NCBI RefSeq assembly: GCF_017908595.1
Contig: NZ_JAGKTL010000002.1
Coordinates: 620,001 to 684,000, forward strand
Direction of reading: 5' to 3'
Origin: Rhodothermus bifroesti
GTDB taxonomy: Bacteria; Bacteroidota; Rhodothermia; Rhodothermales; Rhodothermaceae
Length of the DNA: 64,000 nt
Position numbers and translations under genes: made by a program. Numbering within the stretch: the stretch's first letter is position 1; every line of letters starts with the position of its first letter. The notes under the pieces are model-generated. The model was not told the DNA's origin, did no database searches, and was given only the letters and a program-made list of their open reading frames with translations. This document shows positions 1 through 64,000 of the stretch, one piece after another.

Positions 1-81
1 GTGCACTACCAAAGGCGTTGCACCTGCAGCGCGCGTTCCCTAAGTTTGAGGGTTCTTTTAGTTCTGAGGGTAGCGTTTCCT

Positions 82-2157
82 ATGAAAAATCTTTGGGGAA
101 AATTGGCTATGCGTACGCTTGGCTTTGTCGCAAGCCTCTTTGGATTGCTTTGGGCAGGCTGTGGCCTGCTGCGCAGTAGCTCGACGCCAGAGACCGTGGT
201 AGCCATAGCTGGCACAGAAACCATCGACCTAACGCGTTTTGAAACCCAGTATGCGCGCACGGTAGGCGACCGCATGGCCGCTGCAGACGACTCCCTAGAA
301 GCCTATCGGGATTTCCTAGAGCGTTATATCAACTACCGCCTACGCGTACAAGAAGCCCGCGCTCGAGGCTATAACCAGGATTCTGCCGTCGTAGCCGAAG
401 TGCAAGCCTATCGGCTGGACTTAGCCCGTAATCACTTTCTGCGCCAAGAGGTCATTGAACCCTTGCTGCGCGAAATGTACCGGCGCATGCCCGACATGGT
501 GGACATTAGCCACCTTTTCGTACGCATCCCTCCTGACGCTACTCCAGAAGACACCCTGGCCGCTTACCAACGCATTGCAGCCTTGGTCGACTCTATCCGC
601 CAAGGGGCTGACTTTAATGAAATCGCCTTTCGTCACTCTGATGACCCTTCGGCCCAGTCCCCCCGCACCGCTCCAGGAGGCTGGGGTCACATTGGCTGGA
701 TCAAGATGGGGCGCATGATTGAACCCATGGAAACCTACGCTTATAACACGCCCGTAGGCAGCATTTCGCCTATTTTCCGGACGCGTTACGGCTACCACGT
801 GCTCAAAGTGCACGATCGCAAACCTGCGCCCGACGACGTGCGTGCTGCGCACATTATGCTTACGGTCGCCCCTTCGGCCGAAGACTCGGCCCGTGCGCGA
901 CGCACGCTTGACAGCTTACGTCAGCTGGTGCAAAACGGACAGGCCGACTTTGCCGAACTGGCCCGCCAGCACTCTGCCGACTGGCGTACCAAAAGCGCTG
1001 GTGGCGACCTAGGCTACTTGAGTTTTGCTCAACCCATGCCCATTGCCGTGCGTGACGCCATCTTTGGGCTCCGCAACGTAGGCGACCTCTCCGATATCGT
1101 GGTTACGCCCTTTGGGTTACACCTCTTTCAGCTTACCGGCCGCAGGCCCATGCCTCCTACCTACGAAGCTGCGTACGACACGCTACTCAACGTTGCCGAA
1201 CAGCTCGGTCGGCTGGAAGAAGCCCGCACGCGCCTGGCCGAACGCCTACGGCGGGAGTTGAACGTGCGGCTCGATACCACCCAGCTTTTCTCGCTACTTG
1301 CACTGGGTCCTCACCCCGATTCTATAGCAAACCGACTGGCCCGGCAGGACTGGGCAAACATTGACCGCTCCCGTTCCGTGGCCCGCATAGGCGACTCAAC
1401 GTTAACATTGCATGCCTTTGTCGCATACGCCAATGCGCGTAACCTGCTGCACCGCACCTCGCGCCGCGATACCCTGGCCGAAGCGCGCCTATTGCGCGCA
1501 GCCGACCAGTTTTTAAACGATCAAACCATTACCTACGCGGCCCTTAAGCGCGCCCAGCAAAGCCCAGACTTCCAACAACTCATGCAAGACTTTGTCGATG
1601 GCCTCTTGGCCTTTAAGTTTATGGAGGAGGCTGTCTGGAAAGTAGCTGAACGCGATACAGCAGGCCTGCGTGCCTATTGGGAAGCCCATGCCGCAGAATT
1701 TACCTTCCCAGAGCGCACACGCCTGATTGGATTTCACAGTGCCAGCGATTCGCTCCTAAGGATCCGCGTCTACGAACCGCTTCAGGCTGGAAGCCCAGTG
1801 GCACAGCTGATTGCCACGCTGCAAGCCGACACCAACGCCAGTATCCGTATCGATACGGTTTACATCGAGCGTCCCACCGGCTCGTTTTACGACCGGGCCT
1901 TATCGCTCCAGGCCGGACAGGCAACCGAACCATTCCGTTACTGGAACGGTACCCTGGTGCTCTATAACGACGGTAAAGAACCACCGCGGCCCAAAACCTT
2001 CCAAGAAGCACGGGCTGATGTATTAAGCGCTTACCAAAAGGTGCTGGAAGAGCGCCTAAACCAAGAGCTGCGGGCGCGCTACGGGGCACGCATCTTTACA
2101 GAACGGCTTCAAAAAGCTTTTGCCGCTGAACGTCAAACCCTGGCAGCTACGCCTTAG
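82..2157 (+). CDS. Parvulin-type peptidyl-prolyl isomerase lipoprotein (two PpiC domains)
   Basis: This is a periplasmic folding chaperone and prolyl isomerase of the SurA/PpiC kind, probably anchored as a lipoprotein. I start it at the ATG at 82 because this gives a signal peptide with the lipobox LWAGC (Cys27); the reading frame stays open back to the window edge, but that stretch looks non-coding. Two parvulin domains lie at about residues 142-247 (starting ISHLFVRI, ending GYHVLKVHDRK) and 255-353 (AAHIMLTV to FGLHLFQLTG). A helical region precedes them, and the last 330 residues resemble no domain I recognise. It is the first of three consecutive parvulin-family genes; the next gene begins 1 bp after its stop, so they are almost certainly one transcript. 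The family role is established; a client set such as outer-membrane proteins is inference. Confidence 0.88.
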   Translation: MKNLWGKLAMRTLGFVASLFGLLWAGCGLLRSSSTPETVVAIAGTETIDLTRFETQYARTVGDRMAAADDSLEAYRDFLERYINYRLRVQEARARGYNQDSAVVAEVQAYRLDLARNHFLRQEVIEPLLREMYRRMPDMVDISHLFVRIPPDATPEDTLAAYQRIAALVDSIRQGADFNEIAFRHSDDPSAQSPRTAPGGWGHIGWIKMGRMIEPMETYAYNTPVGSISPIFRTRYGYHVLKVHDRKPAPDDVRAAHIMLTVAPSAEDSARARRTLDSLRQLVQNGQADFAELARQHSADWRTKSAGGDLGYLSFAQPMPIAVRDAIFGLRNVGDLSDIVVTPFGLHLFQLTGRRPMPPTYEAAYDTLLNVAEQLGRLEEARTRLAERLRRELNVRLDTTQLFSLLALGPHPDSIANRLARQDWANIDRSRSVARIGDSTLTLHAFVAYANARNLLHRTSRRDTLAEARLLRAADQFLNDQTITYAALKRAQQSPDFQQLMQDFVDGLLAFKFMEEAVWKVAERDTAGLRAYWEAHAAEFTFPERTRLIGFHSASDSLLRIRVYEPLQAGSPVAQLIATLQADTNASIRIDTVYIERPTGSFYDRALSLQAGQATEPFRYWNGTLVLYNDGKEPPRPKTFQEARADVLSAYQKVLEERLNQELRARYGARIFTERLQKAFAAERQTLAATP

Positions 2158-2158
2158 C

Positions 2159-3025
2159 ATGAGGCCACATATCATGCTCTGCATAGGGCTCCTTGGGGCA
2201 GCCGCCTGCCAAAAGGCTGCCCCACCGCCGGATGTGGTTGCCCGCGTAGGAAATGCATACCTGACACGGGCCGACGTGGCACGCGCGATCGCATTACTCC
2301 CTGTGCAAATGGACTCCACCGAGGCCAGCCAACAGGTTATTGAGCAGTGGATTACCAACCAACTTCTGTATCAGGAAGCGCTGCAACGCGGCTTACGCGA
2401 GGACCCCAACGTCCGTCGCCTGCTCGAAGAAAACGAGCGCTCGGTGCTGATCAACGCCCTGCTGGAACAACTTTACCAAGAAGAAGAGCGCTCGCCTGAA
2501 AATCAGCTTTCACCGGCTGAGGTGCAGGCTTACTACGAGCGTAACCGCGAGCAATTGCGGCTTCAAGAGCCTTACGTGCGCTTACGCTACCTGCACACCC
2601 CAAATGCAGAAGCTGCCCAAACTGTTCACCGCGCACTGGCGCAGGCTACCCCTAGCGAGATCGACTCGCTTTGGCAAGCGCTTGTTGAGCGCTACGCCCA
2701 AAATCCTGATGAAGCCCAGCTGCTGGCCAGGCGATATCTGCCCGAATCTCGTCTTTTTACAGCCGCTGTGCTGAGTCCTTTACGGGAGGTCTTAGCACGC
2801 CTGCGCAACGGCGAGCTGGCTCCAGTGATCCAGATCAATGGCCACTATCATGTCTTGCAGCTTGCTGAACGCTTACCGACCGGCACCATACCCGAACTGT
2901 CGTGGATGTATGAAGAAGTTGCCCGGCTGGCCCAAATTCAATCTAGGAAACAGATCTATGCCCGCCTGGTTCAACGGCTGCGTAACGAAGCCCAAGTGCG
3001 CGGCGAGCTGGAACGGTACCCGTAG
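2159..3025 (+). CDS. Parvulin/SurA-like lipoprotein with degenerate isomerase domain
   Basis: A 288-residue exported protein. The ATG at 2159 gives a short signal peptide with lipobox AAAC (Cys17). Residues about 25-135 match the SurA-type N-terminal chaperone helices: an opening VVARVGNAYLTRADVARAI, then a long charged helix pair. The following region (about 140-250) has the spacing of a parvulin domain, ending GHYHVLQLAERLP, but the usual central GGxLG loop and the histidine near the N-terminal strand are not evident. It may therefore be a chaperone without isomerase activity. It lies 1 bp after the preceding parvulin lipoprotein and is followed by the surA-like gene 43 bp downstream. An in-frame ATG at 2174 is an alternative start. 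Confidence 0.82.
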   Translation: MRPHIMLCIGLLGAAACQKAAPPPDVVARVGNAYLTRADVARAIALLPVQMDSTEASQQVIEQWITNQLLYQEALQRGLREDPNVRRLLEENERSVLINALLEQLYQEEERSPENQLSPAEVQAYYERNREQLRLQEPYVRLRYLHTPNAEAAQTVHRALAQATPSEIDSLWQALVERYAQNPDEAQLLARRYLPESRLFTAAVLSPLREVLARLRNGELAPVIQINGHYHVLQLAERLPTGTIPELSWMYEEVARLAQIQSRKQIYARLVQRLRNEAQVRGELERYP

Positions 3026-3068
3026 TGCGCCCCGCCCGTCTGATCCGCCCACCCTGCGCAAACTACCC

Positions 3069-4442
3069 ATGCATTGGATGCTGCTACTCCTGCTGCTGTG
3101 CGTGCCTGCGGCCCAAGCCCAGTCGCTTACCAATGACGCTGTGTTGGATGAGATTGTAGCCGTTGTAGGCGATAAGCTCATCTTGCGCTCTGAAGTTGAT
3201 GGGCTCCTGCTTAGCTTTCTGCAGCAGCAACAGCAACCCTACTCCGATGAACTCTGGCTGGAAGCGCTCAATCAGCTCATCGACCAAAAAGTGCTGGCTG
3301 AACATGCCCGGCGCGACACAACCATTCAGGTTTCCGACGACCGGGTAAATCAAGCCCTAGAGGAACGACTCAACCAGTTGATGCAACAGGTTGGCGGCCA
3401 GGCCCGCTTAGAGGCACTCTATGGTAAAACCCTAACGCAGCTTAAAGCAGAACTGCGCGAGGACTTTCGCGAGCAAATGCTGGCCGAAACCTTTCGCAAC
3501 CGAAAGCTGCAGCAAATCCACATTACTCCCTCAGAGGTGCGTGCTTGGTTTGCCCAGTTTCCAGCCGACTCGCTTCCTACCCTTCCTGACTTGGTGCGAC
3601 TTAGCCATATTGTACGCTATCCGCGTCCTTCCGAAGCTGCCCGCCAAGAAGCCTTTGAAATTGCCACTGCTATACGAGACTCCATCATCAGCGGCCGCTC
3701 TAGTCTTGAAGCGATGGCCCGGCGTTTCTCTGAAGACCCTGGCTCAGCCAGCGCTGGCGGCCACATTCCCGACACCCGCCTGGGGGACCTGGTACCAGAA
3801 TTTGCCGCTGTCGCATCCCGCATCCCTATTGGAGAAATCTCTCAGCCGTTTGAAACACCTTTTGGCGTCCATATCCTGCGCGTCAACCGCCGCCAGGGGG
3901 ATGTGATCGACTTTCACCATATTCTGATTCGTATTGACGATAGCCAGGCTGATCCTGCGCCGGTACTTGCCTACCTGAAAGCTGTGCGCGATTCCATTCT
4001 CACCTATAATCTGCCGTTTGGCCTAATGGCTCGCCGCCATTCAGAAGAGGCCAGTACTGGACCGCAAGGCGGCCGCGTGGTTGATCCACGCACCGGGGAA
4101 CGCGACCTCGTGCGCAGCGCACTAGACCCTACCTGGCAACGCACCATCGATACACTTCAGGTGGGAGAAATCAGCCACCCTGCAGAGGCGGTACTGCTCG
4201 ACGGCCGCCGCGCTTACCACATCGTACGCCTAGATGCATTCATCCCTGCTCATCGCGTCGGCCTGGAGACCGACTATGCCCGCATTGAACAACTCGCGCT
4301 GCAGGACAAACGCAATCGTGTAATGCGCCAATGGCTAAACGAACTCCGACGATCGGTCGTTATCTGGCTCCACGGCAAAGCCAAAACGTTGGCTGAGCGC
4401 TATCCCCATAAAATCCTGATTCCTACCTTAGCTCAACGGTAA
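3069..4442 (+). CDS. surA: SurA-like periplasmic chaperone / peptidyl-prolyl isomerase
   Basis: A 457-residue SurA-type chaperone. I chose the ATG at 3069, because it opens a clean signal peptide (MHWMLLLLLLCVPAAQAQ) with an AQA cleavage site; the frame is open upstream to 2838, but that part overlaps the preceding gene in another frame and looks non-coding. The mature protein begins with the SurA N-domain signature DEIVAVVGDKLILRSEVD. Two parvulin domains follow, at roughly residues 177-280 (LVRLSHIV, with SAGGHIPD and FGVHILRV) and 282-400 (IDFHHILIRI). This is the usual SurA order of N-domain, P1, P2 and C-terminal helix. In the family SurA escorts outer-membrane barrel proteins to the BAM complex; a BAM-like barrel fusion and a BamB-like lipoprotein are encoded elsewhere in the window. 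Confidence 0.88.
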   Translation: MHWMLLLLLLCVPAAQAQSLTNDAVLDEIVAVVGDKLILRSEVDGLLLSFLQQQQQPYSDELWLEALNQLIDQKVLAEHARRDTTIQVSDDRVNQALEERLNQLMQQVGGQARLEALYGKTLTQLKAELREDFREQMLAETFRNRKLQQIHITPSEVRAWFAQFPADSLPTLPDLVRLSHIVRYPRPSEAARQEAFEIATAIRDSIISGRSSLEAMARRFSEDPGSASAGGHIPDTRLGDLVPEFAAVASRIPIGEISQPFETPFGVHILRVNRRQGDVIDFHHILIRIDDSQADPAPVLAYLKAVRDSILTYNLPFGLMARRHSEEASTGPQGGRVVDPRTGERDLVRSALDPTWQRTIDTLQVGEISHPAEAVLLDGRRAYHIVRLDAFIPAHRVGLETDYARIEQLALQDKRNRVMRQWLNELRRSVVIWLHGKAKTLAERYPHKILIPTLAQR

Positions 4443-4450
4443 GCGTATCT

Positions 4451-5461
4451 ATGTCTGTAGCTGCTCCACGCATGCGGCATAGCGAAGATCCCTTAGCAGC
4501 CCTGCATGAGGCTTACGTGCGCCTACGAGAGGAAATCGCCAAAGTAATCGTTGGCCAAGAGGCCATCATCGAACAGCTTGTCGTATGCCTGCTGGCCCGA
4601 GGTCACGCTCTACTCATCGGAGTGCCTGGCTTGGCCAAAACCTTGCTCGTACGCACGCTGGCACAAGCCCTTGATCTGAAATTTAGCCGTATCCAGTTTA
4701 CCCCCGACCTGATGCCCAGCGACATTACGGGAACCGAAATCCTTGAAGAAGACCGCACCACGGGCCAGCGGCTGTTTCGCTTTGTGCGTGGACCTATTTT
4801 CGCCCATATCGTATTGGCCGACGAAATTAACCGTACTCCGCCGAAAACCCAAGCTGCCCTGCTCGAAGCAATGCAAGAGTATCACGTAACAGCAGCTGGA
4901 CAGACCTTTCCCCTTGAGCTTCCCTTTTTCGTACTCGCTACCCAAAACCCTATCGAACAAGAAGGCACCTACCCACTCCCCGAAGCACAGCTTGACCGCT
5001 TTATGCTAAACCTGTGGCTGGACTACCCTTCTTTTGAGGAAGAAGTGGCCGTTGTGCGCAATACAACAGCCACGCCACCACCGGCAGTCGACCCTGTCAT
5101 CAGCCGCGAAGAGCTGCTAGCGTTTCAGGAGTTGGTGCGCCAGATTCCCGTGGCCGACCATGTAATTGAGTATGCAGTGCGCCTCGTGGCCCGCACACGT
5201 CCAGGCCGCCCCGAGACGCCTGACTTTATCAACACCTATCTAAGCTATGGCGCTGGCCCCCGAGCCTCACAGTACTTGATTCTAGGCGCTAAAGCCCTAG
5301 CAGCCCTAGAAGGCCGCGCTACCCCACTGATTGCAGACGTCCGCCACTTGGCGGTGCCTGTCCTACGCCACCGCGTCGTCACCAATTTTAACGCCGATGC
5401 GGATGGCATTTCAGCTGTCGAGCTCATCCAACGCCTACTTGATACGCTACCCGAAACGTAA
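4451..5461 (+). CDS. MoxR-family AAA+ ATPase
   Basis: A 336-residue MoxR-type AAA+ ATPase. The Walker A motif is GVPGLAKT (residues 57-64), Walker B is IVLADEIN (about 120-127), and the sensor-1 segment reads FVLATQNPIEQEGTYPLPEA, the most recognisable signature of the MoxR family. A lid domain with AQLDRFM follows. MoxR ATPases usually act as chaperones that assemble or activate metal- or von Willebrand-domain proteins, and normally sit beside DUF58 and VWA genes; neither is found here, so its partner is unknown. It starts 8 bp after surA and is probably the last gene of that operon. Confidence 0.92.
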   Translation: MSVAAPRMRHSEDPLAALHEAYVRLREEIAKVIVGQEAIIEQLVVCLLARGHALLIGVPGLAKTLLVRTLAQALDLKFSRIQFTPDLMPSDITGTEILEEDRTTGQRLFRFVRGPIFAHIVLADEINRTPPKTQAALLEAMQEYHVTAAGQTFPLELPFFVLATQNPIEQEGTYPLPEAQLDRFMLNLWLDYPSFEEEVAVVRNTTATPPPAVDPVISREELLAFQELVRQIPVADHVIEYAVRLVARTRPGRPETPDFINTYLSYGAGPRASQYLILGAKALAALEGRATPLIADVRHLAVPVLRHRVVTNFNADADGISAVELIQRLLDTLPET

Positions 5462-5498
5462 AACCATACGCGTTGCCCCCAACCATACTTTGCTACAA

Positions 5499-5556
5499 AA
5501 AAGCGCTTTTAAAAAAGGAATAAGACTTGACACAAAAGCCCCAGAAGCTGTATTGT
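5499..5556 (+). promoter_or_regulatory. Candidate promoter and 12-bp palindrome upstream of the fpr-like gene
   Basis: The 153-bp gap between moxR and the reductase contains TTGACA (5527-5532), an 18-bp spacer and TATTGT (5551-5556), a plausible vegetative promoter about 60 bp before the reductase start. Upstream of it is the perfect palindrome AAAAGCGCTTTT (5499-5510), which resembles a LacI/CcpA-type operator core. No T-rich terminator hairpin is present, so read-through from moxR is possible. Confidence 0.4.
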
Positions 5557-5614
5557 GGACTTAAAGGTACGCTTCCGCGAAAAGCCACCTTCATGATTCA
5601 CCTAACGCAGAAGT

Positions 5615-6490
5615 ATGTCTACGGCTAAGTTTTGTCGCGTGCGCCTTGTTGAGCGTATTGACTTTACCGAGGATCTGGCCTTGTTCCGTTTTCGGCCTGA
5701 AGAGCCGGTAGTTTTCACCCCTGGCCAATATGCCACGTTGGCTTTAGAAGTCAAGGGGAAATTGGTTCCCCGCGCCTACTCCATCGTGTCGGCGCCTCAT
5801 GAACCCGAACTCGAATTTTTTATCGAGCTTGTGCCACACGGCGAACTCACCCCACGCATCTGGGAACTCCGTGAAGGCGACGAAATGTGGATGCGCCGGA
5901 AAATCGTCGGCCATTTTACACTGCAGACGCAGCGCACCCGACACCTGATGCTGGCTACGGTGACCGGCATTGCCCCGTACCTGAGCATGATCCGTGCGCA
6001 ACGGCATGCTATTGAACAGGGCGAAACCTCACCCCACCGCTTTCTCGTCATTCATGGCGCCAGCCGCTCAAAAGAGCTGGGGGTTTATCTAGACGAGCTG
6101 CGCACCCTGGCCCAACAGAATGACTGGCTGACCTACGTGCCCACCATTAGCCGTCCGTGGGAAGACCCTGACTGGCAAGGGGAAACGGGCCGCGTGGACG
6201 ACGTGATCCGCAAATACTTGGATGCCGCAGCAGATTTTGGGCCGGAAACTGCCGTGGCTTATGCCTGCGGCCACCCCCAAATGATTGAAAATGCCCGTGG
6301 TATTCTGCGTCGCGCTCGGTTTGCTGATGCGTTTATTCGGGAAGAGCAGTACTTTGTGCAAAAAAGCTCCGAAAAGCCAACCCCTCAAGCTCCCTCTTCT
6401 ACCGCTATGCCGGCGGATCGGCTGCCCCCAAATGCACGCCCTATGCCTGCTGTAGGCAAACTTCCTCCGCGTACAGGCTCTTCTAGCTAA
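5615..6490 (+). CDS. fpr: Ferredoxin/flavodoxin-NADP+ reductase
   Basis: A 291-residue plant-type FNR-superfamily flavoenzyme that moves electrons between NADP(H) and ferredoxin or flavodoxin. The FAD-binding barrel carries the RAYS motif (53-56), preceded by FTPGQYATL, and the NADP domain has VTGIAPYLSM (about 116-125, in place of the usual GTGIAP) and the CGHPQMI segment near residue 220. The last 50 residues after EEQYFVQKSS are proline-rich and probably disordered. Its start fits the candidate promoter about 60 bp upstream. Its last codons overlap a decayed gene on the opposite strand. Family membership is clear; ferredoxin as partner is inferred. Confidence 0.88.
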   Translation: MSTAKFCRVRLVERIDFTEDLALFRFRPEEPVVFTPGQYATLALEVKGKLVPRAYSIVSAPHEPELEFFIELVPHGELTPRIWELREGDEMWMRRKIVGHFTLQTQRTRHLMLATVTGIAPYLSMIRAQRHAIEQGETSPHRFLVIHGASRSKELGVYLDELRTLAQQNDWLTYVPTISRPWEDPDWQGETGRVDDVIRKYLDAAADFGPETAVAYACGHPQMIENARGILRRARFADAFIREEQYFVQKSSEKPTPQAPSSTAMPADRLPPNARPMPAVGKLPPRTGSSS

Positions 6491-7185
6491 GCTGGCATTT
6501 TTCCAGGATCTTAGCCAGCTCAGCACCTACTGCTTCATACCATGCAATCAGTGCCTGCGCGAGCTAATGGGCGTTGCCCCCTGTCGCTTTTACCAACCCC
6601 GCAGCGCTTGGGCTTCAGCCGAACACAGCCCCATTGGAAAAAGCTTGGCACCCTGGACAGTAAAAGCACTGGAGAACGCTCCATACGCCCCGCGTAAGGG
6701 AGCGATCCATAAGGTCCAAATGCTCGTCGCAGCGTAAGATGCGCAGGCAAATGTACGGATGCTGACGTGGCGCTGCCACAAGAACGGGCAAACAATACGC
6801 AAAATCAACGCACCAGTCCTTCGGAGCACCATCCAGAACTGCGGTCGCGAGAGGATTGCAAACGCTTGCTTAAGGCGGGCAGAAGGACGGTACCCTTGGG
6901 TCACACGCTGCGCACGCATTGCAATGCCGGCAGAGCAGAGAGCGATGCGTCTGAGCATCCATGCCGTCTAGGAGCTGCTCTGTTGCTGCTTTCCAGGCAA
7001 CGACATAAGCCTCGTAGGTTAATCCTTGCTGCAACCGTCGAAGAATTTCTTGAGGGGCATATCTTTTTGGAAAAAGACGCTCTGCAAACGCTGCAAGCTT
7101 CGAATCGTTTGTGCGTAGGCATAAGCTGCTGCTCGGGTACTGTTAAACCGTAGGGCTTCACATCCACCCAACTTTTAAAAGCCAT
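6483..7185 (-). pseudogene. Decayed minus-strand gene (one frameshift, three in-frame stops)
   Basis: No intact gene fits this roughly 690-bp gap. On the minus strand one frame reads like protein from about 7110 down to a stop at 6483-6485, with three internal stops (6870-6872, 6615-6617 and 6564-6566, all in the same frame). Recognisably coding stretches include YAPQEILRRLQQGLTYEAYV, a cysteine-pair segment (CRHCNACAAC), CFYCPGCQAF, and the tail LAQALIAWYEAVGAELAKIL. Upstream, an ATG at 7185 opens a different frame (MAFKSWVDVKPYGLTVPEQQ), so a frameshift near 7100 would be needed to join them. The complete ancestor would have been about 230 residues and cysteine-rich. I do not recognise the family. 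The other frames here, on both strands, look less protein-like. Confidence 0.4.
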
Positions 7186-8632
7186 GCAAACACCTTACAC
7201 TATTCTGAGCGGGCTGCTTGTTATGCTGCTAGCTGCAGCTCCCCTCCAAGCCCAAACCTTTTTTACCGCCATACTAACCCCAGACCAAGAAACCAGCAGC
7301 GTGACCAGTGGTGGCCGTGGTACAGCCGCTATGGCCCTAACCGAAGAGGGATTGCAGTTCATTGTAACCGTTGATGGGTTAACTGGACCAATCCAAGCAG
7401 CACACTTTCATCGGGCACCTGCTGGGCAAGACGGTCCCGTAGTCCGTGCCATCCCGTTCGAAGGCAGTACGGCCCAGGGCGTTTGGCGCCCTACCGATGC
7501 ACAGCCGCTCACAGACGAACTGATCCAAGCCTTGCTGGCCGGGGAGCTCTATGTCAATGTACACACCGCTCAGTACCCGGCCGGAGAAATCCGCGGCCAG
7601 ATTCGCTTAGCCAGCGGTACAGCCCTTAGGGCAAGGCTAACCCCTAGCCAAGAAAGCCATGATGTAATGAGTAATGGTTATGGCGTTGCTGAGCTGACGT
7701 TTACCCCAGCAGGATTGGTCTACCACATTACGGTTGTCGATCTAAGCGGTCCGGTTCAGGCAGCGCACTTTCATTATGGTGCAGCAGGGGTCGACGGCCC
7801 TGTGGTACATCCCATTAGCTTTAGCGGGAACCAGGCTTCCGGCGTTTGGACCAATCTTCCAGACTCACTCATTGTGGCCCTGCTTACAGGCCACCTATAC
7901 CTAAACGTACATACGACCCAGTACCCAGCCGGAGAAATCCGAGGACAAGTAGAGCTAGCCGAAGGTATAAGCGCAGCTGTTTTGTTAGATCCTTCCCAAG
8001 AGACCAGTAGCGTCACAAGTAGTGGCCGCGGCACAGCATTCTTAACCTTGACTGAAGCTGGACTGGTGTATCACATTACGGTAAGCGACCTTACAGGACC
8101 CGTGCAGGCAGCACACTTTCATCGGGCACCTGCTGGGCAAGACGGTCCCGTAGTCCGTGCCATCCCGTTCGAAGGCAGTACGGCCCAGGGCGTTTGGCGC
8201 CCTACCGATGCACAGCCGCTCACAGACGAACTGATCCAAGCTTTGCTGGCCGGGGAGCTCTATGTCAATGTACACACCGCTCAGTACCCGGCCGGAGAAA
8301 TCCGCGGCCAGATTCGTCCACGTCAGCTTGTACTTACATCCATCGAACCCGTTGAGGGCACTCCCCCTACTCTCTTAGAGCTGCACCCGAACTATCCGAA
8401 TCCGTTTCGGGAAAAAACAACGATCACCTTTGAACTCCCGCAAACGATGCCTGCCACGCTGGCCATCTATAACCTACTGGGTCAACGCATAGTAACTTTG
8501 GTTGATGGCCAGCTTCCAGCCGGACGCTACGAAGTGGTTTTTGAAGCCTCCACACTGCCAGCTGGACTATACCAGTATCGCTTGGAAACACCTCAGGGCA
8601 TTCAAAGCCGTACGCTTATGCACTTGCGCTAA
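7184..8632 (+). CDS. Secreted protein with three CHRD domains and a T9SS-type C-terminal tail
   Basis: A 482-residue exported protein. A signal peptide (about residues 1-23, ending LQAQ) is followed by three CHRD repeats (about 25-142, 150-262 and 266-382). Each carries the CHRD hallmarks AAHFH, DGPVV and the closing LYLNVHTxxYPAGEIRGQ. CHRD is the domain of chordin, and in bacteria it occurs in secreted proteins of unknown function. The last 80 residues (NYPNPFREKTTI, IYNLLGQ, LPAGLYQYRL) form a FlgD-like/type IX secretion sorting domain, so it is probably delivered to the cell surface. Repeats 1 and 3 share an almost identical DNA block, listed separately. A strong terminator follows 18 bp after the stop. 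Confidence 0.9.
   Translation: MQTPYTILSGLLVMLLAAAPLQAQTFFTAILTPDQETSSVTSGGRGTAAMALTEEGLQFIVTVDGLTGPIQAAHFHRAPAGQDGPVVRAIPFEGSTAQGVWRPTDAQPLTDELIQALLAGELYVNVHTAQYPAGEIRGQIRLASGTALRARLTPSQESHDVMSNGYGVAELTFTPAGLVYHITVVDLSGPVQAAHFHYGAAGVDGPVVHPISFSGNQASGVWTNLPDSLIVALLTGHLYLNVHTTQYPAGEIRGQVELAEGISAAVLLDPSQETSSVTSSGRGTAFLTLTEAGLVYHITVSDLTGPVQAAHFHRAPAGQDGPVVRAIPFEGSTAQGVWRPTDAQPLTDELIQALLAGELYVNVHTAQYPAGEIRGQIRPRQLVLTSIEPVEGTPPTLLELHPNYPNPFREKTTITFELPQTMPATLAIYNLLGQRIVTLVDGQLPAGRYEVVFEASTLPAGLYQYRLETPQGIQSRTLMHLR
7397..7605 (+). repeat. 209-bp near-identical direct repeat, copy 1 (CHRD repeat 1)
   Basis: This block recurs at 8108-8316 with an offset of 711 bp. By eye the only difference is a silent C/T change at 7531/8242. 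The intervening CHRD repeat 2 is clearly diverged at the DNA level although it encodes the same fold. Confidence 0.9.
8108..8316 (+). repeat. 209-bp near-identical direct repeat, copy 2 (CHRD repeat 3)
   Basis: Second copy of the block at 7397-7605. It covers the middle and end of CHRD repeat 3. Identity stops abruptly on both sides, which points to recent gene conversion or unequal exchange within the gene rather than an old duplication. Confidence 0.9.
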
Positions 8633-8650
8633 GCTGCAGCGCCTACAGCT

Positions 8651-8684
8651 AAAAAAGTGCCCCGCACAGGCGGGGCACTTTTTT
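8651..8684 (+). terminator. Rho-independent terminator after the CHRD gene
   Basis: A perfect stem AAAAAAGTGCCCCGC / GCGGGGCACTTTTTT with a short loop (ACAG) and a run of T residues. The symmetric A and T tracts mean it could also stop transcription from the other strand. Confidence 0.93.
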
Positions 8685-8700
8685 AGCGCTTGCATTTTGT

Positions 8701-8716
8701 TTTAGGTTTTCCTAAA
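8701..8716 (+). promoter_or_regulatory. DtxR/MntR-type operator (TTTAGG-N4-CCTAAA)
   Basis: The perfect inverted repeat TTTAGGTTTTCCTAAA lies 34 bp before the start of the MntR-like regulator gene, beside a TATAG element. DtxR, IdeR and MntR family operators share TTAGG/CCTAA half-sites, so this is very likely the autoregulatory site that also controls the downstream transporter genes, which have no other obvious promoter. Confidence 0.75.
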
Positions 8717-8750
8717 TTATAGTCTGGTTCTAATCATCGGTGCATTAAAA

Positions 8751-9407
8751 ATGCTTACTGAATCTCAAGAGGATTACCTGAAACAGATTCTCCTCTTAGG
8801 CGAAGGGGAGCCGGTATCGACCACGACACTGGCAGAGCGGTTGGGCGTGCGGCCGGCTTCGGTAACCGGTATGCTACAAAAGCTGTCGGCCATGGGTTTG
8901 GTCGAGTATCGGCCTTACCAGGGGGCACGGCTAACAAGTCCGGGTTATCGCATAGCGGTTGAACTCTTGCGTCATCACCGTTTGATTGAAACGTTTTTGG
9001 CTGAGGCTTTAGGGTATGACTGGCACGAAGTGCACGACGAGGCCGAACGTCTGGAGCACGTCATCAGTGAACAGTTGGAGGCGCGCATTGCCGAATGGCT
9101 AGGGCATCCTGAGCGCGATCCCCATGGAGATCCGATTCCGACGCCTGAGCTAACGTTTCCGCCGCTTGAATCGGGGTATCCTCTTGCTGCAGTGCCTGTA
9201 CCCGCAACGGTTCGGATTGTGCGCGTGCGCGCGCAAGACCCCGATGCACTCAACCTACTTGCTCGGTTGGGCTTGCGCCCAGGCGTTGTCTTGCGCTTGA
9301 TCGAGCACACCGCTTCTGGCGTGCGTTTAGCCGTAGGCGAAGAGCGCTTTCTCTTACCCAACGAGCTTGCTGCTGCAATATGGGCCGTAGTAGAAGTTAC
9401 CTCTTAG
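8751..9407 (+). CDS. mntR: MntR/DtxR-family metal-dependent repressor
   Basis: A 218-residue metalloregulator. An N-terminal winged helix (residues 5-65, with VSTTTLAERLGVRPASVTGM) is followed by the dimerisation/metal domain (70-140) and a C-terminal SH3/FeoA-like domain (about 150-215). Its numbering matches Bacillus subtilis MntR closely: Asp8, His76 and the E99-x2-E102-H103 cluster are present, but MntR Glu11 is replaced by Lys. The extra SH3 domain is as in DtxR/IdeR. In the family, metal-loaded protein represses metal uptake genes. Here the next four genes encode a metal ABC importer, and the metal-binding protein gene overlaps this one by 28 bp. Manganese is the likeliest co-repressor, but iron or zinc cannot be excluded from sequence. 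Confidence 0.88.
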   Translation: MLTESQEDYLKQILLLGEGEPVSTTTLAERLGVRPASVTGMLQKLSAMGLVEYRPYQGARLTSPGYRIAVELLRHHRLIETFLAEALGYDWHEVHDEAERLEHVISEQLEARIAEWLGHPERDPHGDPIPTPELTFPPLESGYPLAAVPVPATVRIVRVRAQDPDALNLLARLGLRPGVVLRLIEHTASGVRLAVGEERFLLPNELAAAIWAVVEVTS

Positions 9408-10327
9408 GGTGGTGGGCTGTCGGCTGCGTCTTGTTTCTGGCCGCCTGCCAAGCTACCAGGTCGCGACCTGAGGGCAAGCTGCAGGTGGTAGCCACCACGT
9501 CGATTGTAGCCGACCTAGCACGTCAGCTTGGCGGCGAGGCTGTGCAGGTCGTTGCGCTTATGGGCCCTGGTATTGATCCGCACCTTTATCGAGCTAGCGA
9601 AGGCGATGTAGCGCGCATGCAGCAAGCCGACCTCATTTTGTATAACGGGCTGCATTTAGAGGGCAAAATGGCCGAGGTTTTTGCCCGTATGCAGGCGCTT
9701 GGGCGCCCGACCCTAGCGGTAGCTGAATGCATCCCCGACAGCCTGCGGCTTACGGCTTCAGGCTTTGGGGGTACCTACGATCCGCATGTGTGGATGGACG
9801 TGCGGCGCTGGCAACACGCCGCCCGCTGCGTAGCCGAAACGTTTGCTCGCATAGACACGGGCCGCGCAGCCATCTACCAAGAGCGTCTGCAGGCCTATCT
9901 TATCGAAATGGAGCAAACCGACGCCTACGTGCGGCAACGCTCAGCTGAACTGCCTTCCGATCATCGGGTACTGGTGACCTCACACGACGCCTTCCGCTAT
10001 TTTGCCGATGCCTATGGCTGGGAGGTTCGTGGACTTCTGGGCGTTTCAACCGCCTCCGAAGCTGGAGCAGCCGATGTGCAAATGCTCGCAGATTTTATTG
10101 TCGCCAAGCGCCTGCCAGCCATCTTCGTAGAAAGCTCCGTCCCGGAACGCTACCTCAAGGCGTTACAAGAGGCCGTAGCTGCACGCGGGCACACCGTACG
10201 CCTGGCCGGCCCCCTCTATTCCGACGCTTTAGGCGATCCCCAGACGCCTGCAGGTACCTACACAGGCATGGTTCGTACCAACATCGATACGATTATTGAG
10301 GCCCTGCGTACTGCACAGACACCATGA
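9380..10327 (+). CDS. Metal-binding lipoprotein of a Mn/Zn ABC importer (cluster A-I/TroA family)
   Basis: A 315-residue solute-binding protein. The signal peptide ends with lipobox LAAC (Cys23). TroA/ZnuA family ligands can be picked out: His in [10 protein letters not shown], His in NGLHLEGK or DPHVWMD, the [13 protein letters not shown] segment, and an acidic residue near the C-terminus. It lacks the long histidine-rich loop typical of dedicated zinc-binding ZnuA proteins, which favours manganese or iron. It overlaps mntR by 28 bp and the ATPase gene by 4 bp, so translation is probably coupled. It captures divalent metal outside the inner membrane and hands it to the two permeases. Confidence 0.9.
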
Positions 10328-11067
10328 TGTGGGCTATTGAAATTGAAGACCTAACGGTGGCCTACCAGCAAAGGCCTGTGCTTTGGGATATTGATGCAGC
10401 AATCCCTGTGGGGCAGATGACGGCCGTTGTGGGACCTAACGGCGCGGGGAAAAGCACCCTGCTCAAGGCAGTGCTGGGCATTGTGCGCCCAGTAGCCGGT
10501 CGCATTCATGTGCTAGGAAAACCTTTTCAGCCTCGCGAACGCCGGGTAGCTTATGTGCCCCAACGCGCTGAACTGGACTGGGACTTCCCGGCAACAGTCT
10601 TCGATGTAGCCTTAATGGGGACTTATGGACGTCTGGGGTGGCTGCGACGTCCTGGAAAAACGGAACGGGCCCTAGCGCAGGCTGCTCTGGAGCGCGTTGG
10701 CCTAGCCGAGCTCGCCAACCACCCCATTGGTCAGCTTTCGGGAGGCCAACAGCAACGCGTGCTGTTGGCCCGAGCACTCGCCCAGGAAGCGGATATTTAC
10801 CTACTCGATGAGCCTTTTCAAGGTGTAGATGCGCCCACCGAGGCAGCATTGCTCGATGTGCTACACTGGCTTAAAGCGCAAGGTAAAACCATAGTTATTG
10901 TGCATCACGACTTGTCGACCGTAGCAGAGTACTTTGACTGGGTGGTGCTGTTGAACGTACAGTGCATCGCCTGCGGACCAATCCGCGAAGCATTCACTCC
11001 CGAGAACCTTCGCCGCACCTATGGTGGGCGGACGGTTGTTGCTGCAGAAGAGCCCAGAGCCTTCTAG
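10324..11067 (+). CDS. Metal ABC transporter ATP-binding protein
   Basis: A 247-residue ABC ATPase of the Mn/Zn importer class. Visible motifs are Walker [11 protein letters not shown]-loop [14 protein letters not shown] (characteristic of the TroB/MntB/ZnuC family), signature LSGGQQQR, Walker [13 protein letters not shown] and the H-loop HHDLSTV. It overlaps the binding protein gene by 4 bp and is followed 3 bp later by the first permease. Confidence 0.95.
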
Positions 11068-11070
11068 ATC

Positions 11071-12147
11071 ATGGACTTTACGCTGCGCGTTGTTATGACG
11101 GGGTCAGCCTTGTTAGGGCTGATCTCAGGTGCACTGGGAACGCTAGCTGTGCTTCGACGGCAAGGACTGGTTGGGGATGCGGTCTCGCATGCAGCACTCC
11201 CAGGCATTGTGCTCGCCTTTTTGATCAGCGGCTCAAAGGCACCTGTGGTGCTACAGCTTGGTGCAGCCGTAAGTGGTACGCTAGCGCTACTATGGGTACA
11301 AGCTGTGCTGCGCACCACGCGCGTACGCTTCGACGCCGCCCTGGGTATGGCCCTGGCTGTGTTTTTTGGCATGGGCGTCGTACTTCTTTCCTTCGCCCAG
11401 CACACTGCCGGCGCCGCTCAAGCAGGTCTCGATCGCTTTTTGTTTGGTCAAGCGGCCACATTGCTACGTACAGACCTTGTGGTGATGGCGGTCGCAGGCG
11501 CTACGGTATTTGCCCTGGTTGTTGCTTTATGGAAAGAGCTGAAACTAGTACTGTTTGATGCCGATTACGCGCGTGCTTTGGGCTTACCTGTGCGCCAGCT
11601 CGAAACGCTGCTCATCGCAGTACTGGTCGTGGCTATTGTGATCGGCCTCCAGACGGTTGGTGTCGTGCTTATGAGCGCCGTGCTGGTAGCACCTGCAGCT
11701 GCAGCACGCCAGTGGAGCAGCCGCTATGGCCGGGTCTTTTTGCTGGCCGGCCTTTTTGGCCTACTTAGTGGCGCTACAGGAGCCTGGCTGAGCAGTCTGG
11801 CGCCCCGACTGCCGACTGGCCCCATCATCGTGCTGCTCCTAACGCTTTTTGCCACCATTTCCCTTTTTATTGCGCCCGAACGCGGCTTGTTTTGGCAGTA
11901 CTGGAAACGACAGCGTGCAGCACGTAGTGCACAGCAAGCGGTACTTGCGGTACTTCGTGAGCTAGAACGGCGTCATCCCCATGCTGGCCGCCCCCACCCG
12001 GCCTCCAGTATTCAAGCTATACTGGGACCAGAGATTCCTGTAAGCTCGATTTTGCGCCAACTAGAGCGCCGCGGGCAGGTGCAGCATGAGCCTGGTCGCG
12101 GCTGGCGCTTAGCAGATAGCCGTTCGGAAGATGAGCCCCGCGCTTGA
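11071..12147 (+). CDS. Metal ABC transporter permease with C-terminal winged-helix extension
   Basis: A 358-residue protein. Residues 1 to about 275 form the ABC-3 type permease with multiple hydrophobic helices and the family motif GDAVSHAALPGI. After the last membrane helix and an amphipathic linker, residues about 285-352 form an added cytoplasmic domain. Its pattern is a helix (AVLAVLRELERR), a recognition-like helix (PVSSILRQLERRGQV) and a wing (EPGRGWRLAD), which resembles the DNA-binding domain of DtxR-family repressors. Plain MntC/ZnuB permeases are about 280 residues. The fusion recalls Chlamydia YtgCR, in which a permease is joined to a DtxR-like repressor. Its end overlaps the next permease gene by 17 bp. 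Confidence 0.9.
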   Translation: MDFTLRVVMTGSALLGLISGALGTLAVLRRQGLVGDAVSHAALPGIVLAFLISGSKAPVVLQLGAAVSGTLALLWVQAVLRTTRVRFDAALGMALAVFFGMGVVLLSFAQHTAGAAQAGLDRFLFGQAATLLRTDLVVMAVAGATVFALVVALWKELKLVLFDADYARALGLPVRQLETLLIAVLVVAIVIGLQTVGVVLMSAVLVAPAAAARQWSSRYGRVFLLAGLFGLLSGATGAWLSSLAPRLPTGPIIVLLLTLFATISLFIAPERGLFWQYWKRQRAARSAQQAVLAVLRELERRHPHAGRPHPASSIQAILGPEIPVSSILRQLERRGQVQHEPGRGWRLADSRSEDEPRA

Positions 12148-13249
12148 AATCCAGCTTGTTGCTGTGCTGACGGCCATGGCATGTGCCTTACCTGGGGCCT
12201 TCCTGGTCATGCGTCGCATGAGCCTGGTTAGCGATGCCATTAGCCATGCCGTCCTGCCCGGCATCGTGGTTGGCTTTCTCCTAACGCATAGCTTGCATCA
12301 TCCTTTACTGCTTCTATTAGCGGGAGCAGCTGGGTTGCTCACCGTTTATCTTATTGAGCTTTTAGAAAAAACGGGCCGCCTGCGAGAAGACGCAGCCATT
12401 GGATTGGTTTTTCCAGCACTTTTCAGCATAGGCGTGCTGCTCATTGCCCGTTTTGCTGGACAGGTGCATCTCGATACCGATGCTGTGCTGCTAGGAGAGC
12501 TGGCTTTTGTGCCTTTTGATCGGCTGCAGTACTTGGGCTACGACCTGGGTCCAAGGGCGTTGTGGACCATGGGTGGCTTGTTTTTTTTGAACCTACTCCT
12601 CCTTAGCCTGCTCTATAAAGAGCTCACGCTGGCCACCTTTGATCCAGCCCATACGGCCGTGATCGGCTTTCGCCCCGCAGTGTTGCACTACCTGCTCATG
12701 GGTATGGTAGCAGTGACCATTGTTGCCGCCTTTCACGCAGTAGGTGCTATTTTGGTCATTGCCCTGATGATTGGTCCGCCGGCTACTGCTCTACTGCTGG
12801 CTCGCCGGATGCCGACTTATCTGCTCTACAGCGTCCTAGGCGGGGTGCTTAGTGCCGTGCCCGGCTATGGCTTGGCCTGGCTTCTGGATGTGTCGATTGC
12901 CGGCTCGATGGCCACAATGGCCGGCGTGCTCTTTGGGGTTGTCTGGCTCGTTGCCCCTGAAAGTGGTCTTTGGGCACGTTGGTATCGCCACCGAAAGCAA
13001 CAGCTGGAGTTCGCTTTGGACCTGCTGCTGCTGCACCTGTTGCATCACGAACAACAAGCTGCCGCTTTGGAGGAACGTCATCCAACCACGTTACCTCAGC
13101 ACCTGAACTGGACCGAAGCCGTTCTTCAACGCGTCCTCAAAGCCGGAGAGCAGCAGGGCCTACTGTACATAACTTCTGGCGAGGTGCACCTGACCGAAGC
13201 CGGCCGGCGGCGTGCTCAAAACCGGTTGGAAACGCTTAAGCCTACATAG
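12131..13249 (+). CDS. Second metal ABC transporter permease with C-terminal winged-helix extension
   Basis: A 372-residue ABC-3 family permease, the partner of the preceding one. The motif SDAISHAVLPGIVVGF and about eight membrane helices occupy residues 5-275. The tail (about 288-372) is a second winged-helix-like domain, with LDLLLLHLLHHE, TEAVLQRVLKAGEQQGLLYI and the wing/terminal helix GEVHLTEAGRRRAQ; the last is very close to the end of a DtxR or MarR winged helix. It is the last gene of the metal operon and runs 8 bp into the convergent GH32 gene, with no terminator between them. Confidence 0.9.
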   Translation: MSPALEIQLVAVLTAMACALPGAFLVMRRMSLVSDAISHAVLPGIVVGFLLTHSLHHPLLLLLAGAAGLLTVYLIELLEKTGRLREDAAIGLVFPALFSIGVLLIARFAGQVHLDTDAVLLGELAFVPFDRLQYLGYDLGPRALWTMGGLFFLNLLLLSLLYKELTLATFDPAHTAVIGFRPAVLHYLLMGMVAVTIVAAFHAVGAILVIALMIGPPATALLLARRMPTYLLYSVLGGVLSAVPGYGLAWLLDVSIAGSMATMAGVLFGVVWLVAPESGLWARWYRHRKQQLEFALDLLLLHLLHHEQQAAALEERHPTTLPQHLNWTEAVLQRVLKAGEQQGLLYITSGEVHLTEAGRRRAQNRLETLKPT

Positions 13250-14735
13250 CTTTCCACCCCGACGCCAGCTCCCAGGCCTCCAACGACACCAAATGCGCCT
13301 CGCCCCCTTCTGCAAACATTACCACCCCCTCGCTTTCTGGTTTAGGGAAAATCAGTTCTGTAAACACCACCTGACCCTCGCCGGCAAACACCTCAACCGA
13401 AGACCAATCTACAAACACGCGTAGCCGCAGCTTACCTTCCTCAAGTGGCAGCTTTGCTTCTTTCCGAGTAGCAAACTTCGGGTGAAAAGCTACCAGGCCG
13501 GAGCGCTTGCGGTCTACAAAAATGCGCTGCGTAGCTACCTCGTAACCGATCACCGTCTCCTCCCCTTCCCCTACACGTACCTTTAATCCCACCACACGTG
13601 CTTTGCCCACAACAAACGCCGCAATCAGCTCTAGCGTCTTCCCTTGTATCGCAAGCCGCTGCTCACCTACGATAGGCTGATTTTCTATAGCCCAGTACCG
13701 CTGCCTCAACGTGCTTAAGCTCGGAACAGGCGCCTGCACCAGGTGCAATCTGCCACCGATGCGCCGTAAGCTTACCCGCCGAGCTAGGCTGAGCTGCCCA
13801 CGCCATGGGCTTGTGGGAATAGCATGGGCATAAAGCCAGTTGTTCATCCACCCCACCCACAGTCGATACAGGTCCTCCCCAGGTGCCCCAAACCAGGTAA
13901 TGGCAGCGTAAAAGTCAGCCCCGTAGTCCACCCAGCGGGCATGCGCCTGGCCTACGGCGACAGGCTCTTCTGGCGTAAAGCGGCTGCCATCAAAATAGCC
14001 AATGAAATACTGGCTACCTGAGCCCCCTGTTGGTCCCCCAGGATTCACGTCCACTTTGAGCACCCAACGCACCGAGCCAGGCTCTCCTTCGACGAGCAGC
14101 GGAAACAAGTCTGGGCATTCCCATACCCCTTCTACAGCACCTGCTGGACCAAACGTGCTCCGTAGCGTCCATTCCTTGAGGTTCTTCGAGGCATAAATCT
14201 GTATTTTTCGTGCCGCTGCCAAAGCCACAACCATAATCCATTGAGCTTCAGGCGCATGCCAAAACACCTTAGGGTCCCGAAAATCACGTTCACCAATGTC
14301 TAACACCGGATTGCCAGCATAGGGGATCCAGCTTCGACCTCGATCGAGGCTGTAAGCTAAATGCTGCGCCTGTTTTTCCATGGTCTTATAATGACCAGTA
14401 TAAATAGCGACCAGTGGGGGGTTGTCCAGGGTGCCCAAACCACTGGTATTGTAGACATCCAAGACCGCGCTTCCGGAAAAAATCATTACCTCATCTGTCT
14501 CCCAAAGAGCGACAGGCCAGTGTTGCCAATGCACCAAATCACGGCTGACCGCATGGCCCCAACTCATATGCCCCCATTGATCTCCCAAAGGATTATGCTG
14601 ATAAAAAAGGTGATATAGGCCATGTGCATAGACCAGCCCGTTGGGATCATTCATCCAGTTGCGCTCAGGCGAAAAGTGGTACTGGGGACGATAGCGTTCT
14701 TGATAGTAGGTTATCGCATTCATATAGTTTGGCAT
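13242..14735 (-). CDS. Glycoside hydrolase family 32 beta-fructosidase (invertase/levanase type)
   Basis: A 497-residue enzyme that hydrolyses terminal beta-fructosyl bonds in sucrose or fructans. The three GH32 signatures are present: WMNDPNG with nucleophile Asp30, RDP near residue 153 and the acid/base glutamate in WECPD near residue 205. The five-bladed propeller is followed by a beta-sandwich domain ending in the usual SSVEVFAGEGQVVF. There is no signal peptide, so it is probably cytoplasmic and would depend on a sugar importer, none of which is seen nearby. I start at the ATG at 14735; an ATG at 14723 is equally possible, and the longer frame to 14822 overlaps the divergent gene. Its 3' end overlaps the permease gene by 8 bp. 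Confidence 0.92.
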   Translation of the reverse strand: MPNYMNAITYYQERYRPQYHFSPERNWMNDPNGLVYAHGLYHLFYQHNPLGDQWGHMSWGHAVSRDLVHWQHWPVALWETDEVMIFSGSAVLDVYNTSGLGTLDNPPLVAIYTGHYKTMEKQAQHLAYSLDRGRSWIPYAGNPVLDIGERDFRDPKVFWHAPEAQWIMVVALAAARKIQIYASKNLKEWTLRSTFGPAGAVEGVWECPDLFPLLVEGEPGSVRWVLKVDVNPGGPTGGSGSQYFIGYFDGSRFTPEEPVAVGQAHARWVDYGADFYAAITWFGAPGEDLYRLWVGWMNNWLYAHAIPTSPWRGQLSLARRVSLRRIGGRLHLVQAPVPSLSTLRQRYWAIENQPIVGEQRLAIQGKTLELIAAFVVGKARVVGLKVRVGEGEETVIGYEVATQRIFVDRKRSGLVAFHPKFATRKEAKLPLEEGKLRLRVFVDWSSVEVFAGEGQVVFTELIFPKPESEGVVMFAEGGEAHLVSLEAWELASGWKAM

Positions 14736-14810
14736 CAAAGTTGTTTTATTTTTGCTTTGCCTATTTAATCGCACCTCTAGGTATCCTCCAACCCATAAAG
14801 CCTTAGCGCC

Positions 14811-15449
14811 ATGGCATCTCATATTGACCTTTCTTACCGCCCGGAGACTTATTTTACCTTGAGCCTCCGGGACCAGCTGCTGCAGGAGCTGTCGACTTCT
14901 GCACTGCGCAGAAAGTTAGCTCCTCAAATTGACGCCCTGCTGCGTGAGGGTCGCAAGGAAGAAGCTATCGCCCTTGTGCGTTCGGTTACAAAGACGGAGC
15001 TGCAGATGGGCTTCTTCATCCATCCCATGTTCATGGGAGGCGCGTATCTTCCCCCACGAGAACCGGACGAAGTCGAAATTGCCCGGGTTACGCTCCGATC
15101 AACAACTTACGATGTAGCTGCCATTTATGCTCGACGCGACGGGTCACAGATTCACTACCGTTTCGTCGACGAATATTATGATCACGATTGGCTCGAAGAT
15201 CTCAGATTCCAGGGAGAACACACTTCAACGCTACCTTTAACCCTGGGGGAAGTTGCTGATATATTCTACTACGAATACCTATGGCGCATCCTTCGGGAAA
15301 TAGATTGGCGTAACCTACAAGAGGCGCTGGATTTCTTCTGGGCTGAGTCTTCTTTCTATCCAGATTTAGATGAGGCTTTGCATCAGGTGGCAAGCGAGGA
15401 TCTCAAATCCCTTTTTCCAGAGGAAGAGGAGGATGAAGAGGATGAATAA
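14811..15449 (+). CDS. Uncharacterised acidic-tailed protein
   Basis: A 212-residue cytoplasmic-looking protein with no signal peptide or membrane segment. I do not recognise its family. The N-terminal third is helical and charged (LLREGRKEEAIALVRSVTKT). The middle is richer in aromatic residues and predicted strands (IHYRFVDEYYDHDWLEDLRF), and the protein ends in an almost purely acidic tail (FPEEEEDEEDE). It is divergent from the GH32 gene, sharing the intervening promoter region, and is followed 15 bp later by another unknown gene on the same strand, so the two are likely an operon. Confidence 0.7.
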   Translation: MASHIDLSYRPETYFTLSLRDQLLQELSTSALRRKLAPQIDALLREGRKEEAIALVRSVTKTELQMGFFIHPMFMGGAYLPPREPDEVEIARVTLRSTTYDVAAIYARRDGSQIHYRFVDEYYDHDWLEDLRFQGEHTSTLPLTLGEVADIFYYEYLWRILREIDWRNLQEALDFFWAESSFYPDLDEALHQVASEDLKSLFPEEEEDEEDE

Positions 15450-15464
15450 AACCAAAGCAGACCT

Positions 15465-16502
15465 ATGCATATCGGACAGCAAACCATAGCCTGGCTCCAC
15501 CAAATGCTGACCGGGGGCGATCGCGCTTTGTCAGCATCATTGCCCGAAGGATTTCGCTGGTGGCCCAACAATCACGCGCAAACGATTGCGATCGTTGGCG
15601 AAGAACGTGGACCTGAGGGCGAGGCTGGTTTTTTGATTGGAGTACGCACGGAAATGCTTCGCGGCTTGGTGCTCAACGACACTGCGGCTGCAGCGCTCAA
15701 TACGCTGGTTATGCCGTTTGCCTCGCTCTCTGGTCCGGTGTACGATCCGGAAACCCAAACGCTGAGTTTGTGCACACTCGCGCGCATTTACGATCACATT
15801 GCGACGTGGATGCGCGTGCTGCTTAGGGCAGCTGCCTGGATGCAGGCTGCAGAGGCACCTGTCTGGGCCTCTGCCCTGGCCCAGTTGTTGCCGGCACAAG
15901 AGGCGCTCGCTCCTACCTCTCACCAAGAGTCGCAGCAACAAGCCTCCGCCCGGCATGCTGCGTTTATCCAAGAGCTTCTGAAAGTAGGTAAGCACCCTTA
16001 CTGGCGGCCTATAGAATTTCAAATGCTGCATCAGCAGTTTTTGCAGCGGCCGCCTGTTGTGTTCGCCACGGTAGACCGGATGGGCGTAGGCATCGAGTTT
16101 CCCTTTGGCCAAAAAGAAACTTCCTTATGCGAGATCCTGGCTGACCAGCCTCACCCCCGCTATGGCTATGGGCTTTTTTTGTTGCAGTCATTTCCTGCCT
16201 ACGACCTAACAGAACAACAAGGCATCCGGCTCGCCTTCGAGCTCAATGCCCTTGAGCTCACAAGTCAAGTGATCGGTTATGGCTTTGGAAGCTATGTCTT
16301 CCGAGACAGCACGCTATACTTTACTGCCTTTTTTCCCAATCTGTTGTACCGGCATGACCTGTTAGCCAACCTTTTTTTCTCCTGCGCAGCGCGTGCTCAA
16401 GCCATTTCGCTACGCTTAACGGGATGCCCTTGGACGGAAGCGTCCTTTCGCGTATCCCGCTCTGCTATCGGCCGGATGCTTGGCCGCTTTCGGGGAAAGT
16501 AG
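15465..16502 (+). CDS. Uncharacterised protein, partner of the preceding gene
   Basis: A 345-residue protein of unknown family, without signal peptide. The N-terminal half contains alternating strands and a hydrophobic helix rich in alanine and tryptophan (RVLLRAAAWMQAAEAP). A glutamine-rich linker near residues 150-165 separates it from a C-terminal half that looks like an alpha/beta domain (GVGIEFPFGQKETSL, YGYGLFLLQSFPAYDL, YGFGSYVFRDSTLYFTAFFP). The two halves could be separate domains. It is the last gene before tRNA-Lys, which lies on the other strand. No function is proposed. Confidence 0.7.
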   Translation: MHIGQQTIAWLHQMLTGGDRALSASLPEGFRWWPNNHAQTIAIVGEERGPEGEAGFLIGVRTEMLRGLVLNDTAAAALNTLVMPFASLSGPVYDPETQTLSLCTLARIYDHIATWMRVLLRAAAWMQAAEAPVWASALAQLLPAQEALAPTSHQESQQQASARHAAFIQELLKVGKHPYWRPIEFQMLHQQFLQRPPVVFATVDRMGVGIEFPFGQKETSLCEILADQPHPRYGYGLFLLQSFPAYDLTEQQGIRLAFELNALELTSQVIGYGFGSYVFRDSTLYFTAFFPNLLYRHDLLANLFFSCAARAQAISLRLTGCPWTEASFRVSRSAIGRMLGRFRGK

Positions 16503-16585
16503 TTCGATGACCGGACAACGTTGTTGGAGAAAAGATTTACGCTTGAAGACGAGTAGACCAAGCGCTTCTGCTGCGCTGGGCTTCG

Positions 16586-16658
<73 letters not shown>

Positions 16659-16787
16659 ATGCGTTTTTCATGGCGTCGTTAAAACCTTAGGGCGCGCACT
16701 TCGTTCCCGTCCTGGATGCTGCAAAGGGGCTTGAGCAGACCGCTTTGCATACGGTTCACGTAAAGTGCTTTTAACTGCACGCACACC

Positions 16788-17663
16788 TTGGCTATTGCAA
16801 CGGCTACGAGGCTTTCAAGCGGGCTGCGCTACATGATCGGCGCAGCCTTGATGTTTAGCCTAATGGGATTGTTCGTCAAAGTTGCTGGTGAGCGCCTTCC
16901 GAGTCAAGAGATTGTACTCATCCGCAGTCTGGTTACGTTAGGCTACAGCTACCTCCTGTTGCGTTGGGCAGGCGTCTCGTGGCGCGGACAGCGCACCGGT
17001 TTGCTCCTGTTACGCGGGCTGGTAGGGTTTTTCTCGCTCAGTGGCCTATATTTTGCGCTAACGCGCTTGCCCTTGGCCGACACCCTTGTGCTGCAGCAAA
17101 CCAGCCCGGCCTTTACCGTCCTGCTTGCGGCGCTTTGGCTAGGGGAACCGGTAGGCCGGTATGAGCTCCTGGGCATTGCGTGTAGCCTAATCGGGGTAGT
17201 CTTCATCGCACGACCCGCATTTCTATTTAGGGAACAGACAGGAGGCTTAGACTTGCTGGGCGTCGGCGGTGCGCTGCTCAGTGCGATCTTTAGTGCTGCG
17301 GCCTACGTACTGGTACGCGAGCTGCGCCGCACTGAGCATCCTTTGACCATTGTGTTTTATTTTCCCTTGGTCGCTACTGTGGGCTCGCTGCCCTTAGCCC
17401 TTCCTACAGCGGTCTGGCCTTCTACGCTGGAATGGCTGGTGCTCATTGCCGGTGTAGGGCTCACCGCTCAGGTTGCCCAAGTTTGGATGACCAAAGGATT
17501 GGGCGAAGAGCTAGCTGGACGGGCCGTAGCGATGAATTACCTGCAGGTTGCGTTTGGCGTTTTATGGGGCGTGCTGTTTTTTGATGAAATGCCCTCGGCG
17601 TGGAGCTTTTTGGGCATGGCCCTAATTTTTGTAGGGACATGGCTGGCTGCTCACCAGAGATAA
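16788..17663 (+). CDS. DMT-superfamily (EamA) transporter
   Basis: A 291-residue inner-membrane protein with about ten hydrophobic helices arranged as two EamA repeats (roughly residues 12-145 and 155-290). The TTG at 16788 gives the full length; an ATG at 16833 would remove 15 residues and still keep the first helix, so the start is uncertain. DMT/EamA proteins export amino acids, nucleotide-related compounds or other small metabolites, and the substrate cannot be told from sequence. The gene ends exactly where the convergent topoisomerase gene ends, with no space for a terminator. Confidence 0.85.
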   Translation: MAIATATRLSSGLRYMIGAALMFSLMGLFVKVAGERLPSQEIVLIRSLVTLGYSYLLLRWAGVSWRGQRTGLLLLRGLVGFFSLSGLYFALTRLPLADTLVLQQTSPAFTVLLAALWLGEPVGRYELLGIACSLIGVVFIARPAFLFREQTGGLDLLGVGGALLSAIFSAAAYVLVRELRRTEHPLTIVFYFPLVATVGSLPLALPTAVWPSTLEWLVLIAGVGLTAQVAQVWMTKGLGEELAGRAVAMNYLQVAFGVLWGVLFFDEMPSAWSFLGMALIFVGTWLAAHQR

Positions 17664-19616
17664 TCACACGTCCAGTGCCTCGGCATCTACTCGGGCAGCA
17701 TTCTCCATGATAAACCGAAAACGCATCGACACATCCCGGCCCATTAACTCGGCAATAGTTTGCTCGGTGAGTAAGCGTGCTGTCTCAGGAATTGTTACGC
17801 GCAACAAACGGCGTTTTTGCGGATCGAGCGTGGTTTCGCGCAGCGTATCGGGCATCATTTCACCTAGCCCTTTAAATCGCTGAATTTCGATCTGCAGGTT
17901 TTTGCGTTTCTTCTGAAGCTCTTGGAGAATGCGATCGCGGTCGGCATCGTCCAGTGCCCAGTAGGTCTCTTTGCCGGCATCAATGCGGTAAAGCGGCGGC
18001 TGGGCTACGTAGACGTGACCGTTTTCGATAAGCGGCCGCAGGTAGCGGTAGAAGAAGGTTAAAAGCAACGTCGTGATGTGATGGCCATCGGAATCGGCGT
18101 CCATCAGCAGAATGATTTTATGGTAACGCAGCCGATTAAGGTCAAGCTGATCTCCTAACCCGCAGCCAAGAGCCTGCACAATGTTGGCCAGCTCCTTGTT
18201 GTCTTCTACCCGGCGTAGTGAAGCTTGCTCAGCGTTGAGTACCTTACCCCGAAGCGGCAACACAGCTTGGAAGCGACGGTCACGGGCTTGCTTAGCACTG
18301 CCACCTGCCGAATCCCCTTCCACAATGAAGAGCTCGCACTCTTCTGGATTTGTCGAAGTACAATCTGCCAGCTTTCCAGGGAGGTTTAACCGATGGCTAA
18401 CCGACGTTTGGCGGCGCACTGAGCGGGCAGCTGCACGACTAGCCAGCCGTGCTTTGGCTGCCTGAATAATCCGTGCCACAATCGCCTCGGCCATCGTGGG
18501 GTGCGCGTTGAGGAACTGTTCCAACTCCAAGCGGACAGCACCCAGTACCAGGGTACGCGCCTCTGGATTGTTTAGCTTTTCCTTTGTTTGCCCCTGAAAC
18601 TGCGGCTCTACCATAAACAGGTTGATTACAGCCACCAGCCCCTCCCGAATGTCGTCGGCTGTGACTTCCAGGTTTTTAGGCAACAGGTCATGCGTTTCCA
18701 TATAGGCCCGTACGGCACCGCGCACCGCATCTTTAAAGCCCTGCTCATGCGTGCCACCTTCAACCGTGGGAATGCCGTTCACAAACGATTTGATCAGCTC
18801 CTGGGGCGCCTCAGTCCACTGGAGCGCTACCTCTAACCTTGCTCCTGCACGGAGCTCTTCCTGAAGCAACACAAACGGCACAGCATGCACCACCCGGCTT
18901 CCCTGCTTGAGCACAAGCCGATGTAGGTAGTCCACAATGCCGCCTTGATGCTGGAATTCGTACCGTTCACCGCTGGTCTCATCCTTAAAGATGATCTTCA
19001 GGTTGCGGTTTAAGTAGGTTTTCACCTCAAGCTGCTCACGAATCCACTCCGCATCAAATGTTGTCGTTTCAAAGATTTCTGGATCAGGCCGGAAGTAGAT
19101 GCTTGTCCCCGTACCCCGTGTATTTTCAGCGATGACCTTAAGCTTGGTTTTGGGTTTACCTCGTGCAAAACGCTGCTGGTAGGTTTTGCCGTCGCGGCGC
19201 ACCGTAGCCACCAGTTCTTCAGAAAGGGCATTCACTACCGAAGCGCCTACCCCGTGTAATCCACCCGAGGTGATATAGTTTTTGCGGTCGAATTTTCCAC
19301 CAGCATGCAGCGTGGTTAGGATGAGCTCTAGGGTGGGGATTTTTTTGACAGGATGTAGATCGACAGGGATGCCCCGGCCGTTGTCCGACACCGTTACGCT
19401 GCAGCCGTCGGCGTGCAGTGTAACCTCGATCAGCGAGGCAAAGCCATTGACGGCTTCGTCGACGGCATTGTCGACAATTTCCCAAAGCAGGTGGTGCAGG
19501 CCGGGCTTGCCCGTGCCCCCGATGTACATGCCTGGGCGTTTACGCACAGGCTCAAGGCCTTCCAGCACCTGAATGTCTTTGCCGGTATAGGTGGTGGTGA
19601 CTTCAGCCATAGGCAC
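17664..19616 (-). CDS. Type IIA topoisomerase subunit B (ParE/GyrB)
   Basis: A 650-residue ATPase subunit of DNA gyrase or topoisomerase IV. The GHKL ATPase domain has [19 protein letters not shown] and [14 protein letters not shown]. The transducer domain is followed by the Toprim domain with [29 protein letters not shown] and the metal-binding acidic motif [10 protein letters not shown]. The DSDG form of the latter is more typical of ParE than of GyrB (DVDG), and the length fits both. Its partner A subunit lies immediately upstream (stop 19625, 8 bp from this start), so they form one operon. I lean to topoisomerase IV but cannot exclude a gyrase pair; no second pair is in the window for comparison. 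Confidence 0.93.
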
Positions 19617-19624
19617 GGCAAAGG

Positions 19625-21955
19625 TTATCGCTGTCCGTTGAATCGAATTTCTACTGGGGGTAGCATGACCCGTGCAAGCTGCCCACGCCGGATGATTTGC
19701 CGGCCTCGGTTACCCCGACGCGATACTTCAAACTTTGTGATGCGTACAATTTCGCGACGGCCACGTGTGGTTTCGACTTCTAAGCCTTCGCGAGCAGCTG
19801 AAGCCAGCGTAAAGCCGAGTACTTCGTCGCCCTTCCCCAGCCTCATGGCAATGACCCCCTTGGCCGCCGAGCGAACGGGCGGGATCTGCGCTACTGGGAA
19901 AATAAGTACATATCCGTTTCGCGATGCCAAGCACACGTTCTCATTCCCCCGAGCCACCTCAACGCCTAGGACTTCATCTCCGGTTTCCAGGCGCATAAAA
20001 AGCCGCCCGTTTTTTGTTGATGGCTCTCGAAAGCTGTCTATAGGCATACGCAGGGTTTGGCCCAGCCGCGTAATGGCTACCAGGTGTAGACCCAGGACTT
20101 GAGGCTCACCACGGTCTTCAAAAAGTTCCGGCTCCGTTTTGGGACTCGGCATCGGCTGAGGCAGGGCCCGTTCATCAAACACCACGACGCCCACCACGCG
20201 CTCCCGATCCGAAAAATCGAAAAGCTTCTGCACGGGGTCGCCATAGCCCGTTGTGCTTGGCAACGCCTCAATGCGGGTGGTATAGCAACGGCCATAATTG
20301 GTAAAAAATCCTACCGTAGCGCGTGTTGATCCCGGTAAAACCCAACCTACCGCGTCGCTTTCACGCACGCGAATGCTTTGCACATCGGTATAAGAACGCT
20401 GGCGCTTCACCCATCCATCCCGGGAGACGATCACGTAAACATCTTCGTCGACGATATAAGCTTCCTGGTTGTAGGCAAAGCCCTCATCTGGGCCAGCAAT
20501 TGTTGTGCGCCGCTTGTCTGCAAAACGCGCTTTAATGGCCTGAAGCTCTTCACGGATTAGCCGCCAACGCGCGGCTTCGTCGGCCAGCAATGCACGCAAC
20601 GCGGCAGCCTGCTTTTCTTTTTCTTCTAGTTCTTGGCGAATTGCCGCTATCTCTAGCCGAGAAAGCTTGTAGAGCTTGGTTTCCAAAATGGCATCGGCCT
20701 GCAGCTCGTCGAGCTGAAAGCGATGCATAAGTCGCTGCGCGGCATCAGCTTTGTCACGAGCAGAACGGATGATACGAATGGCCTCATCTAAAGCCCCAAA
20801 GATTTGCTCAAAACCGCGCAAAATATGGATGCGGCGCTCGAGCTGCTCTAGGTCGTACTGCAGGCGACGAACCACGACTTTCATGCGGAACTCCAGAAAA
20901 GCCTGCAGCAGGGTTTTGAGGTCAACCTTACGAGGAACCGCCACTTCCGGATTTTCCGTTGGCACAAGGCAGGTCAGATTGACGTGAAAACGCATTTGCA
21001 GTGGCGTATGACGCAGCAAATAGGCAATGGCTGCATCCGCATCGGCGCCGCGCCGAAGCTCCAGTACGATGCGAACCTCGTCGGTAGACTCGTCGCGCAC
21101 GTCGGTGAGCTGGGGGACTTTCCCGGCAGCAATATGCTCGGCAATTTTCTCGATCAAGTCACTTTTGGCAACACCATACGGAATAGAAGTAATGATCAAG
21201 CGCGTCTTGCCTTCCAGCTGGTATTCGCCTCGAAGCTCAATGGCTCCCTCGCCTGTACGGTAGATTTCAAGCAGCGATGCTGGCGTGTTCAGTACGCGGC
21301 CACCGGTTGGGAAATCTGGACCTGGAATAAACCGTTCAACAAGCACTTCCAGCGGTGCCTGAGGGACATCGATCAGGTACAACAACGCATCGATGACTTC
21401 CCCCAGGTTATGTGGTGGAATGCTGGTAGCCATGCCCACAGCAATCCCGCTGGCTCCATTGACAATCAGGTTAGGGAAACGGGCGGGCAGCACAACGGGC
21501 TCGAAGAGCGTGCCGTCAAAGTTGGGCCGCATAGGGACGGTCTGGCGCCGCAGTTCCTCGAGCAGCTCCATAGCAAGCGGCCGTAGGCGCGCCTCGGTGT
21601 AACGCATTGCCGCAGCCGCATCGCCATCAATAGAGCCAAAGTTGCCATGCCCATCAACCAGAGGGTAGCGCAATGAAAAGTCCTGCGCCATGCGTACCAT
21701 TGCCTCATAGATAGCGGCATCGCCATGGGGGTGGTATTTCCCCATCACCTCACCGACGATGGTGGCGCTTTTGCGATGCCGCGCATCTGGATACAGACGC
21801 AGGTGCTGGAACATCGCGTACAGAATGCGGCGCTGAACGGGCTTAAGCCCGTCGCGAATGTCTGGCAGCGCACGGCTGGTAATAACGGATAATGCAAAAT
21901 TTAAGTAACGCTCACGCGCCGCTTCGTGCAATGGTATGACGTCAACGACTGGCAT
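19625..21955 (-). CDS. Type IIA topoisomerase subunit A (ParC/GyrA)
   Basis: A 776-residue DNA breakage-reunion subunit. The start at ATG 21955 places YLNFALSVI at residue 18, as in the family; a GTG at 22051 would add 32 unconserved residues. The winged-helix region has [18 protein letters not shown], the catalytic tyrosine is Tyr119 in MRYTEARL, and the C-terminal beta-pinwheel has six blades with a poor GyrA-box (SRRGNRG instead of QRRGGKG). A degenerate box favours topoisomerase IV. Position 80, where quinolone-sensitive enzymes have Ser (ParC Ser80, GyrA Ser83), is Ala here, while Glu84 is kept. The gene follows the AlbA_2-type gene on the same strand. Confidence 0.93.
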
Positions 21956-22051
21956 TTTGCAATTCAATAACGGTCTTGCGCCTAAAATACGGATTTTTGC
22001 CGCTTCGCGTAGCGATAACTTATGCGGTCTTCCGTGACAGGTGTTTGTCAC

Positions 22052-22702
22052 TTAACGTTCAAAGGCATTGTACGCCAGCGTGAAGTAATCCTGCGGTTCG
22101 TCTGGATGCAGGCGCAGCAGGTTAGCTTCTGCTAGCCGCACCAGCGTACGGGAAGCCTGTTGGCGGGACAAGTTCGCTAGATGGGCAAACTGTGTTACGG
22201 TGATGCGCCCATAGGTTTCCAAGTAACGCATGAGGCGCAACTCATTTTCGCCAAAGGTAAACACAATGCGCCGTGGTCGTTTTTGTGCCCGCATGAGCGC
22301 CAGCACTTCCGGGCTAGCCTCAATGCTGCGGTCTGCTACACGCACGTACGCCTGCCGCTGGTGGCCGTTACGCAGAAAGTGGGGTTTGCGTGCGCTTTCC
22401 TCGATGGTAACCACGATCACTTCTCGACGGTGCTCCAGCTGAATGCGCTCCAGCGTAAACGCAATTGGCGGGATGGCGCAGCGGCGCAAGGCTTGGCAAA
22501 GCGCAAAGACTTCTTCGTCGGCATCACGCACCCCTACCAAAGTACCATTGTCGTCTACGCCCAACAGCAAGCGTCCCCCTTGGGTATTCGCAAAGGCGAT
22601 AATTTCCTTGGCGATGCGTTCTGGACGAGGAACCTTGCGCTTGAATTCCAGCGTGGGTCCTTCGCCCAGAGCCACAAGCTGGTTAAGCTCTTGCAGGGTC
22701 AT
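22052..22702 (-). CDS. AlbA_2 (Schlafen-type) putative DNA-binding protein
   Basis: A 216-residue protein. Residues about 5-125 form the AlbA_2/Schlafen domain seen in RecG-like helicases and regulators: EGPTLEFKRKV, IAKEIIAFANTQGGRLLLGV and VYVRVADRS-like AYVRVADRSIEAS. Residues about 145-216 look like a winged helix (ITVTQFAHLANLSRQQASRTL). The start at 22702 avoids overlap with gpsA; the frame is open to 22729. It sits between gpsA and the topoisomerase A gene on one strand. In this family the domain may bind nucleic acid, or be nucleolytic in eukaryotic Schlafens; no activity can be assigned here. Confidence 0.82.
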   Translation of the reverse strand: MTLQELNQLVALGEGPTLEFKRKVPRPERIAKEIIAFANTQGGRLLLGVDDNGTLVGVRDADEEVFALCQALRRCAIPPIAFTLERIQLEHRREVIVVTIEESARKPHFLRNGHQRQAYVRVADRSIEASPEVLALMRAQKRPRRIVFTFGENELRLMRYLETYGRITVTQFAHLANLSRQQASRTLVRLAEANLLRLHPDEPQDYFTLAYNAFER

Positions 22703-22719
22703 GGTAAGTAGCGCAAGGG

Positions 22720-23826
22720 CTATCGGCAAGAGGCCGATTTGGAGGCCACAAGGCCATTGGGTGGTTCGAGCATTGCCGCTTGGGGTAACCAGTCCTCGTA
22801 TTTCGCTTCCCGTGTCATGAGCTCGCGAACCGCTTCTGCAGGCTTTTTGCCCTCAAAGAGAATCTGGTAGACCGCCTCAGTTATGGGCATTTCAACGCCA
22901 AGCTGGCGAGCCAATCGGTAAACTGCAGCAGTGGTAGGCACACCTTCGGCGACCATTTGCATTTCCCGTTGCACCTCTTCCAGCGTGCGGCCGCGCCCGA
23001 TTTGTTCCCCTACGTATCGGTTACGGCTATGCCGGCTCATGCAGGTAACGACGAGGTCTCCGATGCCAGCTAAGCCAGCAAACGTAGCTGGATCTGCACC
23101 CAAGCGCACACCCAAACGTTGAATTTCTGCAATACCGCGCGTGATTAAGGCAGCTTTGGCATTATCCCCAAACCCTACACCGTCGCTCATGCCAGCTGCC
23201 AACGCCATGACGTTTTTAACTGATCCAGCGATTTCCACGCCAATCAGGTCGGGATTAACGTACACCCGAAACGTAGGTGCCATGAACAAGGCCTGGATCT
23301 CTTCAGCGACAGCGCATGAAGGTGCGGCCGCAACTACCGTGGTGGGCATGCCAGCAGCTACCTCTTCGGCATGACTGGGGCCGTAGAGCACCCCGATTCG
23401 CTCTCGAGGCACCTCAGGCAGCACCTCGGCTAGAACCTGCGTTGTGGTCTTTAGCGTGGCGATTTCTAATCCTTTGGCTACCGAAACCACAATCAGCTCA
23501 GCACGCGCCCAGGGGCGAAGCTGCTCGGCCAGCGCGCGTACAGCCTGGGCTGGCGTAGCCACAATCCACACATCGCGTTCTGGTGCGGCCTCTTTAAGTG
23601 CAGAAGTGACGTAGATCGCCTCAGGGAGCTTAACGTCGGTCAAGTAGGTGGGGTTATGCCGCGTGCGACGGATATGTGCTGCCACTTCGGGTCGTCGGGC
23701 CCAAAGCGTGACCTGATGCCCATTGGCTGTGAGCAACACCGAAAGGGCCGTTCCCCAGCTGCCGGCGCCAAAAATGGTCAGCTTTCGCCTGGCCGGCCAA
23801 CGGGCCTGGCTGGCAGTTGCGTTCAT
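22720..23826 (-). CDS. gpsA: Glycerol-3-phosphate dehydrogenase [NAD(P)+]
   Basis: A 368-residue enzyme that reduces dihydroxyacetone phosphate to sn-glycerol 3-phosphate for phospholipid synthesis. The Rossmann motif FGAGSWGTALSVLL lies near the N-terminus. The family segments VSVAKGLE, YGPSHAEEV, GVEIAGSVKNVMALAAG with the catalytic lysine, and GFGDNAKAALITRG are all present. I use the ATG at 23826; the frame extends to 23871 but would overlap the plsY end. It follows plsY by 25 bp, so the two steps of phosphatidic acid synthesis are encoded together. Confidence 0.96.
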   Translation of the reverse strand: MNATASQARWPARRKLTIFGAGSWGTALSVLLTANGHQVTLWARRPEVAAHIRRTRHNPTYLTDVKLPEAIYVTSALKEAAPERDVWIVATPAQAVRALAEQLRPWARAELIVVSVAKGLEIATLKTTTQVLAEVLPEVPRERIGVLYGPSHAEEVAAGMPTTVVAAAPSCAVAEEIQALFMAPTFRVYVNPDLIGVEIAGSVKNVMALAAGMSDGVGFGDNAKAALITRGIAEIQRLGVRLGADPATFAGLAGIGDLVVTCMSRHSRNRYVGEQIGRGRTLEEVQREMQMVAEGVPTTAAVYRLARQLGVEMPITEAVYQILFEGKKPAEAVRELMTREAKYEDWLPQAAMLEPPNGLVASKSASCR

Positions 23827-23851
23827 GACAACGGTCGGTTTGCAGGTGCGC

Positions 23852-24541
23852 TCAGCGCTGCAGTTCCCCACGCCCCAGCATACCTCGGGCTGGACGAAAC
23901 GACCGTACCCGATTTTCTGTGCCGCTCAGCAGACGGCGAATATTCGACCGATGCGCCCAGATCACCAGCACGGCCAACACAATGCCAAAAATAAGTAGAC
24001 TGCTGTCTAGCGATTCAATCCCGAATACATATTTGCGGATTGCCACCGCCGATGGAAACGCAATCGCGGCCGTGATCGAAGCCAGCGATACGTAGCGCGA
24101 AAGCACCAAAACCACCACAAACACGGCCGCTGTAATCAACATCGTAACAGGCGTCAAGGCTAGCAGCACACCAGCCGAGGTGTTAACCCCCTTGCCCCCA
24201 CGGAATCCAGCCCAGATCGGAAACATGTGCCCCAACACAGCAGCAATACCGGCCATCAAACGAACTACCGTTTCAATATGCCAATGCAAAAACCCCGAAG
24301 GTAGATCGTCCAATCGCAGCGTTGCAATGACCCCTGCAGCCAGTACCCCCTTACCCAAATCAATCACCGTAGCCAATAAGCCGGCTTTCCATCCCAGCAC
24401 GCGAAATACGTTCGTCGCCCCTGCGTTGCCGCTTCCATAATGACGCACGTCAATCCCGTAGAGCAATTGGCCTACCCAAACACTTCCAGGAATAGAACCT
24501 ACAAGGTAGCTCAAAATCAAAATGACCAGCAAAGACAGCAT
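23852..24541 (-). CDS. plsY: Acyl-phosphate:glycerol-3-phosphate acyltransferase
   Basis: A 229-residue integral membrane enzyme that transfers the acyl group from acyl-phosphate to glycerol 3-phosphate. Hydrophobic helices surround the three family motifs: SIPGSVWVGQLLYGIDVRHY with GSGNAGATN, then GHMFPIWAGFRGGKGVNTSAG, then the third conserved loop in the C-terminal part. The start at the ATG at 24541 gives the usual first helix; the frame continues upstream to 24658 without family similarity. It lies between purM and gpsA on the same strand. Confidence 0.95.
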   Translation of the reverse strand: MLSLLVILILSYLVGSIPGSVWVGQLLYGIDVRHYGSGNAGATNVFRVLGWKAGLLATVIDLGKGVLAAGVIATLRLDDLPSGFLHWHIETVVRLMAGIAAVLGHMFPIWAGFRGGKGVNTSAGVLLALTPVTMLITAAVFVVVLVLSRYVSLASITAAIAFPSAVAIRKYVFGIESLDSSLLIFGIVLAVLVIWAHRSNIRRLLSGTENRVRSFRPARGMLGRGELQR

Positions 24542-24629
24542 GGCGCCTTTTATGCTATCGGATACAGTTTTTACTATAACGGAAATTATAGCAGTAGAAG
24601 TTTCCAATCCACAAAAAGGCTGCCATTTT

Positions 24630-25631
24630 TTAGGCCGTAACGATTTTACCGATTTCAACCGGATGCTCCCCTAAGGCCTCTAAGCATGCCATGGCCTCTG
24701 CCTTGCGATCTGCTGGAACAATAGCAATGAGCCCGATCCCCAGGTTAAACGTACGCCGCATGTCATCTTCGGGTACCTGACCTAGCTCCTGAATCAACCG
24801 AAAAATTGGTGGTCGTTCCCAAGCCGTATAGTCCACTTCAAAACGCAGTCCTTTCGGCACAACCCGCACCGTGTTTCCTGGGATACCTCCGCCGGTTACA
24901 TGCACAAAGGCATGGACGCACGCTGCATCGATCAAAGCTCGGATCGGCTGCAAATATGAGCGGTGCACCGCCAAAAGTGCCTCGCCTACAGAGGCACCTC
25001 CTAAGAGCGCTGGCCGGTCGTGCACCGAGAAATGCGAAAGCAAGACCTTTCGTGCTAGCGAGTAGCCGTTGGTGTGCAGTCCAGTAGAAGGCAAACCTAT
25101 CAGCACATCTCCATCCGTAACGTGGCGCCCATCCAAGATGGCCTCACGTTCTACAATGCCGACAATCATCCCTGCGAGGTCGTACTCTTCGGGTGCATAA
25201 AAATCCGGCATTTCAGCAGTTTCTCCACCGATCAGAGCACAGCCGTTCGCCTTGCAGGCCTCTACAAAACCTTGGATGATCTCTTCAGCAACCTCAGGCC
25301 GCAACCGTCCCGTGGCTAAGTAATCCAAAAAAAACAGTGGCTGCGCGCCGCACACAGCGATATCGTTGACGCAGTGGTTGACCAGGTCTTGCCCTACCGT
25401 ATCATGGCGATTCATGAGAAAGGCTACCTTAAGCTTGGTGCCTACGCCATCTACGGAGGCCACCAGCACAGGCTGCCGAAAACAGGAAAAGTCGGGAGCA
25501 AAGAAAGCGCCAAAGGCGCCAATATCCGCAAGTACCCCCGAGGTAAAGGTTGAGCGCACCAGTGGCTTAATACGCTCAACCAATGCTTCACCCGCTTGAA
25601 TATCTACTCCTGCGTCGCGATAGGTCGTCAT
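24630..25631 (-). CDS. purM: Phosphoribosylformylglycinamidine cyclo-ligase (AIR synthetase)
   Basis: A 333-residue ATP-dependent enzyme of purine synthesis that converts FGAM to AIR. The start at ATG 25631 ([20 protein letters not shown]) matches the family N-terminus. The ATP-binding segment [12 protein letters not shown], the signature [19 protein letters not shown] and [11 protein letters not shown] are intact, as is the late [14 protein letters not shown]. The frame is open upstream but not conserved. It is separated from plsY by 88 bp of low-GC sequence, which may hold a separate plsY promoter, and it lies 53 bp downstream of the squalene/phytoene synthase-like gene. Confidence 0.96.
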
Positions 25632-25684
25632 CGATGAACCGTGGTTTTTAGTGCCAATATACGTAGGCAGCGTCAAAAAGGTGT

Positions 25685-26491
25685 TCACTTGCGGAAAGCC
25701 ACCCGCGAAAAACGGGCCTGGTAGGCAATATGCAAGCGTTGCCAAGGGGAGAGCCGAATAGGGCCGCGCCACAGATCATAGTCTCGGCGTTCAATAGTAT
25801 GCAGTACTTCAAGCGCCTCAAGCCAAGCGCGGCGCAAGACCGATGCATAGCGCCGAGGCAAAGCATGCACCAGCGTGCGGCCCCGTGCTAAGGCTTCTTG
25901 TGCCCGCACTACCTGCTTCCAAAGCAGGCGCCGCACGGCCGAGTTGCCAGCGCCGCGTTGCAACAGCTCTACCGAAACCCCTGCCCGATCGAGATCTTCC
26001 AGTGGAATAAACAGCCGATCAGCAGCCAGATCGCGCGGTAGCCGCGCCAGCCGGTCGGTCAGAAAAAATCCGGCCGCTAACGCATCCACAAGTGTATCTT
26101 CAAAGCGCGTAGCGACGCCCATGAGACGAACCAGCAGCCGACCATGTGCACCGGCAAAATCCTGAACAAAAGCCTCTAGCGCAGTTGCATCGGGGAAACG
26201 CACCGGACTAATCCACCCCCAGGCAGCCTGCAGCTGCCGACCCAGCAACGCTAAGGGCAATTGATGGCGTACGCAGGCCTGGTAAGCAGCTTCCCAAACC
26301 TCATGAGGCACAACTTGCACAGGATCACCCCGGATTAGGCGCTCGGCTTCTGCCTGCAGAAACGCTTGCGCATCTGCGCTTTCAGGCAGGCGGGGTCGCC
26401 GCAGGTTCAAATGCCAACACCAGAGCGCCTGCGCCGCTGAGCGCAATGCAGGTGGCCAAGGTTTTTCATAAAACGGCTGCAGCAGTGCCAT
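25685..26491 (-). CDS. Squalene/phytoene synthase-family protein with altered active-site motifs
   Basis: A 268-residue all-alpha protein resembling CrtB/HpnC-type trans-prenyl condensing enzymes. The central pattern ([18 protein letters not shown], then [20 protein letters not shown] followed by [12 protein letters not shown]) matches the family block QLTNILRDVxEDxxRGRxYxPxE-L. The second aspartate-rich motif is altered, however, and the first one (normally YARxxDDxxD) is not visible at the N-terminus, where [16 protein letters not shown] stands instead. Catalytic activity is therefore doubtful. It starts 2 bp after the enoyl-CoA hydratase stop; a start at 26515 would overlap it. No other isoprenoid gene is nearby. 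Confidence 0.72.
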
Positions 26492-26493
26492 CC

Positions 26494-27291
26494 CTAGCTT
26501 GCCGCTGTACGCCACGGAGGATCTTGCTTGGCCAAAAATGCCCGAATGCCCGCGCGAAAATCTGAGGTTCCACGCGCCAACGCATTGACACGCGTAGCGT
26601 ACGCCAACGCAGCATCAAAACCCATACCCGGCAAATCGGCGAGTAAACGTCGTGTCAACGCAAGCGCTGAGGGACTCGTTTCCCTGGCCAGTTCCTGGGC
26701 CAGCGCATCGACTGTCTGCGCTAAAGCTTCGGTAGGCACTACCTGATGAATCAAACCAAGGCGCACGGCCTCCTCAGCCTCAATAAGCCGACCCCGCAAC
26801 AATAAATCCCGCGCTACCGTTTCTCCCACACGCCGCAATACAAACACCCCAACAATAGCTGGCACAAACCCTAAACGCACCTCAGTAAAGCCTAGTTTGC
26901 TACCTGCCGCGGCGATAGCAAAGTCGCACGCGATGGCCAGCCCACATCCCCCAGCAATGGCATGTCCATTTAGTTTTGCAATAACGGGCTTAGGATAATA
27001 AGCCAATTGCCGTAATAAACCCGCCAGCTGCTCCGAATCCGCTAAGTTCTCCTCCACGGTTGCTTGCTGCAACCGTTCCAGCTCCGCCAAATCCGCCCCT
27101 GCCGAAAAGACCTTGCCCGCCCCCGTCAACACCACCACCCGCACCGAAGGCTCCTTGGCCAACGCTGCTAACGCCTCCGAAAGCGCCATAACCAGCGCAC
27201 TGCTCAACGCATTCCGTTTTTCAGGCCGGTTAAGCACTAGCGTCGCTACCGGTTCTTGCACGTGCACCCGCACCAGCTCTTGCATAGTCAT
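26494..27291 (-). CDS. Enoyl-CoA hydratase/isomerase family protein
   Basis: A 265-residue crotonase-fold enzyme. The oxyanion-hole segments are FSAGADLAEL and GHAIAGGCGLAIACD. The first catalytic glutamate is in FTEVRLGFVPAIVG, and the residue where rat hydratase has its second glutamate (AMEMVLTG) is Asp here (ARDLLLRG). The FVPAIVGVFVLRRVG pattern is common in methylglutaconyl-CoA hydratase-like (LiuC) relatives, so leucine degradation is one possibility; ordinary beta-oxidation is another. It is divergent from the DUF6454-like gene and followed directly by the squalene/phytoene synthase-like gene. Confidence 0.88.
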   Translation of the reverse strand: MTMQELVRVHVQEPVATLVLNRPEKRNALSSALVMALSEALAALAKEPSVRVVVLTGAGKVFSAGADLAELERLQQATVEENLADSEQLAGLLRQLAYYPKPVIAKLNGHAIAGGCGLAIACDFAIAAAGSKLGFTEVRLGFVPAIVGVFVLRRVGETVARDLLLRGRLIEAEEAVRLGLIHQVVPTEALAQTVDALAQELARETSPSALALTRRLLADLPGMGFDAALAYATRVNALARGTSDFRAGIRAFLAKQDPPWRTAAS

Positions 27292-27347
27292 GGCTCAAAA
27301 GCTTTTGACCCATATTAGCACATGATCTGCACAAAAGCGAGCTCCTG

Positions 27348-27395
27348 TTGACAAAGGAATAACGCTTCCGTTAAGGCTGGCTAACACACGTTAGC
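27348..27395 (+). promoter_or_regulatory. Intergenic TTGACA element and GCTAAC-N4-GTTAGC palindrome
   Basis: The 141-bp gap between the divergent enoyl-CoA hydratase and DUF6454-like genes holds TTGACA at 27348-27353 and a perfect inverted repeat GCTAAC-ACAC-GTTAGC at 27380-27395, 37 bp before the plus-strand start. It could be an operator or an mRNA hairpin; a good -10 element is not obvious. Confidence 0.3.
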
Positions 27396-27432
27396 TAGCT
27401 TAGGGCCGGTGCAACTTGCTACCCGCCCTGCG

Positions 27433-28272
27433 ATGTATCGCCACTTCCTCTTTCCTTTGCTGCTTTTGCTAACTGCACCCTTACCTTATCCTGCACCGCC
27501 CTTACGGCTGGAAACCAGCAGGATCGTTACAAGCTCAGCAAGTCCTAGACTTTCCTCCCTATTGCGCCTAACGACGCTGGACTCGGCAAAGCTTTCTCGA
27601 TATCAGCTACAATTTAACGCTTATCATGTCCAAGGCCTGGTAGTCAGCGATACTGTGCTATTTGTGACTGCTGTCGATCGCATGCGTCGCCAGGGCTGGC
27701 TTTTCCAAGTGCATCGCGCCAGCGGCCGCCTCATGCAAGCCGTTGAGCTTACCGAAGGGCTACGTATCCATCCTGGGGGACTTTCTTTTGACGGTCGCTG
27801 GCTCTGGATTCCCAATGCCACGTACGACCCCCACGGATCTACCCGCATCTTGGCACTCTCTCCACAGGATTTGTCCGTGCAACACAGCTTTACAGTTCAA
27901 CATCACGTCAGCCTCTTGGCTGCCGACAGCCAGGGTCGGCTCTATGGTAGCGACTGGAATTCCCAATACTTCTTTGTATGGGACTTCGCGGGACGGCTAC
28001 TGGTCCGCGTACCCAACCCTACAAAGGTGGCCTATCAAGACTGTAAGCTAGTGGATGCTTATCTGCTCTGCGGCGGTTATCGTGACCTCTGGAAAGGCGT
28101 ACTAGACCTGATTGATCCAGAAAACTGGCGCCTGGTACACCGCATTCCCGTAGGCCGCACGCGCTGGGGCTGGCCACTCACCCGTGAGGGCCTGGCCGTC
28201 TACGGAGATACGTTGTATTTGCTTCCCTACGATGGCCAGGGCGAAGTGCTAGCTTTTCCAATTAGCGGCTGA
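27433..28272 (+). CDS. Exported DUF6454-like beta-propeller protein
   Basis: A 279-residue protein. The ATG at 27433 opens a signal peptide (MYRHFLFPLLLLLTAPLPYP); a GTG at 27409 is possible. The body reads like a beta-propeller and fits my memory of DUF6454: FNAYHVQGLVV, LFQVHRASGRLMQ, IHPGGLSFDGRWLWIPNATY, GRLYGSDWNSQYFFVWDF. Proteins of this kind are extracytoplasmic and of unknown function. It stands alone, divergent from the enoyl-CoA hydratase gene, and overlaps the convergent unknown gene by 11 bp. Confidence 0.72.
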   Translation: MYRHFLFPLLLLLTAPLPYPAPPLRLETSRIVTSSASPRLSSLLRLTTLDSAKLSRYQLQFNAYHVQGLVVSDTVLFVTAVDRMRRQGWLFQVHRASGRLMQAVELTEGLRIHPGGLSFDGRWLWIPNATYDPHGSTRILALSPQDLSVQHSFTVQHHVSLLAADSQGRLYGSDWNSQYFFVWDFAGRLLVRVPNPTKVAYQDCKLVDAYLLCGGYRDLWKGVLDLIDPENWRLVHRIPVGRTRWGWPLTREGLAVYGDTLYLLPYDGQGEVLAFPISG

Positions 28273-28996
28273 CCGCACAGCAAAATCGATACAATGGCCA
28301 GGCTTGTCGCCAGACCGTTAAGATCCAAAAAACCACAGCTGATTTACAATGCAATACCTCTTCACGCGACAGCGTCGCCCCTGCCCAAAGGCCCTCTGCA
28401 CTGCGCAATACCGCAGGCAGTGCCTGCGGTAGTTCTGTCTCAGGCAATAGCCGCCTATTACCTTTTCTCAAGTAGATTTTAAATTGCAATAACGGCAGCA
28501 ATGACCGTAACACTTCTATGCCTTCTTCCATCAATGCCACCCTAACCTGCTGCCAAACCGTACGTGCAGGTTCCCCAACATACACCCCAGCCCGCAAGCC
28601 ATCCGCATGCAAACTCACCATTAGCTGCACATCCGCCAAACGCCGCCACCCCTGGCGGTAAAAAGCCATCCAGTAATGCGCATAGCACCCCCCTGCCCCA
28701 AAATCGTTCTTTAAAAATCGGCTGAACACGTTGCGCTCTGTCTCCAGCGCCAGCGCGTTGGGCAATACCCAATGGACTACCAAATCATCCCGTAGTCGCC
28801 GAAAAGGCTGTTGCACATGCTGTTGCAAAAGAGGTTTTTCCAGGCGGTACTGTTCCAAATGAGGCTGCGCTTTCAGGCGTTCCAATGCGGCAAAAGCTTC
28901 TGTCGAAAATCCCTCAAACGAGAGGCGAGAAGGCTCAGGTACGCAAAGTGCTTCAGCAGCAACATCGGCAGGGTCACGTCCGATTAGCGACCACAT
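28262..28996 (-). CDS. Uncharacterised protein overlapping thrC (weak DUF2461-like features)
   Basis: A 244-residue protein that starts inside the end of thrC (23-bp overlap), so it is probably translated from the gltB-thrC transcript. I do not recognise it with certainty. The order FEGFSTEAFAALERL, then a charged helix with PF-R-L, then an aromatic block (GGCYAHYWMAFYRQGWRRL) and LMVSLHADGLRAGVYVGE is reminiscent of DUF2461 or of the N-terminal domains found before McrB-type ATPases. The C-terminal third is leucine-rich and helical. There is no signal peptide. Nothing ties it to threonine synthesis except position. Confidence 0.65.
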   Translation of the reverse strand: MWSLIGRDPADVAAEALCVPEPSRLSFEGFSTEAFAALERLKAQPHLEQYRLEKPLLQQHVQQPFRRLRDDLVVHWVLPNALALETERNVFSRFLKNDFGAGGCYAHYWMAFYRQGWRRLADVQLMVSLHADGLRAGVYVGEPARTVWQQVRVALMEEGIEVLRSLLPLLQFKIYLRKGNRRLLPETELPQALPAVLRSAEGLWAGATLSREEVLHCKSAVVFWILTVWRQAWPLYRFCCAVSR

Positions 28997-30281
28997 GGGG
29001 TAACAAGTGGGTCTTTAGCGCTTCCAGTGTAGCCTCAAGGCGCACAACCGACGTTTCCGCCTCCCAAAGCCGGGCTAAACGTTCAGGCATTTGGGGTTCA
29101 AAACCCAACGCGCGGCGTACAATCTCGGGGAATTTGGCCGGGTGTGCTGTAGCCAACACGACCAAAGGCGTTCGATCGCCTGTGGTTTCGCGATAACGCC
29201 GCGCGGCCTCGAGTCCTACCGCAGTGTGTGGATCCGCTACGTAGCCTGTGGACGCGTATACGCGCTGGATGCTTTCCAGGGTCTCCGTGTCTGAAACGCT
29301 TGTTCCCCAGATCCACTGGGCCAGCTGCGCGCCCAGCAGCGCTTCGAGGCGTTCGAAATTGCTTGGAGCCCCAACGTCCATTGCATTGGAAAGGGTACGA
29401 CGCGAAGGGCCAAAGGCTGGTCCTTCACCAGCCAGAAAGCGGGGGAAAAAGTCGTTCGCATTATGCGCAGCGATAAAACGCCGTACAGGTAGTCCGCTGA
29501 GCGCTGCCAGCACGCCTCCGGTTAGGTTGCCTAAGTTGCCACTGGGCACGCAAAAGACCACGTCCTCAAAGCCGCCTGCAGCTACCGCCCAGATGTAGTA
29601 AAGCATTTGCGGCAGCAAACGTCCCACGTTGATTGAGTTAGCTGAGGAAAGCCGAAGAGAGCGGAAGTCTGGATCGGCAAAAGCCATTTTGACCAGTCGC
29701 TGGCAGTCGTCGAACGTGCCTTCGACTGCAAAGGCCTCGACGCCAGGTCGCCTAACGATGAGCTGGCGTTCCTGTACAGGACTAACCTGGCCATAAGGGT
29801 ATAGCAATCCTACACGTACCCCCTCTAACCCAGCAAATCCATCGGCCACGGCACTGCCAGTGTCGCCTGAGGTAGCAACCAGCACCAAGAGCTGCTCTGA
29901 GCGACGCGCCAGCACTTCCCGGGCAAAGCGGGCCATGGTGCGCGCGCCAAAGTCCTTAAATGAAAGCGTTGGGCCGTGAAAGAGCTCTAGCACATAGAGC
30001 TCATCGCTTAAGGGCACTAAAGGGACTGGAAACGAAAGCGCCTCAGCTACGACGGCCGCCACGGTCTCGGGTGAAAACACCCCTTGGAGCCACTGTGCAA
30101 GCACCTCGGCTGCCATTTCTGGGAAAGACGTTGCCTGTCGCCACACGCGAGGCGAAAGCTGTGGGATCTGCTCTGGAACAAAGAGGCCTCCGTCAGGCGC
30201 TAGCCCTTGTAGCAGGGCTGCATCGAACGTTAAGGCCGGAGCCTGGCCACGGGTACTTCTAAAATAAACCGGACTAGCCAT
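28974..30281 (-). CDS. thrC: Threonine synthase
   Basis: A 435-residue PLP enzyme that converts O-phosphohomoserine to threonine. The lysine in LSFKDFGAR binds the cofactor, the phosphate-binding loop is in TSGDTGSAVADGF, and SSANSINVGRLLPQ and CVPSGNLGNLTGGV are family blocks. The N-terminus YFRSTRGQAPALTFDAALLQ matches the longer fungal/proteobacterial type of ThrC. It lies 5 bp after thrB, forming a thrBC unit behind gltBD. Confidence 0.96.
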   Translation of the reverse strand: MASPVYFRSTRGQAPALTFDAALLQGLAPDGGLFVPEQIPQLSPRVWRQATSFPEMAAEVLAQWLQGVFSPETVAAVVAEALSFPVPLVPLSDELYVLELFHGPTLSFKDFGARTMARFAREVLARRSEQLLVLVATSGDTGSAVADGFAGLEGVRVGLLYPYGQVSPVQERQLIVRRPGVEAFAVEGTFDDCQRLVKMAFADPDFRSLRLSSANSINVGRLLPQMLYYIWAVAAGGFEDVVFCVPSGNLGNLTGGVLAALSGLPVRRFIAAHNANDFFPRFLAGEGPAFGPSRRTLSNAMDVGAPSNFERLEALLGAQLAQWIWGTSVSDTETLESIQRVYASTGYVADPHTAVGLEAARRYRETTGDRTPLVVLATAHPAKFPEIVRRALGFEPQMPERLARLWEAETSVVRLEATLEALKTHLLPHVVANRT

Positions 30282-30286
30282 AGCCT

Positions 30287-31273
30287 TCAGAGCTGACGTA
30301 CGCCTTCTTCATCCACAGCTGTCACAAATCCCTGGGCTGCAATCCCGCTTTGGTTGCTGGCTTCTAGCATGGCCGACAGAATCCGCTGCGCCTGCTGCTC
30401 GTTTGCGGCCAGGGCAAACATGGAGGGTCCAGAGCCAGTCAGAGCGCATCCAAAGGCACCGGCCTCTAGAGCAGCATGCCGTACAGCTTCATAGCAGGGG
30501 ACGAGCGTAGCTCGAACCGGTTCCACCAGGCGATCGGCCATCATCCAGCGCCCTACGGTTTCCCAATCGCCGCAGCGGAAGGCATCCACCAGAAACGCCA
30601 GTGCTGCTGCGTTATGCACGGCATCCCGTAGCGGGACCTCGCGAGGTAGGATGTTGCGGGCCGTGCGCGTGAGGATTTCGACCTGTGGTAAAATTAGGGC
30701 GATCGACAAGGGCGCTGGTAGCGGAATGCGGCGATAGAGCAACGGGTTGCTTGCGGAAACAAGCACCAAGCCGCCAAAAAGTGCTGCCAGCACGTTGTCG
30801 CCGTGACGACTGCCAGCGGCCACAGCTTCTCCTTCCAGCACGGCCTCCACGAGCGCTTCGCGTGGCAGCGGCTGCTCGAGCAGTAAATTTGCCGCCCATG
30901 CTCCAGCCACTGCACTGGCCGCTGAGCTTCCTAAGCCTGAGCCCGCAGGCAGCCCTTTGTGCAGCCGCAAGGCAACACCATGCTGTGCTGCCGCTTGCCG
31001 CAAAACGGCTTGAGCAGCTACTGCTGCGGTATTGGTCTGTGGATCTTCTGGAATGTGCGACCCTGGCAATCCATTCGCCGCTACGAGATGAACCCCAGGT
31101 GTATCGGTTCGCCAAGCCTCAACGCGATCGCCTAGCCCTTGAATGCATAAGCCAAGCGCATCGAAACCTGGGCCAAGATTCGAAAGCGAGCCAGGTCCCC
31201 AAACGATTACCTGCCCGCTCAGAACGGTCTGCTCCACTGCAGATAACGCGGTAGCGAAGGGAAACTCTGCCAT
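30287..31273 (-). CDS. thrB: Homoserine kinase
   Basis: A 328-residue GHMP-family kinase that phosphorylates homoserine. The N-terminal substrate motif is GPGSLSNLGPGFDALG, the ATP motif is GLPAGSGLGSSAASAVAG, and the late motif GCALTGSGPSMFAL is present. Length is typical of the family with a short N-terminal extension. It lies 26 bp after gltD and 5 bp before thrC. No homoserine dehydrogenase or aspartokinase is in the window, so those steps are encoded elsewhere. Confidence 0.95.
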   Translation of the reverse strand: MAEFPFATALSAVEQTVLSGQVIVWGPGSLSNLGPGFDALGLCIQGLGDRVEAWRTDTPGVHLVAANGLPGSHIPEDPQTNTAAVAAQAVLRQAAAQHGVALRLHKGLPAGSGLGSSAASAVAGAWAANLLLEQPLPREALVEAVLEGEAVAAGSRHGDNVLAALFGGLVLVSASNPLLYRRIPLPAPLSIALILPQVEILTRTARNILPREVPLRDAVHNAAALAFLVDAFRCGDWETVGRWMMADRLVEPVRATLVPCYEAVRHAALEAGAFGCALTGSGPSMFALAANEQQAQRILSAMLEASNQSGIAAQGFVTAVDEEGVRQL

Positions 31274-31299
31274 ACGACATCAAGATACGTGCAGCGCAG

Positions 31300-32778
31300 T
31301 TACCGGAGCAAGGGTAAGTCGCCTTCGCCCTTCGTGGGCAAGCTGGTGTGCCCCATCAGATAAAGGTCCACTGCTCGAGCAGCCTCTCGACCTTCTGAGA
31401 TGGCCCACACCACCAGTGAGGCGCCGCGATGGGCATCGCCAGCCACAAACACTCCTGGTACATTGGTTTGGAAATGGGCATCAGCCTTGACGTTGCCGCG
31501 GCTGTCGAGCTCAACACCTAATGCCTCTAGGAGCGGACTTCGCTCTGGGCCTTCATAACCAATAGCGATCAAAACCAGATCCGCAGGCCAGACGCGCTCA
31601 GTGCCTGGAATCCTGCGTCGCGTGCGCCGCGCGTTTGGCCCTGCGGGCACTGCTTCAACATCGACCGTAATCACACGTTCGACGTGACCGTTGCTTCCTT
31701 CAAAAGCGATCGTTTCCACACTCCAAACGCGCTCGCAACCCTCTTCGTGCGAAGTGCTTACATGCAGCAAATGCGGATAGAAAGGCCAAGGCATCTCGGG
31801 GGTGCGCTCGCTTGGCGGCGCCGGCCAAATATGAAAGTTGACGATTGTACGCGCGCCCTGGCGGTTGGCTACGCCAATACAATCGCTGGCCGTATCACCC
31901 CCACCAATGACAACCACATGCTTTTCTTTTGCATCAATGATCGGGATGCCTGCAGCCTCTAGGTCGTCTCGGGCTACGCGTTTTGTCGCCTGCCACAGGT
32001 ACTCCCAAGCAAAGTGAATTCCCTTAAGCTCGCGTCCTGGAACGCGCACGTCGCGTGGCTGCGTGGCGCCCGTGCAAATCACGACAGCATCAAAATCGCG
32101 GCGGAGCTGATCCACTGGATAGTCACGGCCCACGTGTACACCTGTACGAAACGAGATGCCCTCGGCCTCCAAAATAGCTATGCGGCGGTCGATCACCCAC
32201 TTTTCCATTTTAAAATCAGGTACACCGTAGCGAAGCAGACCGCCAAGGCGATCGTCTCGTTCAAACACGGTCACCCAGTGGCCAGCGCGATTTAGCTGGT
32301 CAGCACAAGCCAATCCAGCTGGGCCCGAGCCTATCACAGCTATGCGCTTGCCAGTACGCTGGGCAGGAGGTTCAGGCTTAACCCAGCCTTCCCGAAAGGC
32401 ATGTTCAATAATGGCCCATTCGATTTGCTCAATCGTTACGGGCGGTTCGATAAGCCCCAGCACACAGGCCGATTCACACGGTGCTGGACAGATGCGCCCA
32501 GTAAACTCGGGAAAGTTATTTGTAGCCCGCAATCGTTCGTAGGCATCACGCCAGCGATTGCGATAAACCAAATCGTTAAAATCCGGGATAACATTTCCCA
32601 GGGGGCAGCCTGCATGGCAAAACGGGATGCCGCAGTCCATGCAACGGGCAGCCTGTCGTCGCAGTCGTTCTTCGGGGAGCAGGCGATAGACTTCGCGAAA
32701 ATCGCGGATGCGTTCCTCTACCGGGCGCTTTTCCGGGTCTTCGCGGGGAATTTCAATAAAGCCACGTAGTGATCCCAT
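31300..32778 (-). CDS. gltD: Glutamate synthase, small (beta) subunit
   Basis: A 492-residue NADPH-dependent iron-sulfur flavoprotein that passes electrons to GltB. Cysteine-rich clusters are visible near the N-terminus (CMDCGIPFCHAGCPLGN and CPAPCESACVLG), followed by the FAD motif VIGSGPAGLACADQLNRAG and the NADPH motif VVIGGGDTASDCIG. The C-terminal FAD segment is GVFVAGDAHRGASLVVWAI. It follows gltB by 32 bp on the same strand and leads into thrB, which suggests that nitrogen assimilation and threonine synthesis share a transcript. Confidence 0.96.
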   Translation of the reverse strand: MGSLRGFIEIPREDPEKRPVEERIRDFREVYRLLPEERLRRQAARCMDCGIPFCHAGCPLGNVIPDFNDLVYRNRWRDAYERLRATNNFPEFTGRICPAPCESACVLGLIEPPVTIEQIEWAIIEHAFREGWVKPEPPAQRTGKRIAVIGSGPAGLACADQLNRAGHWVTVFERDDRLGGLLRYGVPDFKMEKWVIDRRIAILEAEGISFRTGVHVGRDYPVDQLRRDFDAVVICTGATQPRDVRVPGRELKGIHFAWEYLWQATKRVARDDLEAAGIPIIDAKEKHVVVIGGGDTASDCIGVANRQGARTIVNFHIWPAPPSERTPEMPWPFYPHLLHVSTSHEEGCERVWSVETIAFEGSNGHVERVITVDVEAVPAGPNARRTRRRIPGTERVWPADLVLIAIGYEGPERSPLLEALGVELDSRGNVKADAHFQTNVPGVFVAGDAHRGASLVVWAISEGREAARAVDLYLMGHTSLPTKGEGDLPLLR

Positions 32779-32810
32779 AGCAGTTTACACAAAAACAACC
32801 TCAACCTCCT

Positions 32811-35800
32811 TTAAGCGGCCAGTTGCTGACGTACCAGTTCTGCTTCTTGTTCTTGAGCAAGCCGTTCGAGCGCTTTGCGGTAGTCGATAGGGAAGACCTT
32901 AACGAAGCGGGTTAGCACACTAGGCCAGTCTTCAAGCACCCAGCGTGCTACAGGACTGCCGGTGTAGTAATAATGCCGCTCGATCAGCGCACGCAGCTCG
33001 GCAACGTCCGCTTCTTCAACCACGGGCATGAGCTCCACCATCTCAAGGTTACAGTAGCGCCTGGCAAATAGGCCATCGGCATCGAGCACGTAAGCAATGC
33101 CACCGCTCATCCCAGCGGCGAAGTTGCGTCCTGTTGGTCCTAGCACAACAACCCGGCCACCTGTCATGTATTCGCAGCCGTGATCGCCGACGCCTTCGAC
33201 CACTGCACATGCACCGCTGTTACGCACGGCAAACCGTTCGCCCGCACGGCCACGGATGTAGGCCTCGCCCGAGGTGGCACCGTAGAGCGCCACGTTGCCA
33301 ATAATGATGTTCGACTCGGCCGGATAGGCAGCCGTTTGAGGCGGATGGATGATGAGCTTGCCTCCAGAGAGCCCTTTGCCAAAGTAGTCGTTGGCTTCTC
33401 CAGCGACACGCAGCGTTACACCTGGCGCAAGAAATGCCCCGAAGCTCTGCCCAGCTGAGCCTTCGCAGTCGATCCATATCGTGTCTTCCGGCAGCCCGGC
33501 CTCGCCGTAGCGCGTGGTGATTTCATAGCTAATGCGCGCGCCAACCGTTCGGTCGGTATTACGGATCGTAGTGCGCAGCCGGACAGGCTTGCGGTGTGCC
33601 AGTGCGGGTTCCAGTGCAGGCAACAGCCGCTGGTCAAGCGTTGGCATCCCATTGCGGTGGGGCGCTTGCTGGCTAAAGGGCCGCAAGATTTCCGGGGTCT
33701 CGACCTTTTGGATCAGTGGTCTTAGGTCCAAATGCCGCGCCTTCCAATGTTCTGTAGTGCGCACCCGCAGTCGATCCACGCGTCCCACCATTTCTTCAAC
33801 GGTGCGGAAGCCCAGCATAGCCATGATCTGGCGCAGCTCTTCCGCCACAAAATAGAAGTAGTTGATCAGGTGCTCGGGCTGTCCTGTAAACTTTTTGCGG
33901 AGCTCGGGGTCCTGCGTAGCAATGCCTACAGGACATGTGTTCAGGTGACACTTGCGCATGCGAATGCACCCTAAAGCCACCAAAGGAGCTGTAGCAAAGC
34001 CAAACTCCTGTGCTCCTAGTAAGGCGGCAATAGCCACATCGCGCCCGGTCTGCAGCTGCCCATCTACCTCAACGACAACACGTTGTCGAAGCCCATTGGC
34101 TACCAGGGCCTGGTGCGTCTCTGTTAACCCCAATTCCCATGGCAGACCAGCATGTAGGATAGAGGTAATTGGCGAAGCCCCTGTGCCTCCATCATGGCCA
34201 CTAATGAGGATCACATCGGCCCCGCCTTTGGCTACGCCAGCTGCAATGGTACCCACGCCAGCTTCAGCCACCAGCTTGACGCTAATGCGCGCCGTTGGGT
34301 TGGCCTGCTTTAGGTCATAAATGAGCTGGGCTAGGTCTTCGATCGAATAAATGTCGTGGTGGGGTGGTGGCGAAATAAGCCCTACCCAGGGCGTAGAGTG
34401 ACGCACGCGGGCAATCCAGGGATAGACTTTTTCGCCCGGGAGCTGCCCCCCTTCTCCGGGCTTGGCGCCCTGAGCCATTTTGATCTGGATTTCATCAGCG
34501 CTGGCCAGATAGCCAATGGTTACGCCAAATCGTCCCGAGGCTACTTGCTTAATCGCACTGCGGCGCGGGTTATTCCGAGCGTAGCGTTCGGGGTCTTCCC
34601 CGCCTTCTCCGGTGTTGCTTTTGCCGCCCAAGCGGTTCATGGCTTCGGCCAGCGTCTCGTGCACTTCTTGGCTGATGGAGCCAAACGACATAGCGCCGGT
34701 CTTAAAGCGCCGCACGATAGACGTCCAGGGCTCAACCTCTTCCAAGGGGAGTGGCTGCTCGGCTGGGATAAAGTCCAGCAGTCCACGCAGCTTACATAGG
34801 TGTTGGTTTTCTTCGTTGATCAGGCGGGCAAATTCCTCATAGTCTTTGGGGTCGCGTTCGCGAACGGCGTGTTGCAGTTTAGCAACTGTGAGCGGGTTGT
34901 AGCGATGATGCTCGCCGCCGCGCCGCCATTGATAAAAGCCGCCGCGATCAAGCGCATCGGCAGGTACTTCGATGGCACTAGGCGGATAAGCCTGCGCGTA
35001 GCGCAAACGTACTTCTTCAGCCAACACGTCAAAATCCACACCTCCCAGGCGCGAGACAGTCCCAGCAAAGCAGCGTTCAACCACTTCAGCCCCTAAGCCC
35101 ACAATCTCAAAGATCTGGGCACCTCGATAGCTTTGAAGCACAGAGATCCCCATCTTCGACATCACCTTAAGGATGCCTTTGCTGAGGGCTTTCAGGTAGC
35201 GCTGCTGAGCCTCGCGGGCATGCAAGCCGGTAATTTCTCCGATATGCACAAGGTCTGCGATTGTCTCTAAGGCCAGGTAGGGGCAAATGGCGTCGGCGCC
35301 GTAGCCCAAAAGCACGCACATGTGGTGCACTTGGCGCGGTTCGCCACTGTCCACAATCAGGCTGCAGCGCGCGCGCAAACCGGTACGAATCAGATGATGG
35401 TGCACAGCGCCTACCGCCAGGGCAGCCGGAATTGGCGCTTGCTTTGGGCCAGCCTCCTGGTCTGAAAGCACCAAAATGGTGGCTCCTTGCGCCACTGCTT
35501 CGGCGGCCTGTTGGCACAGCTCCTCTAAAGCCTGCCGAAGCCCGTTGCCCCCTTGCGACACATCGAAAAGCGTCGTGAGCGTTTGCACCCGCAGATTTTC
35601 CTCACTTAAGGCTTTAATGCGGGCCAGCTTCTCCGGCGTCAAGATGGGCTGTTCTAGCCGCAGGCGATGGGCCTGCTGGGGGGTTTCCTCCAGCAAATTG
35701 TATTCACCGCCTAGGTAAGTGTGCAGCGAGGTGACCAGTTCTTCCCGGATGGCATCAATGGGCGGGTTGGTCACCTGAGCAAACAGTTGCTTAAAGTAAT

Positions 35801-37340
35801 CGTAGACCAATCGCGGAAAGTCCGACAGCACCGCTAGCGGCGTGTCGTCGCCCATAGAGCCAACCGGATCGTCTTTTTTCTGGGCCATAGGGGCCAGCAT
35901 CAAACGCAGCTCTTCAAGCGAGTAGCCAAAGAGGCGCTGCTGCCGGCGTAGCGTCTCTGGCTCAAGCGGGCGCGTAAGGGGCTGAGCAGCTGGCAAATCG
36001 GCTTCGGTACGCAGGTGCGTTTTTAGCCAAAGCTGGTAGGGTTGCCGTCGGCTCAGCGTAGCTTTGATTTCCTCATCACGCACCAGGCGACCTTCTTCAA
36101 GGTCGACCAAGAACATGCGGCCAGGCTGCAAGCGTCCTTTTTCGACCACACATTCTGGGGACAAATCGAGCACCCCTACTTCAGAGGCCAAAACCACCAG
36201 GCCATCACGCGTAATGGTGTAGCGGGCTGGACGGAGGCCGTTGCGATCAAGCACAGCACCAGCGTAGCGGCCGTCGGTAAAACATACCGCCGCAGGGCCA
36301 TCCCAGGGCTCCATCAAACAGGCATGATAGGCATAAAAAGCCCTGCGCGCTTCGTCCATGTACGCATCGCCAGCCCAAGCTTCGGGGATGGTCATCAAGA
36401 TGGCATGAGGCAACGAACGCCCAGCCCGGTAAAGCAGCTCGATCATGGCATCGAGCATCTGAGAGTCGCTGCCTGTTTCATCCAAAAGCGGCAGGATCTT
36501 TTTAAGGTCCTCCCCTAAGAGGTTGGAACGCAACAAAGCTTCCCGGGCACGCAGCGCATTGATGTTGCCTCGGAGCGTGTTGATTTCACCGTTATGGGCC
36601 AGCAAATGGAAAGGTTGCGCCAATGGCCAGCGTGGCCAGGTGTTGGTGCTAAAGCGCGAATGCACGAGCGCCAGCCGGCTGGCAAAACGGGGATCGTTGA
36701 GGTCAGGATAATAAGCCCCTAGCTGCGCCGGGGTCAGCATGCCCTTGTAGACCAGGGTGCGTGCCGAGAGGCTGACTACATAAAACGCTCGGTTTGGAAT
36801 CACATGCCGGGCCATACGTTTGATCACAAAAAGCTTCCGCTCGAAGGCCTCGGCATCCAAGCCTGGGGCGGCCTGCACAAAAACCTGCCAAATGCTCGGT
36901 TCGGCAGCAGCAGCCGAGACACCCAGTACCTCCGATTGTGTCGGCACACGCCGCCAACCCAGTACCCGTTGTCCCTCTGCTTGAATCAGGGCCTCAAATT
37001 GCTCCTGGCACTGCTGCCGCATAGCCGCCTCGCGCGGCAGGAAAATCATGCCCACCCCGTAAACGCCAGGATCGGGCAAGCAAATACCCTCGTCGCGAGC
37101 GACTTCCCGCAAAAAAGCATCAGGGAGTTGCACCAGAATGCCCGCACCATCACCTGTGCGCTCGTCGCAGCCGCAGGCGCCACGATGACTTAAGCGCAAC
37201 AAAACTTCAAGGCCATAACGCACAATCTGGTGAGATGGGGGGTCATGTAGCGTGCAAATAATCCCCACCCCACAGGCATCCCGCTCAGCTGGCCAACCTT
37301 CAGGCTGAGAAAAACACGCGTCGTAACTTGGCTGTTGCAT
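32811..37340 (-). CDS. gltB: Glutamate synthase, large (alpha) subunit
   Basis: A 1509-residue enzyme that transfers the amide nitrogen of glutamine to 2-oxoglutarate. The class II glutamine amidotransferase domain begins at Cys23 in RDACGVGI, so a 22-residue propeptide must be removed to expose the nucleophile. The central domain is followed by the FMN-binding synthase barrel, with [20 protein letters not shown] and [13 protein letters not shown] 3Fe-4S cluster region [20 protein letters not shown] comes next, and the protein ends with the GXGXG-type beta-helix ([19 protein letters not shown]). All domains are intact. It heads the gltB-gltD-thrB-thrC transcript, and the structured upstream region is annotated separately. 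Confidence 0.97.
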
Positions 37341-37570
37341 CGCAACCGGGGTTTAGGGCGCCCCGGTCTGCGCTGCTACGATTTTTACAAACAATCTCGA
37401 AGAAGTGCAGCCGGGACGCCAGGTGGGAAACTTAGGCGATCACGAGAATTACACGGCCCAAAAGGGCCGTAATACGAATAGGTACACTTGCCCTAAGGCA
37501 AGGTCGTACCCTTACCTGCCTGGCAACATCCCGACCCTCGACACCCTGCTTCGCCAAGGTCTCGGCGATC
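37334..37570 (-). promoter_or_regulatory. Candidate structured leader upstream of gltB
   Basis: On the minus strand this stretch would be the gltB 5' leader. It holds four hairpins. ACCGGGG/CCCCGGT (37345-37351 with 37361-37367) sits just before the start codon. GTTGC-GAT-GCAAC (37334-37346) encloses the ATG itself. ACGGCCC-AAAA-GGGCCGT lies at 37453-37470. A two-part stem GGTAC...CTTGCC-CTAA-GGCAAG...GTACC lies at 37481-37510. GGCGATCAC occurs twice (37435-37443 and 37564-37572). No Shine-Dalgarno sequence precedes the ATG. The pairing is seen in the sequence; a regulatory role is inference, and it matches no riboswitch that I recognise. Confidence 0.4.
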
Positions 37571-37728
37571 ACAACTGCTCGTCGATTTGAAGCAAGGTGT
37601 TGCATACGTAAAGCCACAGCCGGTGGAGCGCAGCGCGCTTTATTTTTTTATGCAATAACGCATTTATGATTCCTATCGTCAAGGGCAATCCCAAAGACAA
37701 ATCCCACAAAAACAACATGATCGGGAGC

Positions 37729-37766
37729 GCTTTCATTAAAACTAAACGGAATGAAAGCCCTTTTTA
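37729..37766 (+). other. Inverted repeat GCTTTCATT/AATGAAAGC in AT-rich tract
   Basis: A perfect 9-bp inverted repeat (37729-37737 with 37750-37758) with a 12-base spacer, followed on the plus strand by CCTTTTT. It looks like a terminator for plus-strand transcription or an operator, but no plus-strand gene lies upstream. It opens an unusually AT-rich stretch (about 37730-37885) that would suit a promoter for the gltB transcript. Confidence 0.35.
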
Positions 37767-37839
37767 GTTTTTATTTTTAAAAATTATGACCAAAACGCAA
37801 AATAATATTTAGCAATCTATCGACTTATATCTTTTTTGT

Positions 37840-38270
37840 TTATACATTATTCACATTTGACATTATTCTTTTTACAGCTTTGATAACCTCATGCCTTGAG
37901 GATACGGCCTCCTTCCGGCACTCCGACCGACCCACTGCTTGATGCACGATGCCGACCTGGGTGCCTGTAATTGCGCGCAGTGCTGCGCCTTTGGTCTATG
38001 CCACTGAAAGCATCGCTAAGGCAAGGGGCATGAGTACTCTCAAAATTGCTGGTAGCAGGTAAGCTGAAGCACAGGCCCAGCCGTCGTCCAAAGGCAGGAG
38101 CAGCTGCGCGATCAGGTTGAGCGGCGTTATGGCGATAGCGCGCAGCAGGTCTCTACCGCCAAGTGTGCTGAAGGTAATGAACCTGACTCCACCAGCACGT
38201 AGCTTACTTTGAACGAACAGCCTTTGCCAACAACTGTTTTGGGGAGGGGCATGCCAGGTAGCTTTTTGAG
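37840..38270 (-). pseudogene. Possible gene remnant between gltB and tRNA-Pro
   Basis: The roughly 1-kb gap has no intact gene. One minus-strand frame stays open from about 38270 to a stop at 37840-37842 with a single internal stop (37996-37998). It reads GRDLLRAIAITPLNLIAQLL, then SAYLLPAILRVLMPLALAML, which is membrane-protein-like, and after the stop ALRAITGTQVGIVHQAVG. It has no plausible start codon. I do not recognise a family and the signal is modest; chance cannot be excluded. The rest of 37571-38310 shows nothing else that I can support. Confidence 0.25.
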
Positions 38271-38315
38271 GGTTTCAACAACCTCGCGCGTTTAAAAGTG
38301 AGCTGGTAAGGGCAT

Positions 38316-38348
38316 AAAAAAACCCGCCATACGCTATGGCGGGTTTTT
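38316..38348 (-). terminator. Rho-independent terminator after tRNA-Pro
   Basis: A long perfect stem AAAAACCCGCCATA / TATGGCGGGTTTTT with loop CGC directly abuts the 3' end of the tRNA. On the minus strand it ends in seven T residues. Confidence 0.92.
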
Positions 38349-38349
38349 G

Positions 38350-38423
38350 TCGGGACGGTGGGATTTGAACCCACGACCCCTAGCACCCCATGCTAGTGCG
38401 CTACCGGGCTGCGCTACGTCCCG
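38350..38423 (-). tRNA. tRNA-Pro (anticodon GGG)
   Basis: A 74-nt cloverleaf on the minus strand. The acceptor stem is CGGGACG/CGTCCCG, the anticodon stem CTAGC/GCTAG has loop ATGGGGT giving anticodon GGG, and the T arm reads GTGGG-TTCAAAT-CCCAC. The discriminator is A and CCA is not encoded. It is followed at once by a strong terminator. Confidence 0.95.
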
Positions 38424-38449
38424 ATACAAATGCACGCCCAGCAAATGCC

Positions 38450-38812
38450 TCAATCCTGATCTGGGTTCCCTTTTGCCGGCTCTTCATACGTCTGAGTCGC
38501 CAGATGCTCCTGGAGTGCCTGCAAAAATGCCCGAAGCGCTAGCAATTGTCCACGCATTTCTGAAAAAGCATTTTTGCGTCGCTCGAGCACCCGTCGCGCC
38601 CCTTCGATCGTGTAACGCTCGACGTGCAACAGGTACTGGATTTCGCGTACCAAGTGAAGGTCTTTTTCGGTATAGCGACGACGGCCAGCAGCATCTTTTT
38701 GCGGGCGCAGCATTGCAAATTCGCTCTCCCAGTACCGCAGCACGTGCGGCGCCAGTCCCGTCAAGCGAGCCACTTCTCCGATCGTATAGAATTTTTCAGA
38801 GGCTTCCTGCAT
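38450..38812 (-). CDS. MerR-family transcriptional regulator
   Basis: A 120-residue regulator. The winged-helix motif is FYTIGEVARLTGLAPHVLRYWESEF (residues about 7-31), followed by the wing AAGRRRYTEKDLHLVREIQYLL and a C-terminal dimerisation helix (FSEMRGQLLALRAFLQALQEHL). No cysteine cluster for metal sensing is present. The start at 38812 is decided by the strong ribosome binding site AAGGAGG just upstream; the frame extends to 38857 but without one. It is divergent from the DMT transporter gene, with about 100 bp between the starts, so it might control that gene, though this is inference. Confidence 0.9.
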   Translation of the reverse strand: MQEASEKFYTIGEVARLTGLAPHVLRYWESEFAMLRPQKDAAGRRRYTEKDLHLVREIQYLLHVERYTIEGARRVLERRKNAFSEMRGQLLALRAFLQALQEHLATQTYEEPAKGNPDQD

Positions 38813-38910
38813 AAACGCATCCTCCTTCTCGAAAATTAACAGGAAGCTATCAAACATAAAAATAGCGTACGCGCATATTGGGGCACTTCCCTACGCTTTT
38901 AATCCCACTT

Positions 38911-39828
38911 ATGACTCGCCGTACGCTGCGTTACGAGCTCGCTCTCCTATTCGACGTTTTGGTCTGGGGTATCAATTTCCCCATCATCAAGGTAGCACTG
39001 GCTGTTATGCACCCCTTTGTGGTGAACGTCTTTCGGTTTATCTTCTCGCTACTTGTGCTCTGGGGGCTTCACCTACAAGCGCAGCGGCGGAGCGGCACCG
39101 ACTTCTTTGCGCCGCTACGAACGCATGCTTGGGCCATCGTGGGCCTAGGGTTGCTTGGGTATGTGATCTACCAAGTGGCGTTCATTCTAGGCGTGAGCCT
39201 AACTACGGCAGGCAGTGCGGCCTTGATTATGGCTAGTGCACCCTTATGGACTGCCCTGATGAGCCAGCTGTTGAGGTATGACCGGCTGCATTGGTTAGGC
39301 TGGATGGGCCTGCTGCTTTCGCTTGCCGGGACGGTGTTGGTTGTCCTCTACAGTCCACGGGCATTGGATTTCTCGCGTCAGGCGCTGCAAGGGAACCTGC
39401 TCATGATGGGCGCCTCGGTAGCCTGGGGCGCCTATACCGCCTTGAGTCAACCCCTAGTCCGCAAGATCGACCCATCTAGTTTAACCTTCCTTAGCTTATT
39501 GCCTGCTTATCCTGTCTTATTGATTTTAGGAATTTTGTTTTTCGATACGGTCACCTGGTCTGCTGTAGATGGCAGGGCTTGGGCCGCCATTATTTTTTCT
39601 GGAGCGCTTTCGACAGGCTTGACCCTTGCGCTATGGAACCAAGCTGTTCGCCATGTGGGCCCAGCACACACAGCAGCCTTTGGCAATTTGACGCCCTTTG
39701 TGGCTCTGGTTGCGGGGCACTTGCTGCTTAACGAGCCGATTACGTTCGCCCAAATATTGGGAGGGGTCTTAATTTTAGGAGGCTTGCTCCTCATGCGTCG
39801 CACGCGCCGCCTGCCTCCTGCAACCTAG
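38911..39828 (+). CDS. DMT-superfamily (EamA) transporter
   Basis: A 305-residue membrane protein with ten predicted helices in two EamA repeats. The first repeat opens LLFDVLVWGINFPIIKVAL and the second has MGASVAWGAYTALSQPLVRK. The C-terminal helix pair AFGNLTPFVALVAGHLLLNE is a very typical EamA ending. I prefer the ATG at 38911; a TTG at 38878 would add 11 residues. Substrate is unknown. It differs clearly from the DMT gene at 16788. It ends 4 bp from the convergent sbcC. Confidence 0.88.
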   Translation: MTRRTLRYELALLFDVLVWGINFPIIKVALAVMHPFVVNVFRFIFSLLVLWGLHLQAQRRSGTDFFAPLRTHAWAIVGLGLLGYVIYQVAFILGVSLTTAGSAALIMASAPLWTALMSQLLRYDRLHWLGWMGLLLSLAGTVLVVLYSPRALDFSRQALQGNLLMMGASVAWGAYTALSQPLVRKIDPSSLTFLSLLPAYPVLLILGILFFDTVTWSAVDGRAWAAIIFSGALSTGLTLALWNQAVRHVGPAHTAAFGNLTPFVALVAGHLLLNEPITFAQILGGVLILGGLLLMRRTRRLPPAT

Positions 39829-39832
39829 CTCG

Positions 39833-42800
39833 TCACACGCCAAACACTTCGAAGCGTGAACCTTCGATAGGATCTTTCTCTACTTCAATGCGCACAGGGA
39901 AAGCCTGTTTAAGCTCGTTGAGATGGGTAATGACCAAAATTTTATCAAAATCCGACTGCACAGCTTGGATCACTTCGATCAGGTGCTGGAGGCCTTGGGC
40001 ATCTTGCGTGCCAAAACCCTCGTCGATTACCAGGGTGCGAATGCGCACGCCACTCCGCTCAGCCAGGAGCTGGGCCAATGCTAGCCGCAGAGCAAAGTCG
40101 ATGCGAAAGGCTTCGCCACCTGAAAACGTCTCGTAAGGGCGCGGTACGCTCTGTTCGTCGGTAATAATAATATCCAGCGTTTCTTTGGTACCGCCGGTTT
40201 TTTTATCTCGCTGCGTGCGCAGCTCAATATGCATACGGCCGTCAGTTAGGCGGTCGAGCCATTCGTTAGCCCGGGCTTCAAGCTCAGGCAGCGTTTGCTC
40301 GATAATCAGCGAAGGGATACCGTGTTTCCCGAAGGCTTGTCGTAAATGTTCGTAGAGGCGGGCGCGATGCTTTAGGGTTTGCAATTCTTGCTGCTGCTGC
40401 GCACGGGCGTTTTGCAAACTTTCGAGCTGTTCTAAACGTGCCTGGTGCTCCCCAATCTGTTGTTCCAGGCGATGACGCTCGGTCTCAAGGTCTTCGAAGG
40501 CTTTTTGGGCTTCGGCGTAGGCTGTTGTTATATGTGCTGTGGAGGCCAGCTCCTGGGCAAGCGCTTGGCATTGGGCCTCGAGCCGGTCACGTTCGCTTTG
40601 CTCTCGCTCGATGCGCTTGCGGAGCTGACGACGGCTTTGCCGCGTGCTTTCCAGGTCTTGCTGTGCATGCAGTAGTTCCTGCAACCGAGCCCCAACATCT
40701 CCTAGCGCTTCGAGTTCTTGTCGAACGTGATGGAACTGGGCGGCATCAAAGCCGATGTGCATAAGCTTTTCCTGCAGCTCACGGCGACGTTGCTGCACCG
40801 ACTGCAGGGCTTCACCGTGGTCCAGTTCTTCGCGCAAGACGCGTTCTTGCTGACGCAGGCGCTCTAGTTCACGCTCCAGACCTTCACGCTGTCCTTCTTG
40901 GTATTCCAGCTCTGCCAGCCGCTCTTGGAGTGGACCAACTTCGGCAGCTTGCTGGCGTAGCTGTTCCAAAAGTCCTAGATCAAGCGGTAAAGCCTCAAGC
41001 TGGCGGTGCAGGGCCTCAAGCTGTCGGCGCTCCAGTTGTGCAAAGGTTTGTTCGCGGAGCTGCAGTTCCAGGCTTTCAATTTGGGCTTGAAGTTGCGTCA
41101 GCGTCTGCTGCCGCTTACGCAGTTCTTCCAAGCGTGCCGTCACCTGCGCCAGCCGCTCTGGGGCTTGGGCTAAACGATCGCGTAACGTGCGCTTTTCCTG
41201 GTATTGTTCGCGGAGCATTGCGCGACGCTTTTCTTGCTCAACCAGCTGAGCTTGTCCCTCAGCAAGCTGCTGTGCCAGGGTTTGAAGTTGCGTTTCGTAA
41301 TGGCGGCAAACCTCTTCGCGATGGGCCGGCTCTAGGTGACTGCCGCAGACCGGACACACGTCTTCGTCCCCTTGGACAAAAGTGTCGTAGCGTGCCTTAA
41401 GGGCTTCCTGTTGGCTTTTGAGCTCTGCAAGCCGCGCTTGCTGGCTTTCAATCGCTTGCTTAAGCGCTACGCCTTCCTCAGCAAGTGCCTCCAGTTCGTG
41501 GCTTAACGCTTGATAACGGGCAGTTTCCGTCTCCAAGCGCTGGCGCTCTTGTTCTAGCATAGGCAAAGGTGCCAGCGCCTGCATTTCTTGCTCCTGCTGT
41601 GCGCGCAGCGAAGCCAGGGATCCTTCAAGTTGTTTCTGTTTTGCCAGCAGCGACTGCATCACCTCACGAAGTTGCATTTCTACGGCTTCGCGCTCGCGAC
41701 GGCGCTGCTCCAGCTGGGCTACTTGCTGTTGGGCTTTTTTAGCCTGTTGCAGGCGTGTTTCTAGTTTTGGTCGTTCCCGCAGCTTGGAGGTTAACTCTTC
41801 GAGCCGCTGCTGTTTATGCTTTTGCTCCAGTAAAACGGCCTGCAGCTTTTTCTCCAGTTCGCCACGAAGGCGATCCAACTCCCGGTCGAGCTGATGCAGC
41901 TGCTCTTCAATGCTCCGGCACAGCTCACGTTTTTCTTCAAGCTGCCGCAGCGTCTGTTGGAGTTGCTGAAAGCGCTCGTAGTCGCGCTCGATGGTTGACC
42001 GCTGAGCCCGTATGTGTTCGTAGCGTTCAATACGGGCTTCAAGCTCGACCAGGCGATACTGATCCTCCTGCAGCAACTCCTCTTGACGCTGAAGCTGCGC
42101 TTTGAGCTCTTCCAAGCGACGCCGGCTTTCTTCAAGACGCACCTTTTGGGCATGCAGCTGCTGCAGCTGCGCGCGCTTTTGGGCCAACTTGTCTTCTAAG
42201 GCTGCTCGCTGCTGCAAGAGAAGCTGATAGGCCTCTCGAATGCGGGGGACTTCGGCCAGGGCGGCCTGCATCTGCTCAAGTTGGCGTGCTAGCCATTCGG
42301 CCCGGTCTTGTGCTTTACGAGCCTCTTCCCGTGCCAGCTCGGCCAACCGCTCATAGCGCTCTAGGTTAAGAATGCGCGCCAGAATTTCTTTACGCTCGCT
42401 GGGTTTTTTGCGGGTGAATTCATCCGAACGTCCCTGCAGCAAAAACGAGGCATTAACGAAAGTCTGGTAATCTAGGCCGAGCACCTGATTGAGACGGGCT
42501 TGGGTTTCTGCAACCGAAGGTGCGGTCAGCGGCCGATAGCTTTGGGTTTCGGGATCAAAAACCTGAAGCTCCAGCTCGGGCCGATTGGTCTTTCCCGAAG
42601 CCGAACGGGTATAGCGACGAAGAACACGATAACGAACGCCTTCAAGATCAAAGGTAAATTCAACTTCCATGTAGCGGGCACCAATGCGCAACAGGTATTC
42701 ATCGGGCTTGCGGCTGTCACTAGGTCTGCGGGCTTCCCCCCACAGAGCCCAAGTAATCGCGTCCAGCAGCGCCGACTTCCCCTGGCCATTACTGCCCGAA

Positions 42801-42892
42801 AGACAGGCTATTTGAAAAGGCCGAAAATCGAGTACAGGGGCGACCTCGCCGTAGCTCATGAAATTCTTTAAGCGTAGCTCAACCGGGACCAT
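39833..42892 (-). CDS. sbcC: SbcC-like nuclease subunit (SMC/Rad50 family ATPase)
   Basis: A 1019-residue Rad50-type protein that, with SbcD, cleaves hairpins and blocked DNA ends. The N-terminal ATPase lobe has LKNFMSYGE and Walker A CLSGSNGQGKSALLDAITWA. Long coiled-coil arms rich in Gln, Glu, Leu and Arg follow on both sides of the zinc hook CPVCG (about residue 511). The C-terminal lobe has the ABC signature TFSGGEAFRIDFALRLALAQ and Walker B LVIDEGFGTQD. I start at ATG 42892 (MVPVELRLKNFMSYG); upstream codons to 42919 are less conserved. No sbcD lies beside it, unlike the usual sbcDC arrangement, so the nuclease subunit must be encoded elsewhere. Confidence 0.93.
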   Translation of the reverse strand: MVPVELRLKNFMSYGEVAPVLDFRPFQIACLSGSNGQGKSALLDAITWALWGEARRPSDSRKPDEYLLRIGARYMEVEFTFDLEGVRYRVLRRYTRSASGKTNRPELELQVFDPETQSYRPLTAPSVAETQARLNQVLGLDYQTFVNASFLLQGRSDEFTRKKPSERKEILARILNLERYERLAELAREEARKAQDRAEWLARQLEQMQAALAEVPRIREAYQLLLQQRAALEDKLAQKRAQLQQLHAQKVRLEESRRRLEELKAQLQRQEELLQEDQYRLVELEARIERYEHIRAQRSTIERDYERFQQLQQTLRQLEEKRELCRSIEEQLHQLDRELDRLRGELEKKLQAVLLEQKHKQQRLEELTSKLRERPKLETRLQQAKKAQQQVAQLEQRRREREAVEMQLREVMQSLLAKQKQLEGSLASLRAQQEQEMQALAPLPMLEQERQRLETETARYQALSHELEALAEEGVALKQAIESQQARLAELKSQQEALKARYDTFVQGDEDVCPVCGSHLEPAHREEVCRHYETQLQTLAQQLAEGQAQLVEQEKRRAMLREQYQEKRTLRDRLAQAPERLAQVTARLEELRKRQQTLTQLQAQIESLELQLREQTFAQLERRQLEALHRQLEALPLDLGLLEQLRQQAAEVGPLQERLAELEYQEGQREGLERELERLRQQERVLREELDHGEALQSVQQRRRELQEKLMHIGFDAAQFHHVRQELEALGDVGARLQELLHAQQDLESTRQSRRQLRKRIEREQSERDRLEAQCQALAQELASTAHITTAYAEAQKAFEDLETERHRLEQQIGEHQARLEQLESLQNARAQQQQELQTLKHRARLYEHLRQAFGKHGIPSLIIEQTLPELEARANEWLDRLTDGRMHIELRTQRDKKTGGTKETLDIIITDEQSVPRPYETFSGGEAFRIDFALRLALAQLLAERSGVRIRTLVIDEGFGTQDAQGLQHLIEVIQAVQSDFDKILVITHLNELKQAFPVRIEVEKDPIEGSRFEVFGV

Positions 42893-42938
42893 GAGAGGGC
42901 TACGGGTTGGTTCATGCAAAGATACGTAATTTCCCCGC

Positions 42939-43901
42939 TCAAGTGGACCGGGCCTGCTCAGCCTGAGCCTTTAGCGGATCTTCGGGCTCTTGATGGCCTT
43001 GCGGGTGTGCAGCTTCGTGGCGTTCGGGCTCTAAATGGGCCGTAACGTACACGCGCTGGCCCTGAAAACGCGCATGGATAGCCTCTTCCACAGCATGGGC
43101 TTGGGCATGGACCTCGTCGAGCGTGCGCTCGCCAGGAAGCATCAGGTGATACTCTACCCAGAGCTGGTCACCCGTACGGCGGTGTCGGAGTTGATGATAG
43201 TCTGAGATCATGCCTTGTTGAACAGCTGCATCAAGCACTTCCAGAAGCGTACGCGTATCGTCTTCACGTACGCGCTCCATAAGGCCGGTAAAAGACTGTC
43301 GAAGCAGCTGCAATGCGGTCCGCAAAATGTTTAGGGCCATCAAAATGGCAATCAAAGGGTCCAGCCAGACTATACCCGTCCAAGCTACCAGCGCCACGCC
43401 TAGCACCACCCCCAAGCTGGTCCACATGTCGGTCAGTACATGCCGACCGTTGGCCTCAAGCACTAGGCTTTGGTAACGCCGCCCAACGCGAATCAGGTAT
43501 AGCCCCAAAAGCAAGTTGATTGCGCTGAAAAGCCCTATCAACAACACGCCCAGTCCTAATTGCCGCAATGCTGGGCCATAAATCAATGCTTTAGCTGCTG
43601 TATAGAGAATGCTTGCGGCAGCCAGCAGGATCATGGCTCCTTCGAAACCGGCCGAAAAATAGGCAATTTTGCCATGACCGTAAGGGTGCTCAGCATCGGG
43701 GGGCTGCAGCGCATACCATAAGCTAAAAGCCACAAATGCCGTGGCTAGAATGTGCACAAGCGACTCGGCCGCATCCGAAAAGATGGCTGCACTACCGGTA
43801 AGCAGATAGGCAATGAACTTGCCCAACAGCATGAGTACCGACACCCCCAGGCTAGCCCCCATGGCCCGGTGGCGCGGATCTTTCCAATCAGGCCATTGCA
43901 T
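42939..43901 (-). CDS. Cation diffusion facilitator (CDF) metal efflux transporter
   Basis: A 320-residue CDF protein with about six membrane helices and a cytoplasmic ferredoxin-like domain (about 205-290). Helix 2 has IFSDAAESLVH, and the following loop has the family motif HPYGHGKIAYFSAGFEG. Helix 5 has ANGRHVLTDMWTS, giving an H-x3-D site. The helix 2 site is E-x3-H rather than the zinc-type H/D-x3-D, so the substrate cannot be read directly; manganese, iron and zinc are all possible. The last 25 residues are histidine- and acid-rich. It starts 276 bp from the divergent secreted-protein gene. Confidence 0.92.
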   Translation of the reverse strand: MQWPDWKDPRHRAMGASLGVSVLMLLGKFIAYLLTGSAAIFSDAAESLVHILATAFVAFSLWYALQPPDAEHPYGHGKIAYFSAGFEGAMILLAAASILYTAAKALIYGPALRQLGLGVLLIGLFSAINLLLGLYLIRVGRRYQSLVLEANGRHVLTDMWTSLGVVLGVALVAWTGIVWLDPLIAILMALNILRTALQLLRQSFTGLMERVREDDTRTLLEVLDAAVQQGMISDYHQLRHRRTGDQLWVEYHLMLPGERTLDEVHAQAHAVEEAIHARFQGQRVYVTAHLEPERHEAAHPQGHQEPEDPLKAQAEQARST

Positions 43902-44177
43902 AAATCCTTACAACAAACGGCGCGCGTTTGGCCAAAGAACGCATGCCCACCCAACTTCGTGCCCGCTTCAGGTCTTCTTAACGTCTGCTTAAGCCTAAAG
44001 CGCATTAATGTCTGTAAGATTACGCCAAATGCGTAGCTTTAAAAATCACCTCAACCCCCTTCTTACAAAAAGTCGATGGGTCATTACTTAAAACGTTGCG
44101 GTCGTTAGCAACAAGCATCTCCGGGGAACGGCCGCTCAGCTACTGAGAAGCTATTCACCAACCTTACATGTAGCACC
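43902..44177. other. Intergenic region with no recognised gene
   Basis: This 276-bp divergent promoter region lies between the CDF transporter and the T9SS-type secreted protein gene. I see no convincing ORF, terminator, riboswitch or operator in it. Confidence 0.5.
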
Positions 44178-45386
44178 ATGCAGTTCAACTATGGCGTGCT
44201 GCTCGGAGCGCTAATGCCTTGGATGGTTTGGGCACAGCCCAATGCCTGGATCAACGAGTTCCATTATGACAACGTAGGTGCCGATGCCGACGAATTTATT
44301 GAAGTCGTGCTAGAAAACGCGGCAGCTTACGCGCTTAGCGACTTTGCAGTGGTGCTCTACAACGGCAGCGGTGGCACCTCGTATGGCACTCATCGCCTTG
44401 ACACCTTTACGGAAGGCGCTACTGAAGGAGCTTACACGGTGTATTTCAAGTACATCCCAGGCCTTCAAAATGGTGCTCCCGATGGACTGGCCCTTTGCTA
44501 TCAGGGACACCTGCTCCAGTTTTTAAGCTATGAAGGCACGCTCACTGCTGTCGGCGGCTGCGCCGATGGCATACTTTCAACCGATATTGGCGTTGCAGAG
44601 GACGGCACAACGCCTGCTGGATATTCGCTGCAGCTGACAGGCTTGGGCGCGCGCTATGCCGACTTTTCGTGGGCGTCTCCCCAGCCAGCATCCCCAGGAG
44701 CAATCAATACTACCCAACGGCTCATAGGCCAGGTTACCTGCAGGTTAGCTCTACTGGGTACCTTAGAAGTACTTAGCGCAGCCCAGGGGCGAGCCCAAAT
44801 TCTAGGAACCGATGGTATTCAGCGTGTTCAGAACAGTCCAGTGCAGCCCAATGTCAACTTGCAGCTTATTTCGGTAACTGGACCGGGCGGCGGCGCGGTC
44901 TTTTCGGAGACAGCACCTGGCGTTTGGGAATTTACTGGAAGTGGAAGTCCGCCTACCGAAGCGTATGCTGTTTATCAGCGCTTAGACCTTCAAAGTCCAC
45001 ACAACCAGTTTTTCCTCCAGGTATCGACGCTCTGCCCCTCAGAACCGGACGGCACCCTCGAGGCGCACCTAGATCCTTTTTTTGCCTTTGAACTTCTCCC
45101 CCAGCCTGCTCTACAGGTTACCCCTAATCCTTTCCGCACGCAAACCGTGCTAACCCTGAGTCTTCCTGAAGCAGCCTTGGTCACGGTGGCGATTTACGAT
45201 CTATTGGGACGCCACGTAGCAACGCTGGCTCACGAGAGTCTAGCCGCAGGTCGGCACCAGCTGGTTTGGAATGGCACGTCTATGGGCCATGTCCTTCCCG
45301 CCGGCCTTTACCTCGTCCGCACCGAAGTGCAGCCTCCGGGCCGAGCACCTCAGGTGCACACGCACCGGTTATATCGCCTTCCCTAA
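44178..45386 (+). CDS. Secreted lamin-tail-like domain protein with T9SS-type sorting tail
   Basis: A 402-residue exported protein. A signal peptide (about 1-19, ending WAQ) is followed by a segment typical of bacterial lamin-tail domains: AWINEFHYDNVGADADEFIE, then DFAVVLYNGSGG and, at its end, GYSLQLTG with SPGAIN. The middle (about 185-310) has four cysteines and no clear domain. The C-terminal about 85 residues (VTPNPFRTQTVLTLSL, IYDLLGRHVATL, LPAGLYLVR) are a FlgD-like/T9SS sorting domain, so surface display or release is likely. Lamin-tail domains often accompany secreted nucleases, but no nuclease domain is present. The lasso-leader peptide gene starts 23 bp after its stop, with no terminator between. 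Confidence 0.85.
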   Translation: MQFNYGVLLGALMPWMVWAQPNAWINEFHYDNVGADADEFIEVVLENAAAYALSDFAVVLYNGSGGTSYGTHRLDTFTEGATEGAYTVYFKYIPGLQNGAPDGLALCYQGHLLQFLSYEGTLTAVGGCADGILSTDIGVAEDGTTPAGYSLQLTGLGARYADFSWASPQPASPGAINTTQRLIGQVTCRLALLGTLEVLSAAQGRAQILGTDGIQRVQNSPVQPNVNLQLISVTGPGGGAVFSETAPGVWEFTGSGSPPTEAYAVYQRLDLQSPHNQFFLQVSTLCPSEPDGTLEAHLDPFFAFELLPQPALQVTPNPFRTQTVLTLSLPEAALVTVAIYDLLGRHVATLAHESLAAGRHQLVWNGTSMGHVLPAGLYLVRTEVQPPGRAPQVHTHRLYRLP

Positions 45387-45409
45387 CCACCCAACCCTTT
45401 GCGCAAACC

Positions 45410-45619
45410 ATGGATGCTATGCAAACAGCCCAAACGTTCGGATCCACCAAGAATACGCCTCTCCTTGCAGCACCCCCACATGCCATGCAGACAGTTCAGA
45501 CGTCCCTTTTGGAAATGCCGACACCGGCACCTAACACGCGTCGCCCTTACCGTTCGCCTCGACTGCAATGCCTTGGACGGCTCACAGTGTGCACAAGCGG
45601 CAGTTTTGATTTTTCCTAA
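45410..45619 (+). CDS. Small peptide with lasso-RiPP leader motif and very short core
   Basis: A 69-residue peptide beginning at ATG 45410. Residues 47-64 fit the lasso-peptide leader consensus Y-x2-P-x-L-x3-G-x5-T-x-G exactly: Tyr47, Pro50, Leu52, Gly56, Thr62, Gly64. In lasso precursors this motif binds the PqqD-like recognition domain, and cleavage follows the residue after the threonine, so the core here would be only GSFDFS. That is too short for a lasso ring, which needs Asp or Glu at core position 7-9. The N-terminal half carries a loose internal duplication (AMQTAQT, AMQTVQT), and an ATG at 45485 could serve as a shorter start. No lasso cyclase, protease or recognition protein lies in the window. 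It is followed by a strong terminator. Confidence 0.6.
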   Translation: MDAMQTAQTFGSTKNTPLLAAPPHAMQTVQTSLLEMPTPAPNTRRPYRSPRLQCLGRLTVCTSGSFDFS

Positions 45620-45640
45620 GGGCTCGCCGCCTTATGCAAC

Positions 45641-45667
45641 AACCCTCCCTTAAGGAGGGTTTTTTTG
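45641..45667 (+). terminator. Rho-independent terminator after the small peptide gene
   Basis: Stem AACCCTCC / GGAGGGTT with a five-base loop, followed by seven T residues. It closes the unit made of the lamin-tail protein and the peptide, and separates it from uvrC, which starts 25 bp later. Confidence 0.92.
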
Positions 45668-45691
45668 TTACTAAGCTGATACCATGGTGCC

Positions 45692-47536
45692 ATGACACCA
45701 GCGCTTCAAGAAAAACTGGCCCATTTGCCTGCGCGTCCGGGTGTCTATCTGCACAAAGATGCTGCCGGCCAGGTGCTCTACGTAGGCAAGGCCAAGAATC
45801 TACGCCAGCGCGTCCGCTCTTACTTTCAGGAAAGCCGTCCGCGCGACGGCCGCTTAGAAGCACTCGTGCGAAAAATTGCCGATGTTGAAGTCATCGTCAC
45901 CGATACCGAAGCCGAAGCGCTCATCTTAGAAAACAATCTCATCAAGCAACTCAAGCCGCGCTATAACATCAATCTACGGGATGACAAGACCTATCCTTAC
46001 ATTTGCATTGCCCGTGAGCATTTCCCTCGGGTCTTTCCTACGCGACGCGTCCGCAAAGACGGCGCAAAGTACTTTGGACCGTATACCGATGTAGGTCACA
46101 TGCATCGCCTGCTACGGCTGATTCGCTCGGTCTTTAAGGTGCGCACTTGTAAACTTAATCTCTCCCCTGAAGCAATTGCAGCGGGTAAATACCAGCCTTG
46201 CCTGGAGTATCACATTAAAAAATGCGCAGCACCTTGCATTGGCCTACAATCCGAGGAAGCTTACAATGCCACCATTCGTCAGATCGAACAGCTCTTAAAC
46301 GGAAAAACGCAGGCACTCATTGCGCAGCTACGGGCCGAAATGCACGCCTGTGCAGCTGCACTGAACTTCGAACGCGCAGCCGAGTTGCGCGACCAGATTC
46401 GGCTACTGACCGAGCATGCAGAGCGGCAAAAGATCATCAGCCAAGATTTTGCCGATCGCGACGTGTTTGCATTGGCCGTCGACCGTACAGAAGGGGTGGC
46501 CTGCGGCGTCGTCTTCCAGGTACGTGAAGGAAAGGTTATCGGTCGTCGCCACCAGTATCTGCGCCGCATTGAAGGCCAATCGGATAGCGCATTGCTCCAA
46601 GCTTTTGTTGAGGCTTACTATGCCGAAGCTGTCTTCTTTCCAGAGGAGGTATTGCTCTCACACCCGCTCGAAGAGCCCAGTGCCCTAGCAGCACTATTGC
46701 GCGAGCGGCGTGGGCAAAAAGTGCCGCTTCGCCTGCCGCAGCGCGGTGAAAAGGTCGGCCTGGTGCGCTTGGCCGAAGCCAATGCTCAGCTCCTGCTTGA
46801 AGAATGGCGATTGGCCCAACAAAAACGGGGCGAGGCTCGGATTCCTGAAGCTGTTCGGGCGCTCCAAGAAGCGCTTCAGCTTCCGCACTTACCGCGCCGT
46901 ATTGAGTGCTTTGACATTTCTCACTTGGGGGGTACGGGCACGGTTGCTTCCTGCGTTGTGTTCGAAGACGGCCGTCCGAGCAAACGCGACTATCGCATCT
47001 TTAAGATTCGTAGTGTGCCTTCGGGTAAACCCGACGATTACCAGGCGATGCGGGAAGTGATCACGCGACGCTACCAACGCCTACGCAACGAAGAAGGCCC
47101 GTGGCCCGATCTTGTGGTTATTGATGGCGGCAAAGGTCAGCTCTCCAGTGCCTTAGCAGCGCTCGAGGCTTTGGGCCTCCAAAACCATTTTCCGATCATT
47201 GGTCTGGCCAAACGTCTGGAAGAAATTTACCGGCCTGGGGACCCTGACCCGTATCAGCTCCCAAAAACAAGCCTGGCATTGCAGCTGCTGCAACGCGTCC
47301 GCAATGAAGCCCATCGCTTTGCCCTGGCTACGCAACGCCGCCAACGCAAACGCGTATTGCGCTCTGAGTTGCTGGATATTCCCGGAATTGGCCTGCGCAC
47401 CGTTGAAAAGCTCTTGCAGCACTTTGGCTCAGTGCAGCGCGTGCGCGAAGCGAGCATCGAGGCCTTAGCCGCTGTGGTAGGCCAAACCCGCGCCCAGCGC
47501 ATTCGCCAGCACCTCGATAGCCTCTCGCCAGCATAG
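45692..47536 (+). CDS. uvrC: Excinuclease ABC subunit C
   Basis: A 614-residue nucleotide-excision repair nuclease that incises on both sides of lesions marked by UvrAB. The GIY-YIG domain at the N-terminus has GVYLHKDAAGQVLYVGKAKN. The cysteine segment CLEYHIKKCAAPC and the UVR domain (ALNFERAAELRDQI) follow. The C-terminal RNase H-like nuclease has CFDISHLGGTGTVASCVVFE and LVVIDGGKGQL, and tandem helix-hairpin-helix motifs end the protein (IPGIGLRTVEKLLQHFGS). All domains are intact. The start lies just after the terminator of the peptide gene, so it needs its own nearby promoter. Confidence 0.97.
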   Translation: MTPALQEKLAHLPARPGVYLHKDAAGQVLYVGKAKNLRQRVRSYFQESRPRDGRLEALVRKIADVEVIVTDTEAEALILENNLIKQLKPRYNINLRDDKTYPYICIAREHFPRVFPTRRVRKDGAKYFGPYTDVGHMHRLLRLIRSVFKVRTCKLNLSPEAIAAGKYQPCLEYHIKKCAAPCIGLQSEEAYNATIRQIEQLLNGKTQALIAQLRAEMHACAAALNFERAAELRDQIRLLTEHAERQKIISQDFADRDVFALAVDRTEGVACGVVFQVREGKVIGRRHQYLRRIEGQSDSALLQAFVEAYYAEAVFFPEEVLLSHPLEEPSALAALLRERRGQKVPLRLPQRGEKVGLVRLAEANAQLLLEEWRLAQQKRGEARIPEAVRALQEALQLPHLPRRIECFDISHLGGTGTVASCVVFEDGRPSKRDYRIFKIRSVPSGKPDDYQAMREVITRRYQRLRNEEGPWPDLVVIDGGKGQLSSALAALEALGLQNHFPIIGLAKRLEEIYRPGDPDPYQLPKTSLALQLLQRVRNEAHRFALATQRRQRKRVLRSELLDIPGIGLRTVEKLLQHFGSVQRVREASIEALAAVVGQTRAQRIRQHLDSLSPA

Positions 47537-47610
47537 CTGTCGACTAGCATCTCCCCTGGATTGATGCTAAGTTTGGGCGTTCCCAGTGCTCAAGCTTCCA
47601 GACGTTTGCC

Positions 47611-48591
47611 ATGCTAAACTACATTTGGGCGGGTCTGATCATCCTCAGCTTGGTGTTTGCTGTCGTTTCGGACGTGCGCGACCTGGTGCGCGACACTTAT
47701 CGCAACGGCGCCCCATTGCCCATTACGCTTTACTTCCCCAAGGGCTATCAGCCCCAAGCCCGACACCAGCCCGTTGTCGTACGTATCGACCCAGAAAATT
47801 TTCGCACATTTTACCGTACGGAAACCGCGCCTGAAACCACGTACACCGGCGAGCTTGTGCAATTTCGCACCGGGGATGAGCTTCGCTTTGCGCGCGAGGT
47901 AGCGCTGCCCGAACCGCTAGCCACCATACGACGCGCTACAGCTCCTCGCGATCAAAACGAGCTGCGTGGCACCCTTAAGGCAATGGTGCTTGTGGGTGAC
48001 TCGCTGGCCACAGCAAGTGTGGTGTTTGCGCCCGTGCGTCTGGTACGCTTGCAGGCCATCACCGAGGCAGCCTTCGAGTTTGCACGCACAGCTGTAACGC
48101 TGGCCCTTGGGCTCATCGGACTGCTGGCCCTTTGGTTAGGATTGCTCCGCATTGCCGAAGCCGCGGGGCTTGTGCAACACCTAACGCGATGGACCAGTCC
48201 TTTGCTGCGCCCGCTCTTCCCCGACGTGCCCCGCGACCATCCTGCCTTTGCCCTCATCGTGCTGAACCTGACCGCCAACATGCTGGGACTGGGCAACGCC
48301 GCTACTCCTTTGGGCCTCAAAGCCATGGAAGAGCTCCAAAAACTCAACCCTCGTCCCAACACTGCCACCAACGCCATGGTTATGCTGCTGGCCATCAATA
48401 CCGCCAGCGTGCAGCTCGTACCCCCCGTGTTGCTAATGGCGATTATGGGTACGGCGGTTAGCCCCCTGGTTTTACCCATCATTATAGTCACCTTAGTCTC
48501 TCTGGTTGTGGCAATCCTGGCAGCCAAGTTGCTGGGTAAGCTCCCTGCCTATCGCCAAACCGATCCTTTACGCACACCAACAGATGCCTAG
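47611..48591 (+). CDS. spmA: SpmA-like nucleoside-recognition (Gate) membrane protein with large inserted domain
   Basis: A 326-residue membrane protein. The first helix (LNYIWAGLIILSLVFAVVSD) and the region from about residue 150 on (ALIVLNLTANMLGLGNAATPLGLKAM, then TNAMVMLLAINTASVQLVPP) are clear SpmA/Gate-domain sequence. Between them is about 115 residues of soluble, strand-rich sequence (about 30-145), which is absent from the roughly 200-residue Bacillus SpmA. It lies 6 bp before spmB. SpmA/B were named for spore dehydration, but relatives are widespread in non-sporulating bacteria, where their role is unknown, perhaps in transport. Confidence 0.88.
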   Translation: MLNYIWAGLIILSLVFAVVSDVRDLVRDTYRNGAPLPITLYFPKGYQPQARHQPVVVRIDPENFRTFYRTETAPETTYTGELVQFRTGDELRFAREVALPEPLATIRRATAPRDQNELRGTLKAMVLVGDSLATASVVFAPVRLVRLQAITEAAFEFARTAVTLALGLIGLLALWLGLLRIAEAAGLVQHLTRWTSPLLRPLFPDVPRDHPAFALIVLNLTANMLGLGNAATPLGLKAMEELQKLNPRPNTATNAMVMLLAINTASVQLVPPVLLMAIMGTAVSPLVLPIIIVTLVSLVVAILAAKLLGKLPAYRQTDPLRTPTDA

Positions 48592-48597
48592 AAGGTC

Positions 48598-49140
48598 ATG
48601 GAAACGTTCCGTATGTTTTTGGAAACCCTCTCGCTGCTGATTTTACCCCTGTTGATTGTCGGCTTTCCTTTGTACGGTCTTTTGCGCCGCGTGCCTGTTT
48701 ACGAAGTGTTTGTTGAAGGCGCTCGTGAGGGGTTTGACGTGGCTGTGCGCATTATACCTTATCTGGTAGGCATTCTGTTCGCGATCGGGATGTTTCGCGC
48801 TTCAGGGGCCATGGACTTTTTAGTAGAACTGCTCCGCCCTGTGCTTCGCCCGCTCCAGATCCCGCCTGAGGTGCTGCCTATGGCCATCTTGCGACCCCTA
48901 ACAGGCTCTGGTTCTGCAGCAGTAGTGCTTGACCTGATTCAGCGCTACGGCGAAGAGTCTCTGATTGTAAAGATTGCAGCGGTGATGTTTGGCTCAACGG
49001 AAACCACATTTTATGTTTTAGCCGTGTACTTTGGCGCCGTAGGCATCACCAAAACCCGCCATGCTGTGCCCGCCGGCCTCATTGCTGACATCACAGCCAT
49101 GCTCTTGGCTATCTACCTAGTGCAATGGCTCTTTGCATAA
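48598..49140 (+). CDS. spmB: SpmB-like nucleoside-recognition (Gate) membrane protein
   Basis: A 180-residue membrane protein matching SpmB in length. Diagnostic stretches are PLYGLLRRVPVYEVFVEGA, IPYLVGILFAIGMFRASGAM, RPLTGSGSAAVVLDLI and FGSTETTFYVLAVYFGAVGI. It directly follows spmA, and the two probably act as one complex in the inner membrane. In many Bacteroidota relatives the two are fused in one protein; here they are separate. Confidence 0.93.
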   Translation: METFRMFLETLSLLILPLLIVGFPLYGLLRRVPVYEVFVEGAREGFDVAVRIIPYLVGILFAIGMFRASGAMDFLVELLRPVLRPLQIPPEVLPMAILRPLTGSGSAAVVLDLIQRYGEESLIVKIAAVMFGSTETTFYVLAVYFGAVGITKTRHAVPAGLIADITAMLLAIYLVQWLFA

Positions 49141-49142
49141 AG

Positions 49143-49169
49143 CAAAAGGCGTCCCTAGAGAGACGCCTA
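49143..49169 (-). terminator. Terminator for the CBM48-type gene
   Basis: Stem AGGCGTC/GACGCCT (49147-49153 with 49162-49168). On the minus strand it is followed by TTTTGCTT, so it would stop the CBM48-type transcript. It lies just after the spmB stop on the other strand, and could slow both. Confidence 0.6.
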
Positions 49170-49193
49170 AACACCACGCGCTATGTCAAGACC

Positions 49194-49487
49194 TTAGCCG
49201 ACGTGAAGCAGGCAGTTCTCGCTAAAAAAGGGGCTAGGCGTATAGCCATCGGCTTGTTCATCGTTGATCCAATGCTCGCCATCGACCCAATAGCGAAACT
49301 GGTACGTGCCAGGCTTAAGCACGATTGACCTGCTCCAAACACCCTTATTTTTGTAGAGGCGCATGGGGTGAACTGAAGGATCCCAATTGTTAAAATCTCC
49401 CACTACCGATACGCTCTTGCGAGCCGCCTCAGCTGGCAGGCTAAACGTCACACGAATGCCCTTGCTGGTCTTTTTCTTTTCGATCAT
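49194..49487 (-). CDS. Stand-alone CBM48/AMPK-beta-type glycogen-binding domain protein
   Basis: A 97-residue protein that consists of one early-set/CBM48 domain. The family features are clear: VSVVGDFNNWDPSVHPM, GVWSRSIVLKPGTYQFRYWV and DGEHWINDEQADGYT. The tryptophan residues lining the alpha-glucan-binding face are present. No catalytic domain is attached and no glycogen enzyme is nearby, so it might be a free glycogen-binding or adaptor protein. There is no signal peptide. Upstream lies the AAGCGCTT-centred palindrome at 49585-49592. Confidence 0.88.
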   Translation of the reverse strand: MIEKKKTSKGIRVTFSLPAEAARKSVSVVGDFNNWDPSVHPMRLYKNKGVWSRSIVLKPGTYQFRYWVDGEHWINDEQADGYTPSPFFSENCLLHVG

Positions 49488-49582
49488 AGCGCTTGCTACA
49501 GGCCTGTTGGCGAAATTCTAGATTGGAAACGAATAGCTATTTGGAAGTAAAGTTGCAAATACGCTAGAAAAGAAACCATATC

Positions 49583-49594
49583 GCAAGCGCTTTC
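49583..49594 (-). promoter_or_regulatory. Palindromic element GCAAGCGCTTTC upstream of the CBM48-type gene
   Basis: The element is centred on the perfect palindrome AAGCGCTT (49585-49592) in the AT-rich gap between the M14 peptidase 3' end and the CBM48-type gene, about 100 bp before that gene's start. It resembles a LacI-family operator. Regulation is inferred only. Confidence 0.3.
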
Positions 49595-49639
49595 AACACA
49601 TAAATTAACCTAAAACCAATACTTCAGCTTCATCCACCC

Positions 49640-50722
49640 TTAATCTCCAATCGTTTCTAACAAAAGGCCAATAACCTGCAGCTGCAGGCGCATCGCTTTT
49701 GCCAAAGGAAGCGGCTGCAACCCAAACGCCCTGCGGGCATCCTCAAGGGTCTCTCCTTTTAAGGCACGCAGGCGCAGCTCGGCTAGCTGCGCGCGCAATT
49801 CCAGATAGGCTTTCGGGATCCCTGGTGCAGCAGGTCGGCGCTGAACAACAAAAAGGGGTAACTCGGTCACTAAACACAAGGGATCGCCGCCTAATCCGCG
49901 TACCAACTCCATTGAGCTCAAGCGAAAGTGTTGTGCTTGTTGGGGTTCGCCACGTGCTTCAAAAAACGTACGCATGGCTTCGCCTTCAGGCGTAGTCATA
50001 AAGCCAGGGCCAATGTAGAAAAAGCCTTTCTCCCCTTTGCGGTTGTGGTCGTGCAGTCCAAGGCCCGCTGCTTGTGCAGCTGCGACAAACGCCTGTTGCA
50101 ATGCCTCAGTACGAAATGACCAGTGGCGCTCGATGAGCAGCAAGGCGCCTTCGGCAAAACCCATCCCGTGTAGGTTGACATATCCAGCAAAAGGTGCATA
50201 GGCACGTAAAAAATCAGCTACAGCGCGATTTTCTGGCCTAAGGTCAGGATAGCCGAATTCCAAGTCCCGTCCTGGCAGTTCCCGTACAACATGGGCTAAA
50301 TAGGCTTCAAGCGATGGCCAATGGGTTACCCAGGATTGGTTACGGATTTCTCCATCTGGATTGATATGGGGTAAAATGACAAGCTGGAAGCGTTCCAAAA
50401 TGGGCTGCAGTTGGCTGCTTTGCCGAAGACCTTCGAGCACAAACCAGCGCAGCGTCTCCGGGCCTACTGGCTCGTCCGCGTGCGTACCGGCCAGCAGGGC
50501 GACTGTACGTGGTCCCTGCCCCATAACCACAGCGCTGATAGGTCGCCCTTCTTCACTATAACCAATATCCAGAAACGTAGCTAAGCCGCTGCTCATGCGG
50601 CAAGCTGCCTCAAGCAAAGGACGTACGGTTTCGTGCGTCCGAAATGCAGGCGCAGCAGTTTCCGGAACTAAGCTTGCCAGCAATGCTGCCCAGGACCTAC
50701 CAACCATGGCACCCCATTGCAA
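49640..50722 (-). CDS. M14-family zinc carboxypeptidase-like protein
   Basis: A 360-residue protein of the M14/succinylglutamate desuccinylase fold. The zinc-binding HxxE motif is in AGTHADEPVGPET, the later zinc histidine is in YVNLHGMGF, and the catalytic glutamate is probably in LVTELPLFVV. LVILPHINPDGEIRNQSW is the usual substrate-binding segment. There is no signal peptide. It could be an amidase/peptidase acting on cell-wall or short peptides, and the exact substrate is unknown. It starts 9 bp after cvpA and ends the six-gene envelope operon. An ATG at 50707 is an alternative start. Confidence 0.85.
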   Translation of the reverse strand: MQWGAMVGRSWAALLASLVPETAAPAFRTHETVRPLLEAACRMSSGLATFLDIGYSEEGRPISAVVMGQGPRTVALLAGTHADEPVGPETLRWFVLEGLRQSSQLQPILERFQLVILPHINPDGEIRNQSWVTHWPSLEAYLAHVVRELPGRDLEFGYPDLRPENRAVADFLRAYAPFAGYVNLHGMGFAEGALLLIERHWSFRTEALQQAFVAAAQAAGLGLHDHNRKGEKGFFYIGPGFMTTPEGEAMRTFFEARGEPQQAQHFRLSSMELVRGLGGDPLCLVTELPLFVVQRRPAAPGIPKAYLELRAQLAELRLRALKGETLEDARRAFGLQPLPLAKAMRLQLQVIGLLLETIGD

Positions 50723-50731
50723 ACGCAGCCT

Positions 50732-51259
50732 TTAGTCTTTCAGTGCAGAAAAGCGCTCTACCAGTCGCTGAGCCTCGGGCGCGCGTGCCGCGACAAAATC
50801 CCAGGCAGTAGGCAATACCGTAGCTACAGGTTCGTAAAGCAGTGAAGCCCTGCGGGCGTTGGCCTTAGGCCAATTTAAGGCTTGTAATATCAGAAACAGC
50901 AAGCTGAGCAGCAGCACAGCCTTCACCCCTCCGATAAGCATGCCCAACAGTCGATTGAAAAGCGACAACTTAACAGCGCCCAGTAACGCTTCGGTGGCCT
51001 GAATGATCAGCCAAACGCACAACAATACAGCCATAAACACTACCAAAAATCCTAAAAGTGGGCCCACGCGTGGTGAAAGTTTTAAGCTTTCAGCAACAAG
51101 CCGTCCCATAGACTCCATTGCCGAAATGCCCACCACAACAGCTGCAACAAACCCTACAAGCCCCAGCAGCTGTCGCACGCCGCCTGTAGTAAATCCACGC
51201 GCCATGCCTAGACTGACAAGCGCTACGATGAACCAGTCGATGGATGTCAGAGGAATCAC
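50732..51259 (-). CDS. CvpA-family membrane protein
   Basis: A 175-residue protein with four hydrophobic helices in the N-terminal 120 residues, opening IDWFIVALVSLGMARGFTTG and including GLVGFVAAVVVG and FNRLLGMLIGGVKAVLLLSL, as in CvpA. The C-terminal tail is soluble. CvpA proteins are linked to envelope stress tolerance and colicin V production in enterobacteria, but their mechanism is not settled. It overlaps the yqeY-like gene by 4 bp, indicating coupled translation. Confidence 0.88.
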   Translation of the reverse strand: MIPLTSIDWFIVALVSLGMARGFTTGGVRQLLGLVGFVAAVVVGISAMESMGRLVAESLKLSPRVGPLLGFLVVFMAVLLCVWLIIQATEALLGAVKLSLFNRLLGMLIGGVKAVLLLSLLFLILQALNWPKANARRASLLYEPVATVLPTAWDFVAARAPEAQRLVERFSALKD

Positions 51260-51729
51260 GAAGCGGCTTCCCGCTGGGTTAAAAGTTCTCGAGCCAGCTC
51301 ACTAATGCGGCGGCCTTCGGCTTGGCCGCGCAGGCGCGCCATGGCTTCTTTCATCACCTGCCCCAGTTCACGTACCGAACGCGCTCCTAAGGTTTCAATA
51401 ATTTCTTCAAGTACCTTACGAATTTCCTCGTCGTTCAGCTGACGCGGCAAATAAGATTCGATGATGCGCAGTTCTTCGGTTTCCTTCTGCACCAGGTCGT
51501 CACGACCAGCCGCCTGGAATTGCTCGATCGCCTCGCGACGGCGCTTAGCCTCTTTTTGCAGGACCTCCAGTTCTTGCTCGGGAGTCAGTGTGGCCTTACC
51601 GCCTTTGCGCTCGGCAATTTCGCGCTCTAGCAATGCGGCCCGAAGTGCCCGAATAGTACGTAGGCGCGCTTCATCTCGTGCGCGCATAGCAGCCTTGAGG
51701 TCTTCTGTGAGTCGTTCTTTAAGCATCAT
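51256..51729 (-). CDS. GatB/YqeY domain protein
   Basis: A 157-residue helical protein of the YqeY family, related to the tail domain of the GatB amidotransferase subunit. The N-terminus LKERLTEDLKAAMRARDEAR and the end ELGQVMKEAMARLRGQAEGR are typical. I choose the ATG at 51729, because GGAG precedes it at a suitable distance; a more upstream ATG at 51744 lacks a ribosome binding site, and 51726 is also possible. YqeY may bind tRNA, but its function is not established. It overlaps cvpA by 4 bp. Confidence 0.9.
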   Translation of the reverse strand: MMLKERLTEDLKAAMRARDEARLRTIRALRAALLEREIAERKGGKATLTPEQELEVLQKEAKRRREAIEQFQAAGRDDLVQKETEELRIIESYLPRQLNDEEIRKVLEEIIETLGARSVRELGQVMKEAMARLRGQAEGRRISELARELLTQREAAS

Positions 51730-51751
51730 GGCTAATTGCTCCATGGTTAAT

Positions 51752-52516
51752 CTATCGAAAAATAAGCCGAAAAGCAGCCACGCCTAATCCGATCTGCGCC
51801 ACACCGAGCGCCACACCTGCGCGAAGATCCAATTCCCGAATGCGCGGCCGCAGAGCAGGGTCGCCCGTCTGCTCATACTGAGCATAGAGGCGATCGGCCT
51901 GAAATTTATAATGAACCGAAACGGCGGTAGCTGCTAAGGCAACGCCCAGTGCCAAGTAGGTTAGGCCATGCCGACGCTGAGCAGGCGTCCACAACGTCAC
52001 CTTGTCTTCAGGATCAATCGGCTGCAGCACGAGGCGATGGTGATTCCAGACAAGCGTGCTGGGTTGGAGCATTGCAGGGGCGTAGCCGGCATGGACAAAA
52101 TAGAGCGTATCCTGCAACGGTTCCTCGAAGACGCCGGTAAAAGGGGTTTCACCCAATAGGCGATTTTGCGCTGGCGGGCCGCGATAGATGCGGGCTCCAG
52201 AAGGTAAGGTTTCTAGGTAGTAATAGTATGGGAATGGCAGGTAGAGTTGCAAGGTATCGGGCACCGGATCTGGCAAGATTACCTGTTGTGCTGGGATGGA
52301 CCAGGTGTCTCCGTCTGGTGGAACCAAGCGCAGCACTTGCGTGCCTGCAGGGATGAGGAAGCTGCCGGTTCTAGCTATTCCCAATAAAACAGAGTCGGCA
52401 TAAACTTGCGCTTCGGGCCAGTTGGTCTCAAGCACAACGACCGGCTGCGCTGCAGCTGTTGCAGCACTCCAGAGCAGGCCCAGCTTCAGGCTAAGGTGAC
52501 GCAGCCAAGGTTTCAT
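51752..52516 (-). CDS. Exported PEGA-like domain protein
   Basis: A 254-residue protein. The ATG at 52516 gives a signal peptide (MKPWLRHLSLKLGLLWSAAT, then AAAQP). Two PEGA-like surface-layer modules follow: VVLETNWPEAQVYADSVLLG with GSFLIPAGTQVLRL, then LETLPSGARIYRGPP with GETPFTG. A hydrophobic helix (LTYLALGVALAATAV) lies near residue 190, and the end is hydrophobic again. Such proteins are usually at the cell envelope. It overlaps the BamB-like gene by 26 bp and is followed 22 bp later by the yqeY-like gene. Confidence 0.8.
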   Translation of the reverse strand: MKPWLRHLSLKLGLLWSAATAAAQPVVVLETNWPEAQVYADSVLLGIARTGSFLIPAGTQVLRLVPPDGDTWSIPAQQVILPDPVPDTLQLYLPFPYYYYLETLPSGARIYRGPPAQNRLLGETPFTGVFEEPLQDTLYFVHAGYAPAMLQPSTLVWNHHRLVLQPIDPEDKVTLWTPAQRRHGLTYLALGVALAATAVSVHYKFQADRLYAQYEQTGDPALRPRIRELDLRAGVALGVAQIGLGVAAFRLIFR

Positions 52517-53642
52517 GCGTGGATTGAAGCAGGTATATGTGTCGTGGGCGACAGAGGACCACAAGCCCAGAGGCGGTTCGTGTCAAGTGCAGCACGTCTC
52601 CTAAGTCTTCGAGTTTCCAACGAACAGCACCGTTGTGCAGGTCCAGTGCGTAGAGTGTTCCGTCTAGATCGCCTACGTACAGCAGTTCTAGTTCAGGCAC
52701 GGCAACTGGAGCGGCTACGATGGCAGCTGGCCCTTGCCAGGACCAAAGGCGCTTCCCGGTCTTCAGGTCAATTGCGCACACGCTGCCATCGCCTCCGGCC
52801 ACATAAGCCTGGTTGCCAACTACGGCAGGTGTTGTGAGGTGCACGCTTGTGTCGGGCCACGTCTGCGTCCATAGTAGTGCACCGGTTTGGGCTGCTATCG
52901 CCAGCAATCGTCCGCGGGTGGTCGAAACCAACACGCGGTCGCCTACAGGAAGCAGATCCGCGTAGACCGGGCCGGCGCCTGCTTGCTGCCAGCGTAGGGA
53001 TCCATGTGCAGTGTCCAACCCAACGATCCGGCCCCGCTTATCGGCCACGATAAGCACGCCCTGAGCTATTACTGGCCGGCTGCGTACACCTTCAAGGCCA
53101 ATAGTTTCAGGAGATTGCTGCCAGCGCACTTGTCCTGTCACGCCTTCTAGCGCATATACCTGTCCACGCCGATCGGCTACATACACCAGCATGCCAGCTT
53201 GCCACAGCCCTGCTTCTACCCCTTCGCCTAGGTGACGCCACACGATTCGCCGCTGGTAAAGGTCATAGCCGATCACAGCGCCTTCCTCTAGAGGGACAGG
53301 CACCAGCAGCAGGGTTTGATGGACTACAGGCTGGCCCATGAGGTCGCGCCCTACGTCGAGCACGCCGCGCCTACGGCCTTCGGGAAGTTCGAGCGCATGA
53401 ATATCCCCTTTGCGGTTGGTGACAAACAGTATTCGTCCAGTTTCAAAGGCTAAGCCAGGAGCAGCTTCTGCGTCACGTCGCCACGTTACCGTAAGCGGTG
53501 GCTTAAGCAAGGCAAGCGAAGGCTCCGCAGGAGCTACAAGCGCTCCTATGGGTACCTGAAGCGATCGGCAACCCGAAAGCACAAGGGCTACGCCTATCAG
53601 CAAGGCCCATCCTTGAGGGAACTGCGCGTTCAAAAGTCCCAT
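52491..53642 (-). CDS. BamB-like PQQ-type beta-propeller lipoprotein
   Basis: A 383-residue lipoprotein. The ATG at 53642 opens a signal peptide whose lipobox is LSGC, and the frame upstream is shared with the preceding gene and looks non-coding. The mature protein is built from PQQ-type beta-propeller repeats, about eight, with the recurring pattern xVYALExxTGxVRWxx: VYALEGVTGQVRW, IVGLDTAHGSLRW, LLAIAAQTGALLW, VCAIDLKTGKRLW, LYALDLHNGAVRW. This is the BamB/YfgL fold. It overlaps the end of the barrel fusion gene by 13 bp, so the two products may work together. Catalytic quinoprotein dehydrogenase function is unlikely. Confidence 0.88.
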   Translation of the reverse strand: MGLLNAQFPQGWALLIGVALVLSGCRSLQVPIGALVAPAEPSLALLKPPLTVTWRRDAEAAPGLAFETGRILFVTNRKGDIHALELPEGRRRGVLDVGRDLMGQPVVHQTLLLVPVPLEEGAVIGYDLYQRRIVWRHLGEGVEAGLWQAGMLVYVADRRGQVYALEGVTGQVRWQQSPETIGLEGVRSRPVIAQGVLIVADKRGRIVGLDTAHGSLRWQQAGAGPVYADLLPVGDRVLVSTTRGRLLAIAAQTGALLWTQTWPDTSVHLTTPAVVGNQAYVAGGDGSVCAIDLKTGKRLWSWQGPAAIVAAPVAVPELELLYVGDLDGTLYALDLHNGAVRWKLEDLGDVLHLTRTASGLVVLCRPRHIYLLQSTHETLAASP

Positions 53643-56569
53643 CCGAAGAAAAACTGCCGAAAAGACCGCTCGCGATAGCGAAAGCCTTCGCGGTAGCGAT
53701 ACCCGATATCGTAACGTAGCACCAGCCCACCAAAGAGGTTGAGCCGGAAGCCTAAGCCAACAGCTCCGAGCGTTTCGCCTGCATAGAGCTGCGGCTGGCG
53801 TTGGGCGTAATCGTTGTTCCATACGTGGGCGGCGTCGAAAAACAACGCGCCGCGCAAGTTCGCAATGCCAAAAGGAGCCAGGATGGGGATGTAAAGCGAA
53901 GGTGCTTCTAGAATAGGGAAGCGGAGCTCGTGCGAAGTAAACCAGAGCTTGCTTCCGCGCACATCAAAAAGTGGGAAGCCGCGCAAGTCCCAGCTCCCAC
54001 CCAAAAACCAGAGCCGAGCTTCACGCCCCTCGTTGATGCGGAGCATACCCCAGGAGGCCAGGGTGACATTGCGCAACAAGCGCAGGTAGTGGCGCACGTC
54101 CAAGCTCAGCGTATAATAGTTGACATTAGCATAGCGCAGGTCGGTCGTGTAGCCAATGGTCAGGTTGGCCCGCCAGCCGTCAACGGGTCCGTTAAGGCCG
54201 TAAAGCGCGTTATCATGCACCAGCGACAGGGCGTTAGACAGCAAAAGCGCTTGGCGTTCGATGCCACGAATAGCGACCCGTTTGTCGCTCCAGGCCAATG
54301 CGGTGTTGAGTTCAAGCCGGCGAAATGTCGAGATAGGATAGCTTAGGGCGCCGTAGGTCCCGATGAGCTCTTCCCACAAGAGCGGATATTCGGCCGCAGC
54401 ATCTGGATCGGTCAGGTCATAGCGTAGTCCAGCAAAGCGGTAAAGGCCGTAGCCCACATCCGTGCGCCGGTGCAGCTGGATGCGCGAGACAGCCAGGTTT
54501 AGTCCTTTGAGCAGATCGCCGCTACTTTGGCCAGCGTGAAAGACCATCAAATACCAGCGATCGTCGCCCAGCAGATCTGAAAATGCCAGTGCAGCCCCGC
54601 CGCTTGTGCCCCAAAGGGCGCTTTGGCTAATGCTAATCCCCCCATAAGCGACGTCCAAGCTATAGCGTCGCCGATAAGGGCGGCGGCGCACACTGCTTTC
54701 GGCCGAAAGGCGCCCTGGTTGCCATGCTGGATCGCTACCCAGCAAGGCAATGCTCGTGCGCTGATATGGCTTTTCCAGATACTGAGCTATATCAGGCAGC
54801 TGTCGAATCGCAAACCGGTAGTGTTCAAAGGTGCTGAAAAGCAAATGTCCATCAGGGGTCCAAACGGGGTCGAAGGCAGCTGTGGCCAGGTTCGTGAGGC
54901 GATAGAGCCGACGCAGCGGCGGACTAGGGACCGTCTCTGGGTGCAATGTGGCTACGGGAGGTGCAGGTAGCGACGGAACCGCCTCTACTGCCCAGATATT
55001 GCGAGGGCCAAAGCGGCCGTTTTCGCCCTTGACCGCGCTGGAAAACACCACATAGCGGCCATCCGGGCTCCACCGCGGTTCTTGATCCCGACGCAGCCCT
55101 TGGGTGAGCTGGTGGATCTGTCCGGTATCAAACCGATACAGGAATAGATTCATGGCATAGCGGTCTCCCCATGCGGTGCGGTCGGAAGCAAAGGCCAGGG
55201 AGCGTCCATCCGGACTCCAGGCGGGATCCCGTTCGTCATAGAGATCGCGGGTCAATCGCTCAAGCTGTCCGGTTTCCGGTGTGAAGACGTACAGGTCGAT
55301 CCAGCCCCCTTCATCGATAGCACTAAAAGCAAGTTGGCGGCCGCTCGGACTCCAAGAGGGGCTATAAATTGCCACTAATCGATCGAATCTATAGGTAGCT
55401 ACCAGGTCCTCGTGCTCTAAATCGTACAGGTGCAGCACATCGCTACCGCCACTGCGCGTGGTGAAGGCCAGTAGACCTTGGCGCGACACGTCCATGCGGT
55501 CTTCGAGCAGGTTAATCGACTCAAAGCGTTCGTCGCGCCCAATGCGTATGAGTACGCGCGGCGCTCCAAGGGGATCGTAAGCGGAGTCTACCGGTAGCGC
55601 ATACAGATGGGTGTAAGCCCCCTCGTTGCCCAGGTAGTAAACCATCTGGCGACCGTCTTGTCGCCGGTAAACAACCGGTTTGGTGCTAAAGCCGCGGGCT
55701 ACAACGGTATGCGCGGCCAGTGAGGGAAGCGATTGGTTAGGCAGATCGGGCAAATAGCGCCTCTTTAGCCAGCGCTCCCAACGATCCGAGATCGCGTAGA
55801 AGTCTTCTCCTAGCACATGTTCCAGCACACGCCGAAAGTCACGGTCGATCCAGAATTGCTCAATAAGTTCCAGCAGTTTTTCCTCGCCGTAGGTTTCCGC
55901 GATAAAGTGGCACAGCGCTTCGCCCTCTTTGTACATCAGAAACGTACCGTAAATCCGGTACATATTTTCCAAAGGGACCAGGTAGTTTGCGTACAGTGCG
56001 TCACGTAAGATCATCTCGTGTTGATCATCGGGCGGTCCCGACCAGTACTCGGCCAAACCTTCGGTAAACCAGAGGGGCAGGAACCGATCTGGCGGCACGC
56101 GATGGTCGCGCAGCACTTGAAAAGCGCGATGGAACGTAAACACGTGCACGAGTTCGTGCCAGATCACCCGCCGAAACCGGTAGAGATTTCCGTTTGCAGG
56201 TAATACCACCCGGCCTTTAATCAGCTCAAAAAACCCTCCTACGCCTTCTGGAATAAACCCGGGCGTCGTGTTGGTCTGCTGAAAATGATACGGGGCTGCA
56301 TAAAAAATGAGCGGCGTGCGGCGTGGAAGGGAATAGTTAAAACGCTGCTGAAGCACGCGGTAGGCTTCTTCGGCAAAATAAGCGCCGTGCTCCGCCAGCG
56401 TCTGCATTTCAGGATAGTAGTAAATGTCGAAGTGTTCGGTCTGCAGCACATGCCAGTCGAAGCGCTCGTACTGCACTTTATTTCTGCCGAAGTGATACTC
56501 GTAGTACTGGGCTGCGGCTGGAGCAACCAGTAAAGCTCCTAGGCCTATGGCGAGCGGCAACAGGCGCAT
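53630..56569 (-). CDS. Metallopeptidase / TolB-type propeller / outer-membrane barrel fusion protein
   Basis: A 979-residue envelope protein with three parts. After the signal peptide (MRLLPLAIGLGALLVAPAAA), residues about 20-270 form a peptidase MA-like zinc metallopeptidase, with HELVH and the downstream FTEGLAEYWS glutamate. Residues about 300-610 hold WD40-like PD40/TolB repeats such as PSWSPSGRQLAFSAID, PAWSPDGRSLAFASD and PRWSPDGRYVVFSS. The last about 330 residues resemble a BamA/D15 surface-antigen barrel: GLRYDLTD, LSLDVRHYLRLL, FLGGSWDLRGFPLFDVRGS and a terminal aromatic FFGWDF. I use ATG 56569; a GTG at 56605 adds 12 residues. It starts the operon with the BamB-like gene. Confidence 0.88.
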   Translation of the reverse strand: MRLLPLAIGLGALLVAPAAAQYYEYHFGRNKVQYERFDWHVLQTEHFDIYYYPEMQTLAEHGAYFAEEAYRVLQQRFNYSLPRRTPLIFYAAPYHFQQTNTTPGFIPEGVGGFFELIKGRVVLPANGNLYRFRRVIWHELVHVFTFHRAFQVLRDHRVPPDRFLPLWFTEGLAEYWSGPPDDQHEMILRDALYANYLVPLENMYRIYGTFLMYKEGEALCHFIAETYGEEKLLELIEQFWIDRDFRRVLEHVLGEDFYAISDRWERWLKRRYLPDLPNQSLPSLAAHTVVARGFSTKPVVYRRQDGRQMVYYLGNEGAYTHLYALPVDSAYDPLGAPRVLIRIGRDERFESINLLEDRMDVSRQGLLAFTTRSGGSDVLHLYDLEHEDLVATYRFDRLVAIYSPSWSPSGRQLAFSAIDEGGWIDLYVFTPETGQLERLTRDLYDERDPAWSPDGRSLAFASDRTAWGDRYAMNLFLYRFDTGQIHQLTQGLRRDQEPRWSPDGRYVVFSSAVKGENGRFGPRNIWAVEAVPSLPAPPVATLHPETVPSPPLRRLYRLTNLATAAFDPVWTPDGHLLFSTFEHYRFAIRQLPDIAQYLEKPYQRTSIALLGSDPAWQPGRLSAESSVRRRPYRRRYSLDVAYGGISISQSALWGTSGGAALAFSDLLGDDRWYLMVFHAGQSSGDLLKGLNLAVSRIQLHRRTDVGYGLYRFAGLRYDLTDPDAAAEYPLLWEELIGTYGALSYPISTFRRLELNTALAWSDKRVAIRGIERQALLLSNALSLVHDNALYGLNGPVDGWRANLTIGYTTDLRYANVNYYTLSLDVRHYLRLLRNVTLASWGMLRINEGREARLWFLGGSWDLRGFPLFDVRGSKLWFTSHELRFPILEAPSLYIPILAPFGIANLRGALFFDAAHVWNNDYAQRQPQLYAGETLGAVGLGFRLNLFGGLVLRYDIGYRYREGFRYRERSFRQFFFGWDF

Positions 56570-56637
56570 TTCGGCAACAAGAGCTGCGATTCTTTGCCTC
56601 TTCACAGACTACGCCCGCACTACAGGGGCGTTCCGCA

Positions 56638-59600
56638 TCACATATTCCGCCGGTACTCGCCGCCTACTTCAAACAAGGCTTGTGTAATTTGACCCAGGGA
56701 GCAGTAGCGCACGGTTTCCATAAGCTCGGCAAAGATGTTTTCCCCTCGGCGTGCTACTTGCTGCAGCCGCTCAAGCGCTGCTGGTGCGCGGGAAGCATTG
56801 CGGCGCTGAAACGCACGCAAGTTTTCGAGTTGGTGGCGCTTTTCCTCTTCATGAGAGCGCATCAGCGCCGCAGGCGCATCGTGCGACTGGCCATCTCGAG
56901 GCAAGAAGGTATTGACGCCAATAATGGGTAGCTCACCGCTGTGTTTTTTGCGCTCATAGAGCAACGATTCCTCTTGAATCTTGCTGCGCTGGTACATCGA
57001 TTCCATAGCGCCCAGCACCCCACCACGCCGGTCAAGGCGTTCAAACTCCTGCAGCACGGCTTCTTCAACCAGATCCGTAAGCTCCTCGATGATAAAGCTG
57101 CCCTGGAGGGGGTTTTCGTTTTTAGCCAGGCCAAGTTCTTGATGAATAATGAGCTGGATAGCAATGGCACGGCGTACGCTTTCTTCGGTGGGCGTCGTGA
57201 TAGCCTCATCGTAAGCGTTCGTGTGCAGCGAATTGCAGTTGTCGTAGATGGCCATCAGGGCCTGGAGCGTAGTGCGAATGTCGTTGAAAGCAATTTCCTT
57301 AGCATGCAGACTACGACCTGAGGTCTGAATGTGGTACTTGAGCTTCTGACTGCGTTCGCTGGCACCGTAGCGGTCGCGCATCACCACGGCCCAAATACGG
57401 CGGGCTACACGGCCGATCACGCTGTACTCCGGATCCATGCCGTTCGAGAAGAAGAACGACAAGTTCGGGGCAAAATCATCGATATGCATACCTCGGCTCA
57501 AGTAGTACTCGACATACGTGAAGCCATTGGCCAAGGTGAAAGCCAGTTGGGTAATTGGATTGGCCCCGGCTTCGGCAATGTGATAACCCGAGATAGAAAC
57601 CGAATAGAAGTTGCGCACCTTATGGTCGATGAAGTACTGTTGCACGTCACCCATAAGGCGCAGCGCAAACTCCGTTGAAAAGATGCAAGTATTTTGAGCT
57701 TGGTCTTCTTTGAGGATATCCGCCTGCACGGTACCCCGAACTACCGAAAGCGCTCGTGCCTTGATGTTCTCGTAGGTGTCCGGCTCAAGCAGGTTCCAGG
57801 CGACCAGGTCGGCGCCACTGAGGCCCAAAAGCCCCAGCCCTGTGCCGTCATGCGTAGGCGGCAGATGCTCAAGACGCCCTTGAGGGCCAAAGGGTATGTA
57901 GCGCGGGCGCTCGTCACCTAAGCGTTCTTCAATTGCCTGCTTTACTTCTTCCCAACGGCCGATCTCGCGCAGATAGTACTCCACCTGTTGGTCTATGGCC
58001 GTGTTAAGAAACATGGCCAAGATCATGGGTGCCGGTCCATTGATTGTCATCGACACGCTGGTTTTCGGGTCACAGAGGTTAAAGCCCGAGTACAGTTTTT
58101 TCATATCGTCGAGCGTGCAGATCGATACACCAGCATTGCCGATTTTACCGTAGATGTCGGGTCGCTCATCAGGATCACGGCCGTAGAGCGTTACCGAGTC
58201 GAAAGCGGTCGACAGTCGCTTAGCTGCCATTCCTTCCGAAACAAAATGGAACCGGCGATTGGTGCGCTCGGGCGATCCTTCGCCAGCGAACATGCGCGTG
58301 GGTTCTTCTTCGGTGCGTTTAAAAGGATAGACGCCGGCGGTATAGGGGAAATAGCCGGGTAGATTTTCGAGTAGTGCAAAACGCAAGCGCTCGCCTGGAT
58401 CTTCATAGCGCGGCAGCGCTACGCGTGGCAGCTTCGTGCCGGCCAGCGAGGTGTGGTAAAGGGGTACAGTGATTTCCCGATCACGTACTGTGTAGGTGAA
58501 GGTCTCTTGCCGATAGCGCTCGGCTGTGGTTTCCCAGGCCTCAAGGATGCGTTTGCAGCGGGCATCGAGCTTGTCCCACCAGTGTTGGATCATTTGATCT
58601 AGCCGTTCAAGCAACAACGCGCGGTCTTGGGGTGCCCAGTGCTCCACCTGCCGGCGCGCACCCACCGCCTCTCCCCACTTGCGGGCATAGGTTACCTGCG
58701 TTTCGACCCATTTGCGGTAGTTGCGGCACGTTTCGGCAATCTCACCCAGATAACGTTCCCGTTTGGGTGGAATGATTGCTAGCTTTTCGGGATCGACTTC
58801 TGGTAGTTCTGCGGCACAAAACAGACGCGAGCTGCGACCAAAGCGAAAACGCTCATTAAGTAGATCGAGCAGCGCTAAGTACAAGCGCGTCGTGCCCGGA
58901 TCATTGAAGCGTGCAGCCATGGTGGGAAAAACAGGCATTGCTTCAAGCGGCAGCGCAAACGCCCCGCGATTGCGCTGCACTTGCTTCCGCACTTCACGCA
59001 GCGCATCCTGGCTGCCGCGCTTTTCAAACTTATTCAGCGCGATGAGATCGGCTACATCCAGCATGCCAATCTTTTCAAGCTGCATCGGCGCGCCATACTC
59101 GTGCGTCATCACATAGAGCGTTACGTCGGCCAGATCGGCAATTTCGGTATCGCTTTGGCCAATACCGGCCGTCTCTACAAAGATGAGATCAAAGCCAGCT
59201 GCCCGGCAGACATCGATGGCTGCTTGAAGCGATTGCGTGATGGATCGATGGGCTTGGCGTGTGGCAAACGAGCGCATATAGACGCGATGGCCGTTTTGGC
59301 CGTAGAGCGCATTCATGCGAATGCGGTCGCCCAGTAGCGCTCCACCTGTGCGGCGACGTGTTGGATCAATGGAAAGCACCGCAATATGAAGATCCTCAAA
59401 ATCACACAAAAAGCGCCGGATAAGCTCGTCGGTGAGCGAAGATTTGCCTGCACCGCCCGGGCCTGTAATCCCTATCACGGGCGCCGTATGGATTTCAGGA
59501 GCTGGAGCTCCATCCCCACCGGCCGGTTCCGGTACAAGACGTGCCGGCACCTGCGCCAAAAGCCGTTGCTCAATGGCCGTCAGCACCCGAGCTAAGGCTT

Positions 59601-60090
59601 TTTTGTCGCGTTGCCGCAAGCGTTCTAGCTCTGCTTCCTCAAGCTGAAGCACCGTGGGAAAATCGCACTGCTCAAGCATGAAGTTGACCATCCCCTGCAA
59701 GCCTAAGCGCAACCCATCCTCTGGCGAGAAAATTTTGCAGACGCCGTAAGCCTCCAGCTCACGAATTTCTTCCGGGACGATTACGCCTCCCCCACCCCCG
59801 AATACCTTGATATGTGCAGCCCCATGGGCGCGCAGCAGGTCGATCATGTATTTAAAAAACTCCATGTGTCCGCCCTGATAGCTGGAGACAGCAATCCCCT
59901 GCACATCTTCCTGAATGGCCGTCTCGACGATTTCCTGAACCGAGCGATTATGGCCGAGATGAATCACTTCAGCGCCACTCGCTTGAAGTAAACGGCGGAT
60001 CAGATTGATCGCGGCATCATGGCCATCGAACAAACTGGCGGCCGTAACAAAGCGAACAGGATGCTTCGGCTTGTAGATGCGGGATTCCAT
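56638..60090 (-). CDS. icmF: Fused isobutyryl-CoA mutase (B12 domain, G-protein chaperone and mutase in one chain)
   Basis: A 1150-residue adenosylcobalamin-dependent carbon-skeleton mutase. The B12-binding domain is first, with Asp22-x-His24 in [11 protein letters not shown] and the later GGGGGVI. A MeaB-like GTPase domain follows, with P-loop [11 protein letters not shown] (208-218), and the mutase barrel and linker come last: [60 protein letters not shown]. This order and length are those of IcmF, not of methylmalonyl-CoA mutase, which has separate subunits or a C-terminal B12 domain. IcmF interconverts isobutyryl- and butyryl-CoA, and some members also act on isovaleryl/pivalyl-CoA. The AAGCGCTT palindrome at 60108 lies 18 bp upstream. 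Confidence 0.92.
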
Positions 60091-60107
60091 GGTTTTGGGC
60101 CTTTTGC

Positions 60108-60115
60108 AAGCGCTT
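60108..60115 (-). promoter_or_regulatory. AAGCGCTT palindrome just upstream of icmF
   Basis: An exact 8-bp palindrome in GCAAGCGCTTCC, 17 bp from the icmF ATG. The same core occurs in the gaps at 5501-5508 and 49585-49592. It may be an operator, but short palindromes of this size also occur by chance. Confidence 0.25.
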
Positions 60116-60122
60116 CCGAACT

Positions 60123-60150
60123 AAAAAACCCAAACCTTGCCTCAAAGGTT
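60123..60150 (-). terminator. Possible terminator after menB
   Basis: Weak hairpin AACCTT/AAGGTT on the minus strand, with TTTTTT four bases beyond the stem. It would end the sfp-menB transcript before icmF. Confidence 0.4.
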
Positions 60151-60190
60151 CATAAAGGAAAATTTTTTTCTCTTTACTACCTGCGCTAGA

Positions 60191-61087
60191 TCAGTAATAC
60201 CAAGGAAACCGCGAGTAATCCGGCGGGCGCTTTTCTAAGAAGGCATCGCGGCCTTCGCGGGCTTCTTCGGTCATGTAGGCCAGACGGGTTGCTTCACCAG
60301 CGAAAAGTTGCTGTCCAATCAGGCCGTCGTCGATCAGGTTAAAGGCATACTTGAGCATTCGGATAGCTGTAGGGCTTTTGCGGTTAATCTCGGCAGCCCA
60401 CGCCAAAGCAACTTCTTCGAGTTTTTCGTGTGGCACGACAGCATTGACCATGCCCATCTGGTAGGCTTCTTCAGCCGTGTAAGTCCGTCCTAGGAAAAAG
60501 ATTTCTCGGGCGCGTTTTTGCCCGACCATGCGGGCTAGGTAGGCTGAGCCAAAGCCGCCATCGAAGCTGGCCACATCTGGGTCGGTTTGTTTGAAAAGCG
60601 CATGCTCGCGGCTTGCGATTGTTAAATCGCATACCACGTGCAGGCTGTGTCCGCCGCCTACGGCCCAGCCTGGTACTACGGCAATCACTACTTTGGGCAT
60701 AAAGCGAATCAGCCGCTGAACTTCCAAAATATGCAGCCGGCCCATATGGGCGCGTGCGGCTGGTGTGTTGTCCCCTGCTTCGTACTGGTAACCCGAAGGG
60801 CCGCGCACGCGCTGATCTCCCCCAGCCGAGAAGGCCCACTTGCCGTGCTTTTTAGAAGGCCCGTTACCTGTTAGCAAGATCACCCCTACATCGGGCGTCT
60901 GACGTGCATGATCGAGCGCCTGGTAGAGCTCATCAACCGTCTTTGGACGAAATGCGTTCAGCACTTCGGGTCGGTTAAACGCAATGCGCACCGTACCCTG
61001 GTCTTTAGCCCGGTGATAGGTAATGTCTTCAAACTGAAAACCTTCGACTTCCAGCCAGCGATCCGGATCAAAAATGGCCGATACCAT
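60191..61087 (-). CDS. menB: 1,4-dihydroxy-2-naphthoyl-CoA synthase
   Basis: A 298-residue crotonase-fold enzyme that closes the second ring of menaquinone from o-succinylbenzoyl-CoA. MenB-specific stretches are present: IAFNRPEVLNAFRPKTVDEL, WAFSAGGDQRVRG, GWAVGGGHSLHVVCDLTIAS, DPDVASFDGGFGSAYLARMV and the terminal EKRPPDYSRFPWYY, a hallmark of the family. It shows that the organism makes menaquinone. Its start overlaps the end of the phosphopantetheinyl transferase gene by 20 bp; no other men gene is in the window. Confidence 0.96.
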   Translation of the reverse strand: MVSAIFDPDRWLEVEGFQFEDITYHRAKDQGTVRIAFNRPEVLNAFRPKTVDELYQALDHARQTPDVGVILLTGNGPSKKHGKWAFSAGGDQRVRGPSGYQYEAGDNTPAARAHMGRLHILEVQRLIRFMPKVVIAVVPGWAVGGGHSLHVVCDLTIASREHALFKQTDPDVASFDGGFGSAYLARMVGQKRAREIFFLGRTYTAEEAYQMGMVNAVVPHEKLEEVALAWAAEINRKSPTAIRMLKYAFNLIDDGLIGQQLFAGEATRLAYMTEEAREGRDAFLEKRPPDYSRFPWYY

Positions 61088-61745
61088 GGTTCACGTGGTG
61101 TTGATTTGATAAGGAATCTAGCCCTAATGCAGGCCAGGCAATGGCCCAAACGTACCCCTCACGCAAACCAGCCGCTACAGCCCAGCGCTGGCCATTGGGC
61201 AGCTGAACCCACCCGCACGTAGCCCCCACCAGTTCCAAGCGCAACCGCCGAGGCCAACACCGCAGCCCCAGGCCAGCACCTTTGAGCGCGGCTTCTTTCA
61301 AAGCCCACAGCCAGACAATAGCTTCTGCTGCTGTCTTTCCAAAGGTTTCTAGCAATGGGTATTCTTCGGGATGTAATACGTGACGACACAGCTCGGGAGA
61401 ACGAGGCCTTAAGCGTTCCAGATCTACCCCAATGGGATAGGGAGCGGTGGCAGCCAATGCCCAGTCATCGGCATGAGCAAGAGAAACATATACGTCTTCA
61501 CCTAACACTTGAAGTGGCTCATCAGGTTGAGCGACCAGCGGCACCTGACCTGGAGTCACCCCCAGCTGTTGGGCCAACAGCTGGCGCACTGCCGCCCTAC
61601 CGGTCAAAAATGACCGTTTGCGATAGAAGCTTCGGAAACGCTCTAGCCGCTGCTGCTCCTCCGCAGAAAGCCATGCCCTCCAGGCGGCTTCCTGTGCCGC
61701 ATCGTAGCGCAACCAGCGATAGGCTATCGTTTCGGGAAGTGACAT
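61068..61745 (-). CDS. 4'-phosphopantetheinyl transferase (Sfp/AcpT family)
   Basis: A 225-residue enzyme that activates acyl- or peptidyl-carrier proteins by adding the phosphopantetheine arm from CoA. Key motifs are LTGRAAVRQLLAQQLG (CoA-binding region), VSLAHADDWALAA, the metal-binding IGVDLERLRP, and the WALKEAALKGAGLGL signature. The Sfp-like two-domain length is right. The ATG at 61745 is chosen, since the further upstream start at 61787 lies inside the sodA terminator. It probably has its own promoter beyond that terminator and leads into menB. Confidence 0.92.
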   Translation of the reverse strand: MSLPETIAYRWLRYDAAQEAAWRAWLSAEEQQRLERFRSFYRKRSFLTGRAAVRQLLAQQLGVTPGQVPLVAQPDEPLQVLGEDVYVSLAHADDWALAATAPYPIGVDLERLRPRSPELCRHVLHPEEYPLLETFGKTAAEAIVWLWALKEAALKGAGLGLRCWPRRLRLELVGATCGWVQLPNGQRWAVAAGLREGYVWAIAWPALGLDSLSNQHHVNHGIGHF

Positions 61746-61756
61746 CGCCCTGACGC

Positions 61757-61783
61757 AAAAGGGCAGGACGTAAAGCCCTGCCC
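61757..61783 (-). terminator. Rho-independent terminator after the superoxide dismutase gene
   Basis: Stem GGGCAGG/CCTGCCC (61777-61783 with 61761-61767) with a nine-base loop, followed by TTTT on the minus strand. It lies 20 bp beyond the sodA stop. Confidence 0.85.
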
Positions 61784-61803
61784 TCACCGAACCAACCGCA
61801 AAT

Positions 61804-62433
61804 TTACGCAGCGGCCACCTTGGCCAGTGCTTCCTTGTAGTACTGGGCTACCTGATCCCAGTTAACCACATTCCACCAGTTCTGGATGTACTCCGGCCGC
61901 CGGTTTTGGTATTTGAGGTAATAGGCATGCTCCCACACGTCTAGTCCAAGAATCGGCGTATGCCCTTGCATGTAGGGGCTATCTTGGTTTGGCGTCGAAT
62001 AGACCTGGAGCTTGCCGTTTTCGTCGACAACCAGCCAAGCCCAACCGCTGCCAAAACGACCGGCTGCCTCAGCCGAAAATTTCTCTTTAAAGGCTTCAAA
62101 CGATCCAAACGTCGCGTTAATAGCCTCGGCCAATTCGCCACTGGGCACGCCCCCACCCTGGGGCTTCATAATGGTCCAAAAGAGACTGTGGTTGGCATGC
62201 CCGCCACCATTGTTGCGAACGGTGGTACGGATGGCTTCTGGAATGGTGTTAATCCCGCGCAGTAAATCTTCAATTGACTTCTGCTGCAGCTCTGGATAGC
62301 CCTCAAGCGCTTTGTTGACATTGTTGATGTAGGCTTGATGATGTTTTGTATGATGGATTTCCATCGTTTGGGCGTCGATATACGGCTCGAGGGCATCGTA
62401 CGGATAAGGCAAGGGGGGTAGTGTAAAGGCCAT
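61804..62433 (-). CDS. sodA: Superoxide dismutase, manganese type
   Basis: A 209-residue Fe/Mn-family superoxide dismutase. The four metal ligands sit in [23 protein letters not shown] and [13 protein letters not shown]. The residues that distinguish the manganese form are present: [11 protein letters not shown] and the glutamine in TPNQDSP, where iron enzymes have AAQVWNHTFYW and NAATP. It converts superoxide to peroxide in the cytoplasm and would need the manganese importer encoded at 9380-13249. No DtxR-type operator is seen upstream. A terminator follows. Confidence 0.96.
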
Positions 62434-62508
62434 GGTTGCTCCTCACATTGGTTATACGGTTTTACAGGCCCGATTCTAACGGGAAAGTCTAGGAGAATGT
62501 TTTCTGGC

Positions 62509-63060
62509 TTAACTGGATCGTAACACTTCAAGCAGCCGTTGGTAGTCTCGCATGCTCAAGCGACCTGCTTGACGCAAGCGATCGAGCGCCGCTTCTACAG
62601 CGGCAAGGTCGGTAGTCTCTGCAGGCTCCGCAGCAGCTCTTGCAGAGGCCTGCAGCATAGCTTCGTGCAGGAAGCGCGCCACGTAGGGTGCAGCTTTGGG
62701 CTTTCCAGAAAAATCCATCGACAGCGTAAAAGTGGCGCGGCCGCGGTTAACCTGAAGCTCAATGCGTCGTCCACCCAACAGGCGACGCCTCAAGGCCACA
62801 CCGACCACGTCTTCGTAGCGGACGGTCTGCGGAGGCTCCAGGTCTGTATTTTGAAATATAACGCGGTCGCGTAAAAAGACAGCCCCATCTCGTCCGGTTC
62901 CCATCCAGGTTGCATCGTAGAGCGCCACCACCTCGGCCGCGCTTGCCTCGTGCGCGTAATCGGCAAGCGCTCCCTTTAGGCGATCCTCAGGAATCGCAGG
63001 CGCCACAAACAATCCCCACTGCGGAGCATGTGGGATAAGCTCGCGAATCAGCGTTTCCAT
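62509..63060 (-). CDS. Uncharacterised PH-like domain protein with SHOCT-like tail
   Basis: A 183-residue cytoplasmic protein. Residues about 15-130 look like a bacterial PH-like fold, from the pattern WGLFVAPAIPEDRLKGALAD, VVALYDATWMGTGRDGAVFL and VRYEDVVGVALRRRLLGGR. The end (AVEAALDRLRQAGRLSMRDY) matches the short SHOCT helix motif. Both are recognised by eye only. Function is unknown. It lies 6 bp after the rsmB-like gene, so probably shares its transcript, and is separated from sodA by 75 bp. Confidence 0.72.
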   Translation of the reverse strand: METLIRELIPHAPQWGLFVAPAIPEDRLKGALADYAHEASAAEVVALYDATWMGTGRDGAVFLRDRVIFQNTDLEPPQTVRYEDVVGVALRRRLLGGRRIELQVNRGRATFTLSMDFSGKPKAAPYVARFLHEAMLQASARAAAEPAETTDLAAVEAALDRLRQAGRLSMRDYQRLLEVLRSS

Positions 63061-63066
63061 GACGGT

Positions 63067-64000
63067 TTAGGCCTTTCGACGCATGCGTGCGGCAAACGCT
63101 CCATCCATACGATCGCGTGGCGGCCAAGTTGCTAAAAAGCCTGCTGGCGTCACCATAGAAGCAGGCACCCAGTTCTCAGCACCCTCTAGGGCAAATTCCG
63201 GGTGCCGTTGTAGAAAAGCTTGCACCCGCATTTCGTTTTCTTCGGGCTCGATCGTGCACGTACTGTAGACCAATACACCCCCGGGACGCACCAAGCGTGC
63301 GGCAGCCTCCAGCAACGCGTCCTGCAACTGCGTCAGTTCGTCGAGTGCTTCTGGGCAGCGATGCCAGCGCAGGTCGGCACGCTTAGCCAGTACCCCCAGC
63401 CCAGAGCAAGGTACGTCAAGTAGCACACGATCAGCCTGCAGCGTTGGGTAGCGCTCGGCGACATGTCGCACGTCAAGCGTTTCAGCCACAATGCTGGTCA
63501 ACCCTTGCTGGAGCGCTGCTTGACGAATGCGTTCTGTGCGGCCTGGATGGACATCGAAGGCAAGCACCCGGCCGTGATCCCGCATGCGCGTAGCGATATA
63601 CGTGGTTTTACCTCCTGGGGCGGCACATGCATCGATGATCGTTTCTTCGGGGTGAGGATCCAGCAGACGCACTACTAACCCAGCGCTTTCATCTTGCACA
63701 GCAAGTAGACCCTTTTCAATTAACCGATCTTCTAGGATAGGCTGCAGCCGGCGTACCCGAACGAAGTCGTCCAAAACCGGTGACGGCTCGGCCTCAACCC
63801 TTCGATCGGCCAGTCGGTGCAGCACTACACTGCGGGCAATGCGGTCGGTACGTACCCGTATCCCAAACCAAGGGCGCGTATTGTTGTGTTGCATCAGGGC
63901 TTCCGTTGCCTCGCGGCCATATCGCGCTAGCCAACGCTGCACCATCCAGGTGGGATGAGAATAGCAAATGGCCAAGTCCTCGGCCACGTCACCGGTTTGC
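63067..64000 (-). CDS. rRNA (cytosine-5) methyltransferase, RsmB/Sun family (5' end cut off)
   Basis: The C-terminal about 311 residues of an RNA m5C methyltransferase; the frame remains open at the window edge, so the N-terminal NusB-like domain is missing. SAM-binding motif I is DACAAPGGKTTYIA, motif IV is LLDVPCSGLGV with one catalytic cysteine, and motif VI is VYSTCTIEPEENE with the nucleophilic cysteine. WMVQRWLARYG at the start of the visible part is typical of RsmB, which methylates C967 of 16S rRNA in E. coli; other rRNA or tRNA targets are possible. It lies 6 bp upstream of the PH-like gene. Confidence 0.9.
   Translation of the reverse strand, partial: QTGDVAEDLAICYSHPTWMVQRWLARYGREATEALMQHNNTRPWFGIRVRTDRIARSVVLHRLADRRVEAEPSPVLDDFVRVRRLQPILEDRLIEKGLLAVQDESAGLVVRLLDPHPEETIIDACAAPGGKTTYIATRMRDHGRVLAFDVHPGRTERIRQAALQQGLTSIVAETLDVRHVAERYPTLQADRVLLDVPCSGLGVLAKRADLRWHRCPEALDELTQLQDALLEAAARLVRPGGVLVYSTCTIEPEENEMRVQAFLQRHPEFALEGAENWVPASMVTPAGFLATWPPRDRMDGAFAARMRRKA

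Follow-up and report, generated by a model that had tools for sequence, protein, structure and literature searches.

We describe a short gene in the window (the whole analysed stretch of 64,000 nucleotides, G000:C2:620001-684000, where G000 is the genome of the window, that of a heat-loving Rhodothermus bacterium) whose product, MDAMQTAQTFGSTKNTPLLAAPPHAMQTVQTSLLEMPTPAPNTRRPYRSPRLQCLGRLTVCTSGSFDFS, carries the leader of a lasso peptide precursor in front of a very short core. Judged by how its sequence has changed among relatives, the gene is real, conserved and translated, since close pairs of homologues are under purifying selection (dN/dS 0.05-0.40). We give about an even chance to the reading that the product is a linear RiPP precursor that uses lasso leader recognition without lasso formation and that would be trimmed, phosphorylated in most relatives, and active at the surface.

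A lasso leader in front of a six-residue core

Residues 47-64 of the peptide (YRSPRLQCLGRLTVCTSG) match the consensus Y-x2-P-x-L-x3-G-x5-T-x-G, as the earlier note had claimed for Tyr47 to Gly64, and the leader stands in the exact lasso register, with Tyr at -17, Pro at -14, Leu at -12 and Thr at -2. The sequence GSFDFS comes right after the T-x pair. The six-frame ORFs of the window contain the strict motif a single time, whereas 60 order-2 resamples averaged 0.017 matches and only one of them (1/60) had any. Searches of Pfam and NCBIfam with the peptide gave no match. In particular, lasso_leader_L3 (NF033521, cut-off 19 bits), which has the same leader architecture, did not match it, and the best Rhodothermus homologue scored 17.2 bits, under the cut-off.

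The gene is the second of a two-gene unit (Table 1): 24 bases separate the stop codon of the T9SS gene from the ATG of the peptide gene, and an intrinsic terminator begins 22 bases past the end of the peptide ORF. Both the T9SS-type surface protein upstream and the closing terminator had been described from the sequence before, and both hold. Homologues of the peptide are 45-55 aa long versus 69 aa in the window, and the window peptide has a duplicated MQTxQT block at its N-terminus; because of these two features its true start may be the third Met. The internal duplication spans 45410-45500 (ATGCAAACAGCCCAAACG / ATGCAGACAGTTCAGACG) and makes the window copy longer than its homologues.

Table 1. 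Positions of the features of the two-gene unit, the lasso cluster of G000 and the Big_5 T9SS proteins of other loci.
Feature	Position	Strand	Basis or remarks
T9SS-sorted surface protein (402 aa), gene 1 of the pair	44178..45386	+	TIGR04183, FlgD_ig
Partner module, ~120 aa, ending CPSEPDGTLEAHLDP.F.F	44736..45092	+	alignment A2 search
T9SS type A C-terminal sorting domain	45117..45323	+	TIGR04183; beta-sandwich in model
Short-core lasso-leader peptide gene	45410..45619	+	69 aa; possible alternative start 45485
Leader recognition region, Tyr47 to Ser63 (Y-17, P-14, L-12, T-2)	45548..45598	+	motif in register
Predicted core GSFDFS (pattern GxFxFS)	45599..45616	+	core conservation; predicted cleavage
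Intrinsic terminator closing the two-gene unit	45641..45668	+	8-pair stem 45641-45661, then T-run
Lasso cluster of G000	C2:326965-332970 (L118 4966-10970)		cyclase, kinase-like gene, two WxxP-leader precursors, ABC exporter, RRE
Big_5 T9SS proteins	L036 5963-7444; L112 12020-14035; L113 3933-5936
Big_5 T9SS proteins	L114 about 7602-9032; L158 about 7685-8554; L162 4-756

Conservation in Rhodothermus and in the order

A protein search recovered homologues in five further genomes of the genus, namely G001, G003, G004, G005 and G006. The peptide is thus present in 6 of the 7 Rhodothermus genomes, in 8 copies (G004 and G005 have a second copy each), each directly behind a T9SS-sorted surface protein. 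The DNA pattern G-x-L-x3-T-x-G-x-F-x-F-S-stop gave 8 sites in 6/7 genus genomes and no match in 107 other genomes of the order. All peptide members come from one order, and the genus sample consists of seven genomes, partly MAGs.

The peptide genes of G003 and G006 differ by 11.5 synonymous and 6.5 non-synonymous changes (dN/dS 0.16), and the other close pairs gave 0.40 (G004/G001), 0.22 (G004/G005) and 0.26 (G001/G005), while the last 27 codons of the G037/G083 genes gave 0.05. With a conserved motif and an excess of silent change, neither of the two outcomes that the earlier note had set against its own reading was found; its view of a deliberate gene rather than a random ORF is borne out by the homologues and the purifying selection. 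With purifying selection in six genomes, a truncated relic, another of its suggestions, is not supported as a general explanation.

The sequences after the leader in the eight Rhodothermus copies are GSFDFS, GVFSFS, GVFVFS, GSFNFS (twice), GGFRFS and GGFVFS (twice). They keep the short length and the ending G-x-F-x-F-S in 8/8 copies, while the Asp of the window core is not conserved; in G003 and G006, two adjacent Thr permit a core of 6 or 5 residues. The leader aromatic is Tyr in the window copy only and Phe in all others. In the wider order, four more genomes (G012, G037, G074 and G083) have the T9SS-peptide pair, with peptides that combine F-x-x-P-x-L, a Thr and a Ser at the end, and with tails of about 8-11 residues.

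We compiled 14 peptides, picked by leader motif and gene neighbourhood from the ten genomes with the partner module (see below) and from the kinase loci of G073 and G074. In 13 of the 14, the spacing from the aromatic residue to the Thr was 15 (lasso register -17 to -2); the predicted cores measured 5-11 residues (6 or fewer in Rhodothermus). All 14 end in Ser. This invariant C-terminal Ser, overlooked in the earlier note, is probably the feature that matters most. No Asp or Glu was present at core positions 7-9 in any of the 14 (0/14), so no lasso can form, in line with the earlier statement that the core is unable to close a macrolactam ring.

Two small peptides near kinase loci (G016, G026) are not Ser-ended. 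Small aromatic-xxP peptides near kinase loci at L158 7309-7470 (ending ..SICLWTKC) and L166 10799-11017 (ending ..STLCAYTP) have no terminal Ser and possibly represent a different core type. Other short motif matches around kinase loci were discarded, being mostly reverse-strand noise.

The T9SS partner protein

The protein encoded upstream of the peptide carries the type A sorting domain of T9SS proteins (TIGR04183, residues 314-382, 27.6 bits against a cut-off of 23) and matches FlgD_ig above the cut-off (30.2 bits). Immediately N-terminal to the sorting domain sits the partner module. The window protein is a short form (402 vs ~870 aa), its relatives having an additional beta-helix part. 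In the structure model of the partner, which is of low confidence (mean pLDDT 56), the partner module and the sorting domain are beta-sandwiches, and the fold matches were unspecific except for PorU, which was one of them.

The same T9SS gene precedes the peptide in all relatives that have the pair. The alignment A2 search found the partner module in 6/7 genus genomes, exactly the six with the peptide, and the seventh, G002, has neither peptide nor module. The same search run on genome contigs matched only Rhodothermus MAGs. In the wider order the module was found in four more genomes (G012, G037, G074 and G083), each time with a small peptide encoded directly behind. What follows the pair varies from locus to locus, with uvrC in the window and a phosphoglycerate-mutase-like gene in both G003 and G006, which argues that the T9SS gene and the peptide gene travel as a pair.

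The module also caps amylase-like T9SS proteins in G001 and G006 (L103, L104, L124), behind which no recognisable peptide was found; a methyltransferase-like gene follows instead. These two amylase module copies without a peptide rule out that the peptide is the exclusive companion of the module. Proteins of a second T9SS family, which has a Big_5 domain, are often encoded next to the peptide or the kinase/RRE genes (Table 1).

In the Salinibacter-like genome G037, the T9SS-peptide pair lies inside a lasso gene cluster. The cluster comprises an ABC exporter, RRE, cyclase, lasso precursor, HPr-kinase-like gene, B2 and OmpA-like protein, then the T9SS protein, the peptide, a second T9SS protein, a second kinase and a second RRE; the latter kinase and RRE are those closest to the Rhodothermus locus-1 genes described below. 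G083 has the same neighbours, and in G001 and G004 the pair is found ~2.3 kb from the lasso cluster.

A T9SS protein as partner points to a role of the peptide at the cell surface. The pairing would also fit a reading in which the peptide serves the T9SS protein as an accessory (an anchor, chaperone or regulator); its leader motif would then bind the RRE to regulate or localise, and the chain would never be cleaved or modified. The tightest and most constant association of the peptide is indeed with the T9SS protein and not with the enzymes, and the C-terminal F-x-F resembles a beta-strand edge. However, the Thr at -2, which is important for B2 cleavage, is retained at the exact spacing, and in Salinibacter-like genomes the pair lies together with B2, kinase and RRE genes. 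We regard an unprocessed accessory as unlikely.

B2 protease and RRE

The PqqD-like recognition protein, McjB-type protease and cyclase that the earlier note had proposed to look for are all encoded in G000. Its description of the peptide as an orphan thus holds locally, and fails genome-wide, as the RRE, B2 and cyclase are encoded elsewhere in the genome and the pair lies within a lasso cluster in G037. In G000, the B2 gene and a PqqD-type B1 (RRE) gene adjoin at about C2:166847-167791, ~498 kb from the peptide gene. The B2 protein scored 56.6 bits with NF033537 (cut-off 33) and has the catalytic Cys and His motifs. One B2 copy over the NF033537 cut-off, with a PqqD-type B1 beside it, is present in each of the seven genus genomes, and in none of the Rhodothermus genomes is the T9SS-peptide pair contiguous with B1/B2. 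G002 keeps B1 and B2 although it is without the peptide; hence these two are not exclusive to the peptide, and the separate lasso cluster probably relies on the same single-copy B2.

RRE sequences are short and yield weak trees. In a small tree of them, the Rhodothermus locus-1 RREs grouped with kinase-linked RREs of the order, and the lasso-cluster RREs fell with paeninodin PbaB1, apart from the locus-1 RREs (moderate support in both cases). LppB was placed away from the locus-1 RREs in a small FastTree, with low support. In Rhodothermus, the lasso precursors have WxxP leaders and the short peptides F/YxxP leaders. The Bacillota W-versus-Y leader code, applied to the two Rhodothermus RREs, was rejected: at the position aligned with LppB Asp70, the locus-1 RRE has Gln and the lasso-cluster RRE has Asp, opposite to the expectation.

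HPr-kinase-like genes

Five genomes (G001, G003, G004, G005 and G006) have an HPr-kinase-like gene between B2 and B1, in a block without cyclase. This locus-1 kinase carries the His, GxxGxGKS and DD signature that has been reported for lasso precursor kinases (PMC10368454). Paeninodin-type kinases recognise a C-terminal Ser largely irrespective of the length and sequence of the substrate (PMC8498205). In a survey of 113 genomes of the order, with kinases called at E < 1e-25, a kinase was found in 9 out of 10 genomes with the peptide-linked module versus 8 of 103 others (Fisher p 4e-8, a test that ignores kinship). In addition, G073 and G074 encode a short Ser-ended peptide directly downstream of the kinase.

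The locus-1 kinase is absent from the B2-B1 locus in G000 and G002, and that of G006 (L063 / G006:C63:462-1469) has one in-frame TAA, either a pseudogene or an assembly error. A second, more distant kinase-like gene of G000 is found in its lasso cluster, at G000:C2:326965-327915. Given the two genomes without a locus-1 kinase and the in-frame stop in G006, phosphorylation would not be universal unless this second kinase serves. It is the weakest step of the proposal in the window's own genome, where only the distant lasso-cluster kinase is left.

The missing kinase bears on a further reading, in which relatives have a working system and the window's own copy is a remnant in decay. The shortened T9SS partner (402 vs about 870 aa) and the duplicated N-terminus of the peptide point the same way. 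Against this, the frame, the motif, the terminal GSFDFS and the terminator are all intact in the window copy, and silent change still exceeds amino-acid change per site in the comparison with G003 (15.5 synonymous changes on 21 sites, 17.5 non-synonymous on 57 sites). A local remnant is, on this evidence, quite unlikely.

The lasso cyclase

The lasso cyclase of G000 scored 708 bits with NF033535. The presence of such an enzyme in the same genome could make the peptide a substrate of the cyclase, or of another modifier, that would install a head-to-tail ring or other crosslink. Yet no member has Asp or Glu at 7-9, a threaded ring would need a longer core, WxxP-leader precursors are encoded in the cyclase cluster itself, and the B2-kinase-B1 block is without cyclase; we consider this outcome very improbable. 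A true lasso peptide is ruled out, by the lack of an acceptor residue at 7-9 and by the length of the core. Last, a chance ORF that happens to fit the lasso consensus, as a short frame without Pfam or NCBIfam match might suggest, has a negligible probability and is refuted by conservation and dN/dS, together with the operon pairing and the improbability of the motif.

The precursors of the Rhodothermus lasso cluster (G000, with relatives in L053-L056) have unusual cores of two kinds, one Gly/Trp/Pro-rich and ending in LSGL or similar, the other GSCWYGKQGGQYDADLGPGTLSDCR-like with two Cys. Several of these precursors are without Asp/Glu at 7-9 despite a strong lasso cyclase.

A proposed route to a linear peptide

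For the linear RiPP precursor, we infer the following route. The discrete PqqD-type RRE (B1) would bind the F/YxxPxL leader, and the B2 cysteine protease would cut after Thr-x, releasing a 6-residue G-x-F-x-F-S in Rhodothermus and a peptide of about 8-11 residues in other members of the order. Before cleavage, the invariant C-terminal Ser would in most relatives be phosphorylated by the dedicated HPr-kinase-like enzyme encoded beside B1/B2. The product would then work at the cell surface or close to it, jointly with the T9SS-exported surface protein encoded in its operon. Among the options that the earlier note had offered, the best supported is that the leader serves for some other modification, and nothing was found in favour of a decoy or a signal peptide.

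Comparison with known systems

By mechanism, the Rhodothermus system appears to work most like the LPPs (linear polyphosphorylated peptides) of Bacillota, which are linear phosphopeptides made without a cyclase and with RREs of the lasso type (Popov et al. 2026, PMC13381572). Common to both are an aromatic-xxPx leader, a discrete RRE, an HprK-like kinase, a cyclase-free block and a proposed linear product, and in both cases lasso clusters are often found in the same genome. The kinase-without-cyclase layout of LPPs was seen in five Rhodothermus relatives, while the kinase is absent at the B2-B1 locus of G000. The two systems differ in the protease, an SpI-like peptidase in LPPs and a canonical B2 here (no SpI-like peptidase was noticed in the gene lists around the loci, read without an SpI model). 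The LPP leader is YxxPxVLxHQxIxFETxxS, in contrast to F/YxxPxL here, the window peptide having the YxxPxL part only; the LPP core has 45 residues and is phosphorylated at Ser3, whereas the cores predicted here have 6-11 residues and end in Ser. Finally, LPPs are found near capsule loci in Bacillota, and the present peptides beside a T9SS partner in Rhodothermus and its order.

Phosphorylated lasso peptides of the paeninodin type (PMC8498205) share with our system an HPr-kinase homologue, a C-terminal Ser site and split B1/B2; the paeninodin core is a true lasso served by its own cyclase, whereas no ring is possible in the Rhodothermus peptide. Of the attributes of lasso precursors, the window peptide has the leader with Thr at -2, and the RRE, B2 and cyclase are encoded at other loci of G000. 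We conclude that the window peptide is not a lasso precursor, since the acceptor residue is missing, and does not fit the definition of an LPP either, given its different leader consensus, the canonical B2 and cores under 12 residues. The family seems to be an undescribed branch of the recently found linear-peptide class.

Significance

LPPs and paeninodins have been called restricted to Bacillota (PMC13381572). We tentatively propose, with rather less than even confidence, a cyclase-free class of lasso-leader RiPPs in Rhodothermus and its order, with an evolutionary origin independent of the Bacillota LPPs, that would consist of ultra-short linear peptides with a C-terminal phospho-Ser dedicated to T9SS proteins. 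We know of no lasso-leader products shorter than the proposed hexapeptides. The literature that we searched contained no paper linking lasso peptides or RiPPs to type IX secretion; if the proposal is true, this class would be the first RiPP tied to that system. It would also mean that RRE, B2 and an HPr-type kinase have been reused without a cyclase outside Bacillota, for a product tied to a protein secretion system. We are aware of no biological role established for either LPPs or paeninodins, and the operon with a single T9SS surface protein would offer a testable function for such peptides, in surface attachment or as a signal or ligand.
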